Assembly: GCF_003351405.1 (NCBI RefSeq)
Contig: NZ_CP031240.1
Coordinates: 496,001-560,000 of the forward strand
Source of the DNA: Haemophilus haemolyticus
Lineage (GTDB): Bacteria > Pseudomonadota > Gammaproteobacteria > Enterobacterales > Pasteurellaceae
Length of the DNA stretch: 64,000 nucleotides
Reading direction: 5' to 3'
Positions 1 through 64,000 of the stretch are shown here, piece after piece (position 1 is the stretch's first letter; each line of letters begins with the position of its first letter). The notes beneath the pieces were generated by a model, which ran no database searches, had not been told where the DNA came from, and saw only the letters and a list, made by a program, of their open reading frames with translations. The translations under genes were made by a program, and so were the position numbers.

Positions 1-1158
1 GATTGGGACGAGTAATGCTGCACTTGCCGTGTTAGAGGTAAATTCAGTTAAGAAAATAATGAATGCTGCAACTAACAAGCCAATAAGATAGAAATGTTGT
101 CCTTCAATCATAAAGACAATGCTATCTGCTAAAACTTTACTTGCTCCGGAATCCTTCAATACCGCACTTAGCGTTAATCCACCACCGAAAAGCATTAATA
201 CTCCCCAGTCAGTACTTTCTTGAATTTGTTTCCAGCTTGCAATGCCCGTAGAACAAATCACAATAGCTGCTAATAAAGCGACAACACTATCGAAGCTCGC
301 AATATTTTTCTGCAAACCAAGTAAGCCTGAAATCAGCGGATTAATTTGCCCACTAAATACCCAAGTTAAAGCAATTACAACAAAGATAACAAGTGTTAAT
401 ACACGCACTGAATTCATTTCAATGCTTTCAAAAGATTGCTCAAAATTAATATGAAGTTTTGGCTTAAAAATAATGTAAAGCGTACCAATCATCAGTGGTA
501 GCAAAATGATCATTATTGGTAAACCGTACCATAACCAATCTGCAAAAGTTAAATGCAAGTTACTTGCTACAATCGCATTCGGTGGGCTACCCACAAGGGT
601 TCCCATACCACCAATTGATGCACTATAAGCAATCCCTAACAACACAAACACATAAGTATTATGTTCTTTCTCACGATCAAGTTGGCTTAAAATTCCCATT
701 GCAAGTGGTAACATCATAGCTGCAGTTGCCGTGTTACTCATCCACATAGAAAGGAAGGCTGTAATCAAAAAGAGATAAATAATGGCAATAAATAAATTAC
801 CACGCGCTAATGCCATAATCTTATTAGCAATCATTTTATCAAGTTTTTGAATATGTAAGGCTGTAGCCAAAGAAAAGCCACCAAAGAATAAAAAGATTGT
901 AGGATCAGCAAAAGCCACTAAAGCTTGCTTAGTGCTCACTAAATCTAGCGCAATCGCCAATAATGGCACCAATAATGCGGTAACCGTAACATGTAATGCC
1001 TCGGTCAACCAGAGTACCGCGACAAAAGCCAATAAAGCTAAACCAGCACTAGCCTTTGGCTCATAAGGCAGCACTTTTAATAACACAAAAAATAGCACTA
1101 TATCTAAAATAAAAATAATGCCATTTTTGTGATTTTTGAAAGATTTCATCTCAGTCAT
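1..1158 (-). CDS. DASS-family sodium/dicarboxylate (anion) symporter, 3' end off the window
   Basis: Partial gene: 386 codons are present and the reading frame stays open into the left edge. It encodes a polytopic inner-membrane protein of the divalent anion:Na+ symporter (DASS/INDY) family, which imports C4-dicarboxylates or related anions with sodium. Both family SNT signature motifs are visible, at residues 141-143 (MSNTATAAMM) and 375-377 (TSNTASAALL); in VcINDY these loops bind substrate and Na+. The start at 1158 has a strong GGAGG site 5-10 nt upstream. It looks like the H. influenzae HI0608-type transporter (from memory). The exact substrate cannot be read from the sequence. A possible CRP site lies about 85 bp upstream. 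Confidence 0.88.
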   Translation of the reverse strand, partial: MTEMKSFKNHKNGIIFILDIVLFFVLLKVLPYEPKASAGLALLAFVAVLWLTEALHVTVTALLVPLLAIALDLVSTKQALVAFADPTIFLFFGGFSLATALHIQKLDKMIANKIMALARGNLFIAIIYLFLITAFLSMWMSNTATAAMMLPLAMGILSQLDREKEHNTYVFVLLGIAYSASIGGMGTLVGSPPNAIVASNLHLTFADWLWYGLPIMIILLPLMIGTLYIIFKPKLHINFEQSFESIEMNSVRVLTLVIFVVIALTWVFSGQINPLISGLLGLQKNIASFDSVVALLAAIVICSTGIASWKQIQESTDWGVLMLFGGGLTLSAVLKDSGASKVLADSIVFMIEGQHFYLIGLLVAAFIIFLTEFTSNTASAALLVPI

Positions 1159-1239
1159 AAAGTTCCTCCGTTAGTGTTCTAACTCGAACGGACTACAATG
1201 TTAAATGAATGTTAATAAGTTGCAATGCTCAATTTTCAG

Positions 1240-1261
1240 AAATGTGATCTAGTGCAATAAA
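1240..1261 (-). promoter_or_regulatory. Possible CRP site upstream of the DASS transporter
   Basis: One half matches the CRP consensus perfectly (AAATGTGATCTAG, 1240-1252); the other half is degenerate (TGCAAT in place of TCACAT). It lies in the 154-bp gap upstream of the transporter. cAMP-CRP control of dicarboxylate uptake would be typical, but a site with one good half is weak evidence. Confidence 0.35.
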
Positions 1262-1271
1262 TTTCGATAAA

Positions 1272-1301
1272 AAAAGTGCGGTTATTTTTCACCGCACTTT
1301 T
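1272..1301 (-). terminator. rraA terminator built from an inverted uptake-sequence pair
   Basis: AAGTGCGGT (1274-1282) and ACCGCACTT (1291-1299) form an inverted pair with an 8-nt loop, flanked by A/T runs, 12 nt past the rraA stop codon. A GC-rich stem followed by a U tract on the minus strand is an intrinsic terminator. Confidence 0.75.
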
Positions 1302-1312
1302 GCTCTTTCGTA

Positions 1313-1810
1313 TTATTCGTCCGAATCATCTAAATCTAAGGGCTCTTGCGAAAGTATAATTCCTGTCAGATCTGCGTAAATATAATCTTCTGGGAAAAAG
1401 GTTACGCCACCAAAGTTCACCGGAATATCGCACTCACCGGCACTGCTTTCATCTGCACTGACTGGAATTGGCGCAAGGGCATGAATACCAATATCAAGAT
1501 TTTCTAATTGCTGAATTTGGCGTACTGCACCATATACAATAATGCCTTCCCAGCCATTATCAACGGCAAGTTGAGCCAATTCTGCATCAATCAAACCACG
1601 ACGTACTGCACCACCGCCATCAATGACAAGCACTCGACCTTCACCGTGTTCTTCTAATACTTCAGCAATTAATCCATTACTTTCAAAGCATTTTACCGTA
1701 GTGACTTTACCGTAAAAATTATTTACGCCACCAAAGCTTGAAAAAATTGGCTCCACTACATCCACTTGTTCTGCATAAAGATCGCAAAGTTCTGAAGTAT
1801 CAATAAACAT
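1313..1810 (-). CDS. rraA: RraA, regulator of ribonuclease E activity
   Basis: The 165-residue protein matches RraA (formerly called MenG), a trimeric ring protein that binds RNase E and inhibits mRNA decay by the degradosome. The length fits the family (E. coli 161 aa). The conserved core is visible: [15 protein letters not shown] near residues 65-80 and [13 protein letters not shown] near 86-98. The C-terminus is acidic (LDLDDSDE). It lies 51 bp downstream of menA on the same strand; this neighbourhood is why the family was once misnamed MenG. It has no methyltransferase motifs. Confidence 0.93.
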
Positions 1811-1861
1811 AACTTTCCCCTATCGATTGTTGAAATTTTGTTTGCTTTAGTATATGCCGAT

Positions 1862-2773
1862 TTAGCCGATAAGCAAGCCTAAACTAAACAAGATATTGAT
1901 TAATAACGAAATCATAGACATTTGAGCCAACATTGGACGCAATTCACTTGGCTGCTGACTGCGATAAACAAAGATCGCATGTTTAGCTAACAACGGCATT
2001 GCCAATACAAATAAATAATTTGTCCAAGAAATGGCCGTTGCCTCCGAAAATGCTAAATAACATAGGGCAGCCACACTTAATAAAATACAATGATAAACAC
2101 GCCCCTTATATGCACCTAAACGAACGGCTAAGGTATTTTTGCCAGCTTTCGCATCCTGTTCAATATCGCGTAAATTATTAATATTTAATACCGCACTTGC
2201 CAATAAGCCTGAGCCAATAGCAGGCAAAATAATGTGGCTATCAATACTGTGAGTTTGCAAATAATAAGTGCCGCCAACGCCAAGCAAACCAAAAAATACC
2301 AATACAGAAATATCGCCCAATCCCATATAGCCATAAGGTTTTGCCCCAACAGTGTAAGTAATGGCCGCAACAATAGCTAAAATGCCAAGCCCAGCGAAAA
2401 CTAATAAATCCGAGAGGTTTTCATAAGCGATTCCAATCAAAAAACTTCCTGAAAGAAAACTTGCCACCACCATTAGAATTAATCCCCATTTCAGTTCTTT
2501 TGCTGAAATTGCGCCTTTTTGAATGCCACGTAATGGTCCAATACGCTCTTCAGTATCTGAACCTTTTTGATGATCCCCATAATCATTAGCAAAATTAGAA
2601 AGAACCTGTAATAAAATTGTCGTGAGTAAACAAAGCGCCATTACAAGCCCATTAAAACCTTGTGGATTCGCCCAATAACCTAATGCCGAACCTGTAAAAA
2701 TCGATGCCAACGCTAAGGGCAAAGTTTTCGGTCGAGCCGTTTCCCACCACATTTTCAATTTTTCATTTGTCAT
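1862..2773 (-). CDS. menA: 1,4-dihydroxy-2-naphthoate polyprenyltransferase MenA
   Basis: UbiA-superfamily inner-membrane prenyltransferase that attaches the polyprenyl tail to 1,4-dihydroxy-2-naphthoate to make demethylmenaquinone, the main anaerobic quinone of Haemophilus. The first aspartate-rich motif is visible as NFANDYGDHQKGSD and the second region as NNLRDIEQDAKAGKNTLAVRLG; about eight hydrophobic helices follow the WETARPKTLPLA N-terminus. I prefer the ATG at 2773 (MTNEKLKMWW). An in-frame GTG at 2788 would add five residues but lies inside an uptake sequence; neither start has a good Shine-Dalgarno. It is transcribed divergently from trmO across a short gap. Confidence 0.92.
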   Translation of the reverse strand: MTNEKLKMWWETARPKTLPLALASIFTGSALGYWANPQGFNGLVMALCLLTTILLQVLSNFANDYGDHQKGSDTEERIGPLRGIQKGAISAKELKWGLILMVVASFLSGSFLIGIAYENLSDLLVFAGLGILAIVAAITYTVGAKPYGYMGLGDISVLVFFGLLGVGGTYYLQTHSIDSHIILPAIGSGLLASAVLNINNLRDIEQDAKAGKNTLAVRLGAYKGRVYHCILLSVAALCYLAFSEATAISWTNYLFVLAMPLLAKHAIFVYRSQQPSELRPMLAQMSMISLLINILFSLGLLIG

Positions 2774-2834
2774 TTTTTTTGACCGCACTTTTGATTACAA
2801 TAGGCCGCGTATTCTACACTAAGACACCCAATTT

Positions 2835-3554
2835 ATGAATGATTTAACCTTATCGCCTATCGCCATTATCCACACGCCTTATAAAGAAAAATTCTCCGTA
2901 CCACGCCAACCTAATTTAGTTGAAGATGGTGTAGGCATTGTAGAACTCTTACCGCCTTATAATTCGCCTGAAGCCGTGAGAGGATTGGAACAATTCAGTC
3001 ATCTTTGGTTAATTTTTCAGTTCGACCACATTCAACAAGGAAAATGGCAACCCACCGTACGCCCCCCGCGGTTAGGCGGTAATCAAAGAGTCGGCGTGTT
3101 TGCTTCACGCGCAACGCACCGTCCGAATCCTCTTGGTTTATCCAAAGTCGAATTACGTCAAGTAGAATGTATCAACGGTAACGTTTTTCTCCATTTAGGT
3201 GCGGTGGATTTAGTGGATGGCACGCCGATTTTCGATATCAAACCCTATATTGCCTATGCGGATAGTGAACCAAATGCGCAATCGAGCTTTGCTCAAGAAA
3301 AACCACCAGCAAAACTGACTGTTGAATTTACCGAGCAAGCCCAAAATGCGGTAAAAAAACGAGAAGAAAAACGGCCGCACTTAAGTCGTTTCATTCGCCA
3401 AGTGCTAGAACAAGATCCTCGCCCAGCCTATCAACAAGGTAAACCGAGTGATCGTATTTATGGTATGAGTTTGTATGAATTTAATGTGAAATGGCGAATT
3501 AAAGCGGGTACGGTGAATTGTGTAGAGGTGATTGAAATAGAAAAAGACAAATAG
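2835..3554 (+). CDS. trmO: tRNA (adenine(37)-N6)-methyltransferase TrmO (YaeB/TsaA family)
   Basis: 239 aa. TrmO uses S-adenosylmethionine to methylate N6 of t6A37 in tRNA-Thr, refining decoding of ACY codons. The SAM-binding beta-barrel domain is visible: [13 protein letters not shown] near residues 18-30, and the [13 protein letters not shown] core near 91-104, a hallmark of the UPF0066 family. The C-terminal domain carries DPRPAYQ and the final YEFNVKWRI segment. The start ATG at 2835 lies close to the menA start on the other strand, so the two genes share a compact divergent promoter region. Confidence 0.92.
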
Positions 3555-3606
3555 ATGGAATATGTAAATAAGGCAGAGAATCCCTGCCTTAGTCGATTTA
3601 AATGCC

Positions 3607-4551
3607 TTATTTTAAGAAAAACTGCCCTTTAGCTAATTTAATAATTGTCATTAGAACTAATAAGCCAATCATTAAATTCGAGAAAACAAAGGCAAAAATA
3701 GACACGCCTTGTAAAACATTGCCATGATAGAAAGCGATAGCACTGTTTGCCATAGACGCTAATCCGAATGAGAATCCCCATAAGCCAATGTTAAGTCCTT
3801 TTTCCACAATCCAAGGGAATAATCGCAATAAGAAAAATAATTGCAAGAATCCATATCCCCAAAGGATTTTAACTAAAGTATCCACTTCGCCATGATTGAG
3901 TGATAAATAAGCGGATGCGCCCACAAATGCAGGCGCCAGAATAATGCCCATTGTGGCTCTAAATGGCGGCTCAAGAGATGAAATTCGCAAATGTTGTAAT
4001 AATACTGGCTCAAAAATAATCCATGCAACCATTCCTGCGCCGAAGAACAAATAACCTAAATCATGGTAACCGAGTAATTCCAATGAACTTGCACTTGTGA
4101 AATTTGCAGCAACCGCAGGCAAATAAAACGGAGGACGAGTGGATTTTTGTTCAAATACACCACCTTGCCATAGTTCACTGATACGCAATGATGAGAAAAG
4201 TAACTGTCCTACAGTACCAATCCAAATCATCACTTCAGCAATTAAAGGATTCCAACGATAAATAATATCGCCCACCAACATGGTTGTAATAGGAATCAAC
4301 GCAATAAAGGAAAAACGAACTGGGCAATGATACTCTGCACGAACTTCCTCAAAGTAATAACGAAGTTTATACGCATACATTAAAATAAATAAAATCCAGA
4401 CCGCACTTGCTACTATGCCAAGAACATCACTTACGGTTCGCACAGTAGGAAATAAGTTTTCTAGATGAAACCAAGCCAAAGATAAAGCGGCTAAACCAAG
4501 AGGAATACCGAAATATCCTGTTGGAAGAGGAAAAGGTTTTGTTGTACTCAT
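3607..4551 (-). CDS. tehA: TehA, SLAC1-like anion channel / tellurite-resistance protein
   Basis: 314-aa, ten-helix inner-membrane protein of the TehA/SLAC1 family. The H. influenzae homologue is the structural template for plant SLAC1 anion channels. The pore-occluding gate residue F262 is present in NIGLWGFSFGLAS. The ATG at 4551 (MSTTKPFPLPTGYFG) has AAGGA 8 nt upstream and gives the known length; an upstream in-frame ATG at 4605 would add an implausible 18 residues. tehB is not adjacent. The physiological substrate is uncertain; family members pass small anions, and tellurite resistance is an overexpression phenotype. Confidence 0.93.
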   Translation of the reverse strand: MSTTKPFPLPTGYFGIPLGLAALSLAWFHLENLFPTVRTVSDVLGIVASAVWILFILMYAYKLRYYFEEVRAEYHCPVRFSFIALIPITTMLVGDIIYRWNPLIAEVMIWIGTVGQLLFSSLRISELWQGGVFEQKSTRPPFYLPAVAANFTSASSLELLGYHDLGYLFFGAGMVAWIIFEPVLLQHLRISSLEPPFRATMGIILAPAFVGASAYLSLNHGEVDTLVKILWGYGFLQLFFLLRLFPWIVEKGLNIGLWGFSFGLASMANSAIAFYHGNVLQGVSIFAFVFSNLMIGLLVLMTIIKLAKGQFFLK

Positions 4552-4699
4552 AATATTATCCTTATTTTGAAAAATTTGAGCGAAGTGTAGCACAGCCATC
4601 AACAACAGACTTTTCTAAAAATCTCAAATTCTTGTGAAATTTCTATACAGAAACATCCTTATTTAAACTATCTAACACTACCAATTTTCATACAAATAA

Positions 4700-4725
4700 A
4701 AAACCCGAACTTTCATTCGGGTTTT
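4700..4725 (-). terminator. rpoC (rpoBC operon) terminator
   Basis: AAAACCCGAA (4700-4709) pairs with TTCGGGTTTT (4716-4725) around a 6-nt loop, 17 nt beyond the rpoC stop. A/T runs on both sides mean it could work in both directions. Confidence 0.85.
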
Positions 4726-4742
4726 CTTATATAGGGAATTAA

Positions 4743-7700
4743 TTATTCCGCATCATCTGCCATGTTAAGCATTTCAGCTAAGTTTGCACTTGCATCGTCT
4801 GCAGTCATAACAAATTCATCAGCGATAGCAGCTTCATCTTCTTCAGATAATTTCGCTACAACATCGTCTACTAAACGATGTTTGTGACGATTTTGATGAT
4901 ACGCAAAACCTGTACCCGCAGGAATTAATCGACCTACGATTACGTTCTCTTTCAAGCCACGTAATTCATCACGTTTACCTGCCACTGCTGCTTCGGTAAG
5001 AACACGAGTAGTTTCTTGGAACGATGCGGCAGAGATGAAGGATTCAGTTGCAAGAGACGCTTTGGTTATACCCAATAATTCGCGTTCAAACTCAACTAGT
5101 GGTTTGCCTTCTGCTTCACGTTGACGGTTAACGATTTTCACGCGAGCGACTTCGACTTGTTCCCCTTCAAGGAATTCTGAGTCGTAAGCTTTAGTAATTA
5201 CCGCTTTACGTAACATTTGACGAACGATAACTTCGATATGTTTATCGTTGATTTTTACCCCTTGTAAGCGGTAAACATCTTGTACTTCGTTCACAATGTA
5301 TTCAGTTACTGCGCGCACGCCACGTAAACGCAAAATATCATGTGGTGTTTCAGCACCATCAGAAATTACGTCGCCACGTTGTACCATTTCACCTTCAAAT
5401 ACGTTGAGCTGACGCCATTTTGGAATCATTTCTTCGTAAGTTTCGCCTTCCGCAGGAGTAATTAATAAACGGCGTTTACCTTTGGTTTCTTTACCGAAAG
5501 ACACGATACCAGAAATTTCTGCCAAAATAGCTGGTTCTTTTGGTTTACGTGCTTCAAATAAATCCGCAACGCGTGGTAAACCACCAGTAATATCTTTAGT
5601 ACCCACAGATTCTTGCGGAATACGTGCTAATGGTTCACCCACTTTTACTGCTGCGCCATCGTCTAAACTTACGATTGCTTTACCAGGTAAGAAGTACTGT
5701 GCAAGAACATCAGTTTCAGGTAAGAAAATATCGTTGCCATTTGCATCAACTAATTTAATAGTTGGACGTAAATCTTTACCAGCAGTAGCACGTTCACCCA
5801 CATCTTGAACCACGATTGATGATAAACCTGTTAATTCATCAGTTTGACGCGTTACAGTTAAGCCATCAATAATATCAACGAATTTCACAAAACCAGATAC
5901 TTCAGAGACAACTGGCATTGTATGTGGATCCCAATTTGCGATAGTTTCGCCTGCTGTTACATCTTGGCCGTCACCTTTGCTTAACACCGCACCGTAAGGC
6001 ACTTTATAGTGTTCTTTAGTTCGGCCAAATGCATCGGTAATAGTTAATTCAGTATTACGAGACGTTAATACTAATTTACCTTCATCGTTAGTAACGAATT
6101 TTGCATTCATTAAGTGTAATGTACCAGTGTTTTTAACTTGTACACTAGATTCTTTCGCTGCCGCAGATGCCGCACCACCGATATGGAACGTACGCATGGT
6201 TAACTGTGTACCAGGCTCACCGATAGATTGAGCAGCAATAACACCCACTGCTTCACCTTGGTTAATTAAATGACCACGCGCAAGATCACGACCATAACAT
6301 TTCGCACATACACCAAAATCAGTATCACAAGTTACAACAGAACGTACTTTTACGCTGTCTACAGAGTTTGCATCCAACACATCACAGAGTTTTTCATCTA
6401 ATAACGTGTTACGAGGAATTAATACTTCTTCTGTACCTGGTTTTAAAATATCTTCCGCAGCTACACGACCTAACACTAATTCACGAAGTGGAACTTTTTC
6501 ATCACCACCTTCGATTAATGGGGTCACGACTAAACCTTCGTGCGTACCACAGTCATCTTCTACGATCACTAAGTCTTGTGCTACGTCAACTAAACGACGA
6601 GTTAAGTAACCTGAGTTCGCTGTCTTTAATGCGGTATCCGCCAAACCTTTACGCGCACCGTGGGTTGAAATAAAGTACTGTAATACGTTCAAACCTTCAC
6701 GGAAGTTTGCTGTAATTGGGGTTTCAATGATCGAGCCATCTGGACGAGCCATCAAGCCACGCATACCTGCTAACTGACGAATCTGTGCTGCAGAACCACG
6801 CGCACCTGAATCAGCCATCATAAAGATACTGTTAAAGGATGCTTGTTTTTCAGGATTACCTTCGCGATTGATAACTTCTTCCTGAGATAAGTTTTCCATC
6901 ATCGCTTTCGCTACGCGCTCATTCGCCGCGGCCCAAATATCGATTACTTTATTATAGCGTTCGCCTGCAGTCACAAGACCTGATTGGAATTGCTCTTGGA
7001 TCTCAGCCACTTCTTCTTCCGCTGCAGAAATAATTTCGTATTTCTTCGCAGGAATTTCCATATCATCAATACCAACTGACGAACCAGAACGTGCCGCATA
7101 CGCAAAACCGGTATACATAATTTGGTCAGCAAACATTACCGCTTCTTTTAAACCTAAACGACGATAAGCTTCGTTAATTAGTTTAGAAATGGCTTTTTTA
7201 CCTAATGTTTGGTTGAACAATGAATAAGGCATACCTTTCGGTGCAATCATCCATAAAATCGCACGACCGATAGTTGTATCAGTCAGCGTAGTTTTCGCAT
7301 CAAATTCGCCAGCTTCATTCTTCACATATTCAGTAATACGTACTTTCACGCGAGAATGTAATTCTGCTTCACCTGTACGATATGCTTTTTCAGCTTCGCG
7401 AGGATCTTGCAATAACATACCTTCACCTTTACCGTTCACTTTTTCGCGGGTCATATAGTAAAGACCTAATACCACGTCTTGTGATGGAACGATAATCGGA
7501 TCACCGTTTGCTGGTGAAAGCACGTTGTTTGTTGACATCATCAACGCACGCGCTTCTAATTGAGCTTCAAGTGTTAATGGAACGTGTACCGCCATTTGGT
7601 CACCATCGAAGTCCGCATTGAACGCCGCACAAACGAGTGGGTGTAATTGAATCGCTTTACCTTCGATTAAGATCGGTTCAAAGGCTTGGATACCCAAACG

Positions 7701-8993
7701 GTGAAGTGTTGGCGCACGGTTCAATAGAATTGGGTGTTCACGAATAACTTCTGCAAGAATATCCCAAACGATCGCATCTTCACGCTCAACCATTTTCTTA
7801 GCCGCTTTAATTGTAGTTGCATAACCACGGCTTTCTAATTTAGCGTAGATAAACGGACGGAATAATTCCAAGGCCATTTTTTTCGGCAAACCACATTGGT
7901 GTAAGTGCAAGTATGGACCAACAGTAATTACTGAACGACCAGAATAGTCAACACGTTTACCTAATAAGTTTTGACGGAAACGACCTTGTTTACCTTTAAT
8001 CATGTCCGCTAATGATTTTAATGGACGACGGTTAGAACCCGTAATAGCACGACCGCGGCGACCATTATCTAATAACGCATCAACAGATTCTTGTAACATA
8101 CGTTTTTCGTTGCGCACAATAATATCTGGCGCAATTAAATCTAATAAACGTTTTAAACGGTTGTTACGGTTGATCACACGACGATATAAATCGTTCAGAT
8201 CTGAAGTCGCAAAACGACCACCATCAAGCGGTACTAATGGACGTAAATCTGGTGGAAGAACTGGTAATACAGTCATTACCATCCATTCTGGTTTATTACC
8301 AGATAGAACAAATGCTTCTAATAATTTTAAGCGCTTAGTGATTTTTTTACGTTTAGTTTCAGAGTTAGTTTCTTGTAATTCTTCACGTAATTTTTCACAT
8401 TCAACTTCAAGATCCATGCCTTTTAAAAGATCTTGAATCGCTTCAGCGCCCATTTTCGCTTCGAATTCATCTTGCCAACGATCTTCAGCGTCAAGGTATT
8501 GTTCTTCAGTTAATAGTTGACCGCGCTCTAAATCAGTCATACCCGGTTCGGTCACGATGTACATTTCAAAGTAAAGTACACGTTCGATATCGCGCAATGG
8601 CATATCTAAAAGTAAACCAATACGAGATGGCAATGATTTTAAGAACCAAATATGTGCAACTGGCGATGCAAGTTCAATGTGGCCCATACGTTCACGACGA
8701 ACTTTAGTTTGAGTGACTTCAACACCACATTTTTCACAAATCACACCACGGTGTTTTAAACGTTTATATTTACCGCATAAACATTCGTAATCTTTTACAG
8801 GCCCGAAGATACGTGCACAGAAAAGACCATCACGTTCAGGTTTGAACGTACGGTAGTTAATGGTTTCAGGTTTCTTCACTTCACCAAATGACCAAGAACG
8901 GATCATATCTGGGGAAGCTAACCCAATTTTAATCACATCAAAATCTTCACTGGTTTTTGATTGTGCTTTTAAAAACTTAACTAAGTCTTTCAC
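4743..8993 (-). CDS. rpoC: DNA-directed RNA polymerase subunit beta'
   Basis: 1416 aa, the usual gammaproteobacterial beta' length. It forms the catalytic clamp of RNA polymerase with RpoB. Visible: the N-terminal zinc site (C71, C73, C86, C89), the rudder/lid region, the invariant catalytic [15 protein letters not shown] loop holding the Mg2+ aspartates, the second zinc site ([13 protein letters not shown]), and the trigger/bridge region ([20 protein letters not shown]). The start codon is GTG at 8993 with AGGAG upstream, as in E. coli rpoC. It lies 125 bp after rpoB and ends at a strong terminator. Confidence 0.98.
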
Positions 8994-9023
8994 AAATGTT
9001 CTCCTGTCGGAGTTAAAGGTTTA

Positions 9024-9062
9024 AAGTGCGGTTAAAAATTTTGATATTTTTCCACCGCACTT
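9024..9062. repeat. Inverted uptake-sequence pair between rpoB and rpoC
   Basis: AAGTGCGGT (9024-9032) and ACCGCACTT (9054-9062) are complementary with 21 nt between them, inside the 125-bp rpoB-rpoC spacer. In the transcript they can form a 9-10 bp stem. Downstream on the minus strand there is no clean U tract, so it is more likely a DNA-uptake and perhaps RNA-processing or attenuation element than a full terminator. Confidence 0.6.
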
Positions 9063-9118
9063 CGGCGATTTTTCTTTCGTAAGGCGAGTGAATCATAAAT
9101 TCTTCACTCCCCTACTGA

Positions 9119-12100
9119 TTACTCTTCGTCTAACTCGATATTTAAACCAAGTGAGCGGATTTCTTTCATAATTACATTGAAAGATTCCGGTGTGCCTGGG
9201 TCCATGTGTTGGTTACCACTTACGATGTTTTTATACATCTTCGTACGACCATTCACATCATCCGATTTCACCGTTAACATTTCTTGTAAGGTGTAAGCTG
9301 CACCGTATGCTTCAAGTGCCCATACCTCCATCTCACCGAAACGTTGACCACCGAATTGAGCTTTACCACCCAATGGTTGTTGCGTAACAAGGCTATAAGA
9401 ACCCGTTGAGCGAGCATGCATTTTGTCATCAACTAAGTGATTCAATTTGAGCATGTACATATAACCTACTGTTACTGGACGCTCGAATTTCTCACCTGTA
9501 CGGCCATCATATAAAGTGATTTGACCTGACGTTGGTAATCCACCAAGTTTTAATAGCTCTTTGATTTCAGCTTCAGCTGCACCATCAAATACTGGTGTCG
9601 CAACCGGTAAACCTTTACGTAGATTTTCAGCTAAACGCAATACTTCTTCATCTGTGAAGGTACTTAAATCTACTTTTTGCGAGCCATTACCTAAGTCATA
9701 CGCTTTTTGGATATAACCACGTAATTTTTCCACTTCTTGTTTTTGTTTAAGCATTGCATTGATTTGATCACCAATACCTTTCGCAGCTAAACCTAAGTGG
9801 GTTTCAAGGATCTGACCAATGTTCATACGAGATGGTACGCCCAGTGGGTTCAATACGATCTCAACTGGTTGGCCATTATCATCGTATGGCATATCTTCAA
9901 CTGGGTTAATTTTCGAGATAACACCTTTGTTACCATGACGACCCGCCATTTTATCACCCGGTTGGATCTGACGTTTCACCGCAAGATAAACTTTAACCAC
10001 TTTTAACACGCCCGGTGCAAGATCATCACCTTTGATGATTTTCTTACGTTTCACTTCAAGTTTATGTTCAAACTCTTTACGAAGTTCTTCGTATTGCTCT
10101 GCAAGCTGTTCTAATTGATTTTGTTTTTCTTCATCTGCAATGGTTTGTTCTAACCATTTAGTGCGGTCTAATTTATCTAATTGCGCTGCATCAGCACCAC
10201 TAGAAATAAGAAGATTACGAACACGAGCAAATAAGCCAGCTTCTAAAATCTCTAACTCTTCAGTTAAATCTTTTTTCGCTTCACGAAGTTGCATTTCTTC
10301 GATTTCTAATGCACGTTTATCTTTTTCTACGCCATCACGGGTGAAGACTTGAACATCAATAACCGTACCTGATGTACCGTTTGGCACACGTAATGAAGAA
10401 TCTTTAACATCAGAAGCTTTTTCACCAAAGATTGCACGTAAAAGTTTTTCTTCTGGGGTTAATTGAGTTTCACCTTTAGGCGTTACTTTACCTACTAAGA
10501 TGTCACCACCTTTAACCTCTGCACCAACATAAACAATACCAGATTCATCAAGTTTGCTTAACGCTGACTCACCTACGTTTGGAATATCCGCAGTAATTTC
10601 TTCTGCACCTAACTTGGTATCACGCGCAACACAAGATAATTCTTGAATATGGATGGTAGTGAAACGGTCTTGTTGAACTACACGTTCAGAAACTAACATT
10701 GAGTCTTCGAAGTTATAGCCGTTCCAAGGCATGAACGCCACTCGAATATTTTGACCTAATGCAAGCTCACCTAAATCAGTAGAAGGACCGTCTGCTAATA
10801 CTTCACCACGATTGATTGGATCGCCTAAATTCACACAAGGAATTTGGTTAATACAAGTATTTTGGTTAGAACGGGTATATTTGATTAAGTTATAAATATC
10901 AATACCTGCTTCACCTGCAATGGTTTCATCTTCATTTACTTTAATAACGATACGAGAAGCATCGACGTACTGAACTGTACCACCGCGTTTTGCAACAACC
11001 GCAACACCTGAGTCAAGTGCGATTGGTTTTTCCATACCTGTACCAACTAATGGTTTGTCAGCACGTAATGTTGGAACTGCTTGACGTTGCATGTTCGCAC
11101 CCATCAACGCACGGTTCGCATCGTCATGCTCAAGGAATGGAATTAATGCAGCCGCAACAGATACCACTTGTTGTGTGGAAACGTCCATATAGTGAATATC
11201 TTCAGGTTTATATAAACCTGATTCACCACGTTCACCACGTGCAGTAACAAATGCATCAGTAAAACGGTTATTTTCGTCTAAATTTGAGTTTGCCTGTGCA
11301 ATGATATAGTTTGCTTCATCAATTGCAGATAGGTATTCAATTTCTTCAGTAACTTGACCATCAACCACTTTACGATATGGTGTTTCTAAGAAACCATAAT
11401 CATTAGTACGTGCAAACGCAGAAAGTGAGTTGATCAAACCGATGTTTGGACCTTCAGGGGTTTCAATCGGACATAAACGACCATAGTGGGTATTATGTAC
11501 GTCACGCACTTCAAAGCCTGCGCGCTCACGAGTTAAACCGCCTGGACCTAATGCAGAAATACGACGTTTGTGTGTCACTTCTGATAATGGGTTGTTTTGG
11601 TCCATAAATTGCGAAAGTTGTGAAGAACCAAAGAATTCTTTCACCGCTGCAGAAATTGGTTTTGGATTAATTAAGTCTTGCGGTGTGATTGCATCTAAAT
11701 CACCTAAAGATAAGCGTTCTTTCACCGCTCTTTCTACACGCACTAAACCAATACGGAATTGGTTTTCCGCCATCTCACCTACGCTACGGATACGACGGTT
11801 ACCCAAGTGGTCAATATCATCCACTTCGCCGCGACCATTACGGATGTCGATCAATTTACGCATTACCGCAATAATATCTTCATTGCTTAAAGTGCCAGCA
11901 CCTTCACCTTCTGCGATCGCTAAAGAACGATTGAATTTCATACGACCGACAGCAGATAAATCATAACGCTCTGCAGAGAAGAATAAATTATTGAATAACG
12001 CTTCTGAAGATTCTGGTGTTGGTGGTTCGCCTGGACGCATCATACGATAGATTTCGTAAAGCGCACTGGTTTTGTCATAAGTTGGATCGACACGTAGCGT

Positions 12101-13147
12101 TTCAGAAATATATGGACCATAATCCAAATCATTCGTAAATAAAGTCTCAATGGTGGTGTAACCTGCTTGTGCTAATTTTGCAAGAGTCTCTAAAGAAATC
12201 TCGTCATTTGCAGGACAAATAATTTCGCCAGACTCTAAATCAACATAATCTTTCGACGCAACTTTACCTAAAATATATTCAGAAGGCACAACGACTTGTG
12301 AAATTTTATCTTTTTCTAATGCCTTGATATGGCGTGCGGTAATACGACGACCACGTTCAACATAAACTTTGCCATTTGCTTCAATATCAAAAGAAGCGGT
12401 TTCACCACGTAAACGTTCTGGCACTAAAGTCATTAACAATTTATCGCCGGCGATTTCAAAGGTAATTTTGTCAAAGAATAAGTTTAAGATTTCTTCAGTG
12501 GTGTGACCTAATGCACGAAGAATGATTGTTGCCGGTAATTTACGACGACGGTCAATACGAGCAAATAAGTTATCTTTTGGATCGAATTCAAAATCTAACC
12601 AAGAACCACGGTAAGGAATGATGCGTGCATTATAAAGCACTTTACCTGAAGAATGGGTTTTACCTTTGTCAGAATCGAAGAATACGCCTGGACTACGGTG
12701 TAATTGTGAAACGATAACACGCTCAGTACCATTAATTACGAAAGTACCGTTATCAGTCATTAATGGGATTTCACCCATATAAACTTCATTTTCTTTAATA
12801 TCTTTGACTGCACGTGAAGAAGATTCTTTATCGTAGCTCACTAAACGTAATTTTACACGTAAGCCTGCTGCATAAGTTGAGCCACGAATTTGGCACTCAC
12901 GTACATCAAATTCAGGTTCTTCTAAACGATAATCTACATATTGTAATTCTGTGTATCCGTTGTTGCTCACAATCGGGAATACAGAACGAAATGCCGCTTC
13001 TAAACCTTGCTGACCTTCAGGATCTTTTTGAATAAATTTATCAAAAGAATCCAACTGAATGGTTAATAAATAAGGAACATTTAAAACTTGCGGACGTTTA
13101 CCGAAATCTTTACGAATTCGTTTTTTTTCAGAATAGGAGTAACCCAT
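9119..13147 (-). CDS. rpoB: DNA-directed RNA polymerase subunit beta
   Basis: 1342 aa, as in E. coli. Visible: the N-terminal [16 protein letters not shown], rifampicin cluster I ([20 protein letters not shown] then [17 protein letters not shown]), [17 protein letters not shown], and the catalytic and clamp-contact motifs [12 protein letters not shown] and [20 protein letters not shown]. Cluster I carries the usual susceptible residues (D516, H526 and S531 by E. coli numbering). One nearby position reads VHNTHYGR where E. coli has VHPTHYGR. AGAGGA precedes the ATG. Unlike in enterics, rplJ-rplL is not upstream; rpoB starts a transcription unit with its own promoter at 13419-13447. Confidence 0.98.
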
Positions 13148-13412
13148 TGGTTTTCCTCTGCTAACTGTTCAGTGACCTAGCCACAAACTAACTGTGACGT
13201 GAATGACCGTTAAAATGACCGCACTCTGAACCTTACTTCTGTAGTGGGGTGACAACTCAAATTACATAGGACAACAACTTGAGCAAAACAACGACAAATA
13301 ACGGTGAATTTGTCATTGTATGGATGTGCTTTCTATCAAAAACACGGTTAAATTAAACAATAAAAGGTTAAAATTGATTAAAAATCAATCTAAATCTTTG
13401 CTAATTTTAAGG
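13148..13412 (-). promoter_or_regulatory. Long rpoB 5' leader
   Basis: If transcription starts near 13412, about 265 nt of leader precede rpoB. It has a small A/T hairpin (ATTGATT with AATCAAT, about 13373-13390) and a possible CTCAA/TTGAG stem near 13255-13277. I recognise no named riboswitch and see no open reading frame with a ribosome binding site. The length leaves room for attenuation or autogenous control of rpoBC. Confidence 0.45.
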
Positions 13413-13418
13413 CGGTAA

Positions 13419-13447
13419 ATTTTAAATGAATGCAGCTTTCTCGTCAA
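13419..13447 (-). promoter_or_regulatory. sigma70 promoter of rpoBC
   Basis: On the minus strand, TTGACG (-35, 13442-13447) and TAAAAT (-10, 13419-13424) are separated by exactly 17 bp. It lies just downstream of the rplKA terminator and is the only strong promoter-like element found ahead of rpoB. Confidence 0.72.
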
Positions 13448-13481
13448 GTTTAAAACTTATGGAGAAATTTTATGAAATAAA

Positions 13482-13508
13482 AAACCGCACTTTCAAAAAG
13501 TGCGGTTT
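13482..13508 (-). terminator. rplKA terminator (inverted uptake sequences)
   Basis: AAACCGCACTTT (13482-13493) and AAAGTGCGGTTT (13497-13508) form a perfect 12-bp stem with a 3-nt loop, 21 nt after the rplA stop and followed by a U-rich run on the minus strand. Confidence 0.88.
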
Positions 13509-13529
13509 AAAATCTATCAATTCTTTAAA

Positions 13530-14219
13530 TTATAAAGAAGCTTGATCAACAGCAACACCTGCCCCCATAGTGGTAGAGATGCTTACTTTCTTGATGAAGA
13601 TACCTTTAGCAGTAGTTGGTTTTGCTTTGTTTAAAGCAGCCAATAATGCTTGAAGGTTTTCTTTTAATTGAACTTCAGAGAAGTTTGCTTTACCGATAGT
13701 GGTGTGGATAATACCGTTTTTATCATTACGATAACGGATCTGACCAGATTTAGCATTTTTAACTGCTTCAGCAACGTTTGGAGTTACAGTACCAACTTTA
13801 GGGTTTGGCATTAAACCACGTGGACCTAATACTTGACCTAATTGACCAACAACACGCATTGCATCAGGAGAAGCGATAACAACATCAAAGTTCATTTCGC
13901 CTTTTTTGATTTGCTCTGCTAAATCTTCCATACCTACTAAATCAGCACCAGCTTCTTTAGCTGCATCTGCGTTAGCACCTTGAGTGAAAACAGCTACGCG
14001 TACTTCACGACCAGTACCGTGTGGTAATACAGTTGCACCACGAACGTTTTGGTCAGATTTACGAGGATCGATACCTAAGTTTACTGCAACGTCAACACTT
14101 TCAACAAATTTAGCTGTTGCGAATTGTTTTAATACCGCGATAGCTTCGTTGATTTCGTATGCTTTAGTAGAATCTACGCCAGCTTTGATTGCTTTCATTT
14201 TTTTAGTCAATTTAGCCAT
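13530..14219 (-). CDS. rplA: 50S ribosomal protein L1
   Basis: 229 aa. L1 forms the mobile L1 stalk at the E site of the 50S subunit and in many bacteria represses its own operon by binding the rplK leader. The family core is present: [21 protein letters not shown] near residues 36-57, [18 protein letters not shown] segment ([15 protein letters not shown]) near 130, and the C-terminal [17 protein letters not shown]. It follows rplK by 4 nt and closes the two-gene rplKA operon with a terminator at 13482-13508. Confidence 0.98.
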
Positions 14220-14223
14220 CGTA

Positions 14224-14652
14224 TTATTCCTCCACCACTAAGCCCATAGAGCGAGCAGTACCAGCAATTGATTTCATTTTGGTTTCGATAGACGCGCCAG
14301 TCATATCTGCTGCTTTAGTTTCAGCGATTTGACGAACTTGATCTAAAGTTACTTTACCCACTTTCTCTTTGTTCGGTTTACCAGAACCTGATTTGATACC
14401 CGCAGCTTTTTTCAATAATACTGCTGCCGGTGGAGTTTTAGTTACGAAAGTAAATGAACGGTCTGCATATACAGTGATAACAACCGGAATTGGTAAACCT
14501 TTTTCTAAACTCTCAGTACGAGCGTTGAATGCTTTACAGAATTCCATGATGTTCACACCTTGTTGACCTAATGCAGGACCAACCGGTGGTGATGGGTTTG
14601 CCATACCAGCTGCAACTTGCAACTTAACGTAGGCTTGGACTTTTTTTGCCAT
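14224..14652 (-). CDS. rplK: 50S ribosomal protein L11
   Basis: 142 aa, the E. coli length. L11 binds the GTPase-associated region of 23S rRNA and is needed for RelA activation. The N-terminal [38 protein letters not shown] segment is recognisable by its PPVGPALGQ and [12 protein letters not shown] motifs, with the flexible proline-rich hinge and the rRNA-binding C-terminal domain ([17 protein letters not shown]). First gene of the rplKA operon; promoter at 14770-14798 and a structured leader between. Confidence 0.98.
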
Positions 14653-14760
14653 TTTAGTTTTCCTCTAATTGGGTAATAACGCTATTAAATAGCTCCCCGA
14701 TAATTTTCAGTGCAACATTCATTGCACCACACAAAAATATGAGCCGCGAACGGCTCATAA
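14653..14760 (-). promoter_or_regulatory. rplK leader, candidate L1 autoregulatory region
   Basis: The leader holds two hairpins. The first is an 8-bp stem with a UUCG loop (ATGAGCCG/CGGCTCAT, 14739-14758) at the very 5' end of the predicted transcript; the second is a 6-bp stem (GTGCAA/TTGCAC, about 14709-14726). A ribosome binding site precedes the rplK ATG. In E. coli L1 represses rplKA from this leader. I infer the same role here from position, not from a recognised L1 motif. Confidence 0.5.
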
Positions 14761-14769
14761 TGGGCGCGG

Positions 14770-14798
14770 ATTATATAAAAAGTGCGGTTGTTTTTCAA
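14770..14798 (-). promoter_or_regulatory. sigma70 promoter of rplKA
   Basis: TTGAAA (-35, 14793-14798) and TATAAT (-10, 14770-14775) with a 17-bp spacer on the minus strand. An uptake core lies inside the spacer. Confidence 0.8.
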
Positions 14799-14804
14799 GC
14801 ACTT
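14780..14804 (-). terminator. deoD terminator overlapping the rplK promoter
   Basis: AAGTGC (14780-14785) pairs with GCACTT (14799-14804), extended by TTG/CAA with a two-base bulge; on the minus strand it is followed by TTTTTATA. It lies 20 nt past the deoD stop and coincides with the rplK -35/-10 region. Confidence 0.55.
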
Positions 14805-14824
14805 ATTAAATCCACTATAAGAAA

Positions 14825-15541
14825 TTATTGTGCTTCACCAATTAATACTGAATCCAATGCAATTTCAATCATATCATTGAATGTTAATTGGCGCTCTTCT
14901 GCCGTGGTTTGTTCGTGAGTACGAATATGGTCAGACACGGTACAAATTGTTAATGCTTTTGCACCATATTCTGCAGCCACACCATAAATTCCAGCCGCTT
15001 CCATTTCCACGCCTAAAATGCCGTATTTTTCCATTACATCGAACATTTCAACATCAGGTGTATAAAATAAATCCGCCGAGAATAAGTTACCGACACGAAC
15101 AGCTTTACCTTTTGCTTTTGCAGCTCGAACAGCGGCTTGTGCCATATCGAAGTCAGCAATAGCTGCAAAGTCGTTATCTTTGAAACGAATACGGTTTACT
15201 TTTGAATCAGTACATGCACCTAAACCGATAATTACATCGCGCACTTTCACGTCCATACGAACAGCGCCACAAGACCCTACACGGATAATTTTTTTCACAC
15301 CGTATTCAGTGATTAATTCTTTCGCGTAAATAGAGCAAGATGGAATTCCCATACCGTGGCCCATAATAGAAATCTTACGACCTTTGTAAGTACCGGTATA
15401 ACCAAGCATATTACGAACATTTGTTACTTCTACTGCATCTTGCAAAAACGTTTCTGCAATGTATTTTGCACGAAGTGGATCACCTGGCATTAAAACAACA
15501 TCAGCAAATGCACCTTCAGGCGCATTAATATGTGGAGTCAT
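14825..15541 (-). CDS. deoD: Purine-nucleoside phosphorylase, DeoD type
   Basis: 238 aa. It cleaves purine nucleosides with phosphate to a free base and ribose-1-phosphate, as a hexamer in nucleoside salvage. The N-terminus [26 protein letters not shown], the RVGSCGAV phosphate/ribose segment and the catalytic-aspartate motif TVSDHIRT are visible. I use the ATG at 15541, which has GGAAGGA upstream and matches the family N-terminus; an earlier in-frame ATG at 15562 includes that ribosome binding site in the coding part. It lies downstream of nupC, so uptake and phosphorolysis of nucleosides are probably co-expressed. Confidence 0.96.
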
Positions 15542-15575
15542 AATTTTCCTTCCTTTTTTCAAATATAAAAATAAA

Positions 15576-15601
15576 AAGTGCGGTCATTTTTCACCGCACT
15601 T
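15576..15601 (-). terminator. Inverted uptake-sequence hairpin between nupC and deoD
   Basis: AAGTGCGGT (15576-15584) and ACCGCACTT (15593-15601) form a 9-bp stem 10 nt after the nupC stop, followed on the minus strand by an A/T-rich stretch. It may partly terminate nupC transcripts before deoD. Confidence 0.6.
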
Positions 15602-15610
15602 ATCCGAGAA

Positions 15611-16864
15611 TTAAAGCGCTGCTGCACCGAGTCCAATGAACAAGCCAGCAATCGTTGCACTCATTAAGTTTGCTAAAGTACCTGCGATTACTGCTTTTAA
15701 GCCTAAACGAGCAACATCACTACGACGGTTTGGCGCCATTCCACCTAAACCACCAATTAAGATTGCAATTGAGCTGAAGTTAGCAAAACCACAAAGTGCG
15801 AAAGTAATAATCGCTTTGGTTTTTTCAGTTAATACAATCGCAGAATCTGGTTGCAAGTATTTTGCAAATTCGAGGTAACCTACGAATTCGTTAACCGCTA
15901 ACTTCATCCCGATCATTTGTCCTGCGATACCCGCTTCGGTACCGTCAGTTACACCGATTAAATATGCTAATGGTTTAAAAACTAAACCAAAGATAGATTG
16001 TAAAGTTACGTCGCCATAGCCGAACCAACCACCAACGCCACTTAAAATACCGTTAATTAATGCAATTAAACCAACGAATGCGATTAACATTGCACCTACG
16101 TTTAACGCAAGTTGCATACCTGCACTCGCACCGCCCGCCATTGCTTCAAGTACGTTAGTTGGTTTTTCTGAATCATTGTCTTCTGGCTGTTTATCAGAGA
16201 ATTGTTCTGTTTGTGGGAACATTAATTTCGCAAATAATAAACCAGCTGGTGCCGCCATAAATGACGCTGCGATTAAGTATGTCAATGGCACGCCCATTCC
16301 AGCATAACCCGCCATTACTGAACCCGCGATAGACGCCGTACCACCCACCATGATGGCAAATAATTCAGATTGGGTCATATTTTTAATATAAGGACGAACC
16401 ACCAATGGTGCTTCAGTTTGACCAACGAAAATATTAGCAGCCGCTGACATGGATTCTGCTTTTGAAGTACCCAATGCTTTTTGTAATGCACCGCCTAATA
16501 CTTTAATTACCACTTGCATAATGCCGAGATAGTAAAGCACAGAAATTAAGCCAGAGAAGAACACAATAATTGGTAATACTTTCACTGCAAAAATGAAACC
16601 TGAAGGTTTGCTTGGATCAGCTAAACCACCAAATACAAAGTTAATACCTTCGTTACCGTAAGCAATAACATTTGATACGGCATCAGCAGTTGCACCAAGT
16701 GCTTGTTTACCTGCTGGCACATATAAAATAAGGGCGGCAAATCCAACTTGGATTGCTAACGCCCCGAGCACGGTTCTGATACTAATCGCTTTACGATTAT
16801 TGGAAAGTAACACGGCAATAGCGATTAATACGACCATTCCCAAAATGCTGCTTAACACACTCAT
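15611..16864 (-). CDS. nupC: Concentrative nucleoside transporter NupC
   Basis: 417 aa, inner-membrane CNT-family cation:nucleoside symporter. Family features: the N-terminal hydrophobic bundle, the VFGG.AD segment, [40 protein letters not shown] (first helical hairpin and substrate-binding stretch, near residues 150-190), and the C-terminal [20 protein letters not shown] signature near 365-385. It is followed by deoD on the same strand, a classic salvage pairing. No clear CRP or CytR site is seen upstream. Confidence 0.95.
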
Positions 16865-16965
16865 TTGATTCCCCTAGATTGGTTAAGTTAATAAAAAAGT
16901 CGGCTTATTCTACTTGTTTTCTCACAAAAAGTCGGCGAATTTTCACCGCACTTTCTTGTAAGCGA

Positions 16966-17754
16966 CTACAAAATAGTCAAAACCTTGTTAATTCCACATT
17001 GACGCGCATAAGCAGCCAATGCATTAGTTTCTTCCGCACTTGGAATATGCGTTGATAACCCAGTTTCATCGCGCACACCTTTACTATGCACACGGATAAT
17101 TTTTAATGCCACATCAGGATAATTTCGTAAAAGTAGCGCAACTTTGCCCACCAAATGTTCAGCATCAAAAAAATTCTTTAAAAAAACTAACCGCACTTCT
17201 TCCACTTTATTTAACGGCAACAAGGCAGCCAGATTTTGTAAATTTCGCTCAAGTTTATCGTTTTTTATGTGTAAACGTTCTGGTATCACTTGCTGTGGCA
17301 CGATTCCTGTTTGATTTTGTCGGTCAAAACAGAGCGTTTGTAAACCTACGCCTTCTCCTTTCAGATCGAATAAAAATTTATCAGTGACATCAATTAACGA
17401 ACGAATACGATCAAACTCAAAAAAGCCACTACTATCCAAATAACAGGTTAATCCTTGCGAACGTAAAGCCTCAAAAAGCGGCACCAGTTTTTTATGATGG
17501 ATAGTCGGTTCACCACCTGAAATTGTGACACCTCGAATAAATGGAACCGCCTCCATAACCTGTTCATACAAATACTGCAAACTAACCAATTTCGCATTTT
17601 CCGTATAACGAGGAATAGTTTCTGGATTATGGCAATACAAGCAATTTAACTTGCAACCTTGCAGAAAAATACTCGAACGATTGCCTTGCCCCTCTACATT
17701 TGAAAAAGGAATAATCCGATGCAACGGCACAAAAATCTCAGAAAGTGCGGTCAT
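16966..17754 (-). CDS. yjjW: YjjW-type glycyl-radical enzyme activase (radical SAM)
   Basis: 262 aa. Radical-SAM protein with the CxxxCxxC cluster motif (C34, C38, C41 in LQGCKLNCLYC) and the GGEPT motif (VTISGGEPT near residue 80), so it should use a [4Fe-4S] cluster and SAM to place a glycyl radical on its partner. It starts 8 bp after yjjI, the glycyl-radical protein, and is clearly its activase. From memory E. coli YjjW carries a ferredoxin-like insertion with extra Cys motifs after the radical-SAM cluster; here residues 42-70 contain no such Cys pairs, so this version is the short form. Confidence 0.9.
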   Translation of the reverse strand: MTALSEIFVPLHRIIPFSNVEGQGNRSSIFLQGCKLNCLYCHNPETIPRYTENAKLVSLQYLYEQVMEAVPFIRGVTISGGEPTIHHKKLVPLFEALRSQGLTCYLDSSGFFEFDRIRSLIDVTDKFLFDLKGEGVGLQTLCFDRQNQTGIVPQQVIPERLHIKNDKLERNLQNLAALLPLNKVEEVRLVFLKNFFDAEHLVGKVALLLRNYPDVALKIIRVHSKGVRDETGLSTHIPSAEETNALAAYARQCGINKVLTIL

Positions 17755-17762
17755 TTTTCCAA

Positions 17763-19307
17763 TTATTTTTCAGCAGTGACATCTTTTTCATCGCGTAATT
17801 GGCGATCAAACACGTTGGCGCATTCATCCGTACCCGATCCATACCAGGTTGTATCACGTAATGCGACTTCACCTTTACGGTATTTTTCAACTTCGCTTTT
17901 CTTCACCAAATAACCCGTAACGCGAATTAAATCCGTGTTTTTCAAATAGGTAGTAATATAGCGATAGCCTAAAGAGAATGCCCCATCAATAATATCTACC
18001 ACCGCATCGCAGTGATCCGCATAGGTTTGATCAAAGGCGAATAAATCCCCTGTACCAGATGGGAAATATTTATGGAATGGCGCAGACTGTTTCAAATGCG
18101 CAAGTAACGTTGGTTCTTCGCCTACACGAATACGGTGAGCTGGTGCGTTACGTTTGTCTTCTTCGTGGTTGCTTGCGCCCACTTGTGCGTGTAATAAATA
18201 ACGATTGCCAGTGCGTTCTGCATAAACCCCTTCATGTGCATCGGTGATTTCTTTAAGTTTATCCATAATTGCTGTCGCAATTTCATCACCACGAGCACTC
18301 TTACCAAAGGTTTCATTTAAGCCTTCACATTGCAATAAGTGGTTTGCTGCATCTGCCAAGCCCACAATTGCGAACATCCCCGTAAAATTAGTACGTTTGA
18401 TAAAGCCTTCTTTTTCGAGAAATGAACTGTTAAAGAAATTACTTTCTTCCACTACAAATTTGTGTCGTTTATCCATAGTTGAAAGAGCACATTTCGCCAC
18501 TCGTGGTAATAATTCGTTCACCATTTCATCCGCACTTTTACATGCGCGAGCAATCGTCCCTAGACGTAAACGCGTTAATGTGTAAGCACCGCCACATTCA
18601 GGCAGTGCGTTATAGCAACTTGCTACGCCATATTCTTCACCTAGATCGGAAATATAGTAAGCATCGTTCGCAAAAGATGGTTTAGAAACTAATAAACAGG
18701 CTTTTGCTGCAAGTTCAGCAAACTCACGGCTTGTTTTGGATTTATCATAACGAATGGTCATATTCGGTGTTGGCGCTTCAAGCTCAATCACTGCGCGTAA
18801 AATCAAGCGACCCGCTTTCGTGTCATAAGGCCCAATATTGGCATGACAGAATGAATCAGGGACAGTTTTGTCGATATGATTTAAGAAACGTTTAATTTTG
18901 ATGTAGTCTTTTTCTTCATCAGTAATGAAAGGTTCGAGCAATACATCAAGACGACCAACATAAACAGGATAAGTTGTAATGGATGGCACGTGAGAGTAAA
19001 GAATCAATAATCCATCAAGCGCTTCATCAAGATCTTTTGGTGGTGGCAATTCTAAAAATTCGCAGCCTTTTTGGATATACACATTGTAATCAGGCAGGAT
19101 ATAACGAGGACGATAAATCGCGTAACCTTCACATAAATCACAGATCATCTGATTCTGTAAAAAGCCCCATTCTTCATCGGTATAGCCAAGCAAATCGCGA
19201 GGATCAAATAAACGCTCAGCAATATTGCCTAATGTCATTAATTTTTGATGATAAGTCAGATTATTGGCTTTAACCGTATCGAGAATATCTTGAAGTGTTG
19301 CTAACAT
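17763..19307 (-). CDS. yjjI: YjjI-family glycyl-radical protein
   Basis: 514 aa, matching the YjjI (DUF3029) family of glycyl-radical enzymes, length close to E. coli YjjI. A glycyl-radical-type loop is visible as IRVTGYLV with the glycine near residue 465, a bit further from the C-terminus than in pyruvate formate-lyase. The reaction is not established, so I give none. It is the first gene of a yjjI-yjjW operon. A near-perfect CRP site 62-83 bp upstream of the start indicates control by carbon status; radical enzymes of this kind work only without oxygen. Confidence 0.9.
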   Translation of the reverse strand: MLATLQDILDTVKANNLTYHQKLMTLGNIAERLFDPRDLLGYTDEEWGFLQNQMICDLCEGYAIYRPRYILPDYNVYIQKGCEFLELPPPKDLDEALDGLLILYSHVPSITTYPVYVGRLDVLLEPFITDEEKDYIKIKRFLNHIDKTVPDSFCHANIGPYDTKAGRLILRAVIELEAPTPNMTIRYDKSKTSREFAELAAKACLLVSKPSFANDAYYISDLGEEYGVASCYNALPECGGAYTLTRLRLGTIARACKSADEMVNELLPRVAKCALSTMDKRHKFVVEESNFFNSSFLEKEGFIKRTNFTGMFAIVGLADAANHLLQCEGLNETFGKSARGDEIATAIMDKLKEITDAHEGVYAERTGNRYLLHAQVGASNHEEDKRNAPAHRIRVGEEPTLLAHLKQSAPFHKYFPSGTGDLFAFDQTYADHCDAVVDIIDGAFSLGYRYITTYLKNTDLIRVTGYLVKKSEVEKYRKGEVALRDTTWYGSGTDECANVFDRQLRDEKDVTAEK

Positions 19308-19368
19308 AATGCCCCCTTTAGAAATGGTTTTGTATTGTACGCAATGGTAACAAAATAGACAATTTTGA

Positions 19369-19390
19369 AAATGTGAGCGAGATCACATTT
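19369..19390 (-). promoter_or_regulatory. CRP-binding site upstream of yjjI
   Basis: A 22-bp palindrome with both halves intact (AAATGTGA at 19369-19376 and TCACATTT at 19383-19390); it differs from the E. coli consensus at two central positions by my reading. The nearest -10-like element is TACAAT (19334-19339), putting the site roughly at -50. Confidence 0.82.
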
Positions 19391-19470
19391 TAAGAAATAA
19401 AAACCGAAGCAAACGGTTAACTAGTAAAATAAGAAAGATCTAAATTTAGATAAGTGAAAAAAGAATTTTG

Positions 19471-19498
19471 ACTGGCGGAGTAATGAAGATCCGCCAGT
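19471..19498. terminator. Hairpin downstream of the family 9 glycosyltransferase
   Basis: ACTGGCGGA (19471-19479) pairs with TCCGCCAGT (19490-19498), about 20 nt past the glycosyltransferase stop. The T-rich tail is better on the plus strand than on the minus strand, so termination of the minus-strand gene is likely but not certain. Confidence 0.6.
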
Positions 19499-19518
19499 TT
19501 TAATTTAATTGGTGAGTC

Positions 19519-20559
19519 TTAAATATTATCGCTTGAATAACACATTTTCTTAACAAAAGGGATTATCTCTTGTAATGCTTGTTGAATAGAAATTAACCCT
19601 AGATTCATTTGAGTCTCTTTTCCCGCAGGTGGGCAAAATGCAAGATGCTTATCGACATCATTAATCGGTTTCCAGCGTCTCGGCTGAGAAGAACGACTAC
19701 TTGGATAAAACCCGATTGTCGGAATATTAAACGCACTGCTCAAATGCAATGGCCCTGTAGATCCCGCAATAAATAAATCCGCACAAGCCAAAGAATGCGC
19801 AAAATCCACTAAACCTTTATTCTTGTCGTAAATAACTACGCGTGAATCATTAACTAGATTAGCTAACTCATGGGCCTTTTCACTTTCGCCAGGCCCTGCA
19901 GTCAGCACAACATTGCAATCAAATTCAGCCAATAAGCCTTTAATTAAATCCGCATATTGCGCTAAAGAAAGATTCGTAGCTGAACCACCGGAACCGCTAT
20001 GCACAAAGATCCATTTTTTATTTGCGGAAAGTCCTAAACTCTCTTGCAAGAAAATGCGTTGATTTTCCACCGCACTTTTCTCAAAGGTTAAATAAGGCGG
20101 TTTGGGTTCAACAATTGGCATATTATGCTTTTGCAAAAAAGCTCGAACTAAATCTTGATTGTATTCTGCTTCCGATTTTTCAGAACGAGAACGGCGTTGT
20201 GTTAAACGGTGATTATAGAGAATTTGAACCCATTTCGTTGCTGGCGCAAGGCGATATTTAATCCCGCTTTTCCAAGCGAGCTTTCCATTATGGGTATTGG
20301 AAAAGAAACTAATCATTCCATCAAACTGCTGCGCTTTGATTTCCTGCACAAGACGTTTGAAATCCGTTTTATCATTTTTTTTGCTATCAATAATAACATG
20401 ATCAATAAACGGACAAACTTCCGCTAAAGGCGCAGTGTAACTCGGAACAAGTGCGGTTAATTTTAAAGAAGGATTCGATAATTTCAACATAGCAAAAGCA
20501 GGCCATGCTTGCATAAAATCGCCTAATTTATCGTTACGAATAACTAAGATCTTTTCCAT
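19519..20559 (-). CDS. Family 9 glycosyltransferase, probable LOS heptosyltransferase
   Basis: 346 aa with GT9 (ADP-heptose:LPS heptosyltransferase) features: N-terminal ILVIRNDKLGDFMQAWPAFAMLK, a central WIFVHSGSGGSATNLSLAQYADLI nucleotide-sugar stretch, and C-terminal DLFIAGSTGPLHLSSAFNIPTIGFYPS with the conserved STGPLH motif. It acts at the cytoplasmic face on lipooligosaccharide inner core. By position and memory it corresponds to H. influenzae HI0523, described as OrfH, heptosyltransferase III; I did not assign that symbol because GT9 members are hard to tell apart by eye. The start has GGAGAAATT upstream. Confidence 0.85.
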   Translation of the reverse strand: MEKILVIRNDKLGDFMQAWPAFAMLKLSNPSLKLTALVPSYTAPLAEVCPFIDHVIIDSKKNDKTDFKRLVQEIKAQQFDGMISFFSNTHNGKLAWKSGIKYRLAPATKWVQILYNHRLTQRRSRSEKSEAEYNQDLVRAFLQKHNMPIVEPKPPYLTFEKSAVENQRIFLQESLGLSANKKWIFVHSGSGGSATNLSLAQYADLIKGLLAEFDCNVVLTAGPGESEKAHELANLVNDSRVVIYDKNKGLVDFAHSLACADLFIAGSTGPLHLSSAFNIPTIGFYPSSRSSQPRRWKPINDVDKHLAFCPPAGKETQMNLGLISIQQALQEIIPFVKKMCYSSDNI

Positions 20560-20583
20560 AATTTCTCCACTAAAATAAAAAAA

Positions 20584-20603
20584 ACCGCACTCAAAAGTGC
20601 GGT
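20584..20603 (-). terminator. Inverted uptake-sequence terminator beside the fba remnant
   Basis: ACCGCACT (20584-20591) and AGTGCGGT (20596-20603) form an 8-bp stem with a CAAA loop and a long U tract on the minus strand. It lies just downstream of the fba-tail remnant, so it may be the original fba terminator, now also ending the Slam transcript. Confidence 0.78.
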
Positions 20604-20626
20604 CGTATTTTATGTTATTTTTGTGG

Positions 20627-20693
20627 ATTATAAAACATCAACACAATTTAAGTCTTTGAAAGATTTCTCTAAGCATTTAGACATAGATTCTTC
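20627..20693 (-). pseudogene. Duplicate 3' tail of fba (fructose-bisphosphate aldolase fragment)
   Basis: These 67 bp repeat the last codons of fba (23667-23733) with four mismatches by eye, including the shared stop codon, in the same orientation. Similarity ends abruptly at 20693/20694. The fragment encodes the C-terminal ~20 residues of aldolase ending CVDVL and has no start. With the intact fba 3 kb away it flanks the Slam/lipoprotein module as a direct repeat. Confidence 0.88.
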
Positions 20694-20796
20694 AGATAAA
20701 TGCTGGAAGTCGTACTAGATAGCAATAGAAATTATTCATGAAAGCCAGTTAATTATCTGGTATAAACTTTTACCTTATTTTTATTAAGATGTTTTA

Positions 20797-22152
20797 CTAA
20801 AAACTCTTTTCAAAAATCAGATTAATATTCTTCTGTTGATAAGAATACATTTGAGGAATGTTACTTATTTGTTTTTTCCAAGTAAACTGCAGTTTAGGTG
20901 TAATTCCCCCCAAATGCCAATCTCGTTTCCAAACTAATAAATTTAGAGAATAAATATGATCTTTACGGTTTTTATTAAAGGAGAAAATATCTAAATTACC
21001 TAATTTAGCAACATCTTTATAATTTCGTTTAATAAATGACACGGCTATTTGTGAAGATATTCCTTTTCCCCAGTCTTGTCCCCAACCTAAACGTAGGCCT
21101 TTGCTTTTAGAACCATATTGCCTTACTTGAGTTTTTTCATTTATCCAGTCACCTCCAATATAGAAAAATTGTCGAGTGTTTGGCTGAAAAATTAAGGTTG
21201 GTGTAAGCTGTGTTAAATGTCCATTAAGCTCTTTTTCAATAAAATAATGTTGTTTTTCAAATTCAGCAGAATAGGCCAGTTGCCAATGTGGGTTAAAGTG
21301 AAAATCATATTCAGCTTGCACGCCATTATTCCAGCGATAACGATGGTTGCCATACCAACGACGCTCATAAAAAGGTTTCACTTTTATTATATGAGATGCA
21401 TTTTTATAGGCATAACCTAAAAAAGTGCGGTTTAAAATATCATCATATTCATGATTATCCCAATACTCTTTACCCCAAGCTCGATTGCCGAATAAAAAAT
21501 AGTGAGAATCGAATAAATTCAAATCTCGAGAAACCGAGAAAAAATATCCAACTCCATGGGCTGATTGTGGCAACATTCTTTGGGATTTGGTCAGTACTGC
21601 ACGATTAGACAATGGCACATAATTGACATTTGCTACATGGTTGACATTTTTATCTCGGATATAATGGGCTGTAAAATCTATTTCCCAACCTTGTCTCTCA
21701 TCTAATGCTTGCAGATAATTATTAATAACCAACAACGAACCATCAGGCAGATCTTTTTCCACTTTTGCTTTTTCAAATTGAGTTCTTGCTGCACTATCTT
21801 GCCTTTGATGAAATAATGCAATCGCTAACTCGATTCTAACTGGGTTTAATTCTGGGTTTTCCGATAAGACTTGTCGATAAAGCCGAATTGCTTCGTAATA
21901 ATCTTGTTCTAAAAAGGCAATACGCCCTTGTGCAAATTGAGCTAAATGTTTATTGAAATGAGGATTATATTGATACAGATCTATTAATCGGGCCAGTTCT
22001 TTTCCAGATAAAGAATACATATTTTCGGATAATAGTTTTTCAATCACTTTAGGATTACTTTGAAGATATGTTATATCTGGTAACGATAATGTGTGAGCAG
22101 TCGCAGAAAATGAAAAAGATGAGTAGAATAGCCAAAATAACGCTTTTTTCAT
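20797..22152 (-). CDS. Slam-family outer-membrane protein (surface lipoprotein assembly modulator)
   Basis: 451 aa. A Sec signal peptide (hydrophobic residues 4-18, cleavage probably after SATA) is followed by a TPR-like helical domain (about 60-150, with AQGRIAFLEQDYYEAIRLYRQVL repeats) and then a long alternating aromatic/hydrophobic C-terminal half (about 160-451) ending in phenylalanine, typical of a 14-strand outer-membrane barrel. This is the layout of Slam (DUF560) proteins, which move specific lipoproteins or secreted beta-barrel proteins across the outer membrane. It lies 54 bp after a TbpB-like lipoprotein, its likely cargo. One uptake core (21423-21431) lies in the gene, so it has been resident in Haemophilus or relatives. 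An AGGTG site precedes the ATG. Confidence 0.82.
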   Translation of the reverse strand: MKKALFWLFYSSFSFSATAHTLSLPDITYLQSNPKVIEKLLSENMYSLSGKELARLIDLYQYNPHFNKHLAQFAQGRIAFLEQDYYEAIRLYRQVLSENPELNPVRIELAIALFHQRQDSAARTQFEKAKVEKDLPDGSLLVINNYLQALDERQGWEIDFTAHYIRDKNVNHVANVNYVPLSNRAVLTKSQRMLPQSAHGVGYFFSVSRDLNLFDSHYFLFGNRAWGKEYWDNHEYDDILNRTFLGYAYKNASHIIKVKPFYERRWYGNHRYRWNNGVQAEYDFHFNPHWQLAYSAEFEKQHYFIEKELNGHLTQLTPTLIFQPNTRQFFYIGGDWINEKTQVRQYGSKSKGLRLGWGQDWGKGISSQIAVSFIKRNYKDVAKLGNLDIFSFNKNRKDHIYSLNLLVWKRDWHLGGITPKLQFTWKKQISNIPQMYSYQQKNINLIFEKSF

Positions 22153-22166
22153 ATTACACCTAATAA

Positions 22167-22190
22167 AATAGGCGGAATAATCCGCCTATT
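22167..22190 (-). terminator. Intercistronic terminator between lipoprotein and Slam gene
   Basis: AATAGGCGGA (22167-22176) and TCCGCCTATT (22181-22190) make a perfect 10-bp stem with a 4-nt loop and a TTTTATTA tail on the minus strand. It lies 17 nt after the lipoprotein stop and immediately before the Slam ribosome binding site, so part of the transcripts should stop before the exporter. Confidence 0.82.
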
Positions 22191-22206
22191 AACATATAAA
22201 AATAAA

Positions 22207-22821
22207 TTAACGATAGCCACCAAAAGAAGTATTTAATGCTGAATTATTATCAAAAGTTACAATACCAGCAGCTTCTTCGGCATTTGGCCCATATAATGCA
22301 CCTGTATATTTACCACCATCATTCAAGAATACACTAGCTTTACCACTAAAACTATTACCATTTAAACTAGTTTCATGCAGAGTAATATCACGAGCAAGTG
22401 GCATCTCAATTTTTCCATCAACTTTTTTAGTATCAAAATTTACATTAAGAGTGGTTTTTCCATCTGCTTGTACGCCATTAATATTTTGAGCAATGATACT
22501 ATCTCTTGCACGCACTGCATGCCCCGTATAAGTTGCAGAGCCTTTTGGAATACTTGAAGTTGGTGTTACTGTACCTTGATAACGAATTTCTTGGCGAGTT
22601 TTATCGTGATTCACCCACACACCGTAAAATGAATGATTTTGGTTATAACCAATTAGTGTTCCATCCATCGTATTACCGCCAATTAGTCCTTTGTCACTAT
22701 TATTTAAATCCACTTTTGCGCCATCTGGTGTTTGTGCAGTACCAGAACCACCACCAGAACCACAAGCGACAGCTAAGGCTGATAATCCTAAAATAGCAAC
22801 ATTATTTAATTGTTTTAACAT
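22207..22821 (-). CDS. TbpB-like (Slam-dependent) surface lipoprotein
   Basis: 204 aa. A signal peptide ends in an AVAC lipobox with the lipidated Cys at residue 20, followed by a GSGGGSG linker typical of surface-exposed lipoproteins. The rest reads as one small TbpB-type beta-barrel domain: GSATYTGHAVRA near residues 94-105, TLNVNFDTKKVDGKIEMP, and the C-terminal YGPNAEEAAGIVTF and FGGYR signatures seen in transferrin-binding protein B, factor-H-binding protein and haemophilin-type proteins. It is far shorter than TbpB (one lobe). The ligand (haem, transferrin-like or a complement factor) cannot be told. It is first in a two-gene operon with Slam; the GAGGAAA site is strong. Confidence 0.8.
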   Translation of the reverse strand: MLKQLNNVAILGLSALAVACGSGGGSGTAQTPDGAKVDLNNSDKGLIGGNTMDGTLIGYNQNHSFYGVWVNHDKTRQEIRYQGTVTPTSSIPKGSATYTGHAVRARDSIIAQNINGVQADGKTTLNVNFDTKKVDGKIEMPLARDITLHETSLNGNSFSGKASVFLNDGGKYTGALYGPNAEEAAGIVTFDNNSALNTSFGGYR

Positions 22822-22888
22822 AACGATTTCCTCATTTTTTCTTAGAAAGATTAACTTTAATTCTAATAAGAAACTAGACTCTATATAT

Positions 22889-22902
22889 CAACTGTTCAGT
22901 TG
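22889..22902. promoter_or_regulatory. Palindrome in the divergent regulator/lipoprotein promoter region
   Basis: CAACTG-TT-CAGTTG is a perfect 6-bp inverted repeat midway between the divergent starts at 22821 and 22959. TTGATA overlaps it as a possible -35 for the lipoprotein. A candidate operator for the adjacent HTH protein. Confidence 0.5.
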
Positions 22903-22946
22903 TTAATTTAAAAATCATTTGGTGAATTTATTATTTGGGTTATCGT

Positions 22947-22952
22947 TATAAT
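22947..22952 (+). promoter_or_regulatory. -10 element of the HTH gene, implying a leaderless mRNA
   Basis: A perfect TATAAT ends 6 nt before the ATG at 22959, so transcription should begin at or next to the start codon. No Shine-Dalgarno is present upstream. The -35 is weak (GAATTT at 17-bp spacing). Confidence 0.5.
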
Positions 22953-22958
22953 TACTAA

Positions 22959-23336
22959 ATGCAGAAAATATTTGATGAAAAAGCACTTTTTAGCCAACGG
23001 TTGCGAGTTGCTCTTGAAGCAGCTTCTTACGGTACATTTAAAGTATCAGAAATTGAGAGGGAATTTAACTTACGTTATGTTTCAGGGTCTGTCACACCCC
23101 AAGCAATCTATAAATGGTTAAATGGCCAATCAATCCCTTCTTTTGACAAAATCCAAGTACTTGCCGATTGGTTAAATGTTTCTGCGGAGTGGTTAAAAAC
23201 AGGGGCAAGTAATACCACCTTAAACGCACAATCACTTATTGAAAAACAAGGTTTAGAGAGTTTTCTTCAATTAAATAATGATCATAAGTATTTAATTCTC
23301 AATTTGATGCAAGCACTTCTTAAAACCTACCCATAG
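22959..23336 (+). CDS. Helix-turn-helix transcriptional regulator
   Basis: 125 aa, a small Xre/cI-type DNA-binding protein: an N-terminal helical segment (FSQRLRVALEAASYGTFKVSEIEREFN) then the HTH core VTPQAIYKWLNGQSIPSFDKIQVLADWLNV near residues 45-75, then a short helical tail perhaps for dimerisation. I do not recognise the specific family. It is divergent from the lipoprotein-Slam operon and shares a 137-bp promoter region with a perfect palindrome, so it most likely controls that operon and itself. It resembles phage-type repressors, but no phage genes are nearby. Confidence 0.72.
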   Translation: MQKIFDEKALFSQRLRVALEAASYGTFKVSEIEREFNLRYVSGSVTPQAIYKWLNGQSIPSFDKIQVLADWLNVSAEWLKTGASNTTLNAQSLIEKQGLESFLQLNNDHKYLILNLMQALLKTYP

Positions 23337-23667
23337 CCTCATCTCCTTGTGTTAAGAAACTATATTTAAAAATAAAAGAATCCATAAAATACTCGCTATA
23401 ATCAAGCTATCTTTATAGGTTCCATTAAATTTATTTTCTGTTAAACAATAAAAATAAAGACATGATAAAAATAACATTGTGTATTAGTTAGTAGAATTCA
23501 ATATAGAAGCGTTAATCCATTACTGCTATTTAATAAATTCGAAGATTAATTCCTAAATCAAAAGAAAAAGTGCATAAAATTAAAGTTACTATTTTCACCT
23601 TTAATTCAAAACAAAAGGCTAAATTCTATTAGAATTTAGCCTCAATAATTTTAATATAATTTACTAA
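23337..23667. other. A/T-rich non-coding spacer between HTH gene and fba
   Basis: About 330 bp, strongly A/T-rich and without a supportable gene. The only clear element is the fba terminator at 23616-23642. It probably marks the right-hand edge of the inserted module. Confidence 0.6.
23616..23642 (-). terminator. fba terminator
   Basis: AGGCTAAATTCT (23616-23627) and AGAATTTAGCCT (23631-23642) form a perfect 12-bp stem with a 3-nt loop and a T-rich minus-strand tail, 26 nt past the fba stop. Confidence 0.85.
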
Positions 23668-24747
23668 TTATAAAACATCAACACAATTTAAGTCTTCGAA
23701 AGATTGTTCTAAGCGTTTAGACATAGATTCTTCCATTTTACGTAACCAAACACGTGGATCGTAGTATTTTTTATTTGGCGCATCTGGACCTTCAGGGTTA
23801 CCTAATTGACCTTGAAGATAAGCTTCATTTGCTTTATAGAAGTTCAAAATACCATTCCAAGATGCCCATTGAGTATCGGTATCAATGTTCATTTTGATTG
23901 CACCGTAGCTAATTGCTTCGCGGATTTCTTCGCGACTAGAACCAGAACCACCGTGGAACACGAAGTTAATTGGTTTCGCTGGAAGATTGCGTTCTTTCGC
24001 AACGAACTCTTGTGACGCACCTAAAATAGATGGTTTTAATTTTACGTTACCTGGTTTGTAAACACCATGTACGTTACCGAATGCTGCTGCAACCGTAAAG
24101 TTAGGGCTTACTGGGTTTAATTGGTCGTAAACATAAAGCACGTCAGATGGTTGGGTGTATAAACGAGACTCATCAACACCAGAATTATCTACGCCATCTT
24201 CTTCACCACCAGTAATACCGATTTCGATTTCAAGGGTCATCCCCATTTTATCCATACGAGCGAGGTATTCACGGCAGATAGCCATATTTTCTTCCATTGG
24301 CTCTTCAGAAAGATCAAGCATGTGAGAAGAGAATAATGGACGGCCAGTTTCTGCGAAGTGTTTTTCACCAGCGTCAAGTAAACCATCAATCCATGGAAGT
24401 AATTTTTTCGCAGCGTGGTCAGTGTGAAGAATAACAGGAACACCGTATTCTTTAGCTAAAGTATGAACGTGTTTCGCTCCAGCAATCGCACCAAGTACAT
24501 CAGGACGAGCACCGCTTGCAGGTTTAATACCTTTACCCGCATAAAACGCCGCACCACCGTTAGAAAATTGAATAATAACTGGCGCTTTTACGCGTGCAGC
24601 AGTTTCTAACACGGCATTAACTGAGTCAGAACCCACGCAGTTTACTGCTGGGATAGCAAAGTTATGCTCTTTTGCATAAGCAAAGATTTTTTGCACATCT
24701 TCACCTGTTACGACACCAGGTTTCACGATATCTAATAATTTAGCCAT
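23668..24747 (-). CDS. fba: Class II fructose-bisphosphate aldolase
   Basis: 359 aa, the E. coli FbaA length. A zinc enzyme that cleaves fructose-1,6-bisphosphate to glyceraldehyde-3-phosphate and dihydroxyacetone phosphate. The metal/catalytic motif ILHTDHAAKKLLPW places D110 and H111, EIEIGITGGEEDGVD and FVFHGGSGSSREEI supply further active-site and phosphate contacts. It follows pgk (120 bp) on the same strand as a glycolytic pair. A 67-bp copy of its 3' end lies 3 kb downstream. Confidence 0.98.
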   Translation of the reverse strand: MAKLLDIVKPGVVTGEDVQKIFAYAKEHNFAIPAVNCVGSDSVNAVLETAARVKAPVIIQFSNGGAAFYAGKGIKPASGARPDVLGAIAGAKHVHTLAKEYGVPVILHTDHAAKKLLPWIDGLLDAGEKHFAETGRPLFSSHMLDLSEEPMEENMAICREYLARMDKMGMTLEIEIGITGGEEDGVDNSGVDESRLYTQPSDVLYVYDQLNPVSPNFTVAAAFGNVHGVYKPGNVKLKPSILGASQEFVAKERNLPAKPINFVFHGGSGSSREEIREAISYGAIKMNIDTDTQWASWNGILNFYKANEAYLQGQLGNPEGPDAPNKKYYDPRVWLRKMEESMSKRLEQSFEDLNCVDVL

Positions 24748-24814
24748 ACTTGTGTTTCCTTTTTATGTTTAGCGGGACAAACCCACAATTGGAGAATTTT
24801 TTTGACTTTTTATT

Positions 24815-24842
24815 GATGGCGACATTTTTAATGATCGCCATC
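24815..24842. terminator. Hairpin between pgk and fba
   Basis: GATGGCGA (24815-24822) pairs with TCGCCATC (24835-24842). The minus-strand tail is not U-rich, so this is more likely an mRNA processing or stability structure than a terminator. Confidence 0.45.
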
Positions 24843-24867
24843 GATATGTCACATAGGAAAAGTGCAG

Positions 24868-26028
24868 TTAGTTTTTCGCACGTTTTTCAAGAATTTCTAC
24901 TGCTGGTAATACTTTGCCTTCTACGAATTCTAAGAACGCACCGCCACCCGTTGAAATGTAAGAGATCTTGTCTGCAATACCGAATAAATCGATAGCCGCT
25001 AATGTATCACCACCACCAGCGATAGAGAATGCATCGCTATTTGCAATTGCGTGAGAAATGATTTCAGTCCCTTTACGGAAATTAGGGAATTCGAACACGC
25101 CAACTGGGCCATTCCATAAAACGGTTTTTGCATTTTTGATGATTTCAGCCAATTGTTCTGCAGATTTATCACCAATATCGAAGATAGATTCCTCATCCTT
25201 CACTTCAGTCACTGATTTTTCTGTTGCTGCTGCAGTTTCAGTGAACTCCAAACCAACACGTACATCAACTGGAACAGGAATATCTGTGCTTGCGGCTAAT
25301 TCTTTCGCGACTGGGATTAAATCAGCTTCATATAAAGATTTACCTACATTGTGGCCTGCTGCCGCAATGAAAGTATTTGCAATACCACCACCCACAATAA
25401 TTTGGTCAGCTATTTTTGAAAGAGAATTTAATACTTCTAATTTAGTTGAAACTTTAGAACCACCAACAATAGCCACCATTGGACGAGCAGGTTCTTTTAA
25501 TGCTTTACCTAATGCATCTAATTCAGCAGCTAATAATGGGCCTGCACAAGCGATTGGTGCAAATTCTGCAACGCCGTAAGTTGATGCTTGCGCACGGTGA
25601 GCGGTACCAAACGCATCCATTACAAATACATCGCAAAGTGCCGCATATTTTTTACCTAATTCAGGATCGTTTTTCTTTTCACCTTTGTTCACGCGTACGT
25701 TTTCTAAAACAACAATTTCGCCTTCTTTAACATCTACGCCGTTTAAATAGTCTTGTTCTAAACGAACATTAAAGCCTGCGTCTTTTAAGTAATCAACAAC
25801 TGGTTGTAAAGAATCTTCTGGTTTGAATTCACCTTCAGTTGGACGACCTAAGTGAGAAGTTACCATCACTTTTGCGCCTTTTTCTAAGGCTAATTTTAAA
25901 GTAGGAATGGTCGCACGAATACGCGCATCTGAGGTCACTTTGCCATCTTTTACTGGCACATTAAGATCCGCGCGGATAAATACACGTTTACCGGCTAAAT
26001 CTAAATCAGTCATTTTGATTACTGACAT
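24868..26028 (-). CDS. pgk: Phosphoglycerate kinase
   Basis: 386 aa. It transfers the 1-phosphate of 1,3-bisphosphoglycerate to ADP. The N-terminal substrate-binding [13 protein letters not shown] and SHLGRPTEG motifs, the central [12 protein letters not shown] stretch and the C-terminal nucleotide-site [10 protein letters not shown] are all visible. First gene of the pgk-fba unit; a TATAAT box lies about 50 bp upstream. E. coli has epd upstream of pgk; here the upstream gene is the RNase I gene, with no epd. Confidence 0.98.
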
Positions 26029-26074
26029 AATCTATCCTCTTATTAAGTTAAAATTAAAATTGAAAACTTTTCGT

Positions 26075-26102
26075 ATTATACCTACTTCGCGCTAGGTTGT
26101 AA
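26075..26102 (-). promoter_or_regulatory. Probable pgk promoter
   Basis: TATAAT (26075-26080) with a weaker TTACAA (26097-26102) at 16-bp spacing, minus strand. Confidence 0.5.
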
Positions 26103-26123
26103 CGATTTAGATCAAAGAAATTC

Positions 26124-26906
26124 TTATTTGCTTTGGCAATTCATTACCTGCCATTTTTTATCATAACAAATGAATAATTCGTTTCGGCTTGCACCTAAAT
26201 AAGCATTTTTTAATTGTGGATTATGTTGTTTCATCCAACGAAAAAGTTCATTACGGCTTAAATTTTGATTCGGTAATTTTAATGAGCTAAATAATTCCTG
26301 CTCCTTAGCAAAATATTGTTGAGCAGAATCAAACGCACAGCTGCCGTGTTTTTCCCATTCGCCTTGTAATAATTGTTCACCTGGTGAAATAGTCAAATAT
26401 TGTGCTAATAAATCTTTTGGCAATGCGGGTAAATCACCCTTGCAAAAACGTGGATGATCCGTCACTGAAAGTGCATTTGCATTTTGAGGCCATAATCCAT
26501 GAACGACCCAACCTAAAGTGCGGTTATTTCCGCATTGATATTGAGAGGAGGAAGGCAACTGATTACCATATTTTTCACGCTGAATATCACAAAATCCAGG
26601 CGACCAAGATAATGCCAACATATAATAATCGACAGGCGCCTTTGCATTTTGCCCGATAGGGTCATCGCGCATAATCACATCATAATTGGCAAAAACATTC
26701 GGATTTTTCACCGCACTTTTTTCAATATCCGTCCGCTTTGTCTCAAATTGAGACTCAAATTTAGGCTCAGATGCTTTTGTTTGCTTAGTCTGTTCGATTA
26801 CGGGAGAAGATGATTGATTTTTAGTTTTGGTTGAATCGGTAAAATACTGCCAAATTGCTAATACAATGAGGACAATAAGAGAAAGGGTGGAAGTGAATTT
26901 TTTCAT
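26124..26906 (-). CDS. rna: Ribonuclease I (RNase T2 family)
   Basis: 260 aa. Broad-specificity endoribonuclease. Both RNase T2 active-site segments are visible: CAS I in VVHGLWPQN and CAS II in EWEKHGSCAF, each with its catalytic histidine. The N-terminus has a hydrophobic segment (residues about 6-22) with lysines in front, so the protein is exported to the periplasm or anchored by this segment, followed by a polar linker before the catalytic domain. Cysteines (CDIQ, CGNN, CKGD, CAF, CYDK, CQSK) fit the family's disulfides. Confidence 0.93.
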   Translation of the reverse strand: MKKFTSTLSLIVLIVLAIWQYFTDSTKTKNQSSSPVIEQTKQTKASEPKFESQFETKRTDIEKSAVKNPNVFANYDVIMRDDPIGQNAKAPVDYYMLALSWSPGFCDIQREKYGNQLPSSSQYQCGNNRTLGWVVHGLWPQNANALSVTDHPRFCKGDLPALPKDLLAQYLTISPGEQLLQGEWEKHGSCAFDSAQQYFAKEQELFSSLKLPNQNLSRNELFRWMKQHNPQLKNAYLGASRNELFICYDKKWQVMNCQSK

Positions 26907-26922
26907 AAATTTTGTTTAGTTT

Positions 26923-27244
<322 letters not shown>

Positions 27245-27386
27245 TTTTTAAAGCAACTGAAATATGACTTATTATCTTCTAAAAGAGTGCGGTTAATTTT
27301 GAGCTTATTTTTATTATCATAAAACTGAAATTTTTCACCGCACTTTTATCTATAAAAAGAACTATATTGAGTGACTTTTTTTCACA

Positions 27387-28607
27387 TTATCCTGCTACGG
27401 CCGGTAAATATCCCCATTGAATTAAAAATGGAATGACCATAATCACCACGCCAATCAATAACGCAAACACCAAAGCAAAATTACCGCCAGCAACACGATA
27501 TGGCAATGTTGGATTTTCAATACGTGTACGCCATGCCAAGCCAATTGGTAAAATTAAGCAATAGAACGCACACAACAAACCTGCATAACTTAATGCTGTA
27601 ATAAATCCTTCAGGATAAAACAATGCAAATACAAGTGGTGGTAAAAATGCGGCAATGGTTAATACAAAGCGATTATTTGGCAAATGATAGCGTTTGAATA
27701 AATCACCTAAGCCTTCAAACACACCAAGCATTACGCCTAAGAATGAAGTAATTAAAGCGAGTGATGAGAACACGCGAACCACTTCTCCCATAAAATGAGA
27801 ACCTGTGATTTCACGCGTTGCATTCACTAAGCCATTTAGTGTTGGGTCAGCTTGTAAAATACGCACAAATTCACTTTGACTTAATACACCATGGGTTGCT
27901 AACTGCCAGACTAGGTAAGCGGCTAATGGAATCGCGGTACCAATCAAAATAGCATGACGGAATTTTTCTACACTTCCACCTAAGTAGCTATTTACGCTCG
28001 CCATAATAACGTGGAAACCGAAAGAGGTGAAAAATATCGGGGCAGCAGAAACCACAAAAGCATAATCCAAAGGCAATGCCATTAAATTATCTGTTGCCAC
28101 TTTTGGAAGCATCATAAATAGCACAAAAGCAAAAGCGACTAACTTACCAATAAATAACACGCGAGTTAAACCATCCACGCCTTTCGTTCCTACAACCACG
28201 AAAGAACCTAATACCACAGTAAAGATAATAATCGCCGTTTTAAGCGACATCGCTTCCATTCCAAAAGCCGTTGGCAAGCCTGAAAGCAGAGATCCGCCAC
28301 CCGTAATATAAGCGGCTGAAAGAGCATAAAGTAAAATTAACAAACTCAACGTTGCTAAAATTCGACCTGGAACCCCAAAATATTTTTCAGCGAGTGTGGC
28401 GACACCATCATCCAACTGATCCGCTGTTTGATACACTTCTACAAACAACAATCCACTGTAAACCAACAAAGCCCACAAGCCAACGAGCAATAACACGGTA
28501 TAACCAAAGCCCATGCCCGCTGATGTAAGCGGCATAGCAAGCATACCTGCTCCAATGGTTGTGCCTGCAATAATCAGCGCACTCCCAAATGTTTTATTCT
28601 GTAACAT
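27387..28607 (-). CDS. tyrP: Aromatic amino acid permease, TyrP type
   Basis: 406 aa, eleven or so hydrophobic helices. It starts KTFGSALIIAGTTIGAGMLAMPLTSAG, the HAAAP-family signature of the tyrosine/tryptophan permeases TyrP, Mtr and TnaB; this form is closest to TyrP in my reading. It imports tyrosine with protons. Haemophilus has two TyrP-like genes, of which this is one. The 142-bp gap to the convergent ferredoxin gene has an uptake-sequence inverted pair (about 27285 and 27337-27345) that could terminate both. Confidence 0.88.
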   Translation of the reverse strand: MLQNKTFGSALIIAGTTIGAGMLAMPLTSAGMGFGYTVLLLVGLWALLVYSGLLFVEVYQTADQLDDGVATLAEKYFGVPGRILATLSLLILLYALSAAYITGGGSLLSGLPTAFGMEAMSLKTAIIIFTVVLGSFVVVGTKGVDGLTRVLFIGKLVAFAFVLFMMLPKVATDNLMALPLDYAFVVSAAPIFFTSFGFHVIMASVNSYLGGSVEKFRHAILIGTAIPLAAYLVWQLATHGVLSQSEFVRILQADPTLNGLVNATREITGSHFMGEVVRVFSSLALITSFLGVMLGVFEGLGDLFKRYHLPNNRFVLTIAAFLPPLVFALFYPEGFITALSYAGLLCAFYCLILPIGLAWRTRIENPTLPYRVAGGNFALVFALLIGVVIMVIPFLIQWGYLPAVAG

Positions 28608-28643
28608 AAAATTATCCTTATAGTGTTGTGTTTGAAAACTAAT

Positions 28644-29225
28644 TTAAAGTTGGCCACACTTTTCTTTATAGTGTAAACGGCAAACAGAAAGGTAAGAGTC
28701 ATTTCCCCCAATTTGAATTTGAGCGCCTTCTTTAATAACCTCACCTTGATCATTTAAGCGCAAAACAAAGTTGGCCTTGCGGCCACAATAACAAATTGTT
28801 TTTAATTCTTCGAGTTGATCCGCCCAAGCCAGTAAATATTTACTTCCTTCAAAAAGTTCCGCTTGGAAATCTGTACGCAAGCCATAACAAAGCACAGGGA
28901 TTTTGAGTTTATCAACGACATTACTCAACTGGTAAACTTGTTGTTTGCTAAGAAATTGAGCTTCATCCACCAGCACGCAATGCACTTTTTCTTTTTTTAA
29001 GTGCTCATTGATTTCATCAAACAAATTGGTTTCCGAGCGAAATAAAAAGGCATCTTGCGAAATGCCAATACGCGATGTAACTTTCCCCACTCCAAAACGA
29101 TCATCAATCGCAGCCGTATAAACTACTGTGTTCATATCGCGCTCGCGATAGTTATAGGAAGATTGTAGCAACGTCGTTGATTTTCCAGCGTTCATTGTGG
29201 AGTAATAGAAGTAGAGTTTTGCCAT
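28644..29225 (-). CDS. tdk: Thymidine kinase
   Basis: 193 aa. Type II thymidine kinase that phosphorylates thymidine to dTMP. The P-loop ([13 protein letters not shown] near residues 9-21), the Walker-B-like VLVDEAQFL and the structural zinc site (CYCGRKANF and CRLHYKEKC) are visible. The start at 29225 has GGAGAAAAA upstream and gives the expected N-terminus [10 protein letters not shown] longer frame from 29264 would overlap tsaD and is not credible. It starts 8 bp after the tsaD stop, so the two are co-transcribed. Confidence 0.96.
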
Positions 29226-29233
29226 TTTTTCTC

Positions 29234-30262
29234 CTAAATTGCTGGTAATTCCGTCATTGCCCAACGAGGCTTAACATCAATAGCCAGATCGCTATGCTGA
29301 CCTTGTTTTAAACGTAAAAAACCTGTGTAAGCAATCATCGCGCCATTATCTGTACAAAATTGAGGTTGAGGGTAAAACACTTCACCACCTAAATTTTTCA
29401 TTAACTGTGCAAGCGTTTCTCGGAGTTTTTTATTTGCACTCACTCCACCCGCAATCACTAAACGTTTATAACCAGTTTCTTTTAATGCGCGCTTACATTT
29501 AATGGCAAGTGTATCCACCACCGCATCTTGGAAAGCATAAGCAATATCCGATTTAGTTTGTTCTGTTAGTTCACCCTCGTTTTTAATTGCTTGATTAATC
29601 GTATTCGCAGCAAACGTTTTTAAACCTGAAAAGCTAAAATCAAGGCCTACACGATCTGTCATTGGACGTGGAAATGTGAAACTATTTGGTGTGCCTTTTT
29701 CTGCTAAACGAGAAAGTGCCGCACCACCAGGATAATCTAGTCCAAGTAATTTTGCTGTTTTATCAAAGGCCTCACCCGCTGCATCATCAATGGATTCGCC
29801 AATCACTTCATATTTTCCTACGCCATCTACACGCACTAATTGAGTGTGACCACCCGATACCAACAAAGCAACAAAAGGAAAGTTCGGTGAATTTTCATCA
29901 AGCATTGGCGCAAGTAAATGCCCTTCCATATGATGAACACCAATCGCAGGAACATTCCACGCATAAGCTAAAGAACGCGCAATCGTAGCGCCGACAAGCA
30001 ATGCACCGACAAGCCCAGGGCCACTCGTATAAGCCACGCCATCAATATCGCTCGCCGTTAACTTAGCTTCTTCTAACGCTGCTTTAATAAGAGGAGCCGT
30101 TTTACGAATATGATCGCGTGATGCTAATTCAGGAACCACACCACCATAATCTGCATGTAGGGTAATTTGAGTATAAAGTTGATTAGCAATTAATCCTTTT
30201 TCTTCATCATAAATCGCCACGCCCGTTTCATCACAGGAGGTTTCAATGCCTAAGATTTTCAT
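29234..30262 (-). CDS. tsaD: tRNA N6-adenosine threonylcarbamoyltransferase TsaD
   Basis: 342 aa. Catalytic subunit of the TsaBDE complex that transfers threonylcarbamoyl to A37 of ANN-decoding tRNAs, making t6A (the substrate of TrmO encoded at 2835). The metal-binding HxxxH is H111/H115 in [12 protein letters not shown], and the ASKHA-fold nucleotide motifs [10 protein letters not shown] and [14 protein letters not shown] are visible. Formerly gcp. It is divergent from rpsU, as in E. coli. Confidence 0.97.
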
Positions 30263-30493
30263 TGATTTTCTTAATTTATTACCTAAAATGTTGCGCGATT
30301 TTACCCTGTTTAAGCGGTTTTAACCAGTTGAAACCACAAATATTAAGGTGAATTGGCATTCTTTCCTTTACTTTTTCCCTAAAAGTAGATTAGAATTGCG
30401 TCCTTTATTAAATTTACCATTTGCACAGTGGTGCTTTGGTGAAAATAAAATTTTAAATTGCAATTAAATTAAACTCATTGAGGTGATTGGCTT

Positions 30494-30709
30494 ATGCCTG
30501 TAATTAAAGTACGTGAAAACGAATCATTTGACGTAGCTTTACGTCGTTTCAAACGCTCTTGCGAAAAAGCGGGAATCTTAGCTGAAGTACGCGCTCGCGA
30601 ATTTTACGAAAAACCAACTACAATTCGTAAACGTGAAAATGCAACACTTGCAAAACGTCACGCAAAACGCAACGCCCGCGAAAACGCGCGCAATACCCGT
30701 TTATACTAA
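30494..30709 (+). CDS. rpsU: 30S ribosomal protein S21
   Basis: 71 aa, the standard length; [27 protein letters not shown] and the basic C-terminus ending ARNTRLY are diagnostic. S21 helps 30S subunits select mRNA. It starts the macromolecular-synthesis operon rpsU-dnaG-rpoD. A ribosome binding site (TTGAGGTG) precedes the ATG. Possible promoter elements (TTGCAC at 30421 and TAAAAT at 30446) are at loose 19-bp spacing. Confidence 0.98.
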
Positions 30710-30740
30710 TTTATAGTATTTTCTGACTCGAGTTAAGACA

Positions 30741-30767
30741 AACCGTGAATCCTTTGGGCTCACGGTT
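30741..30767 (+). terminator. Internal terminator between rpsU and dnaG
   Basis: AACCGTGA (30741-30748) pairs with TCACGGTT (30760-30767) followed by TTGTT. The E. coli operon has a leaky terminator at the same place, letting S21 be made in excess over primase. Confidence 0.78.
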
Positions 30768-30842
30768 TTGTTACTTTAAGCACAACAAAAATCTACGCCA
30801 AAAACGACCGCACTTTCACACCACGATCACGGAGGCTCGACA

Positions 30843-32624
30843 ATGAAAGGTTCTATTCCACGCCCCTTTATTGATGATTTACTGACAAAGTCCGATATTG
30901 TCGATGTGATTAACACGCGCGTAAAACTAAAAAAAGCTGGCCGCGATTATCAAGCCTGCTGCCCTTTCCATCACGAAAAAACACCATCCTTCACGGTTAG
31001 TCAAAAGAAACAGTTTTACCATTGCTTCGGCTGTGGCGCACACGGTAATGCCATTTCCTTTTTAATGGATTATGACAAACTTGAATTTGTAGAGGCTATT
31101 GAAGAACTTGCAGCGATGGCAGGGCTTGAAGTACCTTACGAAAAACGCGCTAATAACAGCGGGAAACCTCAAGCTAATTACCAAACCAAACGAAATCTCT
31201 ATGAATTAATGCAAGAGATTGTCACGTTTTATCAAAACCAATTACCATTAAATACTCAAGCACAAGAATATTTACAACAACGCGGGCTTTCGGCTGAAAT
31301 TATTGAGCGTTTCCAAATTGGGTTTGTGCCGAATGCGATGGATACTGTACTGCGTAAATTTGGTGTCAATCGCGAAGAACAACAAAAACTCATTGAGTTA
31401 GGCATGCTTTCTCGAAATGATCGTGGCAATATTTACGATAAATTCCGAAATCGCATCATGTTTCCTATTCGCGATAAGCGAGGTCGTACCGTCGCCTTCG
31501 GTGGGCGAGTATTAACGGATGAAAAACCGAAATATCTGAATTCACCAGAAACCATTACTTATCATAAAGGTAACGAACTTTATGGTTTGTACGAAGCCTT
31601 ACAAGCCAACGATGAACCAAAACAATTACTTGTTGTTGAAGGTTATATGGATGTGGTCGCATTAGCACAATTTGGCGTCGATTATGCGGTAGCTTCTTTA
31701 GGTACGTCCACGACATCAGAACAAATCCAACTTATTTTTCGTTCGACTGAGCAAGTTGTTTGTTGTTACGATGGTGACCGTGCAGGGCGTGATGCGGCTT
31801 GGCGTGCATTAGAAAATGCGTTGCCTTATTTAGAAGATGGCAGACAACTCAAATTTATTTTCTTGCCTGATGGAGAAGATCCTGATACTTACATTCGCCA
31901 ATATGGTAAAGAAAAATTTGAAGAATATATCGAAAGTGCGCAATCTTTAAGCGAGTTTATGTTTGCTCACTTAAGCCCACAAGTTGATTTTTCTAGCAAA
32001 GAAGGGCGCGGAAAATTAGTTGCTCTGGCTGCGCCGTTAATTCGCCAAATTCCTGGAGAAATGCTGCGCTTGTCACTACGCAATATGCTTGCTCAGAAAC
32101 TTGGAATTTTTGATCAAACTCAGCTAGAAAATCTTATTCCAAAGCAATTAGAACACGCCAATACACAACAAAAAGTCGCTAATAATAAGATCAAGAAGAC
32201 ACCAATGCGAATGATCATTTCATTGCTTCTGCAAAATCCTGAATTAGTAAAACGTATGTCTGAAAGTGGCGTGCAAGCATTACGTGCAGAAGCTGGTTTT
32301 GAAATTTTGGAAAAATTGACCGCACTTTGTCGCCAACGAGAAGGGATTACTACAGGGCAAATTTTAGAGCACTTCCGAGATACGCCTTACAGCAATCCCC
32401 TTGAAATACTGGCAACTTGGGATCATTTATTAGACGAAGCAGAAATGATCAATGCATTTTCACAAAACTATCGTCGCTTAAATATTCAAGCCATTGAGCG
32501 AGACATTGAAATGCTTATTGCTAAAGAACGAGCTGAAGGGCTTACTGACGAGGAAAAAACAGTGCTCGTTCACCTTTTAGCTGGGAAAGAACTGCAGAAA
32601 AAACAGTTAGTTAATCCGCAATAA
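30843..32624 (+). CDS. dnaG: DNA primase
   Basis: 593 aa. It makes RNA primers at the replication fork. The N-terminal CHC2 zinc site is C40, H43, C61, C64 (CCPFHHEK...HCFGCG). The RNA-polymerase basic-ridge region and the TOPRIM catalytic domain (LLVVEGYMDVVALAQFGV and CYDGDRAGRDAA, about 260-345) are intact, with the C-terminal DnaB-interacting domain after residue 430. Middle gene of rpsU-dnaG-rpoD; GGAGG precedes the ATG. Confidence 0.98.
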   Translation: MKGSIPRPFIDDLLTKSDIVDVINTRVKLKKAGRDYQACCPFHHEKTPSFTVSQKKQFYHCFGCGAHGNAISFLMDYDKLEFVEAIEELAAMAGLEVPYEKRANNSGKPQANYQTKRNLYELMQEIVTFYQNQLPLNTQAQEYLQQRGLSAEIIERFQIGFVPNAMDTVLRKFGVNREEQQKLIELGMLSRNDRGNIYDKFRNRIMFPIRDKRGRTVAFGGRVLTDEKPKYLNSPETITYHKGNELYGLYEALQANDEPKQLLVVEGYMDVVALAQFGVDYAVASLGTSTTSEQIQLIFRSTEQVVCCYDGDRAGRDAAWRALENALPYLEDGRQLKFIFLPDGEDPDTYIRQYGKEKFEEYIESAQSLSEFMFAHLSPQVDFSSKEGRGKLVALAAPLIRQIPGEMLRLSLRNMLAQKLGIFDQTQLENLIPKQLEHANTQQKVANNKIKKTPMRMIISLLLQNPELVKRMSESGVQALRAEAGFEILEKLTALCRQREGITTGQILEHFRDTPYSNPLEILATWDHLLDEAEMINAFSQNYRRLNIQAIERDIEMLIAKERAEGLTDEEKTVLVHLLAGKELQKKQLVNPQ

Positions 32625-32695
32625 CAATGATAAAATTCTAAGTTCGTAACAAGAATTATATTGCTACTATCACATCAAGCAAAACGGATATAAAA

Positions 32696-34579
32696 ATGGA
32701 AAAAAATCAACAATCTACGGCTGAACAATATTCAGAACAAATTGAACAACTGATGGAATTAGGTCGCACTCAAGGTTATTTAACCTATGCAGAAATTAAT
32801 GATTTATTACCAGAAGATCTCATCGACCCCGAATATTACGATAAATTGTTACAAACTCTGCAAAATGATGCTGGCATTCCTGTTTTGGATGAAGCCCCAG
32901 AAAGCGATGAGATGATGTTGAATGACACCATTCCAGATGAAGATGCGGTGGAAGAGGCAACCCAAATTCTTTCAAATGTAGAATCTGAAATCGGTCGAAC
33001 AACTGATCCTGTCCGTATGTATATGCGTGAAATGGGAACGGTTGATCTTCTTACTCGTGAAGATGAAATCAGTATTGCAAAACGTATTGAAGAAGGAATT
33101 GATGAAGTTCAAACATCCATTGCTGCATACCCTGAAGCCTTAAACGGATTGCTAGAAAATTATGATGATGTGGAAAAAGGAAACTTCCGTTTAGCTGACT
33201 TAATTACAGGTTTTGTCGATCCAAATGCCGAAATAGAAGAACATAATGTCATTGACGAAAACTTTTCTGAAGACGGAGAAGAATTAGAAAGTGCGGATGT
33301 TGAAGACAATGAAGATGAAGACGAAAGCGAAGCAGAATCTACATCAGATTCAGGCGAATCTGATAATAGCATTGATCCAGAAGTTGCAAGAGAAAAATTC
33401 CAACAATTAAAAGATCAGCACACCAAAACGCTTGCTGTTATTGAAAAACATGGTCGATCAGGAAAACGCGCCCAAGATCAAATTGCACTGCTTGGAGAAA
33501 TTTTTAAACAATTCCGCTTAGTACCAAAACAATTCGATTTACTCGTTTTGTCAATGAAAGAAATGATGAAACGTGTACGCTACGAAGAACGTCAATTACA
33601 AAAAATATTAGTTGATATTGCAGGAATGCCAAAAGATGATTTTGAAAAATTCATCACAACCAATGGTAGCAATACTGAATGGGTACAAAAAGCCTTAAAA
33701 TCTAGCAAACCATGGGCAAAACGCTTACCAAAATATGAAGAACGTATTCTTGAGGCATTAAACAACTTAGCTAACATTGAAGAAAACACGAAACTTACCG
33801 TTACCCAAATGCGTGATATTTGTGATGCTGTCGCTCGAGGTGAACAAAAAGCTCGTCGTGCTAAAAAAGAAATGGTAGAAGCCAACTTGCGTTTAGTAAT
33901 TTCCATCGCGAAAAAATACACTAATCGTGGTTTACAATTCCTAGATTTAATTCAAGAAGGGAATATTGGTTTAATGAAAGCGGTAGATAAATTTGAGTAT
34001 CGCCGTGGTTATAAATTCTCTACATATGCAACTTGGTGGATTCGCCAAGCCATTACACGCTCTATTGCGGATCAAGCTCGTACAATCCGTATTCCAGTAC
34101 ATATGATTGAAACGATCAATAAACTTAACCGCATTTCTCGCCAGTTATTACAAGAAATGGGGCGTGAAGCAACACCAGAAGAATTAGCTGAGCGTATGGG
34201 AATGCCTGAAGATAAAATCCGTAAAGTATTGAAAATTGCAAAAGAGCCAATTTCTATGGAAACGCCTATCGGTGATGACGATGACTCACATTTAGGTGAT
34301 TTTATTGAAGATTCAACCTTAGAACTTCCTTTAGATTCTGCAACAGCACAAAGCTTAAGAGTTGCGACTCACGAAGTTCTTGAAGGCCTAACACCACGAG
34401 AAGCAAAAGTATTACGTATGCGTTTTGGTATCGATATGAATACCGACCATACGCTTGAGGAAGTGGGTAAACAATTCGACGTTACACGCGAACGTATTCG
34501 TCAAATTGAAGCAAAAGCGTTACGTAAATTACGTCATCCTAGCCGCTCAGAAACATTAAGAAGTTTCCTTGACGACTAA
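32696..34579 (+). CDS. rpoD: RNA polymerase sigma factor RpoD (sigma70)
   Basis: 627 aa. Primary sigma factor. Region 1.1 is followed by an acidic non-conserved stretch (about residues 185-230, rich in Glu/Asp/Ser), then regions 2 ([61 protein letters not shown], listed by region only), 3 and 4 ([20 protein letters not shown], the -35-reading HTH). Last gene of its operon; a strong terminator follows. Confidence 0.98.
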
Positions 34580-34590
34580 AAGTTACAAAT

Positions 34591-34614
34591 AAAAAGGAGC
34601 TATAGCTCCTTTTT
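34591..34614 (+). terminator. rpoD terminator
   Basis: AAAAAGGAGC (34591-34600) and GCTCCTTTTT (34605-34614) form a perfect 10-bp stem with a TATA loop, 12 nt past the rpoD stop. Confidence 0.92.
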
Positions 34615-34635
34615 ATTATGTTAAACTAATAATAA

Positions 34636-34660
34636 AAAACCCGATCTAAGACCGGGTTTT
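34636..34660 (-). terminator. rplI (rpsF operon) terminator
   Basis: AAAACCCG (34636-34643) pairs with CGGGTTTT (34653-34660), 20 nt beyond the rplI stop, with a U-rich minus-strand tail. It sits back to back with the rpoD terminator. Confidence 0.85.
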
Positions 34661-34679
34661 ATTTTGCCTATCTGATAAA

Positions 34680-35129
34680 TTATTCTGCAACAACGATTAC
34701 ATCTAATGTTGCAAATACTTCACCGTGAAGTTGAAAACGAACATCGTGGTCACCAAGAGTACGGATTGGACCGTTTGGTAAACGAACTTCACTTTTCGCA
34801 ATTTTAACGCCTGCTGCAGTTACTGCTTCTGCCACATCACGAGTAGTGATTGCGCCGAATAAACGACCTTCATCACCAGCTTTAGATGCGATAGTCACAG
34901 AACCTAATGCAGTAACTTCTGCTGCACGAGCTTGAGCTGCTGCAAGATTTGCTGCCGCTGCTGCTTCTAATTCTGCACGACGTGCTTCAAAGTGTTCAAT
35001 GTTAGCTTTAGTTGCCATAACTGCTTTACCTTGTGGGATTAAGAAGTTACGTGCAAAACCTGATTTAACATTTACTTGATCGCCCACTTGACCTAAGTGA
35101 ACAATTTTATCTAAAAGAATTACTTGCAT
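34680..35129 (-). CDS. rplI: 50S ribosomal protein L9
   Basis: 149 aa. L9 has an N-terminal rRNA-binding domain ([36 protein letters not shown], [20 protein letters not shown] motif) joined by a long alanine-rich helix to a C-terminal globular domain. Last gene of the rpsF-priB-rpsR-rplI operon, 16 bp after rpsR. Confidence 0.98.
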
Positions 35130-35145
35130 TACCGTATCTCCTTAA

Positions 35146-35385
<240 letters not shown>

Positions 35386-35712
35386 CTAATCTATAAATTC
35401 GATTTGCTCGGCATGTAAAACTAATTGGCATAACCCACTTTGGGTTTTATGTGATGTAATAAATCCCACCACCAAAATTTTACTACCGACCGTAATGCTT
35501 TGAGTTTTTTCTATCAATTGATTACCACTAATTTGAACTGGCATTTTTAACCAAGCTTGACGTGTAAAACCACTTTCAATCTGATCAGAACGATGTTCTA
35601 ACAAAAACTTGCAATGCTCAATTCCACTAGGGCTCTTTAATCGCTTTGGCAACTGAGAAACGACTCCCATAACCGAAAAACGATTATCAATTTTCAAATT
35701 ACTCTTCAGCAT
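35386..35712 (-). CDS. priB: Primosomal replication protein N, PriB
   Basis: 108 aa OB-fold single-stranded-DNA-binding protein that bridges PriA and DnaT in replication restart. The [16 protein letters not shown] stretch, [16 protein letters not shown] and the [14 protein letters not shown] and [12 protein letters not shown] ends line up with E. coli PriB. The start at 35712 overlaps the rpsF stop by 14 nt and gives the expected length. A TTG six codons later (MKIDNRF) is an alternative with a better-placed GAAGAG. Confidence 0.93.
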
Positions 35713-36076
35713 CCTCAAAATCGTTGTTTTCAACTTCAGCTAAAGGTTTACGTTCTTCTTTAGCCGCTTTCATTGGGGACGCTTCTGTTACGGCGTGCTT
35801 AGTATGGATAACAAGACTGCGTAATACAGCATCGTTATAACGGAAAGTCGTTTCTAGCTCGTCGATGACTTGTTGAGGCGCTTCTACATTCATAAGCACA
35901 TAGTGTGCTTTGTGTAATTTATTAATTGGGTACGCTAATTGGCGACGACCCCAATCTTCTAGGCGATGAACTTGACCACCAGCTTCTTTTACAGAACCGG
36001 TGTAACGTTCGATCATACCTGGTACTTGCTCGCTTTGGTCCGGATGAACCATAAACACGATTTCGTAGTGACGCAT
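35699..36076 (-). CDS. rpsF: 30S ribosomal protein S6
   Basis: 125 aa. [27 protein letters not shown] and the [25 protein letters not shown] core are diagnostic; the C-terminus is acidic ([10 protein letters not shown]), a site glutamylated by RimK in E. coli. It leads the rpsF-priB-rpsR-rplI operon; the S6:S18 complex commonly represses its own mRNA. Promoter at 36172-36199. Confidence 0.98.
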
Positions 36077-36099
36077 TACTGCTCCTTACGGGTTAATCA

Positions 36100-36135
36100 G
36101 CCTTTGACGTAGATCAGCCACCAATCTGCAAAGGC
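36100..36135 (-). promoter_or_regulatory. Hairpin in the rpsF leader, candidate S6:S18 control site
   Basis: GCCTTTG (36129-36135 on the minus strand) pairs with CAAAGGC (36100-36106), with an inner AGAT/ATCT stem and unpaired bases between. It lies 24 nt upstream of the rpsF start, where the S6:S18 complex binds in other bacteria. I do not see the published CCG bulge clearly, so the role is inferred from position. Confidence 0.45.
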
Positions 36136-36171
36136 AAGGAACGAAAAATTCAATGTGGCTAAGGCTTGCGG

Positions 36172-36199
36172 ATTATACTGATTTTTTTACGTTCCGCAA
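36172..36199 (-). promoter_or_regulatory. sigma70 promoter of the rpsF operon
   Basis: TTGCGG (-35, 36194-36199), 16-bp spacer, perfect TATAAT (-10, 36172-36177), minus strand. Confidence 0.75.
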
Positions 36200-36230
36200 C
36201 CAGTTTGAGTTCTTTTTGAGCAAAAAAAGA

Positions 36231-36257
36231 AGGCCGATATTATAACAATATCGGCCT
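36231..36257 (-). terminator. infA terminator
   Basis: AGGCCGATATT (36231-36241) and AATATCGGCCT (36247-36257) form a perfect 11-bp stem, followed by a run of seven U residues on the minus strand. Confidence 0.9.
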
Positions 36258-36275
36258 ATCTCAAGTCTTCTGCGA

Positions 36276-36617
<342 letters not shown>

Positions 36618-36642
36618 TCAATTTGGCATAACCTAACAATGA

Positions 36643-36670
36643 TTTACAAAGCAAAAACAAACCCTATAAT
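36643..36670 (+). promoter_or_regulatory. sigma70 promoter of ksgA
   Basis: TTTACA (36643-36648), 16-bp spacer, perfect TATAAT (36665-36670); an uptake core ACCGCACTT directly follows at the expected start site. Confidence 0.75.
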
Positions 36671-36699
36671 AACCGCACTTTTATAAAAGAAAATAGTAT

Positions 36700-37566
36700 A
36701 TGAATTCAAAAAAACACTTAGGTCATACGGCGCGTAAACGCTTTGGCCAAAACTTTTTACATGATACTTCTGTGATTCAAGGTATCGTGGCGGCGATTTA
36801 CCCACAACCCAATCAATTCTTAGTGGAAATTGGTCCGGGACTTGGTGCATTAACAGAGCCTGTTGGTGAACTTGTTGATCATCTGACTGTGGTAGAACTT
36901 GACCGAGACCTTGCAGAACGTTTACGTCACCATCCATTTTTACATCAAAAGCTCACTGTTATTGAAACGGATGCGATGCAATTTGATTTTGGTGAGCTTT
37001 ATACAAAAGAAAACTTAGCAGAAAAAGGGCAAAAATTACGTGTGTTTGGTAACTTGCCTTACAACATTTCTACACCATTAATGTTCCACTTATTTAAGTA
37101 TCATGACGTGATTCAAGATATGCACTTCATGTTACAAAAAGAAGTGGTAAAACGCTTATGTGCAGGGCCAAATAGCAAAGCTTATGGTCGCTTAACCATT
37201 ATGGCGCAATACTTCTGCCAAGTGATGCCTGTACTTGAAGTACCACCTTCTGCCTTCAAACCTGCACCTAAAGTGGATTCAGCCGTTGTGCGTTTAATTC
37301 CTCATAAAGAATTGCCGCATCCTGTAAAAGATTTATATTGGCTGAACCGCGTGTGCTCCCAAGCGTTCAATCAACGCCGTAAAACTCTGCGCAATGCGCT
37401 TTCAACGCTATTTTCACCTGAAAATCTGACCGCACTTGGTATTGATTTAAATGCACGCGCAGAAAATTTAGCTATCGCAGATTATGTTCGTTTAGCGAAC
37501 TGGTTGGCAGATAACCCACCAGATAATTTCGATGGGGATCAATTTTTAGAATTAAGTGAAGACTAA
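36700..37566 (+). CDS. rsmA: 16S rRNA (adenine(1518/1519)-N6)-dimethyltransferase
   Basis: 288 aa (KsgA). It dimethylates two adenines in helix 45 of 16S rRNA late in 30S assembly. [11 protein letters not shown], the SAM motif [13 protein letters not shown] and the catalytic [11 protein letters not shown] (NLPY, motif IV) are intact. It ends 1 nt before the ATG of a family 8 glycosyltransferase, so that gene may be read from the ksgA promoter. Confidence 0.97.
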
Positions 37567-37567
37567 T

Positions 37568-38458
37568 ATGAATATTGCTTTTTCATCTGATAATAACTAT
37601 GCACCATATTTAGCCGTTAGCATATTAAGTGTATTAAAAAATAATTCTGAATCTGAAATTTGTTTCTATATTTTAGATTTTGGCATTGATAATAACAATA
37701 AAAAAATTATAGCAAATATCGTTTCCAATCATGGAAAAAGTATCAAGTTTATAGGCGTGGATAAAGATGAATTTGCTAACTTTCCCATTACAATAAATTA
37801 TATTTCTTTAGCAACCTATGCCAGATTAAATATAACTCAATATATCCCTGATGTAGATAAGTTACTTTATATTGATGTTGATACTCTAACAAATGGCTCA
37901 TTAAATGATTTATGGAATACTGATATCGAACAGTATTCACTTGCTGCATGTAAAGATTTCTTTATTGAAATTGAGCAAGCAGATTACAAGGCTAAAATGG
38001 GCTTAGAAAATCATCATTATTTTAACGCCGGAGTACTTCTTATCAATATGCAAAGATGGCGGGAATTGAATGTTCTAGACATGAGTCTGGCTTGGTTAAA
38101 TAAATACAAGGATGTTATAAGGTATCAAGATCAGGATATCTTAAATGGTATTTTCAAAAACGATGTTAAATTTATAAATACAAGGTTTAACTTTACGCCA
38201 TTTGAATCTGGTTATATAAAATATCGAAAAGAACGAGAAATTCAATTTCCTACAGTTATTTACCATTATCCAGGACAAGATAAGTTTTGGTCTAGTCGAA
38301 GTTCTCACTTAAAAGCCAATTTAGGGTATTCACTATTTAAAGAAATCTGCAATAGTTATCCGAGTTTTAAAGCTGAGTTTGATGTTGTTGCTTTTAGAAA
38401 GAAAGTTAAAAGAATAATTAAAGAAATAAAATATAAATTTTTCTATCGCATATTTTAA
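37568..38458 (+). CDS. Family 8 (LgtC-like) LOS glycosyltransferase
   Basis: 296 aa. GT8 features: N-terminal MNIAFSSDNNYAPYLAVSI, the metal-binding DxD in LLYIDVDTLTNGSLNDLW, HHYFNAGVLLINMQRWRE and the C-terminal YHYPGQDKFW motif, as in the galactosyltransferase LgtC. The basic end (FRKKVKRIIKEIKYKFFYR) suits peripheral membrane attachment. It should add a hexose to lipooligosaccharide at the inner face of the membrane; donor and linkage are unknown. It has no simple repeat, and I saw no uptake core in it; its A/T-rich codon use differs from ksgA. In Rd, as I recall, lic2A follows ksgA directly, so this gene is strain-variable. A Lic2B-type role is possible but unproven. Confidence 0.8.
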   Translation: MNIAFSSDNNYAPYLAVSILSVLKNNSESEICFYILDFGIDNNNKKIIANIVSNHGKSIKFIGVDKDEFANFPITINYISLATYARLNITQYIPDVDKLLYIDVDTLTNGSLNDLWNTDIEQYSLAACKDFFIEIEQADYKAKMGLENHHYFNAGVLLINMQRWRELNVLDMSLAWLNKYKDVIRYQDQDILNGIFKNDVKFINTRFNFTPFESGYIKYRKEREIQFPTVIYHYPGQDKFWSSRSSHLKANLGYSLFKEICNSYPSFKAEFDVVAFRKKVKRIIKEIKYKFFYRIF

Positions 38459-38612
38459 TCTTACTCATTTATTGTATGATGATTTTATATTTATAGTTTA
38501 TAACCGCCAATTTCTCTGGTAAATTTCAAACTTTAGAGAATTATCATGTCTAGTGGTCATCTATGAATAAGCTTAAACAATTAAGCCTATACAAATCACT
38601 TCATAAGTCTAT

Positions 38613-39476
<864 letters not shown>

Positions 39477-39594
39477 ATTTAAATAAAAATGGAAATAACT
39501 AAATTTTTTGCATTCTACTATACGAAAAGAATAAATCAACAATAAAATTCTGTGTTAAAATTCTCAAAATTTATTTATAAAAGAGCGGTCAAAA

Positions 39595-40422
39595 ATGGCA
39601 ACCTATTTCGTTGGTGATTTACAAGGCTGTTATGATGAATTACAGCTTTTATTAGAACGTGTGAGCTTCAATCCTACGCAAGATAAACTTTATCTTGTGG
39701 GGGATCTTGTGGCGCGTGGGGATAAATCACTTGAATGCCTTCGTTTCGTAAAATCACTTGGTAATGCAGCACAAACCGTACTAGGTAATCACGATTTACA
39801 TTTAATTGCGACCGCACTGGGTACTAAAAAAGTAAAACCACGTGATCGCGTCGATGCCATTTTTAATGCACCCGATTTTAATGAACTGATTCATTGGTTA
39901 CGCCACCAACCATTACTTGTCCACAGTGAAGAGTTAAACTTCCTGATGGCACACGCAGGTATCTCGCCTGATTGGGATTTGGAAACTGCGAAATCTTGTG
40001 CGGCCGAAGTTGAACAAATTTTGCAACACGGTGATTTTCATTATCTCATTGAAAATATGTATTCTGAACAGCCTGATCGCTGGTCGCCAGATTTACAGGG
40101 CTTAGCGCGTCATCGTTACATTATTAATGCTTTTACTCGAATGCGTTTTTGCTATTTGGATCATCACTTTGATTTTGCCTGTAAATCCCCTTTGAAAGAT
40201 GCGCCAGCGGACCTCACTCCTTGGTTTAATTTGGGTAATCCACTTTATAAACAAATTCCCATTGTCTTTGGACATTGGGCAAGTTTAGTCGATGAGCCAA
40301 CTCCAAAAGGTATTTATGCCTTGGATACAGGATGTGTGTGGAATAATCGGATGACCATGTTGCGTTGGGAAGACAAACAGCTCTTCACACAAAGCGCTGT
40401 CAAAAATTACAGTAATTTTTAA
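39595..40422 (+). CDS. apaH: Diadenosine tetraphosphatase (symmetrical)
   Basis: 275 aa metallophosphatase that hydrolyses Ap4A to two ADP. Phosphatase motifs [10 protein letters not shown] near residue 7, [10 protein letters not shown] near 37 and GNHDLHL near 64 supply the metal ligands. The start follows an uptake-like GAGCGGTC. 9 bp before an HI_0552-family gene, with which it probably forms a unit. Confidence 0.96.
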
Positions 40423-40431
40423 GGAAACACT

Positions 40432-41055
40432 ATGCTCTCGCTTACTGCTGAATCTTGTGAACTGTTCAATATTCCTTTCTATCAATTTGCCCAAATGAAA
40501 AAATTCTGTCCAGAAGATATTCCGGCAATTAAAGCGGATTACAAATTACATTGGGATAATTGGAAAGCGATTATTCAAGAAGTCGCAAAGCAACTTGGCA
40601 CACCTTTTGCGAAACCGCATATTGAAAGTTGGACCAATGGCTGGCAAGTACGGGCGCATTTCTTCGCTTATTTTAAATACGAGTTTAACCAAAATTCTGC
40701 AGCAATCTTTTCTGTGCTATTAAATCGTCGCCGACTAAGAGTGTGTTTAGATTGGCATTGCTATCGTGCGGATCGCTCACAAATTAATGTGCAACAATAT
40801 AATCAGTGGCTTGATCAATTTGATTTCAAACAATTTGCTGATTTTGATATTTGGCGAGAGGGCGAAAGTGAATATGATGATTTTCGCCAAGTAAAACAAA
40901 TGACTAAAAACGATCTTATTTTACGCTCAGAAGAAGATTTTTGGTGCATAGGCAAAAGCATTGAAAAATCAGAGCTCGGTCAAATAAATCCTGTATCTTT
41001 TATTACTCAAACAATTCAAGCATTACAACCAATCTACGAATATTGCCATCAATAA
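40432..41055 (+). CDS. HI_0552-family protein of unknown function
   Basis: 207 aa. I recognise it as the H. influenzae HI_0552 family; no biochemical role is established to my knowledge. No signal peptide or membrane segment is visible. The protein is rich in aromatic and acidic residues (SWTNGWQVRAHFFAYFKYEF, CLDWHCYRADRSQ), and no catalytic motif is obvious. It starts 9 bp after apaH with AAGGA upstream. Confidence 0.8.
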   Translation: MLSLTAESCELFNIPFYQFAQMKKFCPEDIPAIKADYKLHWDNWKAIIQEVAKQLGTPFAKPHIESWTNGWQVRAHFFAYFKYEFNQNSAAIFSVLLNRRRLRVCLDWHCYRADRSQINVQQYNQWLDQFDFKQFADFDIWREGESEYDDFRQVKQMTKNDLILRSEEDFWCIGKSIEKSELGQINPVSFITQTIQALQPIYEYCHQ

Positions 41056-41157
41056 AAGTGCGGTTATTTTCATGAAAGTTTTTCGCCCTGTTTAGTTGTT
41101 ATGTTATCATTACATTAATTTAACATTTTTAACAATTTAAACTTTTAGGAGAGCTTT

Positions 41158-42492
41158 ATGAAAAACGTCGTGATCGTTGGCGGTGGCGCCGGCGGCATAG
41201 AGTTAGCGACATTTTTAGGCGACAAATTAGGTCGTAAAAAACAGGCTAAAGTGACGCTTGTGGATCGCAATGCGACCCACTTGTGGAAACCCTTATTGCA
41301 TGAAATTGCCACAGGTGTGATGGATGATGGCACGGATTCTCTTAGCTATCGTGCACACGGGAAAAACCACCATTTTAGCTTTGAACAAGGTTCAATCACA
41401 CGTATTAATCGTGAGCAAAAATATGTTGAACTTGCCCCCGTTTATGGGCAAGAAGGCGATATGCTCGTGGTTGCACGTCGTATTCCTTATGATTATTTAG
41501 TGATTGCAATTGGCAGTAAATCGAATGATTTCAATACAAAAGGCGTGGCTGATAACTGTATTTTCTTAGACAGCTCTGATCAAGCACTTCGCTTCCAACA
41601 AAGAATGTTGGAATTATTCCTTAAATTTTCAGAAAACCGTGCATTAGACGATATTGGTGAAGAAGAATTTAAACAGAAATTAGTCGATGAGAGCAAAGTC
41701 AATATTGCGATTGTTGGCGGTGGTGCTACTGGTGTGGAATTAACTGCTGAGCTTTATCATGCGACTGAAGACTTATCTTCTTACGGTTACGGTAAAATTG
41801 ATAATTCTTGCTTGCAAGTCACCTTAGTTGAAGCGGGGCCTCGATTATTGCCTGCTCTACCTGAAAATTTATCTGCTGCGGTATTAGATGAATTACAAGA
41901 AATGGGTGCAAATGTGAAATTAAATACGATGATCACAGAAGCTCAACCAAATACACTTATCACCAAAGATGGCGAAGAAATCAAAGCTGATCTGATTGTG
42001 TGGGCTGCGGGTGTTCGTACCTCAACCGTAACACAGCAATTCGATGGATTAGAGCTTAACCGCATCAATCAATTAGTGGTAAAAGATACCCTTCAAACTA
42101 CGGTAGATGACAGTATTTTTGCCATTGGTGACTGTGCGGCATTAATGCAACCAAACGGTAAATTAGTCCCGCCAAGAGCGCAAGCAGCACATCAAATGGC
42201 AAAAGCTTGTGCGAAAAATATCTTTGCACTTTTTGAGCAAAAACCATTAAAAGCATTCAAATACAACGATAAAGGAACCTTGGTTTCTCTTTCAAGCTTT
42301 ACCGCATTGGGGAGCATTTCAAATAAATTTGGGAAAAACCCACTGACTGTTCAAGGTAAATTTGCACAATTTGCCTATGTATCCTTATATAGAATGCATC
42401 AACATGCTTTACATGGTTGCATTAAAATTGGATTGATTATTCTGGTTGATAAACTTAATCGTTATTTAAAACCAAGATTAAAATTACACTAG
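41158..42492 (+). CDS. ndh: Type II NADH dehydrogenase (NDH-2)
   Basis: 444 aa. Non-proton-pumping NADH:quinone oxidoreductase. Two dinucleotide-binding motifs are visible, for FAD (VIVGGGAGGIELATFLG, residues 4-20) and for NADH (IVGGGATGVELTAEL near 184-198), plus the FAD-binding AIGDCA and the C-terminal region that anchors to the membrane. GGAGAG precedes the ATG. Haemophilus also has the Na+-NQR enzyme; the uncoupled enzyme gives flexible NADH turnover feeding the quinone pool (compare menA). Confidence 0.96.
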   Translation: MKNVVIVGGGAGGIELATFLGDKLGRKKQAKVTLVDRNATHLWKPLLHEIATGVMDDGTDSLSYRAHGKNHHFSFEQGSITRINREQKYVELAPVYGQEGDMLVVARRIPYDYLVIAIGSKSNDFNTKGVADNCIFLDSSDQALRFQQRMLELFLKFSENRALDDIGEEEFKQKLVDESKVNIAIVGGGATGVELTAELYHATEDLSSYGYGKIDNSCLQVTLVEAGPRLLPALPENLSAAVLDELQEMGANVKLNTMITEAQPNTLITKDGEEIKADLIVWAAGVRTSTVTQQFDGLELNRINQLVVKDTLQTTVDDSIFAIGDCAALMQPNGKLVPPRAQAAHQMAKACAKNIFALFEQKPLKAFKYNDKGTLVSLSSFTALGSISNKFGKNPLTVQGKFAQFAYVSLYRMHQHALHGCIKIGLIILVDKLNRYLKPRLKLH

Positions 42493-42505
42493 TCGTAAAA
42501 GACAA

Positions 42506-42531
42506 AAGTGCGGTGAAAAATCACCGCACTT
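42506..42531. terminator. Bidirectional terminator between ndh and rseB (uptake pair)
   Basis: AAGTGCGGTGA (42506-42516) and TCACCGCACTT (42521-42531) form a perfect 11-bp stem with an AAAA loop in the 40-bp gap between convergent genes, with T/A runs on both sides. Confidence 0.8.
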
Positions 42532-42532
42532 C

Positions 42533-43480
42533 TTATCGAAATTTAACTTCTTGTACAATTCGCTTAGCTGCAGCTATGGGCAATTGCCCGATAAAAGTAA
42601 TTTCTTTTCCGCCATTCACTTCACTATAAATCGTATATGCCCCTTGTTTCCAACTATTTTCTGGCAAAACATTAGAGCCTGCATTAGAAACAAATAGTGT
42701 AAAAGTAAATAAACCATCGCTATATAGCGCACTATCTACAACTTCATTTTCTAATGTTTCTTGAGTATATCGAATTAAAGAAAAACCTTGTGGCAACCAA
42801 CCTGCAGACCAAGTTATATCTGAACTTTGTTCATTTTTACTTTCTTTCAACAAAGGGGGCATTGAGACTTTGTTAATATACTCCGTCAACCCTCTTAGTC
42901 TATCGTCGATATAAAGCGTTACAACTCTAAACTGATCAAGTAATTTACCTTCACTATCAAGCATATCGCCGCGTAACAATAAACCATTTTCTTCGTCTAC
43001 AAACACTAAATACTGATATCGGAAATCATCTTTAGGGACAATACGAATCATATCAGCAAAACGCCCAGCCACTCGATCTTTACCTATTTTTATAAAATCA
43101 TAAACTGAAGAAAGTTTATCAAAATCAGCGTGAACAACAGCTGGCATTGCATCGACTATGTTGCCACTATTAAGCGTAAATGCTTGAGTATTTGGCTGAA
43201 AATAACTGACTAAATTATCACGTTGAATAATTTCTTGTTGACGACCATCAAGCGTCACTAATTGCGCATAAGTTTTATTATCTTTCTTAATATGACGATA
43301 GCGAAAGGAATCCATATTTGATGGCGTTGTTTGAACAAAGGCAATTTCATAATTGAGATTATCCAATGCTTGTGTCATTTTATCTAAAGACTGCTTCGCA
43401 GAAAGCTCTTCAGCAGAAGCAATGCTACTTAATAGTAAAGAAAGAGAAAGTGCGGTAAATTTTAACGCGATTTTTTTCAT
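42533..43480 (-). CDS. rseB: Sigma-E regulatory protein RseB
   Basis: 315 aa periplasmic protein with a signal peptide (MKKIALKFTALSLSLLLSSIASA, cleaved after ASA). It has the MucB/RseB layout: an N-terminal LolA-like domain then a smaller C-terminal domain. It binds RseA and protects it from DegS. Last gene of rpoE-rseA-rseB; E. coli rseC is missing here, as the next gene is convergent ndh. Confidence 0.93.
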   Translation of the reverse strand: MKKIALKFTALSLSLLLSSIASAEELSAKQSLDKMTQALDNLNYEIAFVQTTPSNMDSFRYRHIKKDNKTYAQLVTLDGRQQEIIQRDNLVSYFQPNTQAFTLNSGNIVDAMPAVVHADFDKLSSVYDFIKIGKDRVAGRFADMIRIVPKDDFRYQYLVFVDEENGLLLRGDMLDSEGKLLDQFRVVTLYIDDRLRGLTEYINKVSMPPLLKESKNEQSSDITWSAGWLPQGFSLIRYTQETLENEVVDSALYSDGLFTFTLFVSNAGSNVLPENSWKQGAYTIYSEVNGGKEITFIGQLPIAAAKRIVQEVKFR

Positions 43481-43565
43481 AAAAATAAATTTAAAGGATA
43501 AAAATTCACCACGCTAAATAATATATTAGGTGGTGAATTAACATAAACTAACTGAACTAATCGTA

Positions 43566-44153
43566 TTATTTCTGACTATTACTACTTACATTTAATGCAT
43601 CGGCATGCATACGACGTTGTAATTCATAGTTCTGTAACATCGCACCAATACGGCGACTTTTTTGTTCAAGCTGATCTGATGTCAATGTATCTTTACTCGG
43701 CGCATTATAGCTAACCTCTTGAACCGCATTATTAAATGGCAAGGTTTGCAATACTGGAGTCTCAGGTAAATTAGACGCATCGTTTTTATTATTGAAAGAT
43801 TGAACACCAAGTACCGCCACCAAACATACACCAGCAGCAACAGCAACTTGCGTCATTGGCGCAAAGAACGCTTTTAGTTTTTGCATAAATACAGAATTAT
43901 GTGTATCTTTTGGTTCAGGTTGAGACACCGCAATGACATCGACTTTCTTCACTTCTTCAGATTCAATTAAAGCTGCCATTTTAGCGGTAAAATCAGCCCC
44001 TAGAAACAAGTAGCTTTCTTTACGCATCACTGCTCGTACAGCATGGAATGCCTGCCAAGATTCTTGTAATTCTTCGTCTTTCAATAAAGCATCTGTCAAG
44101 CCAGCCTCGACTTGTTCGCCATCCATATAGGCTGAAAGTTGCTCTTTTTGCAT
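43566..44153 (-). CDS. rseA: Anti-sigma-E factor RseA
   Basis: 195 aa. The cytoplasmic N-terminal domain (MQKEQLSAYMDGEQVEAG... and DEELQESWQAFHAVRAVMR) binds and sequesters sigmaE; one membrane helix (about VAVAAGVCLVAVLGV, residue 97 on) leads to a periplasmic tail that binds RseB and is cut by DegS. The start at 44153 has CGGAG upstream and lies 16 bp after rpoE; an in-frame ATG at 44177 overlaps rpoE and is less likely. Confidence 0.93.
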   Translation of the reverse strand: MQKEQLSAYMDGEQVEAGLTDALLKDEELQESWQAFHAVRAVMRKESYLFLGADFTAKMAALIESEEVKKVDVIAVSQPEPKDTHNSVFMQKLKAFFAPMTQVAVAAGVCLVAVLGVQSFNNKNDASNLPETPVLQTLPFNNAVQEVSYNAPSKDTLTSDQLEQKSRRIGAMLQNYELQRRMHADALNVSSNSQK

Positions 44154-44169
44154 AGTAAACTCCGACTTT

Positions 44170-44748
44170 TTATTCACGTTGCATCAGTGGTTGAATTTTA
44201 TTCTCAATAATTTCCCTTGCTCGGAAAATACGAGAACGAACAGTACCAACAGGGCAATCCATAATTTCTGCAATCTCTTCATAGCTTAAACCTTCTAGCT
44301 CTCGCAAGGTGATTGCTGTTTTTAAATCTTCTGGCAAACTGTGAATCGTACTAAACACAATTCGTTCAAGTTCACTAGATAACATTTCATTTTCGGGTGT
44401 ATCTACATCCCGCAAGTGCGTACCCACATCATAATTTTCAGCATCCTCAGCTAAAATATCTTCATTAGGTGGACGACGTCCTTGAGCCGTTAAATAATTT
44501 TTTGCCGTATTGACGGCAATTCGATAAAGCCATGTATAGAAAGCACTTTCGCCACGAAAAGATTCAATTGAGCGATAAGCCTTTATAAAGGATTCTTGCA
44601 CCACATCAGGAATATCGTTACGTGATACATAGCGAGTCAAAAGCCCCGCCACTTTATTCTGATAACGAGAAACCAACAAATTGAAGGCTTTCTTATCCCC
44701 TTGCTGCACTCTTTCTACCAAAGCCTGATCTGTTAGCTGTTCAGCCAT
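44170..44748 (-). CDS. rpoE: RNA polymerase sigma factor RpoE (sigma-E, ECF)
   Basis: 192 aa ECF sigma factor for envelope stress. Region 2 (FNLLVSRYQNKVAGLL, IPDVVQESFIKAYRS, FYTWLYRIAVNTAKNYL) and region 4 (SLPEDLKTAITLRELEGLSY, EEIAEIMDCPVGTVRSRIFRAR) are complete. First gene of rpoE-rseA-rseB, with a consensus sigmaE promoter of its own 64 bp upstream, so active sigmaE boosts its own operon. Confidence 0.97.
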   Translation of the reverse strand: MAEQLTDQALVERVQQGDKKAFNLLVSRYQNKVAGLLTRYVSRNDIPDVVQESFIKAYRSIESFRGESAFYTWLYRIAVNTAKNYLTAQGRRPPNEDILAEDAENYDVGTHLRDVDTPENEMLSSELERIVFSTIHSLPEDLKTAITLRELEGLSYEEIAEIMDCPVGTVRSRIFRAREIIENKIQPLMQRE

Positions 44749-44811
44749 ATTTCTCCTATGCCAATATCTAACACGCCTTAATATTCAAGACAGCAAGCTC
44801 TTGTTGCAATC

Positions 44812-44838
44812 TCAGACACAAGTGTGTGAAAAAAGTTC
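44812..44838 (-). promoter_or_regulatory. sigmaE-dependent promoter of rpoE
   Basis: GAACTT (-35, 44833-44838), 16-bp spacer, TCTGA (-10, 44812-44816) on the minus strand, a full match to the E. coli sigmaE consensus core. Confidence 0.85.
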
Positions 44839-44856
44839 ATACATATCTTAATAATT

Positions 44857-45114
44857 TTAATTAGTTGTGATTTTTTGTACGTTTTGGATATATTCCACCA
44901 TAGATTGAATTTCTGAATCTGATGATTGACCACGATTAAAAAACCAAGAAAATAGCTGCAGATCTGTACTTGCTAATAAACGAATAAATATATCTTTTTT
45001 GTCATCTGTTAATTCATCAAAATGCTTCAAATAAAAAGGCATAATGATTTTATCCAACTCCAACATTCCTCGGCGGCAATCCCATTCAATACGGAGTTTA
45101 TTATATTTTTCCAT
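44857..45114 (-). CDS. sdhE: SdhE-family FAD assembly factor (YgfY)
   Basis: 85 aa. Small cytosolic protein that promotes FAD attachment to succinate dehydrogenase/fumarate reductase subunits. The conserved WDCRRGMLELDKIIMPF (RGMxELD) near residues 10-26 and the IFIRLLASTDLQLFSWF stretch are diagnostic. The start at 45114 has AAGGA upstream; a longer frame from 45189 would add a hydrophobic 25-residue stretch absent in the family. Confidence 0.93.
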   Translation of the reverse strand: MEKYNKLRIEWDCRRGMLELDKIIMPFYLKHFDELTDDKKDIFIRLLASTDLQLFSWFFNRGQSSDSEIQSMVEYIQNVQKITTN

Positions 45115-45168
45115 TTTTAATTCCTTAAATTTTAGGGGGCGATTATAGCCTAAAAAATAACAATAAAA

Positions 45169-45194
45169 AAAGGTTGGCATATTTACCAACCTTT
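45169..45194 (-). terminator. mscL terminator
   Basis: AAAGGTTGG (45169-45177) and CCAACCTTT (45186-45194) form a 9-bp stem 15 nt past the mscL stop with a long U tract on the minus strand. Confidence 0.88.
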
Positions 45195-45208
45195 ATTTTT
45201 CAATTTCA

Positions 45209-45595
45209 TTATTTATTCTTTAATAAGTCACGAATTTCTGTGAGCAAATCTTCCGATGTAGGACCTGCTTTTTTCTCTTCTGGTTTTCTCACTTTATTAA
45301 GTGCCTTAATCATCATAAAGATTGCAAAAGCAATAATAATGAAATCAATCACATTCTGAATAAACACACCGTAGTTTAAAGTAACAGCTGGAACATCGCC
45401 TTGTGGTTGAGCCAATACAAATTTCATATCTTTGAAATCAATGCCACCCGTTAAAATACCAAGCACAGGCATAAAAATATCACTAACAAGTGAACTTACG
45501 ATCTTACCAAACGCACCACCGATAATCACACCGACAGCCATATCTACAACATTACCGCGCATTGCAAATTCGCGAAATTCTTTAATAAAACTCAT
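45209..45595 (-). CDS. mscL: Large-conductance mechanosensitive channel MscL
   Basis: 128 aa. [35 protein letters not shown] is the pore helix TM1 with its N-terminal amphipathic helix; TM2 is near residues 70-95; the charged C-terminal bundle ends [12 protein letters not shown]. An inner-membrane emergency valve for osmotic downshock. Followed by its own terminator. Confidence 0.96.
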
Positions 45596-45687
45596 AATAA
45601 TTTTTCCTTTAGAGATTGAATAACAATCCGCACGTAAAACATGCGGTTTTTAGGCTACCCTATCAGGGCCTATACTTCACAAACCCC

Positions 45688-46200
45688 TCAAGGGGCTTGT
45701 GAGAACTGACAACCGCGTCTAATTATTTCCTTAATTACCCCCTTAAAGGGGTCAACATGTTCTTTCGTTGATAAATTATCTTGAACCATATCTTCTTTTT
45801 CTTGGTTTCTTATATAATCCTCTACCACTTTTGTATTTAACCCTACTGTGCTGACAAAAAATCCTTTCGCCCAGAAATGCCTATTTCCATATCTATATTT
45901 TAAGTTCGCGTGTCTTTCAAAAATCATCAGCGCTGACTTCCCCTTCAGATAGTCCATAAAACCTAATACTGATATTTTAGGTGGGATTTTTAAGAGCATA
46001 TGGATATGGTCTGGCATTGCATGCGCTTCTATTATCTCCACATTTTTATAGTCACATAACTGCCTCAATATTTGACCTATATCTGCTCTTAACTTTCCAT
46101 AAATTGCTTTTCTTCTGTACTTCGGGATAAATACAATGTGATACTTACCGTTCTATTTTGTGTGTGATAGAGTTGAATCGTCACTGGTTTTACTTACCAT
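45688..46200 (-). pseudogene. tnpA: IS200-type transposase (HUH, TnpA) with internal stop
   Basis: Translated from the ATG at 46200, the frame reads MVSKTSDDSTLSHTK then TAG (46153-46155), where the family has a Trp codon TGG; after the stop the family sequence continues in the same frame (KYHIVFIPKYRR...), so one G-to-A change broke it. The rest is intact: the HUH motif in AMPDHIHMLLKIPP, YLKGKSALMIFE, and the catalytic tyrosine region (VEDYIRNQEKE). The first ATG after the stop (46068) lacks the N-terminal part of the fold. Full length would be 170 aa. Confidence 0.88.
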
Positions 46201-46309
46201 GATAATCCCCCTATATGTTGAATTTGGGTTGTCAGCCTTGTTCATTATATAGCGAGGATTTTTTCTATTCATAGCTTAAGCTATTTGGCTCCATACGCAT
46301 AGCGTATGG

Positions 46310-46343
46310 TTATTATAGCCAGACTTTCGTCTGGCTATAATAA
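46310..46343. repeat. Perfect 15-bp inverted repeat at the IS left end
   Basis: A 15-bp arm (46310-46324, ending AGCCAGAC) is exactly complementary to 46329-46343 around a TTTC tetraloop. IS200-type left ends carry such hairpins, recognised by TnpA or acting to block read-through into tnpA. Confidence 0.75.
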
Positions 46344-46369
46344 AAAAGCTCACTTTATAGTGAGCTTTT
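46344..46369 (-). terminator. Terminator of the alpha operon (after rplQ)
   Basis: AAAAGCTCACT (46344-46354) and AGTGAGCTTTT (46359-46369) form a perfect 11-bp stem with a 4-nt loop, 15 nt past the rplQ stop, with a U-rich minus-strand tail. Confidence 0.92.
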
Positions 46370-46384
46370 CCTTTGAATTGATTT

Positions 46385-46795
<411 letters not shown>

Positions 46796-46811
46796 TTAAC
46801 CTATGACCAAA

Positions 46812-47801
46812 CTAGTCTTCAGCAATACTTGCTGGTGGCCAATTTTCAAGGCGCATACCAAGTGACAAGCCACGTGAAGCGAGCACATCCTTAATTTCAG
46901 TAAGAGATTTCTTACCAAGATTAGGTGTTTTTAATAATTCAACTTCTGTACGTTGTACTAAATCACCGATATAATGAATTGTTTCTGCTTTCAAACAGTT
47001 AGCAGAACGAACTGTCAACTCTAAATCATCTACAGGACGTAATAAAATCGGATCAAATTCCGGTTTTTCTTCCTTAATCTCAGGTTGACGAACATCACGC
47101 AAATCAACGAATGCATCGAGTTGCTCTGCTAAGATTGTTGCAGCACGACGAATTGCTTCTTCAGGCTCAAGCGTACCATTAGTTTCTAACTCGATAACAA
47201 GTTTATCTAGGTCAGTACGTTGCTCAACACGAGCTGCCTCAACATTATATGCAATGCGATCAACTGGGCTGTAACAAGCATCAACAAGTAAGCGACCAAT
47301 TGGACGCTCTTCCGCTTGACTATGAGTGCGAGCTGAAGCTGGAACATATCCTCTACCACGCTGAACTCGAATACGCATACTGATTGATGCATTTTCGTCA
47401 GTTAAGTGACAGATTACATGATTCGGATTCACAATTTCAACATCACCATCATGGGTGATATCCGCTGCAACAACAGGGCCAATTCCAGATTTATTTAGTG
47501 TCAGAATAACATCATCTTTATTCTGTACTTTAACCGCTAGACCTTTAAGGTTTAAAAGAACTTCAAGAATATCTTCTTGAACACCTTCCTTACTACTATA
47601 TTCGTGCAATACGCCATCAATTTCCACTTCAGTTACAGCACAACCTGGCATTGAAGACAGAAGGATACGACGTAATGCATTACCTAGAGTATGGCCAAAA
47701 CCACGCTCTAACGGCTCTAAGATCACTTTAGCATGAGTTGAACTAATTTGTTCAATATCTACTAAACGTGGTTTTAAAAATTCTGTAACAGAACCCTGCA
47801 T
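46812..47801 (-). CDS. rpoA: DNA-directed RNA polymerase subunit alpha
   Basis: 329 aa, the E. coli length. The N-terminal domain ([21 protein letters not shown] dimer motif) nucleates core assembly; after a linker the C-terminal domain ([20 protein letters not shown], then [14 protein letters not shown]) binds UP elements and activators such as CRP. Embedded in the ribosomal alpha operon between rpsD and rplQ. Confidence 0.98.
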
Positions 47802-47832
47802 TTTATCCTCTCTTTGCTTTTAAGCTTAACTA

Positions 47833-48453
47833 TTATTTAGAGTAAAGCTCAACGATCAGATGTTCGTTAATATCTGCTGATAAATCAGAACGTTCAGGAA
47901 CACGTTTGAACACACCTTCCATTTTTGCAGAATCAACTTCTAACCATGTTGGTTTTTCTCTTTGTTCTGCTAATTCTAATGATGCTTTAATACGTGCTTG
48001 TTTTTTAGATTTCTCACGAACAGCAACAACATCATTTACAGAAACTTGGAAAGATGGAATGTTAACAACACGACCATTTACAACAATCGCTTTATGGCTC
48101 ACTAATTGGCGAGCTTCTGCACGAGTTGCAGCAAATCCCATGCGATAAACAACGTTATCCAATCTACCTTCTAATAACACTAATAAATTTTCACCAGTGT
48201 TACCTTTTAAACGGTTTGCTTCTTTATAGTAGTTACGGAATTGACGTTCTAAAATACCATAGATACGACGAACTTTTTGTTTTTCACGTAATTGACTACC
48301 ATAGTCAGACAAACGCGGTTTACGAGCACCATGTTGACCAGGTGCTGTATCAATTTTACATTTTGAATCAATCGCACGCACGCCTGATTTAAGAAATAAA
48401 TCAGTACCTTCACGACGGCTGAGCTTGAGTTTTGGACCCAAATATCTTGCCAT
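47833..48453 (-). CDS. rpsD: 30S ribosomal protein S4
   Basis: 206 aa. [21 protein letters not shown] and the S4 RNA-binding domain ([31 protein letters not shown], about 94-125) are diagnostic. S4 starts 16S rRNA folding and represses the alpha operon by binding the rpsM leader. The zinc cysteines of some S4 forms are absent, as in E. coli. Confidence 0.98.
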
Positions 48454-48482
48454 TTTCTTTCTCCAACTATCCTATATACGTC

Positions 48483-48875
<393 letters not shown>

Positions 48876-48888
48876 TTATTTACCCCGA

Positions 48889-49245
48889 CTATTTTTTGAT
48901 CGGCTTACGTGGACCCTTACGGGTACGCGCATTAGTTTTAGTACGTTGACCACGTACCGGTAAACTACGACGGTGACGTAAACCACGATAACAACCTAAG
49001 TCTAAAAGACGTTTGATGTTTAGTGTTACTTCACGACGTAAATCACCTTCAACGGTAAATTTACCAACTTCGTCACGCAGTTTGTCAATCTGCTCTTCAG
49101 ACAATTCTCTGATCTTAACATCCTCAGCAATACCCGCTGCAGCACAAATAGCTTTAGAGCGAGTCTTACCAATACCGTAAATTGCAGTTAAAGCGATTAC
49201 AGCGTGTTTGTGATCAGGAATGTTAATGCCTGCAATACGGGCCAC
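48889..49245 (-). CDS. rpsM: 30S ribosomal protein S13
   Basis: 118 aa. [37 protein letters not shown] and the basic C-terminal tail [20 protein letters not shown] ([17 protein letters not shown]) contact the P-site tRNA. First gene of the alpha operon after rpmJ; the 141-bp gap upstream is highly structured. Confidence 0.98.
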
Positions 49246-49386
49246 TATGCACTCCTATTATTTTAACTAATTTGGTATTCTGATCTTGAAAAGCCCGTTT
49301 TCAGGATACTCAAACAGAATACCAAGGACATAAATGAGTTGAGCAGTATAACTGCTCAACTGGTTCTTTGCAAGAAAAAATATGAA
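49246..49386 (-). promoter_or_regulatory. alpha-operon leader, candidate S4-binding structure
   Basis: Two perfect 11-bp stems lie in this gap: TTGGTATTCTG/CAGAATACCAA (49272-49282 with 49315-49325), enclosing an inner CTTGAAAA/TTTTCAGG stem, and AGTTGAGCAGT/ACTGCTCAACT (49337-49347 with 49351-49361, 3-nt loop). In E. coli S4 represses rpsM from a nested pseudoknot in this same leader. The position and nested stems fit; I have not shown the pseudoknot pairs. Confidence 0.65.
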
Positions 49387-49500
49387 TTAACCTTGACGTT
49401 GTTTATGTTTAGGATCGCTGCACAATACTCGTACAACACCTTCACGTTTAACAATTTTACAGTTACGACACATTTTCTTTACGGAAGCACGAACTTTCAT
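49387..49500 (-). CDS. rpmJ: 50S ribosomal protein L36
   Basis: 37 aa, short but certain: [20 protein letters not shown] and a C-terminal [10 protein letters not shown]. This is the zinc-binding (C+) form with ligands C11, C14, C27 and H32. It lies between secY and rpsM, as in enterics, 28 bp after secY. Confidence 0.97.
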
Positions 49501-49528
49501 TGCTTATCCTTTTCTACTAAATGAACAA

Positions 49529-50854
49529 TTATTGTCCAAAACCTTTAAGGTTTGCTTTTTTCAACGCAGATTCATACTGAGACGACATTAAGTGACTCTG
49601 AACCTGCACGATGAAATCCATAATTACAACGACTACAATTAAAAGAGATGTTCCACCGAAGTAAAATTTAACATCCCAAGCCGATGTCATAATATAAGGA
49701 ACTAAACACACAAACGTTACATAAAGACCGCCAATCAGTGTAAGACGAGTCATAACTTTATCAATATAACGAGAGGTTTGTTCCCCTGGTCTAATTCCTG
49801 GAATAAATGCACCAGATTTTTTTAGATTATCTGCTGTATCTCGCGGATTATACTGCATTGCTGTGTAAAAGAAGCTAAAGAAAATAATTGCTACAGCATA
49901 AACAAGTAAATAAAGAGGCTGACCAGGATTCAACAACATAGATAAGTTATTTAACCACTCAAACTTATCATTTTGTCCAAACCATTGAGTTAAGGTTGCT
50001 GGAAATAAAATAATACTTGAGGCAAAAATTGCCGGCATTACGTTTGCCATATTTACTTTCAATGGTAAATGTGTCGAATGACCACCTAAAATTTGACGAC
50101 CTTGTTGACGCTTTGCATATTCAACGCGAATTCTGCGCTGTCCTCTTTCAACAAAAACAACGAAATAAGTTACTGCAAATACAATAGCTGCGATCAGAAG
50201 AAGCACTAATGGATGCATTTGTCCTTGACGAGCCTGCTCAATAGTTTGAAGTATAGCTGATGGTAAACCAGCTACGATACCGCCAAAAACAAGAATTGAA
50301 ATACCGTTACCAATACCTCTTTCAGTAATTTGTTCACCTAACCACATGAGGAACATAGTTCCAGTGACTAAGCTAACAACTGAAGTAAAGTAAAAACCAA
50401 ATCCAACATTTGGCACTAAGCCAGGTAACATATTTGGTAAACCTGTTGAAATAGCTACTGCCTGAATGGTTGCAAAAACAACTGTCGCATACCGAGTATA
50501 CTTAGAAATTTTACGTTGACCAGCAGCACCTTCTTTCTTTAATTCTGCTAAAGCAGGAGAAACCGTTGCAAGCAACTGAATTACAATAGATGCCGAGATA
50601 TACGGCATAATACCTAATGCTAATATAGATGCACGGCTTAATGCACCACCAGAGAACATATTAAACATGTCAATGATGGTGCCTTTTTGTTGTTCAACTA
50701 ATTGAGCTAGCACAGCCGCATCAATACCAGGAACCGGAATGAAAGAACCAATTCGGTAAACGATAAGCGCACCTAAAACGAAAAGTAATCGGCTTTTTAA
50801 TTCACCTTTACCGCTATTAGTACTTCTTGCTTGATAACCTGGTTGTTTAGCCAT
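49529..50854 (-). CDS. secY: Protein translocase subunit SecY
   Basis: 441 aa, ten membrane helices. The SecYEG channel passes proteins across or into the inner membrane. Family signatures [15 protein letters not shown] (near 77-91) and [16 protein letters not shown] in the cytoplasmic loop, plus the plug-region N-terminus, are present. It lies in the spc operon between rplO and rpmJ, 7 bp after rplO. Confidence 0.98.
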
Positions 50855-50861
50855 TTGCTAA

Positions 50862-51296
50862 TTATTCCTCAACTGAACCGCCAGCAGCTTCAATTGCTGC
50901 TTTTGCACCCTTAGTTACACGCAAACCACGAACTGTTACTGCAGATTTCACTTCACCCGCTAAAACTACTTTAGCGAATTGGATATCTTTAGTTAAGATA
51001 TTTGCTGCTTTTAATGTTTCTAAGGTTACTACATTACCTTCAACTTTGGCTAACTCATTCAAACGAACTTCTGCAGTTACTGCAGCTTTCATTGAAGTAA
51101 AACCAAATTTTGGTAAACGACGGTATAACGGCATTTGACCACCTTCGAAACCGCGACGAACACCGCCACCAGTACGAGATTTTTGACCTTTATGACCACG
51201 GCCACCAGTCTTGCCTAAACCTGAACCAATACCACGACCGAGGCGTTTAGCGCTATGCTTTGAACCTTCAGCCGGAGATAGAGTATTTAAACGCAT
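50862..51296 (-). CDS. rplO: 50S ribosomal protein L15
   Basis: 144 aa. [45 protein letters not shown] glycine/basic N-terminus (residues 1-45) and the C-terminal [20 protein letters not shown] are diagnostic. L15 is a late 50S assembly protein. It follows rpmD by 3 bp in the spc operon. Confidence 0.98.
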
Positions 51297-51299
51297 CTC

Positions 51300-51479
51300 T
51301 TACTCCTCCACTTTAACCATGTATGAAACTTGGTTAATCATACCACGTACTGCAGGCGTATCAATTAACTCAACAGTGTGGTGCATATGGCGAAGACCAA
51401 GACCACGCAAGGTAGCTTTATGCTTCGGTAAACGAGCAATTGAGCTACGAACTTGTGTTACTTTAATAGTTTTAGCCAT
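51300..51479 (-). CDS. rpmD: 50S ribosomal protein L30
   Basis: 59 aa, short: [20 protein letters not shown] then [20 protein letters not shown] and the end YMVKVEE. It fits the conserved spc order rpsE-rpmD-rplO and fills the gap between those genes. Confidence 0.96.
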
Positions 51480-51485
51480 TATTCA

Positions 51486-51992
<507 letters not shown>

Positions 51993-52000
51993 TTACCTCA

Positions 52001-52354
52001 TTAGAACTGTAGACCAGCTTCACGTGCAGCGTCCGCTAAAGTTTGGACACGACCATGATATTTAAAACCGGAACGATCAAAAGCAACAGCTTGAACGCCT
52101 TTTGCTAATGCGCGTTCTGCAACAGCTTTACCTACTGCAGCAGCAGCATCTTTATTACCGGTGTATTTTACTTGCTCACGAATTGCTTTCTCAACAGTTG
52201 AAGCAGCGGCAAGCACTTCTGAACCGTTTGGTGCAATAACTTGTGCATAAATATGACGTGGAGTGCGGTGAATAACTAAACGAGTTACACCTTGCTCTCT
52301 CATCATATGACGTGCACGAGCTGCACGACGGATACGAGCTGATTTCTTATCCAT
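52001..52354 (-). CDS. rplR: 50S ribosomal protein L18
   Basis: 117 aa. A basic N-terminus ([20 protein letters not shown]) is followed by [28 protein letters not shown] and the end [27 protein letters not shown]18 binds 5S rRNA with L5. spc operon, 14 bp before rpsE. Confidence 0.98.
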
Positions 52355-52367
52355 AGTGTTACCTTAA

Positions 52368-52901
52368 TTATTTCTTCTTAGCCTCTTTGATACGTACCAC
52401 TTCATCAGCGTAACGTACCCCTTTACCTTTATAAGGCTCAGGACGGCGATAAGCACGAATATCTGCTGCAACTTGACCGATCAACTGTTTGTCTGCACCT
52501 TTCAACACGATTTCGGTTTGAGATGGACATTCTGCAGTAATACCTGCCGGCAAAGTATGCTCTATTGGGTGAGAATAGCCTAAACTTAATGCAATTGCAT
52601 TGCCTTTAAGTTGAGCTCTGTAACCAACACCCACCAATACTAATTTTTTAGTGAAACCTTCAGTAACACCGATAACCATTGCATTAACCAATGCACGTGC
52701 AGTACCCGATTGAGCATTTGCTTCAACAAAACCTTCACGTGGAGTGAACGTAAATTGTCCGTTATCTTGTTTTACTTCAACTGATTCATGAATTTTGCGA
52801 GATAACTCGCCATTTTTACCTTTTACTGTTAATAGCTGACCGTCGAGTTTAACTTCAACGCCGGCAGGAATATTAACAGGTGCCTTTGCAACACGAGACA
52901 T
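52368..52901 (-). CDS. rplF: 50S ribosomal protein L6
   Basis: 177 aa. [22 protein letters not shown] and the C-terminal [24 protein letters not shown] are diagnostic; two alike domains lie between. L6 binds near the sarcin-ricin loop. spc operon. Confidence 0.98.
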
Positions 52902-52916
52902 TTTCCTACCTCTCTA

Positions 52917-53309
52917 TTAAGCTACATAACAGATGATCTCACCGCCTAAACCTGCTTGACGAGCAGCGCGGTCAGTCATAACACCTTTAGATGTAGAAAT
53001 AACTGCAACACCTAAACCGCCCATAACTTTTGGTAATTCATCTTTACGTTTGTAAATACGAAGACCAGGACGACTTACACGTTGGATGCTTTCTACAACT
53101 GGTTTGCCTTGGAAATATTTTAAAGTAATTTCCAATTCAGGTTTAGCACCTTCTAAAACTTTTACGCTTTCGATATAACCTTCAGCAGCTAATACGTTGG
53201 CAATTGCCACTTTTAGCTTGGAAGAAGGCATATTGATTGCAACTTTGTTCGCAGCTTGACCGTTACGAATACGGGTCAGCATATCTGCGATTGGATCTTG
53301 CATACTCAT
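52917..53309 (-). CDS. rpsH: 30S ribosomal protein S8
   Basis: 130 aa. [20 protein letters not shown], the middle GRPGLRIY-type [15 protein letters not shown] and the end [11 protein letters not shown] are diagnostic. S8 binds helix 21 of 16S rRNA and in E. coli represses the spc operon near rplE. spc operon. Confidence 0.98.
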
Positions 53310-53345
53310 TGTACTTTTTCTCCGATTCCAAAATAAAGTGGTATA

Positions 53346-54531
<1,186 letters not shown>

Positions 54532-54541
54532 TACATTCCCC

Positions 54542-54925
<384 letters not shown>

Positions 54926-54998
54926 TTAAGATTAAAAAAACACCCTTTCGGGACGAACCCATCCGCACTACTCGGATAGAATGGCGGATAGGTGGCGG

Positions 54999-55027
54999 AT
55001 TCTATCAAAAGAAAAAGAGAAAGGCAA
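54999..55027 (-). promoter_or_regulatory. sigma70 promoter of the spc operon
   Basis: TTGCCT (-35, 55022-55027), 17-bp spacer, TAGAAT (-10, 54999-55004) on the minus strand, about 85 bp ahead of rplN. Confidence 0.65.
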
Positions 55028-55282
55028 TGATAATTTACCTTTCTCCTCTTAACCTATTTACTAAATAATCCAGTTAAAATTTACCGCACTTTAGACAAAT
55101 TAAAAACCAATGAGGTTTCTATTCATTAATATAAACTAAAATTTATCTAAATTGGTTATCCTTTCCTAATTTCATGTATCCTAGCTGAAAACCGTACATA
55201 TCAATTATTTTTGCTTTTGAATATTTGTCAATAGTTGGTAGAAGGCTATATCATAAAAGACTAGTATTATTAAATAAAAAAT

Positions 55283-55314
55283 AAAACCCCAACCGCTTAT
55301 GCGGCTGGGGTTTT
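55283..55314 (-). terminator. S10 operon terminator (after rpsQ)
   Basis: A 14-bp stem with one mismatch (arms 55283-55296 and 55301-55314, TTAT loop) lies 16 nt past the rpsQ stop and has a U-rich minus-strand tail. Confidence 0.92.
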
Positions 55315-55330
55315 AATTTAATATTGTTAA

Positions 55331-55588
55331 TTAAGCAATAACTGCTTTCTCAACAACACGAACTAAAGTCCAAGATTTGGTTTTTGATAGAGGGCGACAT
55401 TCGCGAATCTCTACGGTATCACCAACTTTGGCTTCATTGTTCTCATCGTGTACGTGTAATTTAGTTGTACGACGGATAAATTTACCATATAAAGGGTGTT
55501 TTACCTTACGTTCAATAGCAACAACGAAAGATTTTTCCATTTTGTCGCTAACAACTTTACCTTGTACGCTACGAATTTTATCAGTCAT
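55331..55588 (-). CDS. rpsQ: 30S ribosomal protein S17
   Basis: 85 aa. [20 protein letters not shown] and the [20 protein letters not shown] and [20 protein letters not shown] segments are diagnostic OB-fold sequences. Last gene of the S10 operon; its ATG overlaps the rpmC stop (TAATG). Confidence 0.98.
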
Positions 55589-55779
55589 TACTCACCCGCC
55601 TTTTCGGTTAATACAGTTTTTACACGTGCAATATCACGACGCACTTGTTTAGCCTGATGGGTTTGTTGAAGCTGACCGGTGGCTGTCTGCATACGCAACT
55701 TGAATTGTTCACCTAAAAGGTTTACTAATTCAGCATTCAGCTCTTCAACACTTTTTGTACGTAAATCTTGAGCTTTCAT
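55588..55779 (-). CDS. rpmC: 50S ribosomal protein L29
   Basis: 63 aa. [22 protein letters not shown] and the [19 protein letters not shown] helix pair are diagnostic. L29 is near the exit tunnel at the SRP/trigger-factor site. TAATG overlaps on both sides couple it to rplP and rpsQ. Confidence 0.98.
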
Positions 55780-56189
55780 TACATCACCGTCTTAGTTACG
55801 AAAGTGGTCTTAACTGGCAATTTAGCAGCTGCTAATGCAAATGCGTTTCTTGCTACTTCTTCAGACACACCATCCATTTCATAAAGCACTTTACCCGGTT
55901 GGATTAAGGCTACCCAGTACTCAACGTTACCTTTACCTTTACCCATACGGACTTCTAATGGTTTTTCAGTAATTGGTTTATCTGGGAATACACGAATCCA
56001 GATTTTACCTTGACGTTTTACTGCACGTGACATTGCACGACGTGCCGCTTCGATTTGACGAGCGGTTAAACGACAACGACCAACTGCTTTTAAACCGTAA
56101 GTACCGAAACTAACTTCAGTACCGCCCGCGATACCACGGTTGCGGCCTTTGTGAACTTTACGGAATTTTGTACGTTTTGGTTGCAACAT
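55779..56189 (-). CDS. rplP: 50S ribosomal protein L16
   Basis: 136 aa. [44 protein letters not shown] and [21 protein letters not shown] are diagnostic. L16 orients the A-site tRNA. S10 operon, 13 bp after rpsC. Confidence 0.98.
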
Positions 56190-56202
56190 TTAGCGTTTCT
56201 CC

Positions 56203-56910
56203 TTACTTACGACCTTTACCGCGAGGAGCCTTTTTAGGCTTGTCGGCAGGTTGTTGTTCTGATTGCGCAACGGCAGCCATTCCACCAAGAATTTCACCTT
56301 TGAAGATCCACACTTTAACGCCGATTACGCCGTAAGTTGTGTGAGCTTCTGCAGTGTTATAATCGATGTCCGCACGAAGAGTATGTAGAGGTACACGACC
56401 TTCACGATACCATTCTGAACGTGCGATTTCTGCACCACCTAAACGACCGCTAACCTCAACTTTGATACCTTTAGCACCTAAACGCATTGCGCTTTGTACC
56501 GCACGTTTCATTGCACGACGGAACATTACACGACGTTCTAATTGAGAAGCGATGCTATCTGCAACTAATTTCGCATCTAATTCAGGTTTTTTCACTTCAG
56601 CAATGTTGATTTGAGCAGGAACGCCAGCGATTTTAGACACTGCGTTACGTAATTTTTCAACATCTTCGCCTTTTTTACCGATTACGATACCAGGACGAGC
56701 TGTGTGAATAGTTACACGAATACTTTTAGCTGGACGCTCAATAGTAATACGTGAAACTGAAGCATTTGCTAATTCTTTATTTAAGAATTTGCGTACTTTG
56801 AAATCGCCTTCAAGATTGTCAGCGAAGTCTTGTGTATTCGCGAACCAAGTAGAGCTCCAAGGTTTAACAATACCTAGGCGAATACCATGTGGATGTACTT
56901 TTTGACCCAT
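56203..56910 (-). CDS. rpsC: 30S ribosomal protein S3
   Basis: 235 aa. [20 protein letters not shown], the type II KH domain ([17 protein letters not shown] near 72-88) and the [25 protein letters not shown] C-domain are present, with a basic tail. S3 lines the mRNA entry and has helicase activity with S4 and S5. Confidence 0.98.
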
Positions 56911-56927
56911 TGCTATTCCTCTACTTA

Positions 56928-57260
<333 letters not shown>

Positions 57261-57271
57261 CTATTTACCTC

Positions 57272-57559
<288 letters not shown>

Positions 57560-57572
57560 TTAATTTAATCTA

Positions 57573-58394
57573 TTATTTGCCACGACGACGTACGATATAT
57601 TTATCAGTACGTTTGTTGTGACGAGTTTTCTTACCTTTGGTTTGAACGCCCCAAGGAGTTACTGGGTGTTTACCAAAGTTACGACCTTCACCACCACCGT
57701 GTGGGTGATCTACTGGGTTCATTGCAGTACCACGAACTGTAGGGCGAATGCCTCTCCAGCGGTTAGCACCAGCTTTACCCAATACGCGAAGCATATGTTC
57801 TGAGTTACCAACTTCACCGATTGTTGCAACACATTCAGCTAATACTTTACGCATTTCGCCAGAACGTAAACGTAAAGTTACATAGTTGCCTTCACGTGCG
57901 ATGATTTGTACATAAGCACCAGCAGAACGAGCGATTTGACCGCCTTTACCTGGTTTTAATTCAACGTTATGTACTGTTGAACCAACTGGGATATTACGCA
58001 TTGGTAATGAGTTACCCACTTTAATTGGTGAGTTTACGCCAGCTTGGATTTGATCGCCTACTGACAAGCCTTTAGGTGCTAAGATATAACGGCGTTCGCC
58101 ATCTTTATAAAGCACTAAAGCAATGTTAGCAGAACGGTTTGGATCATATTCTAAACGCTCAACAACCGCTGGGATGTCTAACTTGTTACGTTTGAAATCG
58201 ATTAAACGGTAGTGTTGTTTGTGACCGCCACCAATGTGACGAGTAGTAATACGACCATAGTTGTTACGACCACCAGTTTTAGATTTAGTATCTAGAAGAG
58301 GTGCGTAAGGTTTACCCTTGTGTAATTCAGGGTTCACGATTTTAACAACGTGACGACGACCAGCGGAGGTCGGCTTACATTTAACGATAGCCAT
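57573..58394 (-). CDS. rplB: 50S ribosomal protein L2
   Basis: 273 aa. [20 protein letters not shown], the RNA-binding core, and the [13 protein letters not shown] motif (about 224-236) essential for peptidyl-transferase centre assembly are present. Confidence 0.98.
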
Positions 58395-58411
58395 TCTCTA
58401 ATTTCCTCCGA

Positions 58412-58711
58412 TTACTCTGCACTGTCCACGAAGTCCAAGTTTTGGCCTTCGGCTAAAGTTACATAAGCTTTTTTCCAGTCGCTGCGACGACCCATTTTGC
58501 TACCACGGCGTTTAGTTTTACCTTTAACAACCACGGTACGAACAGAGTCAACTTTTACTTCAAATAATTGAGCAACAGCAGCAGCAATTTCAGCTTTGTT
58601 CGCATCTAAAGCAACTTTAAGTACAACAGTGTTAGATTTTTCAGCATTATTAGTTGCTTTTTCAGAGATGTGCGGTGCACGTAGCACGCTTAGCAAACGT
58701 TCTTGACTCAT
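58412..58711 (-). CDS. rplW: 50S ribosomal protein L23
   Basis: 99 aa. [20 protein letters not shown] and [27 protein letters not shown] are diagnostic. L23 docks trigger factor and SRP at the tunnel exit. Its ATG overlaps the rplD stop by 4 nt (ATGA), so translation is coupled. Confidence 0.98.
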
Positions 58712-59310
58712 GCTAGGATCTCCTCAATTTGTTTCACAGCATCAACAGTAACAATCACTTTATCGAAAGCGATTAAGCTAACTGGATCGATACCTTGAAC
58801 ATCACGTACGTCAACTTTATATAAGTTACGCGCTGCTAAGAATAGATTTTCATCTAAGCTTGCTGTGATAATTAACGCATCTTCAACGGCTAAATCTTTT
58901 AATTTTTGTACTAAAACTTTAGTTTTTGGTGCATCTAATTCGAATTTTTCAACAACAACCAAACGGTCTTGACGAACTAATTCAGAAAGAATGCTTTTGA
59001 TAGCACCACGGTACATTTTCTTGTTCACTTTTTGACTGTGATCTTGTGGTTTAGCCGCAAAGGTTATACCACCAGAACGCCAGATTGGTGATTTGATATC
59101 ACCAGCACGAGCACGACCTGTACCTTTTTGACGCCAAGGTTTTTTACCTGAACCAGACACTTCAGCACGAGTTTTTTGCGCACGAGTACCTTGACGCGCA
59201 CCTGCTGCATAGGCAACAACAACTTGGTGGATCAACGCTTCGTTAAACTCACGTCCGAAGGTAGTTTCAGAAACAGTTAGTGCGTTTGCACCTACAACTT
59301 GTAATTCCAT
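58708..59310 (-). CDS. rplD: 50S ribosomal protein L4
   Basis: 200 aa. [31 protein letters not shown] (tunnel loop, about 44-74) and the [24 protein letters not shown] stretch are diagnostic. In E. coli L4 represses the whole S10 operon through the rpsJ leader; the matching leader hairpin is present at 60350-60385. Confidence 0.98.
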
Positions 59311-59325
59311 CTCTATCTCCTAGAC

Positions 59326-59952
59326 TTATGCTTTAACTGCTGGCTTAACGATAACATCGCCATTGATAGCACCAGGTACAGAACCTTTTACTAATAGCAA
59401 TTTACGCTCAGCATCTACACGAACAACTTCAAGTGATTGAACAGTTACACGTTCAGCACCTAAATGTCCTGCCATTTTTTTACCTTTAAACACACGACCT
59501 GGAGTTTGGTTTTGACCAATAGAACCAAGTACACGATGTGATAAAGAGTTACCATGAGTCGCATCTTGAGTACGGAAGTTCCAACGTTTAACACCACCTT
59601 GGAAACCTTTACCTTTAGAAGTACCGGTAACATCTACTTTTTTAACATCTGCAAAGATGTCAACATTGATTTCTTGACCTAAAGTGAATTCTTCACCTTC
59701 AGTACGAAATTCCCATAAACCGCGACCAGCTTCAACACCTGCTTTCACGAAATGGCCTGCTTCAGGTTTAGTTACACGATTCGCTTTTTTAGAACCAGTA
59801 GTAACTTGAACTGCAGTATAGCCATCGTTTTCAAGAGTTTTAACTTGAGTTATGCGGTTGGCTTCGATTTCGATAACGGTAACTGGTACAGAAACACCGT
59901 CTTCATTGAAGATACGGGTCATACCAACTTTACGACCGACTAAACCAATCAT
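59326..59952 (-). CDS. rplC: 50S ribosomal protein L3
   Basis: 208 aa. [20 protein letters not shown] and the conserved [17 protein letters not shown] and [34 protein letters not shown] core (residues 120-165) are diagnostic; Q150 in this loop is methylated by PrmB in E. coli. S10 operon, 16 bp after rpsJ. Confidence 0.98.
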
Positions 59953-59968
59953 TGTAATAACCTCTTAA

Positions 59969-60467
<499 letters not shown>

Positions 60468-60473
60468 TTGCAG

Positions 60474-60502
60474 ATACTACACAAAAGTTAAACAAATTGC
60501 AA
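60474..60502 (-). promoter_or_regulatory. sigma70 promoter of the S10 operon
   Basis: TTGCAA (-35, 60497-60502), 17-bp spacer, TAGTAT (-10, 60474-60479) on the minus strand. The remaining gap to ftsX (60503-60599) contains one uptake core (60579-60587) and a GTGCGC near-core; nothing else is recognisable. Confidence 0.68.
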
Positions 60503-60599
60503 GGGATTTATTCAAAGCAAATAAAAAGTGCGCTCATTTATCGTCGTATTTTCTCATCGAAAAACACTTAGAAAAATCACCGCACTTCACATATTAAAA

Positions 60600-61532
60600 T
60601 TAATGATGGTTATCTAATAGCGTGATATGTCGTTTTGCTACAATCCACGCACCAACATATCCCATAATTAAACAGCACACTAATAAGAATACAAATTCCC
60701 CAACGCCTAATCCATTCAAACTGAATTGAACGGCAAAAATATCCGTTACATATTTCACTGCAGAAGTAAAATAATTGATAATAAAGCTACTAAAAATTGC
60801 TGCAACTAACCCGCCTAACACGGCATAAATCATCCCCGTATAAAGATAAGGACGAAGGATAAATTGATCTGTTGCACCAAGCAATTTCATCACATCAATA
60901 CTTGATCGGCTACTATACACATCAGAGCGAATACTGTTACCAATAACTAAAAATACCGCTATCGTCATTAATACAGTGCAGAAAATTGCCACATGGGCGA
61001 TTAACCAAGAAAGTGCGGTTAATTTTTCCATCCAATCATTATCCAAACGAACTTCTTGTACCCCTTTAATTTTAGTTAAATTGGTACGTAACTCATCACG
61101 TTTTTCTGAAACATTAAATTCACTTGTCGGTTTTACCATAACGACCGCAGGTAATGGATTATCATCTAAAATTTCTAATTCTTCGCCAAAGCCAGACCAG
61201 CTTTTAAATTCCTTTAAACTTTCTTGGCGAGAAACATAATTCAGTGATTCCACCCCTTCTTGTTGACGAATTTTCTCTACCACTAAATTCGCATCTTCTT
61301 CACTTAAATTCTTATGAAGATAAATCGTCAATTCACTTTCAGGATAAAATTGAGTGGTCGCTAAATGTAAATTTTTCCACATTAAATAGCTCACTGTTGG
61401 GATCGTCAGAGAAACAGCAATCACCAAAATCGTGAGCAGCGTGCCAAATTTACGTTGCCATAAATCCGCCCATACTGCACGCAAAGTATAGGCTGTTTGA
61501 ACAAAAAAGGATGCATCCGTTGGTCGGCTCAT
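60600..61532 (-). CDS. ftsX: Cell division protein FtsX
   Basis: 310 aa, ABC-transporter-like integral membrane protein with a short cytoplasmic N-terminus, a first membrane helix (about 30-52), a periplasmic domain (about 55-165) and three more helices at the C-terminus. With FtsE it controls divisome activation and, through EnvC, cell-wall amidases. The start is 9 bp after ftsE. Confidence 0.96.
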   Translation of the reverse strand: MSRPTDASFFVQTAYTLRAVWADLWQRKFGTLLTILVIAVSLTIPTVSYLMWKNLHLATTQFYPESELTIYLHKNLSEEDANLVVEKIRQQEGVESLNYVSRQESLKEFKSWSGFGEELEILDDNPLPAVVMVKPTSEFNVSEKRDELRTNLTKIKGVQEVRLDNDWMEKLTALSWLIAHVAIFCTVLMTIAVFLVIGNSIRSDVYSSRSSIDVMKLLGATDQFILRPYLYTGMIYAVLGGLVAAIFSSFIINYFTSAVKYVTDIFAVQFSLNGLGVGEFVFLLVCCLIMGYVGAWIVAKRHITLLDNHH

Positions 61533-61541
61533 GATTATTCC

Positions 61542-62198
61542 TTAATAACGTAAATAACCTTGTTCAAGCACAAGACAAGGTTTTGGTTTTTGTTGAATTA
61601 AATTAATGTCGTGAGTAGCAATTAACACGGTCATTCCGAGGCGATTAAATTCTTCAAATAAATTAAAAATGCCTAAAGAAAGTTCATCGTCTAAATTACC
61701 CGTTGGTTCATCTGCTAGTAAGAGCTGAGGTTTATGCACAATCGCACGCGCGATATCAACGCGTTGCTGCTCACCGCCAGAAATTTGTGGTGGCAAATAG
61801 TGTGCTTTATTACGCAATCCTACACGATCTAAAGATGCCATAGCACGTGTATGCGCATCTTTTGGATGCATACCTGCAATAATCAATGGCAATGCCACAT
61901 TTTCCACCACCGTACGATCTGTTAATAAACGATAATCTTGGTGAACCATACCGATTTGGCGACGCAGAAATGGAATTTCATATTTTGACAAGCGAGTAAT
62001 ATCGTGTCCGTTAAACCAAATTTGACCCGCGTTGGCTTTTTCCATTCCCATAATAAGCTTGAGTAATGTACTTTTCCCTGCGCCTGAATGCCCAACTAAG
62101 TAAGTCATACTTCCCACTGGAAGATGAAAATTCAAGCCTTGTAACGCTGGCTGTGTTGCGCCATGATAGGCTTTAGAAACATTTGAGAACTTAATCAC
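61542..62198 (-). CDS. ftsE: Cell division ATP-binding protein FtsE
   Basis: 218 aa ABC ATPase. Walker A GHSGAGKSTLL (near residue 35), signature ISGGEQQRVDIARA, Walker B LLLADEPTGNLD and the switch H (IATHDI) are all present. It partners FtsX. The order ftsY-ftsE-ftsX is the classic conserved operon. Confidence 0.97.
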   Translation of the reverse strand: MIKFSNVSKAYHGATQPALQGLNFHLPVGSMTYLVGHSGAGKSTLLKLIMGMEKANAGQIWFNGHDITRLSKYEIPFLRRQIGMVHQDYRLLTDRTVVENVALPLIIAGMHPKDAHTRAMASLDRVGLRNKAHYLPPQISGGEQQRVDIARAIVHKPQLLLADEPTGNLDDELSLGIFNLFEEFNRLGMTVLIATHDINLIQQKPKPCLVLEQGYLRY

Positions 62199-62216
62199 AA
62201 TTTTTCCTTATTCTTT

Positions 62217-63563
62217 TTATTCTTCTTCATGAACGAATAGTGCCTCAATAAATTCTTTGGCATTAAACTCACGTAAATCTTCAATTTTCTCGCCTACACC
62301 GATATAGCAAATAGGCAACTTAAACTGATCGGCTATGGCAAAAATCACACCGCCTTTTGCCGTACCATCTAATTTTGTTAGAGAGATCCCTGTTAAACCG
62401 ACAGCCTCATTAAATAATTTCGCTTGGCTAATGGCATTTTGTCCCGTTCCAGCATCCAGCGTAAGCATAATTTCATGTGGTGCAGTTTCGTCATATTTTT
62501 TCATAACACGAACGATTTTTTTCAGTTCGTCCATTAAGTTATTTTTATTTTGTAGACGACCCGCTGTATCCGCAATAAGAATATCAATATTGCGTGCAGC
62601 CGCTGATTGCATCGCATCAAAAATCACCGATGCAGAATCAGACCCAGTGCTTTGCGCAACAACTGGAATATGATTACGCTCGCCCCAAACTTTAAGCTGC
62701 TCAACAGCCGCAGCACGGAAAGTATCGCCTGCTGCGAGCATCACTGATTTTCCTTCAGCCTGAAATTTACGTGCGAGCTTACCAATTGTCGTCGTTTTAC
62801 CCACGCCATTTACGCCCACCATTAAAATTACATAAGGTTTCTTCGTAGTATCAATCACAAGAGGCTGCGCCACTGGCTCAAGAATATCCGCCATTTCTAC
62901 TTTTAATTGTTGATATAAAAGCTCAGCATCTTGTAATTCTTTTCGGCTTGCATGTTCAGTCAAATTTTTGATGATTTTACTTGTTGTCGGCACGCCAATA
63001 TCCGCAATCAAAAGTTGTTCTTCTAATTCTTCAAACAACTCATCATCAATTTTCTTTCCTAAGAAAAAACTACGAAAACCCGCGCCAATATTTTGTTTAG
63101 TTTTCAGTAATCCCTTAACTAAACGACTAAAAAAGCCCCCTTCACTTGGCTTTTCTCGAGTTTCAATTTCAACAACAGGCTGAAGCTCATTTTTAATATC
63201 TTCAACAATTTCAGATTCAACCACGGTTTCTGTAATCGGAAAGTCATCTTCTAAATTTTTTAATTCGATGATGTCTTCGACTGGCTCAAGTGCGGTTGAA
63301 ATTTCCTGTATTTTTTCTTCTTCAACGATTTCATTCGTTTCAATGCTTTCTACTAAAAACGGCTCAGAATCCACCGCACTTTCTACTGTCTCTAATTCAT
63401 ACAGCTCTTCAACTAAATCATGAGTTTCAGGTTTTTCAATAGACGGCTCAATATCTGTAATCTTTTCTTCTTCAATTGTCGGTTCAATTTTAGGTTCATC
63501 TTGCTTTTTATTACGCCCAAATAACGATGCCCAAAATCCACCTTTTTTATTTTCTTCAGCCAT
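62217..63563 (-). CDS. ftsY: Signal recognition particle receptor FtsY
   Basis: 448 aa. A long acidic, Glu-rich N-terminal A domain (about 1-150) for membrane and ribosome contact, then the N domain and the SRP GTPase G domain: GVNGVGKTTTIGKLA (G1), DTAGRLQ (G3) and TKLDGTAKGG (G4/G5). It receives the SRP-ribosome complex at SecYEG. First gene of ftsY-ftsE-ftsX. Confidence 0.97.
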   Translation of the reverse strand: MAEENKKGGFWASLFGRNKKQDEPKIEPTIEEEKITDIEPSIEKPETHDLVEELYELETVESAVDSEPFLVESIETNEIVEEEKIQEISTALEPVEDIIELKNLEDDFPITETVVESEIVEDIKNELQPVVEIETREKPSEGGFFSRLVKGLLKTKQNIGAGFRSFFLGKKIDDELFEELEEQLLIADIGVPTTSKIIKNLTEHASRKELQDAELLYQQLKVEMADILEPVAQPLVIDTTKKPYVILMVGVNGVGKTTTIGKLARKFQAEGKSVMLAAGDTFRAAAVEQLKVWGERNHIPVVAQSTGSDSASVIFDAMQSAAARNIDILIADTAGRLQNKNNLMDELKKIVRVMKKYDETAPHEIMLTLDAGTGQNAISQAKLFNEAVGLTGISLTKLDGTAKGGVIFAIADQFKLPICYIGVGEKIEDLREFNAKEFIEALFVHEEE

Positions 63564-63659
63564 AAAATGCTCTCTTAACTGTAATCCGATAAAAATGTCG
63601 TTTATTCTAGCAAAAAATCGTCTAAACTAAGCACAATTTTCAATAAAAATCGAATCTTT

Positions 63660-64000
63660 ATGAAAAAAATACAAACGCCAAATACAAAGGGCGAGGTTCG
63701 CATTATTGCTGGGCTATGGCGAGGGCGAAAACTTCCAGTGTTAAATTCAGAAGGCTTACGCCCGACTGGCGATAGAGTGAAAGAAACGCTTTTTAATTGG
63801 TTAATGCCTTATATCCACCAATCTGAATGTTTAGATGGATTTGCGGGGAGTGGTTCATTAGGTTTCGAAGCACTTTCTCGCCAAGCGAAAAAAGTTACTT
63901 TTTTAGAATTAGATAAAACCATCGCCAATCAATTAAAAAAGAATTTACAAACGCTCAAATGCTCATCAGAACAGGCCGAAGTGATTAATCAAAGTAGTTT
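63660..64000 (+). CDS. rsmD: 16S rRNA (guanine(966)-N2)-methyltransferase RsmD, 5' part
   Basis: Partial: about 113 codons to the window edge. KGEVRIIAGLWRGRKLPVL, GLRPTGDRVKETLFNWL and the SAM motif CLDGFAGSGSLGFEALSR are RsmD hallmarks; the catalytic NPPY-type motif lies beyond the edge. It is divergent from ftsY, as in E. coli. Confidence 0.93.
   Translation, partial: MKKIQTPNTKGEVRIIAGLWRGRKLPVLNSEGLRPTGDRVKETLFNWLMPYIHQSECLDGFAGSGSLGFEALSRQAKKVTFLELDKTIANQLKKNLQTLKCSSEQAEVINQSS

Follow-up and report, generated by a model that had tools for sequence, protein, structure and literature searches.

Results

Organization of the cassette beside fba

The window analyzed here, a 64,000-nucleotide stretch of a Haemophilus haemolyticus contig, carries next to fba an insert of about 3 kb, in which genes for a Slam protein (20797–22152, minus strand), a surface lipoprotein (22207–22821, minus strand) and a small regulator (22959–23336, plus strand) lie between two direct copies of the fba 3′-end. 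The ORF listing of the window placed the three reading frames where the first-pass annotation had them, and the 67-nt direct repeat with which it bounded the lipoprotein/Slam unit was reproduced at 20627–20693 and 23667–23733 with 94% identity; the repeat consists of the final 66 nt of the fba reading frame (23668–24747, minus strand) plus one base. According to the repeat search and the comparison across genomes, the left copy (67 bp, minus strand) is a truncated fba 3′-end, while the right copy (minus strand), also seen in the ORF listing, is the intact one. The native fba terminator (20583–20604, minus strand), located by comparison across genomes and a terminator scan, now lies downstream of the Slam gene, and a terminator-like hairpin of 13 pairs (23615–23643, minus strand), found by a terminator pattern scan and folding, occurs within the insert directly after fba.

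The Slam gene encodes 451 residues, of which 156–451 aligned with positions 1–288 of the 288-position PF04575 model (E = 6e-87), so that the whole barrel was covered, and the N-terminal TPR was matched by PF24575 TPR_Slam at residues 29–126 (83.8 bits against a cut-off of 35.2; E = 1.3e-23). Both features that define a Slam, the C-terminal PF04575 barrel and the N-terminal TPR, are thus present, and the protein is assigned to the SlipAM/DUF560 outer-membrane proteins of type 11 secretion. The adjacent gene encodes a predicted Slam-dependent surface lipoprotein of 204 residues, with a lipobox AVAC and Cys20, which exceeded the cut-offs of PF01298 TbpB_B_D (E = 5e-14) and of NCBIfam NF041636 "Slam-dependent surface lipoprotein" (87.9 bits against 80), the latter matching 22 of 22 aligned family members at E ≤ 0.001. 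Its profile-based architecture comprises a short N-terminal part and a single C-terminal TbpB-type barrel (93–203). A19-C20 of the lipobox is invariant in all 22 aligned members as read by eye, and AVAC deviates at −3 from the strict motif [LVI][ASTVI][GAS]C of PMC10075479. Structure prediction from a three-sequence input gave a mean pLDDT of 30.9, too low for a fold search. The divergent gene encodes a 125-residue protein with a PF01381 HTH_3 match (E = 8e-7; 29.4 bits against a cut-off of 23) and phage CI repressors as distant relatives, and is assigned to the Cro/CI (XRE) regulators. These profile searches uphold the three identities given in the first-pass annotation, a Slam exporter, a TbpB-type cargo beside it and a regulator of the module's own.

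The cassette occupies an otherwise empty site and occurs in a second genus

Ten genomes of the same genus, the window's own included, were compared, each species being represented in the collections by a single genome. Two of the ten, the window's own and that of H. seminalis (G002), have the fba 3′-end twice, and in the other eight the sequence after the fba stop codon is continuous with that beyond the window's left copy, namely an empty site. The duplicated fba 3′-ends, together with the empty site in relatives, support the earlier proposal of an insertion beside fba, and the segment is absent from eight of the ten genomes. The fba gene of the host is 96–97% identical to that of G002 (H. 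seminalis SZY H1) and four others, and 90–91% identical to that of four further genomes, one of which, G004, we take to be the H. influenzae type strain. The host is classified as H. haemolyticus/H. seminalis-like, not close to the presumed H. influenzae sensu stricto; strain Rd, with which the first-pass annotation had compared the site, is therefore not a suitable frame.

In a second genus (g59), genome G119 carries the cassette at the same fba spot, where ten relatives have the empty site, an occurrence that the first-pass annotation had missed. Synonymous and nonsynonymous codon differences between the window and G119 number 2 and 3 in the lipoprotein gene, 8 and 13 in the Slam gene and 12 and 3 in the regulator gene, against 82 and 8 in fba and 86 and 12 in pgk. 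Because only 2 and 8 synonymous differences have accumulated in the lipoprotein and Slam genes versus 82 in fba, the cassette is judged to have crossed genera, into the same site beside fba. In each species, however, the bases of both fba ends are those of the species itself, and a simple one-step transfer does not account for this. A recombination breakpoint within fba was also considered and rejected: the 3′ half is nearer to G119 than the 5′ half, and the same gradient exists in cassette-free genomes. More widely, the lipoprotein subfamily was detected in 25 of 140 Pasteurellaceae genomes (E ≤ 1e-20), representing 14 of 43 genera, and across a sample of the whole order, matches to the lipoprotein at E ≤ 1e-15 came from 3 of 295 genomes, one of them the window's own and all of them Pasteurellaceae.

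Integrase-mediated insertion usually leaves a gene intact and its 3′-end duplicated, as is seen at fba. Instead of being a cassette transferred by transformation, the insert could thus be a small integrative element for which the fba 3′-end served as attachment site (attL/attR). However, no integrase or other mobility gene is found among the ORFs of the 3-kb insert, the lipoprotein had no match in phages and only two weak matches in plasmids (32% identity), the viral contig search returned no relative, and the same site with near-identical content in two genera is also expected from homologous exchange by transformation. We therefore regard an integrative element as unlikely.

A dedicated regulator is paired with the lipoprotein

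A small Cro/CI-type regulator lies at most one gene away from the lipoprotein in 24 of 25 loci (23 of the 24 sister loci and the window), and in 20 of the 24 sister loci it is directly adjacent and divergent. The Slam gene follows the lipoprotein gene in 18 of the 24 sister loci as well as in the window; the other six have no adjacent Slam, so a distant one would have to serve there. A profile built from these regulators found only two other matches, one of them weak, among 391 ORFs of the 24 sister loci, and such pairing is less frequent among other barrel lipoproteins (2 of 22 more distant loci, within ±1.5 kb). This conserved pairing across the Pasteurellaceae had escaped the first-pass annotation.

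The regulators fall into classes A (the window's), B and C (G010); one class B example scored 49.7 bits with HTH_3. Class A regulators appear twice in the lipoprotein tree, in separate positions and each time beside a class B row; the regulator has thus been exchanged, whereas its pairing with the lipoprotein has endured. Of 140 genomes, 60 contain class B regulators, at 88 places in total, and since only 19 of these places adjoin this lipoprotein subfamily, the class is not restricted to it. Of 16 class B intergenic regions, 13 contain a spaced inverted pair, TRAGTR-N14/15-YACTYA, versus a mean of 0.02 and a maximum of 1 locus in shuffles, the pattern having been chosen after looking and the loci being related; by half-site count two of the 16 regions (G065 and G144) do not exceed their best shuffle. 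In the window, the divergent intergenic region contains the palindrome CAACTGAACAGTTG (22889–22902, no strand assigned), a candidate operator that precedes the lipoprotein start by 67 bp and for which a mean of 0.08 is expected in the shuffled window with a pattern derived from the site itself; G002 and G119 depart from it at one central base.

The regulator also bears on an alternative in which the lipoprotein is a NilC-like colonization or adhesion factor, which would bind host glycans or epithelium and be repressed outside the host niche. The nilB and nilC genes of Xenorhabdus are described as repressed by a dedicated NilR (PMC9100927), and some other class B regulators adjoin other lipoproteins or lie near long ORFs with an adhesin-type start. 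Yet the same account assigns separate promoters to nilB and nilC, and no recognizable surface gene lies beside 6 of the 16 class B places, all 16 of which were fetched and read by eye; this alternative appears improbable.

Hairpins separate the lipoprotein and Slam genes

The gap between the lipoprotein and Slam genes (22153–22206, minus strand) folds into a hairpin with z = −4.3 against shuffles, which does not meet the terminator pattern of the scan. Among the sister loci and the window, all 19 such gaps fold better than the shuffle mean, 15 beat each of 200 shuffles and 17 reach z ≤ −3, against 12 of 39 control gaps, a control share that shows hairpins to be common in gaps of this kind; the stem sequences are of about six kinds as judged by eye. 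These hairpins were likewise absent from the first-pass annotation. A promoter scan for the operon remained at chance level (17 found versus 15.6 expected), and no known RNA family was matched.

Sequence relatives and neighbors of the lipoprotein

The first-pass annotation had suggested a host-factor or haem-capture system. For haem or iron capture, the lipoprotein would be a hemophilin-, HpuA- or TbpB-like receptor part feeding a TonB-dependent receptor. The nearest solved relatives by sequence are indeed hemophilins and TbpB, with HpuA lower in the list, the Pfam HpuA match is above its cut-off, and a TonB receptor gene is reported in 120 of 185 Slam-lipoprotein clusters (PMC5449769). However, the similarity lies in the C-terminal barrel, where the family profile aligns residues 61–204 with hemophilin 136–275 at 29% identity, about 40 residues after Cys20, and HphA_N had no match at E ≤ 1 in the Pfam scan of the window lipoprotein, though it is matched by the genome's own hemophilin at a separate locus. 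Hemophilin itself is unlipidated. Within 6 kb in the 24 sister loci there are 18 ORFs of at least 560 residues, of which none of the nine scanned with profiles is a TonB receptor, the other nine being judged by sequence start only, and the sole window ORF of at least 500 residues within 6 kb is a YjjI-like enzyme. Fur-box matches were no better than chance, more than 10% of shuffles equaling the best match in each of 20 intergenic regions. Iron or haem capture is consequently a poor candidate, and the capture of haem or transferrin is not supported as a favored reading. A version of Protein H (lph), the factor H binder of H. influenzae types b and f, in the H. haemolyticus group is highly improbable: FHBP_C is matched above its Pfam cut-off, NCBIfam factorH_bind detects 16 of the 22 family members (E ≤ 0.001) and Protein H is among the Slam-linked lipoproteins listed in PMC5449769, but the window protein scores 14 bits against the factorH_bind cut-off of 200, none of the three lph coding primers (PMC8084184, Table 2) matches the window with up to 3 mismatches, although primers designed for the single type b strain 10810 could still miss a very divergent ortholog, and one lph primer is absent from all 10 same-genus genomes with up to 2 mismatches.

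Discussion

Based on these findings, we propose, with a probability of roughly 60%, that the insert is a self-contained, horizontally exchanged surface-display cassette, in which a repressed lipoprotein-Slam operon would provide both a lipoprotein that binds a host molecule and the Slam that displays it. The gene families and their order, the empty site, the cross-genus transfer, the regulator pairing, the operator-like repeats of sister loci and the intercistronic hairpins are the parts of this proposal read from sequence. First, the Cro/CI-type regulator may bind the divergent intergenic region and keep the operon low. Upon its release, the lipoprotein would be exported by Sec, lipidated and carried by Lol to the outer membrane, and Slam would transfer it to the cell surface, while the hairpin between the genes could lead to less Slam than lipoprotein. 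At the surface, the barrel loops and the short N-terminal part would bind the host molecule. An innate-immune (complement-type) or a mucosal ligand is the most plausible partner, more so than iron or haem. A related Slam cargo, PmSLP-1, is reported to bind the complement protein factor I (PMC12080921).

More tentatively, Pasteurellaceae might recurrently carry repressor-locked surface antigens, that is, small Slam cargoes held off by a dedicated Cro/CI-type repressor, with regulator and operator swapped as a unit, a hairpin setting cargo over translocon, and whole cassettes passing from one Haemophilus-like species to another at a fixed gene-end site. In that case, cells would control the timing with which a host-binding lipoprotein is shown, and the antigen could be gained or lost by transformation. 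The kinds of components are known, while the combination and spread of the cassette look little described, and we found little in the literature on the control of Slam cargo genes. Some Slam cargoes are vaccine antigens or complement-evasion proteins; a conserved regulator-cargo-Slam unit thus offers a handle on the timing of antigen display, and the shared fba insertion a clean natural case of antigen exchange among Haemophilus-like species. The short cargo may in addition be a near-minimal Slam substrate, useful for studying what Slam recognizes.

Among known systems, the nil locus of Xenorhabdus nematophila (NilB Slam, NilC cargo and NilR repressor; PMC9100927) resembles the cassette in placing Slam and cargo under a dedicated regulator, for which repression is presumed in the window; however, its account gives nilB and nilC separate promoters and Lrp as a co-repressor, whereas the lipoprotein and Slam genes of the window look like one operon with a divergent regulator. 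Hemophilin (Hpl)/HphA shares a similar C-terminal barrel but differs in the haem-binding N-domain that the genome's hemophilin has. PmSLP-1 with its Slam in Pasteurella multocida, as described in PMC12080921, is likewise a one-barrel Slam-dependent lipoprotein of the Pasteurellaceae, but is longer, at 317 residues or more, and includes a disordered N-terminus and a six-strand handle; PmSLP is reported in about 65% of isolates (PMC10075479), and its gene is described downstream of slam, whereas the lipoprotein is upstream in the window and in the Slam-adjacent sister loci. No entry among the relatives listed bears the name PmSLP, and a PmSLP identity was provisionally set aside on gene order and listed names. 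Finally, the Slam-lipoprotein clusters of type 11 secretion, including Slam2-HpuA of N. meningitidis, Slam-TbpB of H. influenzae and the Protein H Slam cluster (PMC5449769), share with the cassette a Slam with a TPR N-terminus beside a lipobox-bearing, TbpB-type cargo, while the window cassette differs by its dedicated Cro/CI-type regulator, its short cargo with no TonB receptor seen nearby, and its position at an fba site common to two genera.

Insertion of the cassette beside fba and its occurrence in two genera

The first-pass annotation described a Slam exporter, a TbpB-like lipoprotein and a regulator inserted beside fba, and the ORF listing and repeat search returned exactly its coordinates for the three genes (Slam, 20797-22152, minus strand; lipoprotein, 22207-22821, minus strand; divergent regulator, 22959-23336, plus strand) and for the 67-bp fba repeat. 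Profile searches upheld the protein assignments: the large protein matched PF04575 over its full length together with TPR_Slam, and the small one, a lipoprotein bearing one TbpB-type barrel at its C-terminus, scored above the NCBI cut-off for the 'Slam-dependent surface lipoprotein' model; the divergent HTH gene indeed encodes a small Cro/CI-type regulator. The insertion was also borne out by comparing the fba-downstream interval across the genus, as the site is empty in eight other genomes, wherein fba passes through its stop codon directly to a terminator and the next gene, and a second fba end occurs in none of the eight. In the window, cassette DNA carrying a terminator-like hairpin of its own comes after the intact fba, and the usual fba-downstream sequence is placed after the left, truncated fba copy.

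The same insertion is found in Haemophilus seminalis SZY H1 (G002), with 97% identity over 6.5 kb and an identical lipoprotein gene (615/615 bases). In G119, a genome of another genus, the cassette occupies the same place, flanked on one side by a full fba end and on the other by one of 70 bp. No second fba end was found in the ten remaining genomes of this genus, where a different, terminator-like sequence comes after the fba stop. Synonymous codon differences between the window and G119 number 2, 8 and 12 in the lipoprotein, Slam and regulator genes, versus 82 in fba and 86 in pgk outside the cassette, which leads us to read the cassette as probably exchanged recently between genera. In the Slam gene (window 20797-22152; G119 stretch L111:7752-9107), nonsynonymous codon differences (13) exceed synonymous ones (8), both being small numbers. 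Whether in the window or in G119, the two fba ends match each other in species-specific bases (window 20627-20693; L111:7569-7638), which hints that recombination with local DNA may have overwritten the short copy, or that the insertion made use of the end already present in each host, the same site then being used independently. A recombination breakpoint inside fba was looked for and none was found; the window's fba is 96-97% identical to that of H. seminalis and of four other Haemophilus genomes, and 90-91% to that of the remaining four. From this and the Slam genes of the genome described below, we take the host to belong to the H. haemolyticus/H. seminalis group.

Association of the lipoprotein family with a divergent regulator

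The lipoprotein subfamily occurs in 25 of 140 Pasteurellaceae genomes and 14 of 43 genera (E<=1e-20), and in an order-wide sample 3 of 295 genomes match at E<=1e-15, all of them Pasteurellaceae and one being the window's own. Neighbourhoods were inspected in the 24 genomes other than the window's; judged visually from ORF starts, the chromosomal position varies widely, with enolase and further housekeeping genes among the neighbours. Slam comes next after the lipoprotein gene in 18 of these loci, and a small regulator lies at most one gene from the lipoprotein in 23, the exception being G076. In 20, the regulator is the immediate, divergent neighbour, a count including G153 with its broken lipoprotein gene, while one ORF intervenes in G152, G096 and G010. 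By contrast, among 22 more distant loci for barrel lipoproteins, just two have such a regulator nearby (1.5 kb around each). In G153 (L126), a stop interrupts the lipoprotein gene of the family, and the regulator and Slam ORFs appear intact.

The regulators fall into class A (the window, G002, G119 and G011), class B (19 loci) and a putative class C (G010 alone). Because class A stands at two separate places in a midpoint-rooted tree of 22 family lipoproteins, once beside the class B row of G152 (taken as Rodentibacter) and once beside that of G012, the partner regulator appears to have been swapped over time while the presence of a regulator persists, save in G076. The pairing is not exclusive for class B, which occurs at 88 places in 60 genomes, 19 of them at the family's loci. 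Among 16 class B places elsewhere, read by eye, six have a directly divergent lipobox-bearing ORF (two with a larger barrel lipoprotein), two a secreted-looking ORF then a lipoprotein, two a long ORF whose start is of adhesin type (a label based on Pfam results for a comparable ORF in the stretch L112), and six nothing recognisable adjoining. Class B might perhaps be a broader family of regulators serving surface proteins. In stretches L141-L143, a class B regulator is divergent to lipoprotein-like ORFs of about 76-114 aa with an RWYK-type motif, and in L148 and L149 one lies near long ORFs with an adhesin-type start.

Operator-like sites and the intercistronic hairpin

The palindrome CAACTGAACAGTTG lies between the window's divergent genes, with a mean expectation of 0.08 in shuffled 64 kb for a pattern taken from the site itself; G002 and G119 keep both arms, with one central base changed. 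The spaced inverted pair TRAGTR-N14/15-YACTYA is present in 13 of the 16 intergenic regions examined for class B (from the 19 class B loci, leaving out G152, G096 and G153), and its occurrence in 300 shuffles (mean 0.02 loci, at most 1) is a guide only, because the pattern was picked by inspection and the loci are related. A simpler half-site count was no higher in G065 and G144 than in their best shuffle. Since a promoter scan gave chance level, we only infer that the operator-like sites overlap promoters.

All 19 lipoprotein-Slam gaps at loci with Slam adjacent fold more stably than the shuffle mean (in six, the gap was set uniformly to the 59 nt that follow the lipoprotein stop); 17 reach z<=-3 and 15 beat every one of 200 shuffles, and about six different stem sequences were distinguished by eye. 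Because 12 of 39 other co-directional gaps at the same loci also reach z<=-3, hairpins are common in these loci, yet more regular in this gap. The window's intercistronic hairpin is absent from the five terminator-like sites of the terminator scan. Such a hairpin could bring about partial termination or protect the mRNA end, and would thereby make Slam scarcer than its cargo lipoprotein.

Possible ligand and other Slam loci in the genome

The barrel is evident from profile comparison, its solved relatives being hemophilin, TbpB, HpuA, GNA2132 (NHBA) and factor H-binding protein; the predicted structure was too unreliable to use (mean pLDDT 30.9). Our leading guess, at a probability near one in three, is that the ligand may be complement or another innate-immune molecule, because PmSLP-1, a Slam cargo of P. 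multocida, binds factor I (PMC12080921). Haem capture, suggested in the first-pass annotation, fared poorly, and capture of iron or haem is unlikely, because alignment of the family profile with hemophilin starts no earlier than residue 61 (hemophilin residue 136), leaving about 40 residues for linker and handle, HphA_N has no match in the window's lipoprotein, Fur-box matches in intergenic regions were no better than in shuffles (lowest count 23/200), and no TonB receptor was found in the nine large neighbour ORFs scanned, of 18 listed. That the lipoprotein is Protein H is likewise improbable, three coding-region primers for Protein H having no match in the window at up to 3 mismatches, and one of them none in the ten same-genus genomes at up to 2; it could still be a divergent ortholog or a functional analogue.

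The window's genome carries four Slam genes, one adjoining a hemophilin gene and a 1099-aa ORF. This locus (L081:7593-13316, about 68-73 kb) holds the hemophilin gene (276 aa, HphA_N and HphA_C), its Slam and the 1099-aa ORF, which from its sequence start looks like a candidate TonB-dependent receptor. A second regulator-lipoprotein-Slam locus (L083:4549-9507, about 588-593 kb) comprises an XRE-like gene, a divergent gene for a 354-aa lipoprotein that has AEETRK repeats and an FHBP_C barrel, and, after two more ORFs, a Slam gene. At L082:8893-10146 (about 391 kb), a 417-aa lipoprotein-like ORF with no Pfam match adjoins a 513-aa Slam ORF; AEAAK-type repeats are encoded there by a 15-bp unit present about 40 times (9404-10037).

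Comparison with known Slam systems

No paper on a regulator-lipoprotein-Slam unit in Pasteurellaceae was found in the open-access literature, which is weak evidence of absence. In the T11SS cargo survey (PMC12282271), 'regulator' and 'helix-turn-helix' are absent from the main text, and 'regulator' appears once in PMC5449769. A repressed Slam locus, nil, is known (PMC9100927), and Slam clusters as well as the 'Slam-dependent surface lipoprotein' model are already known.
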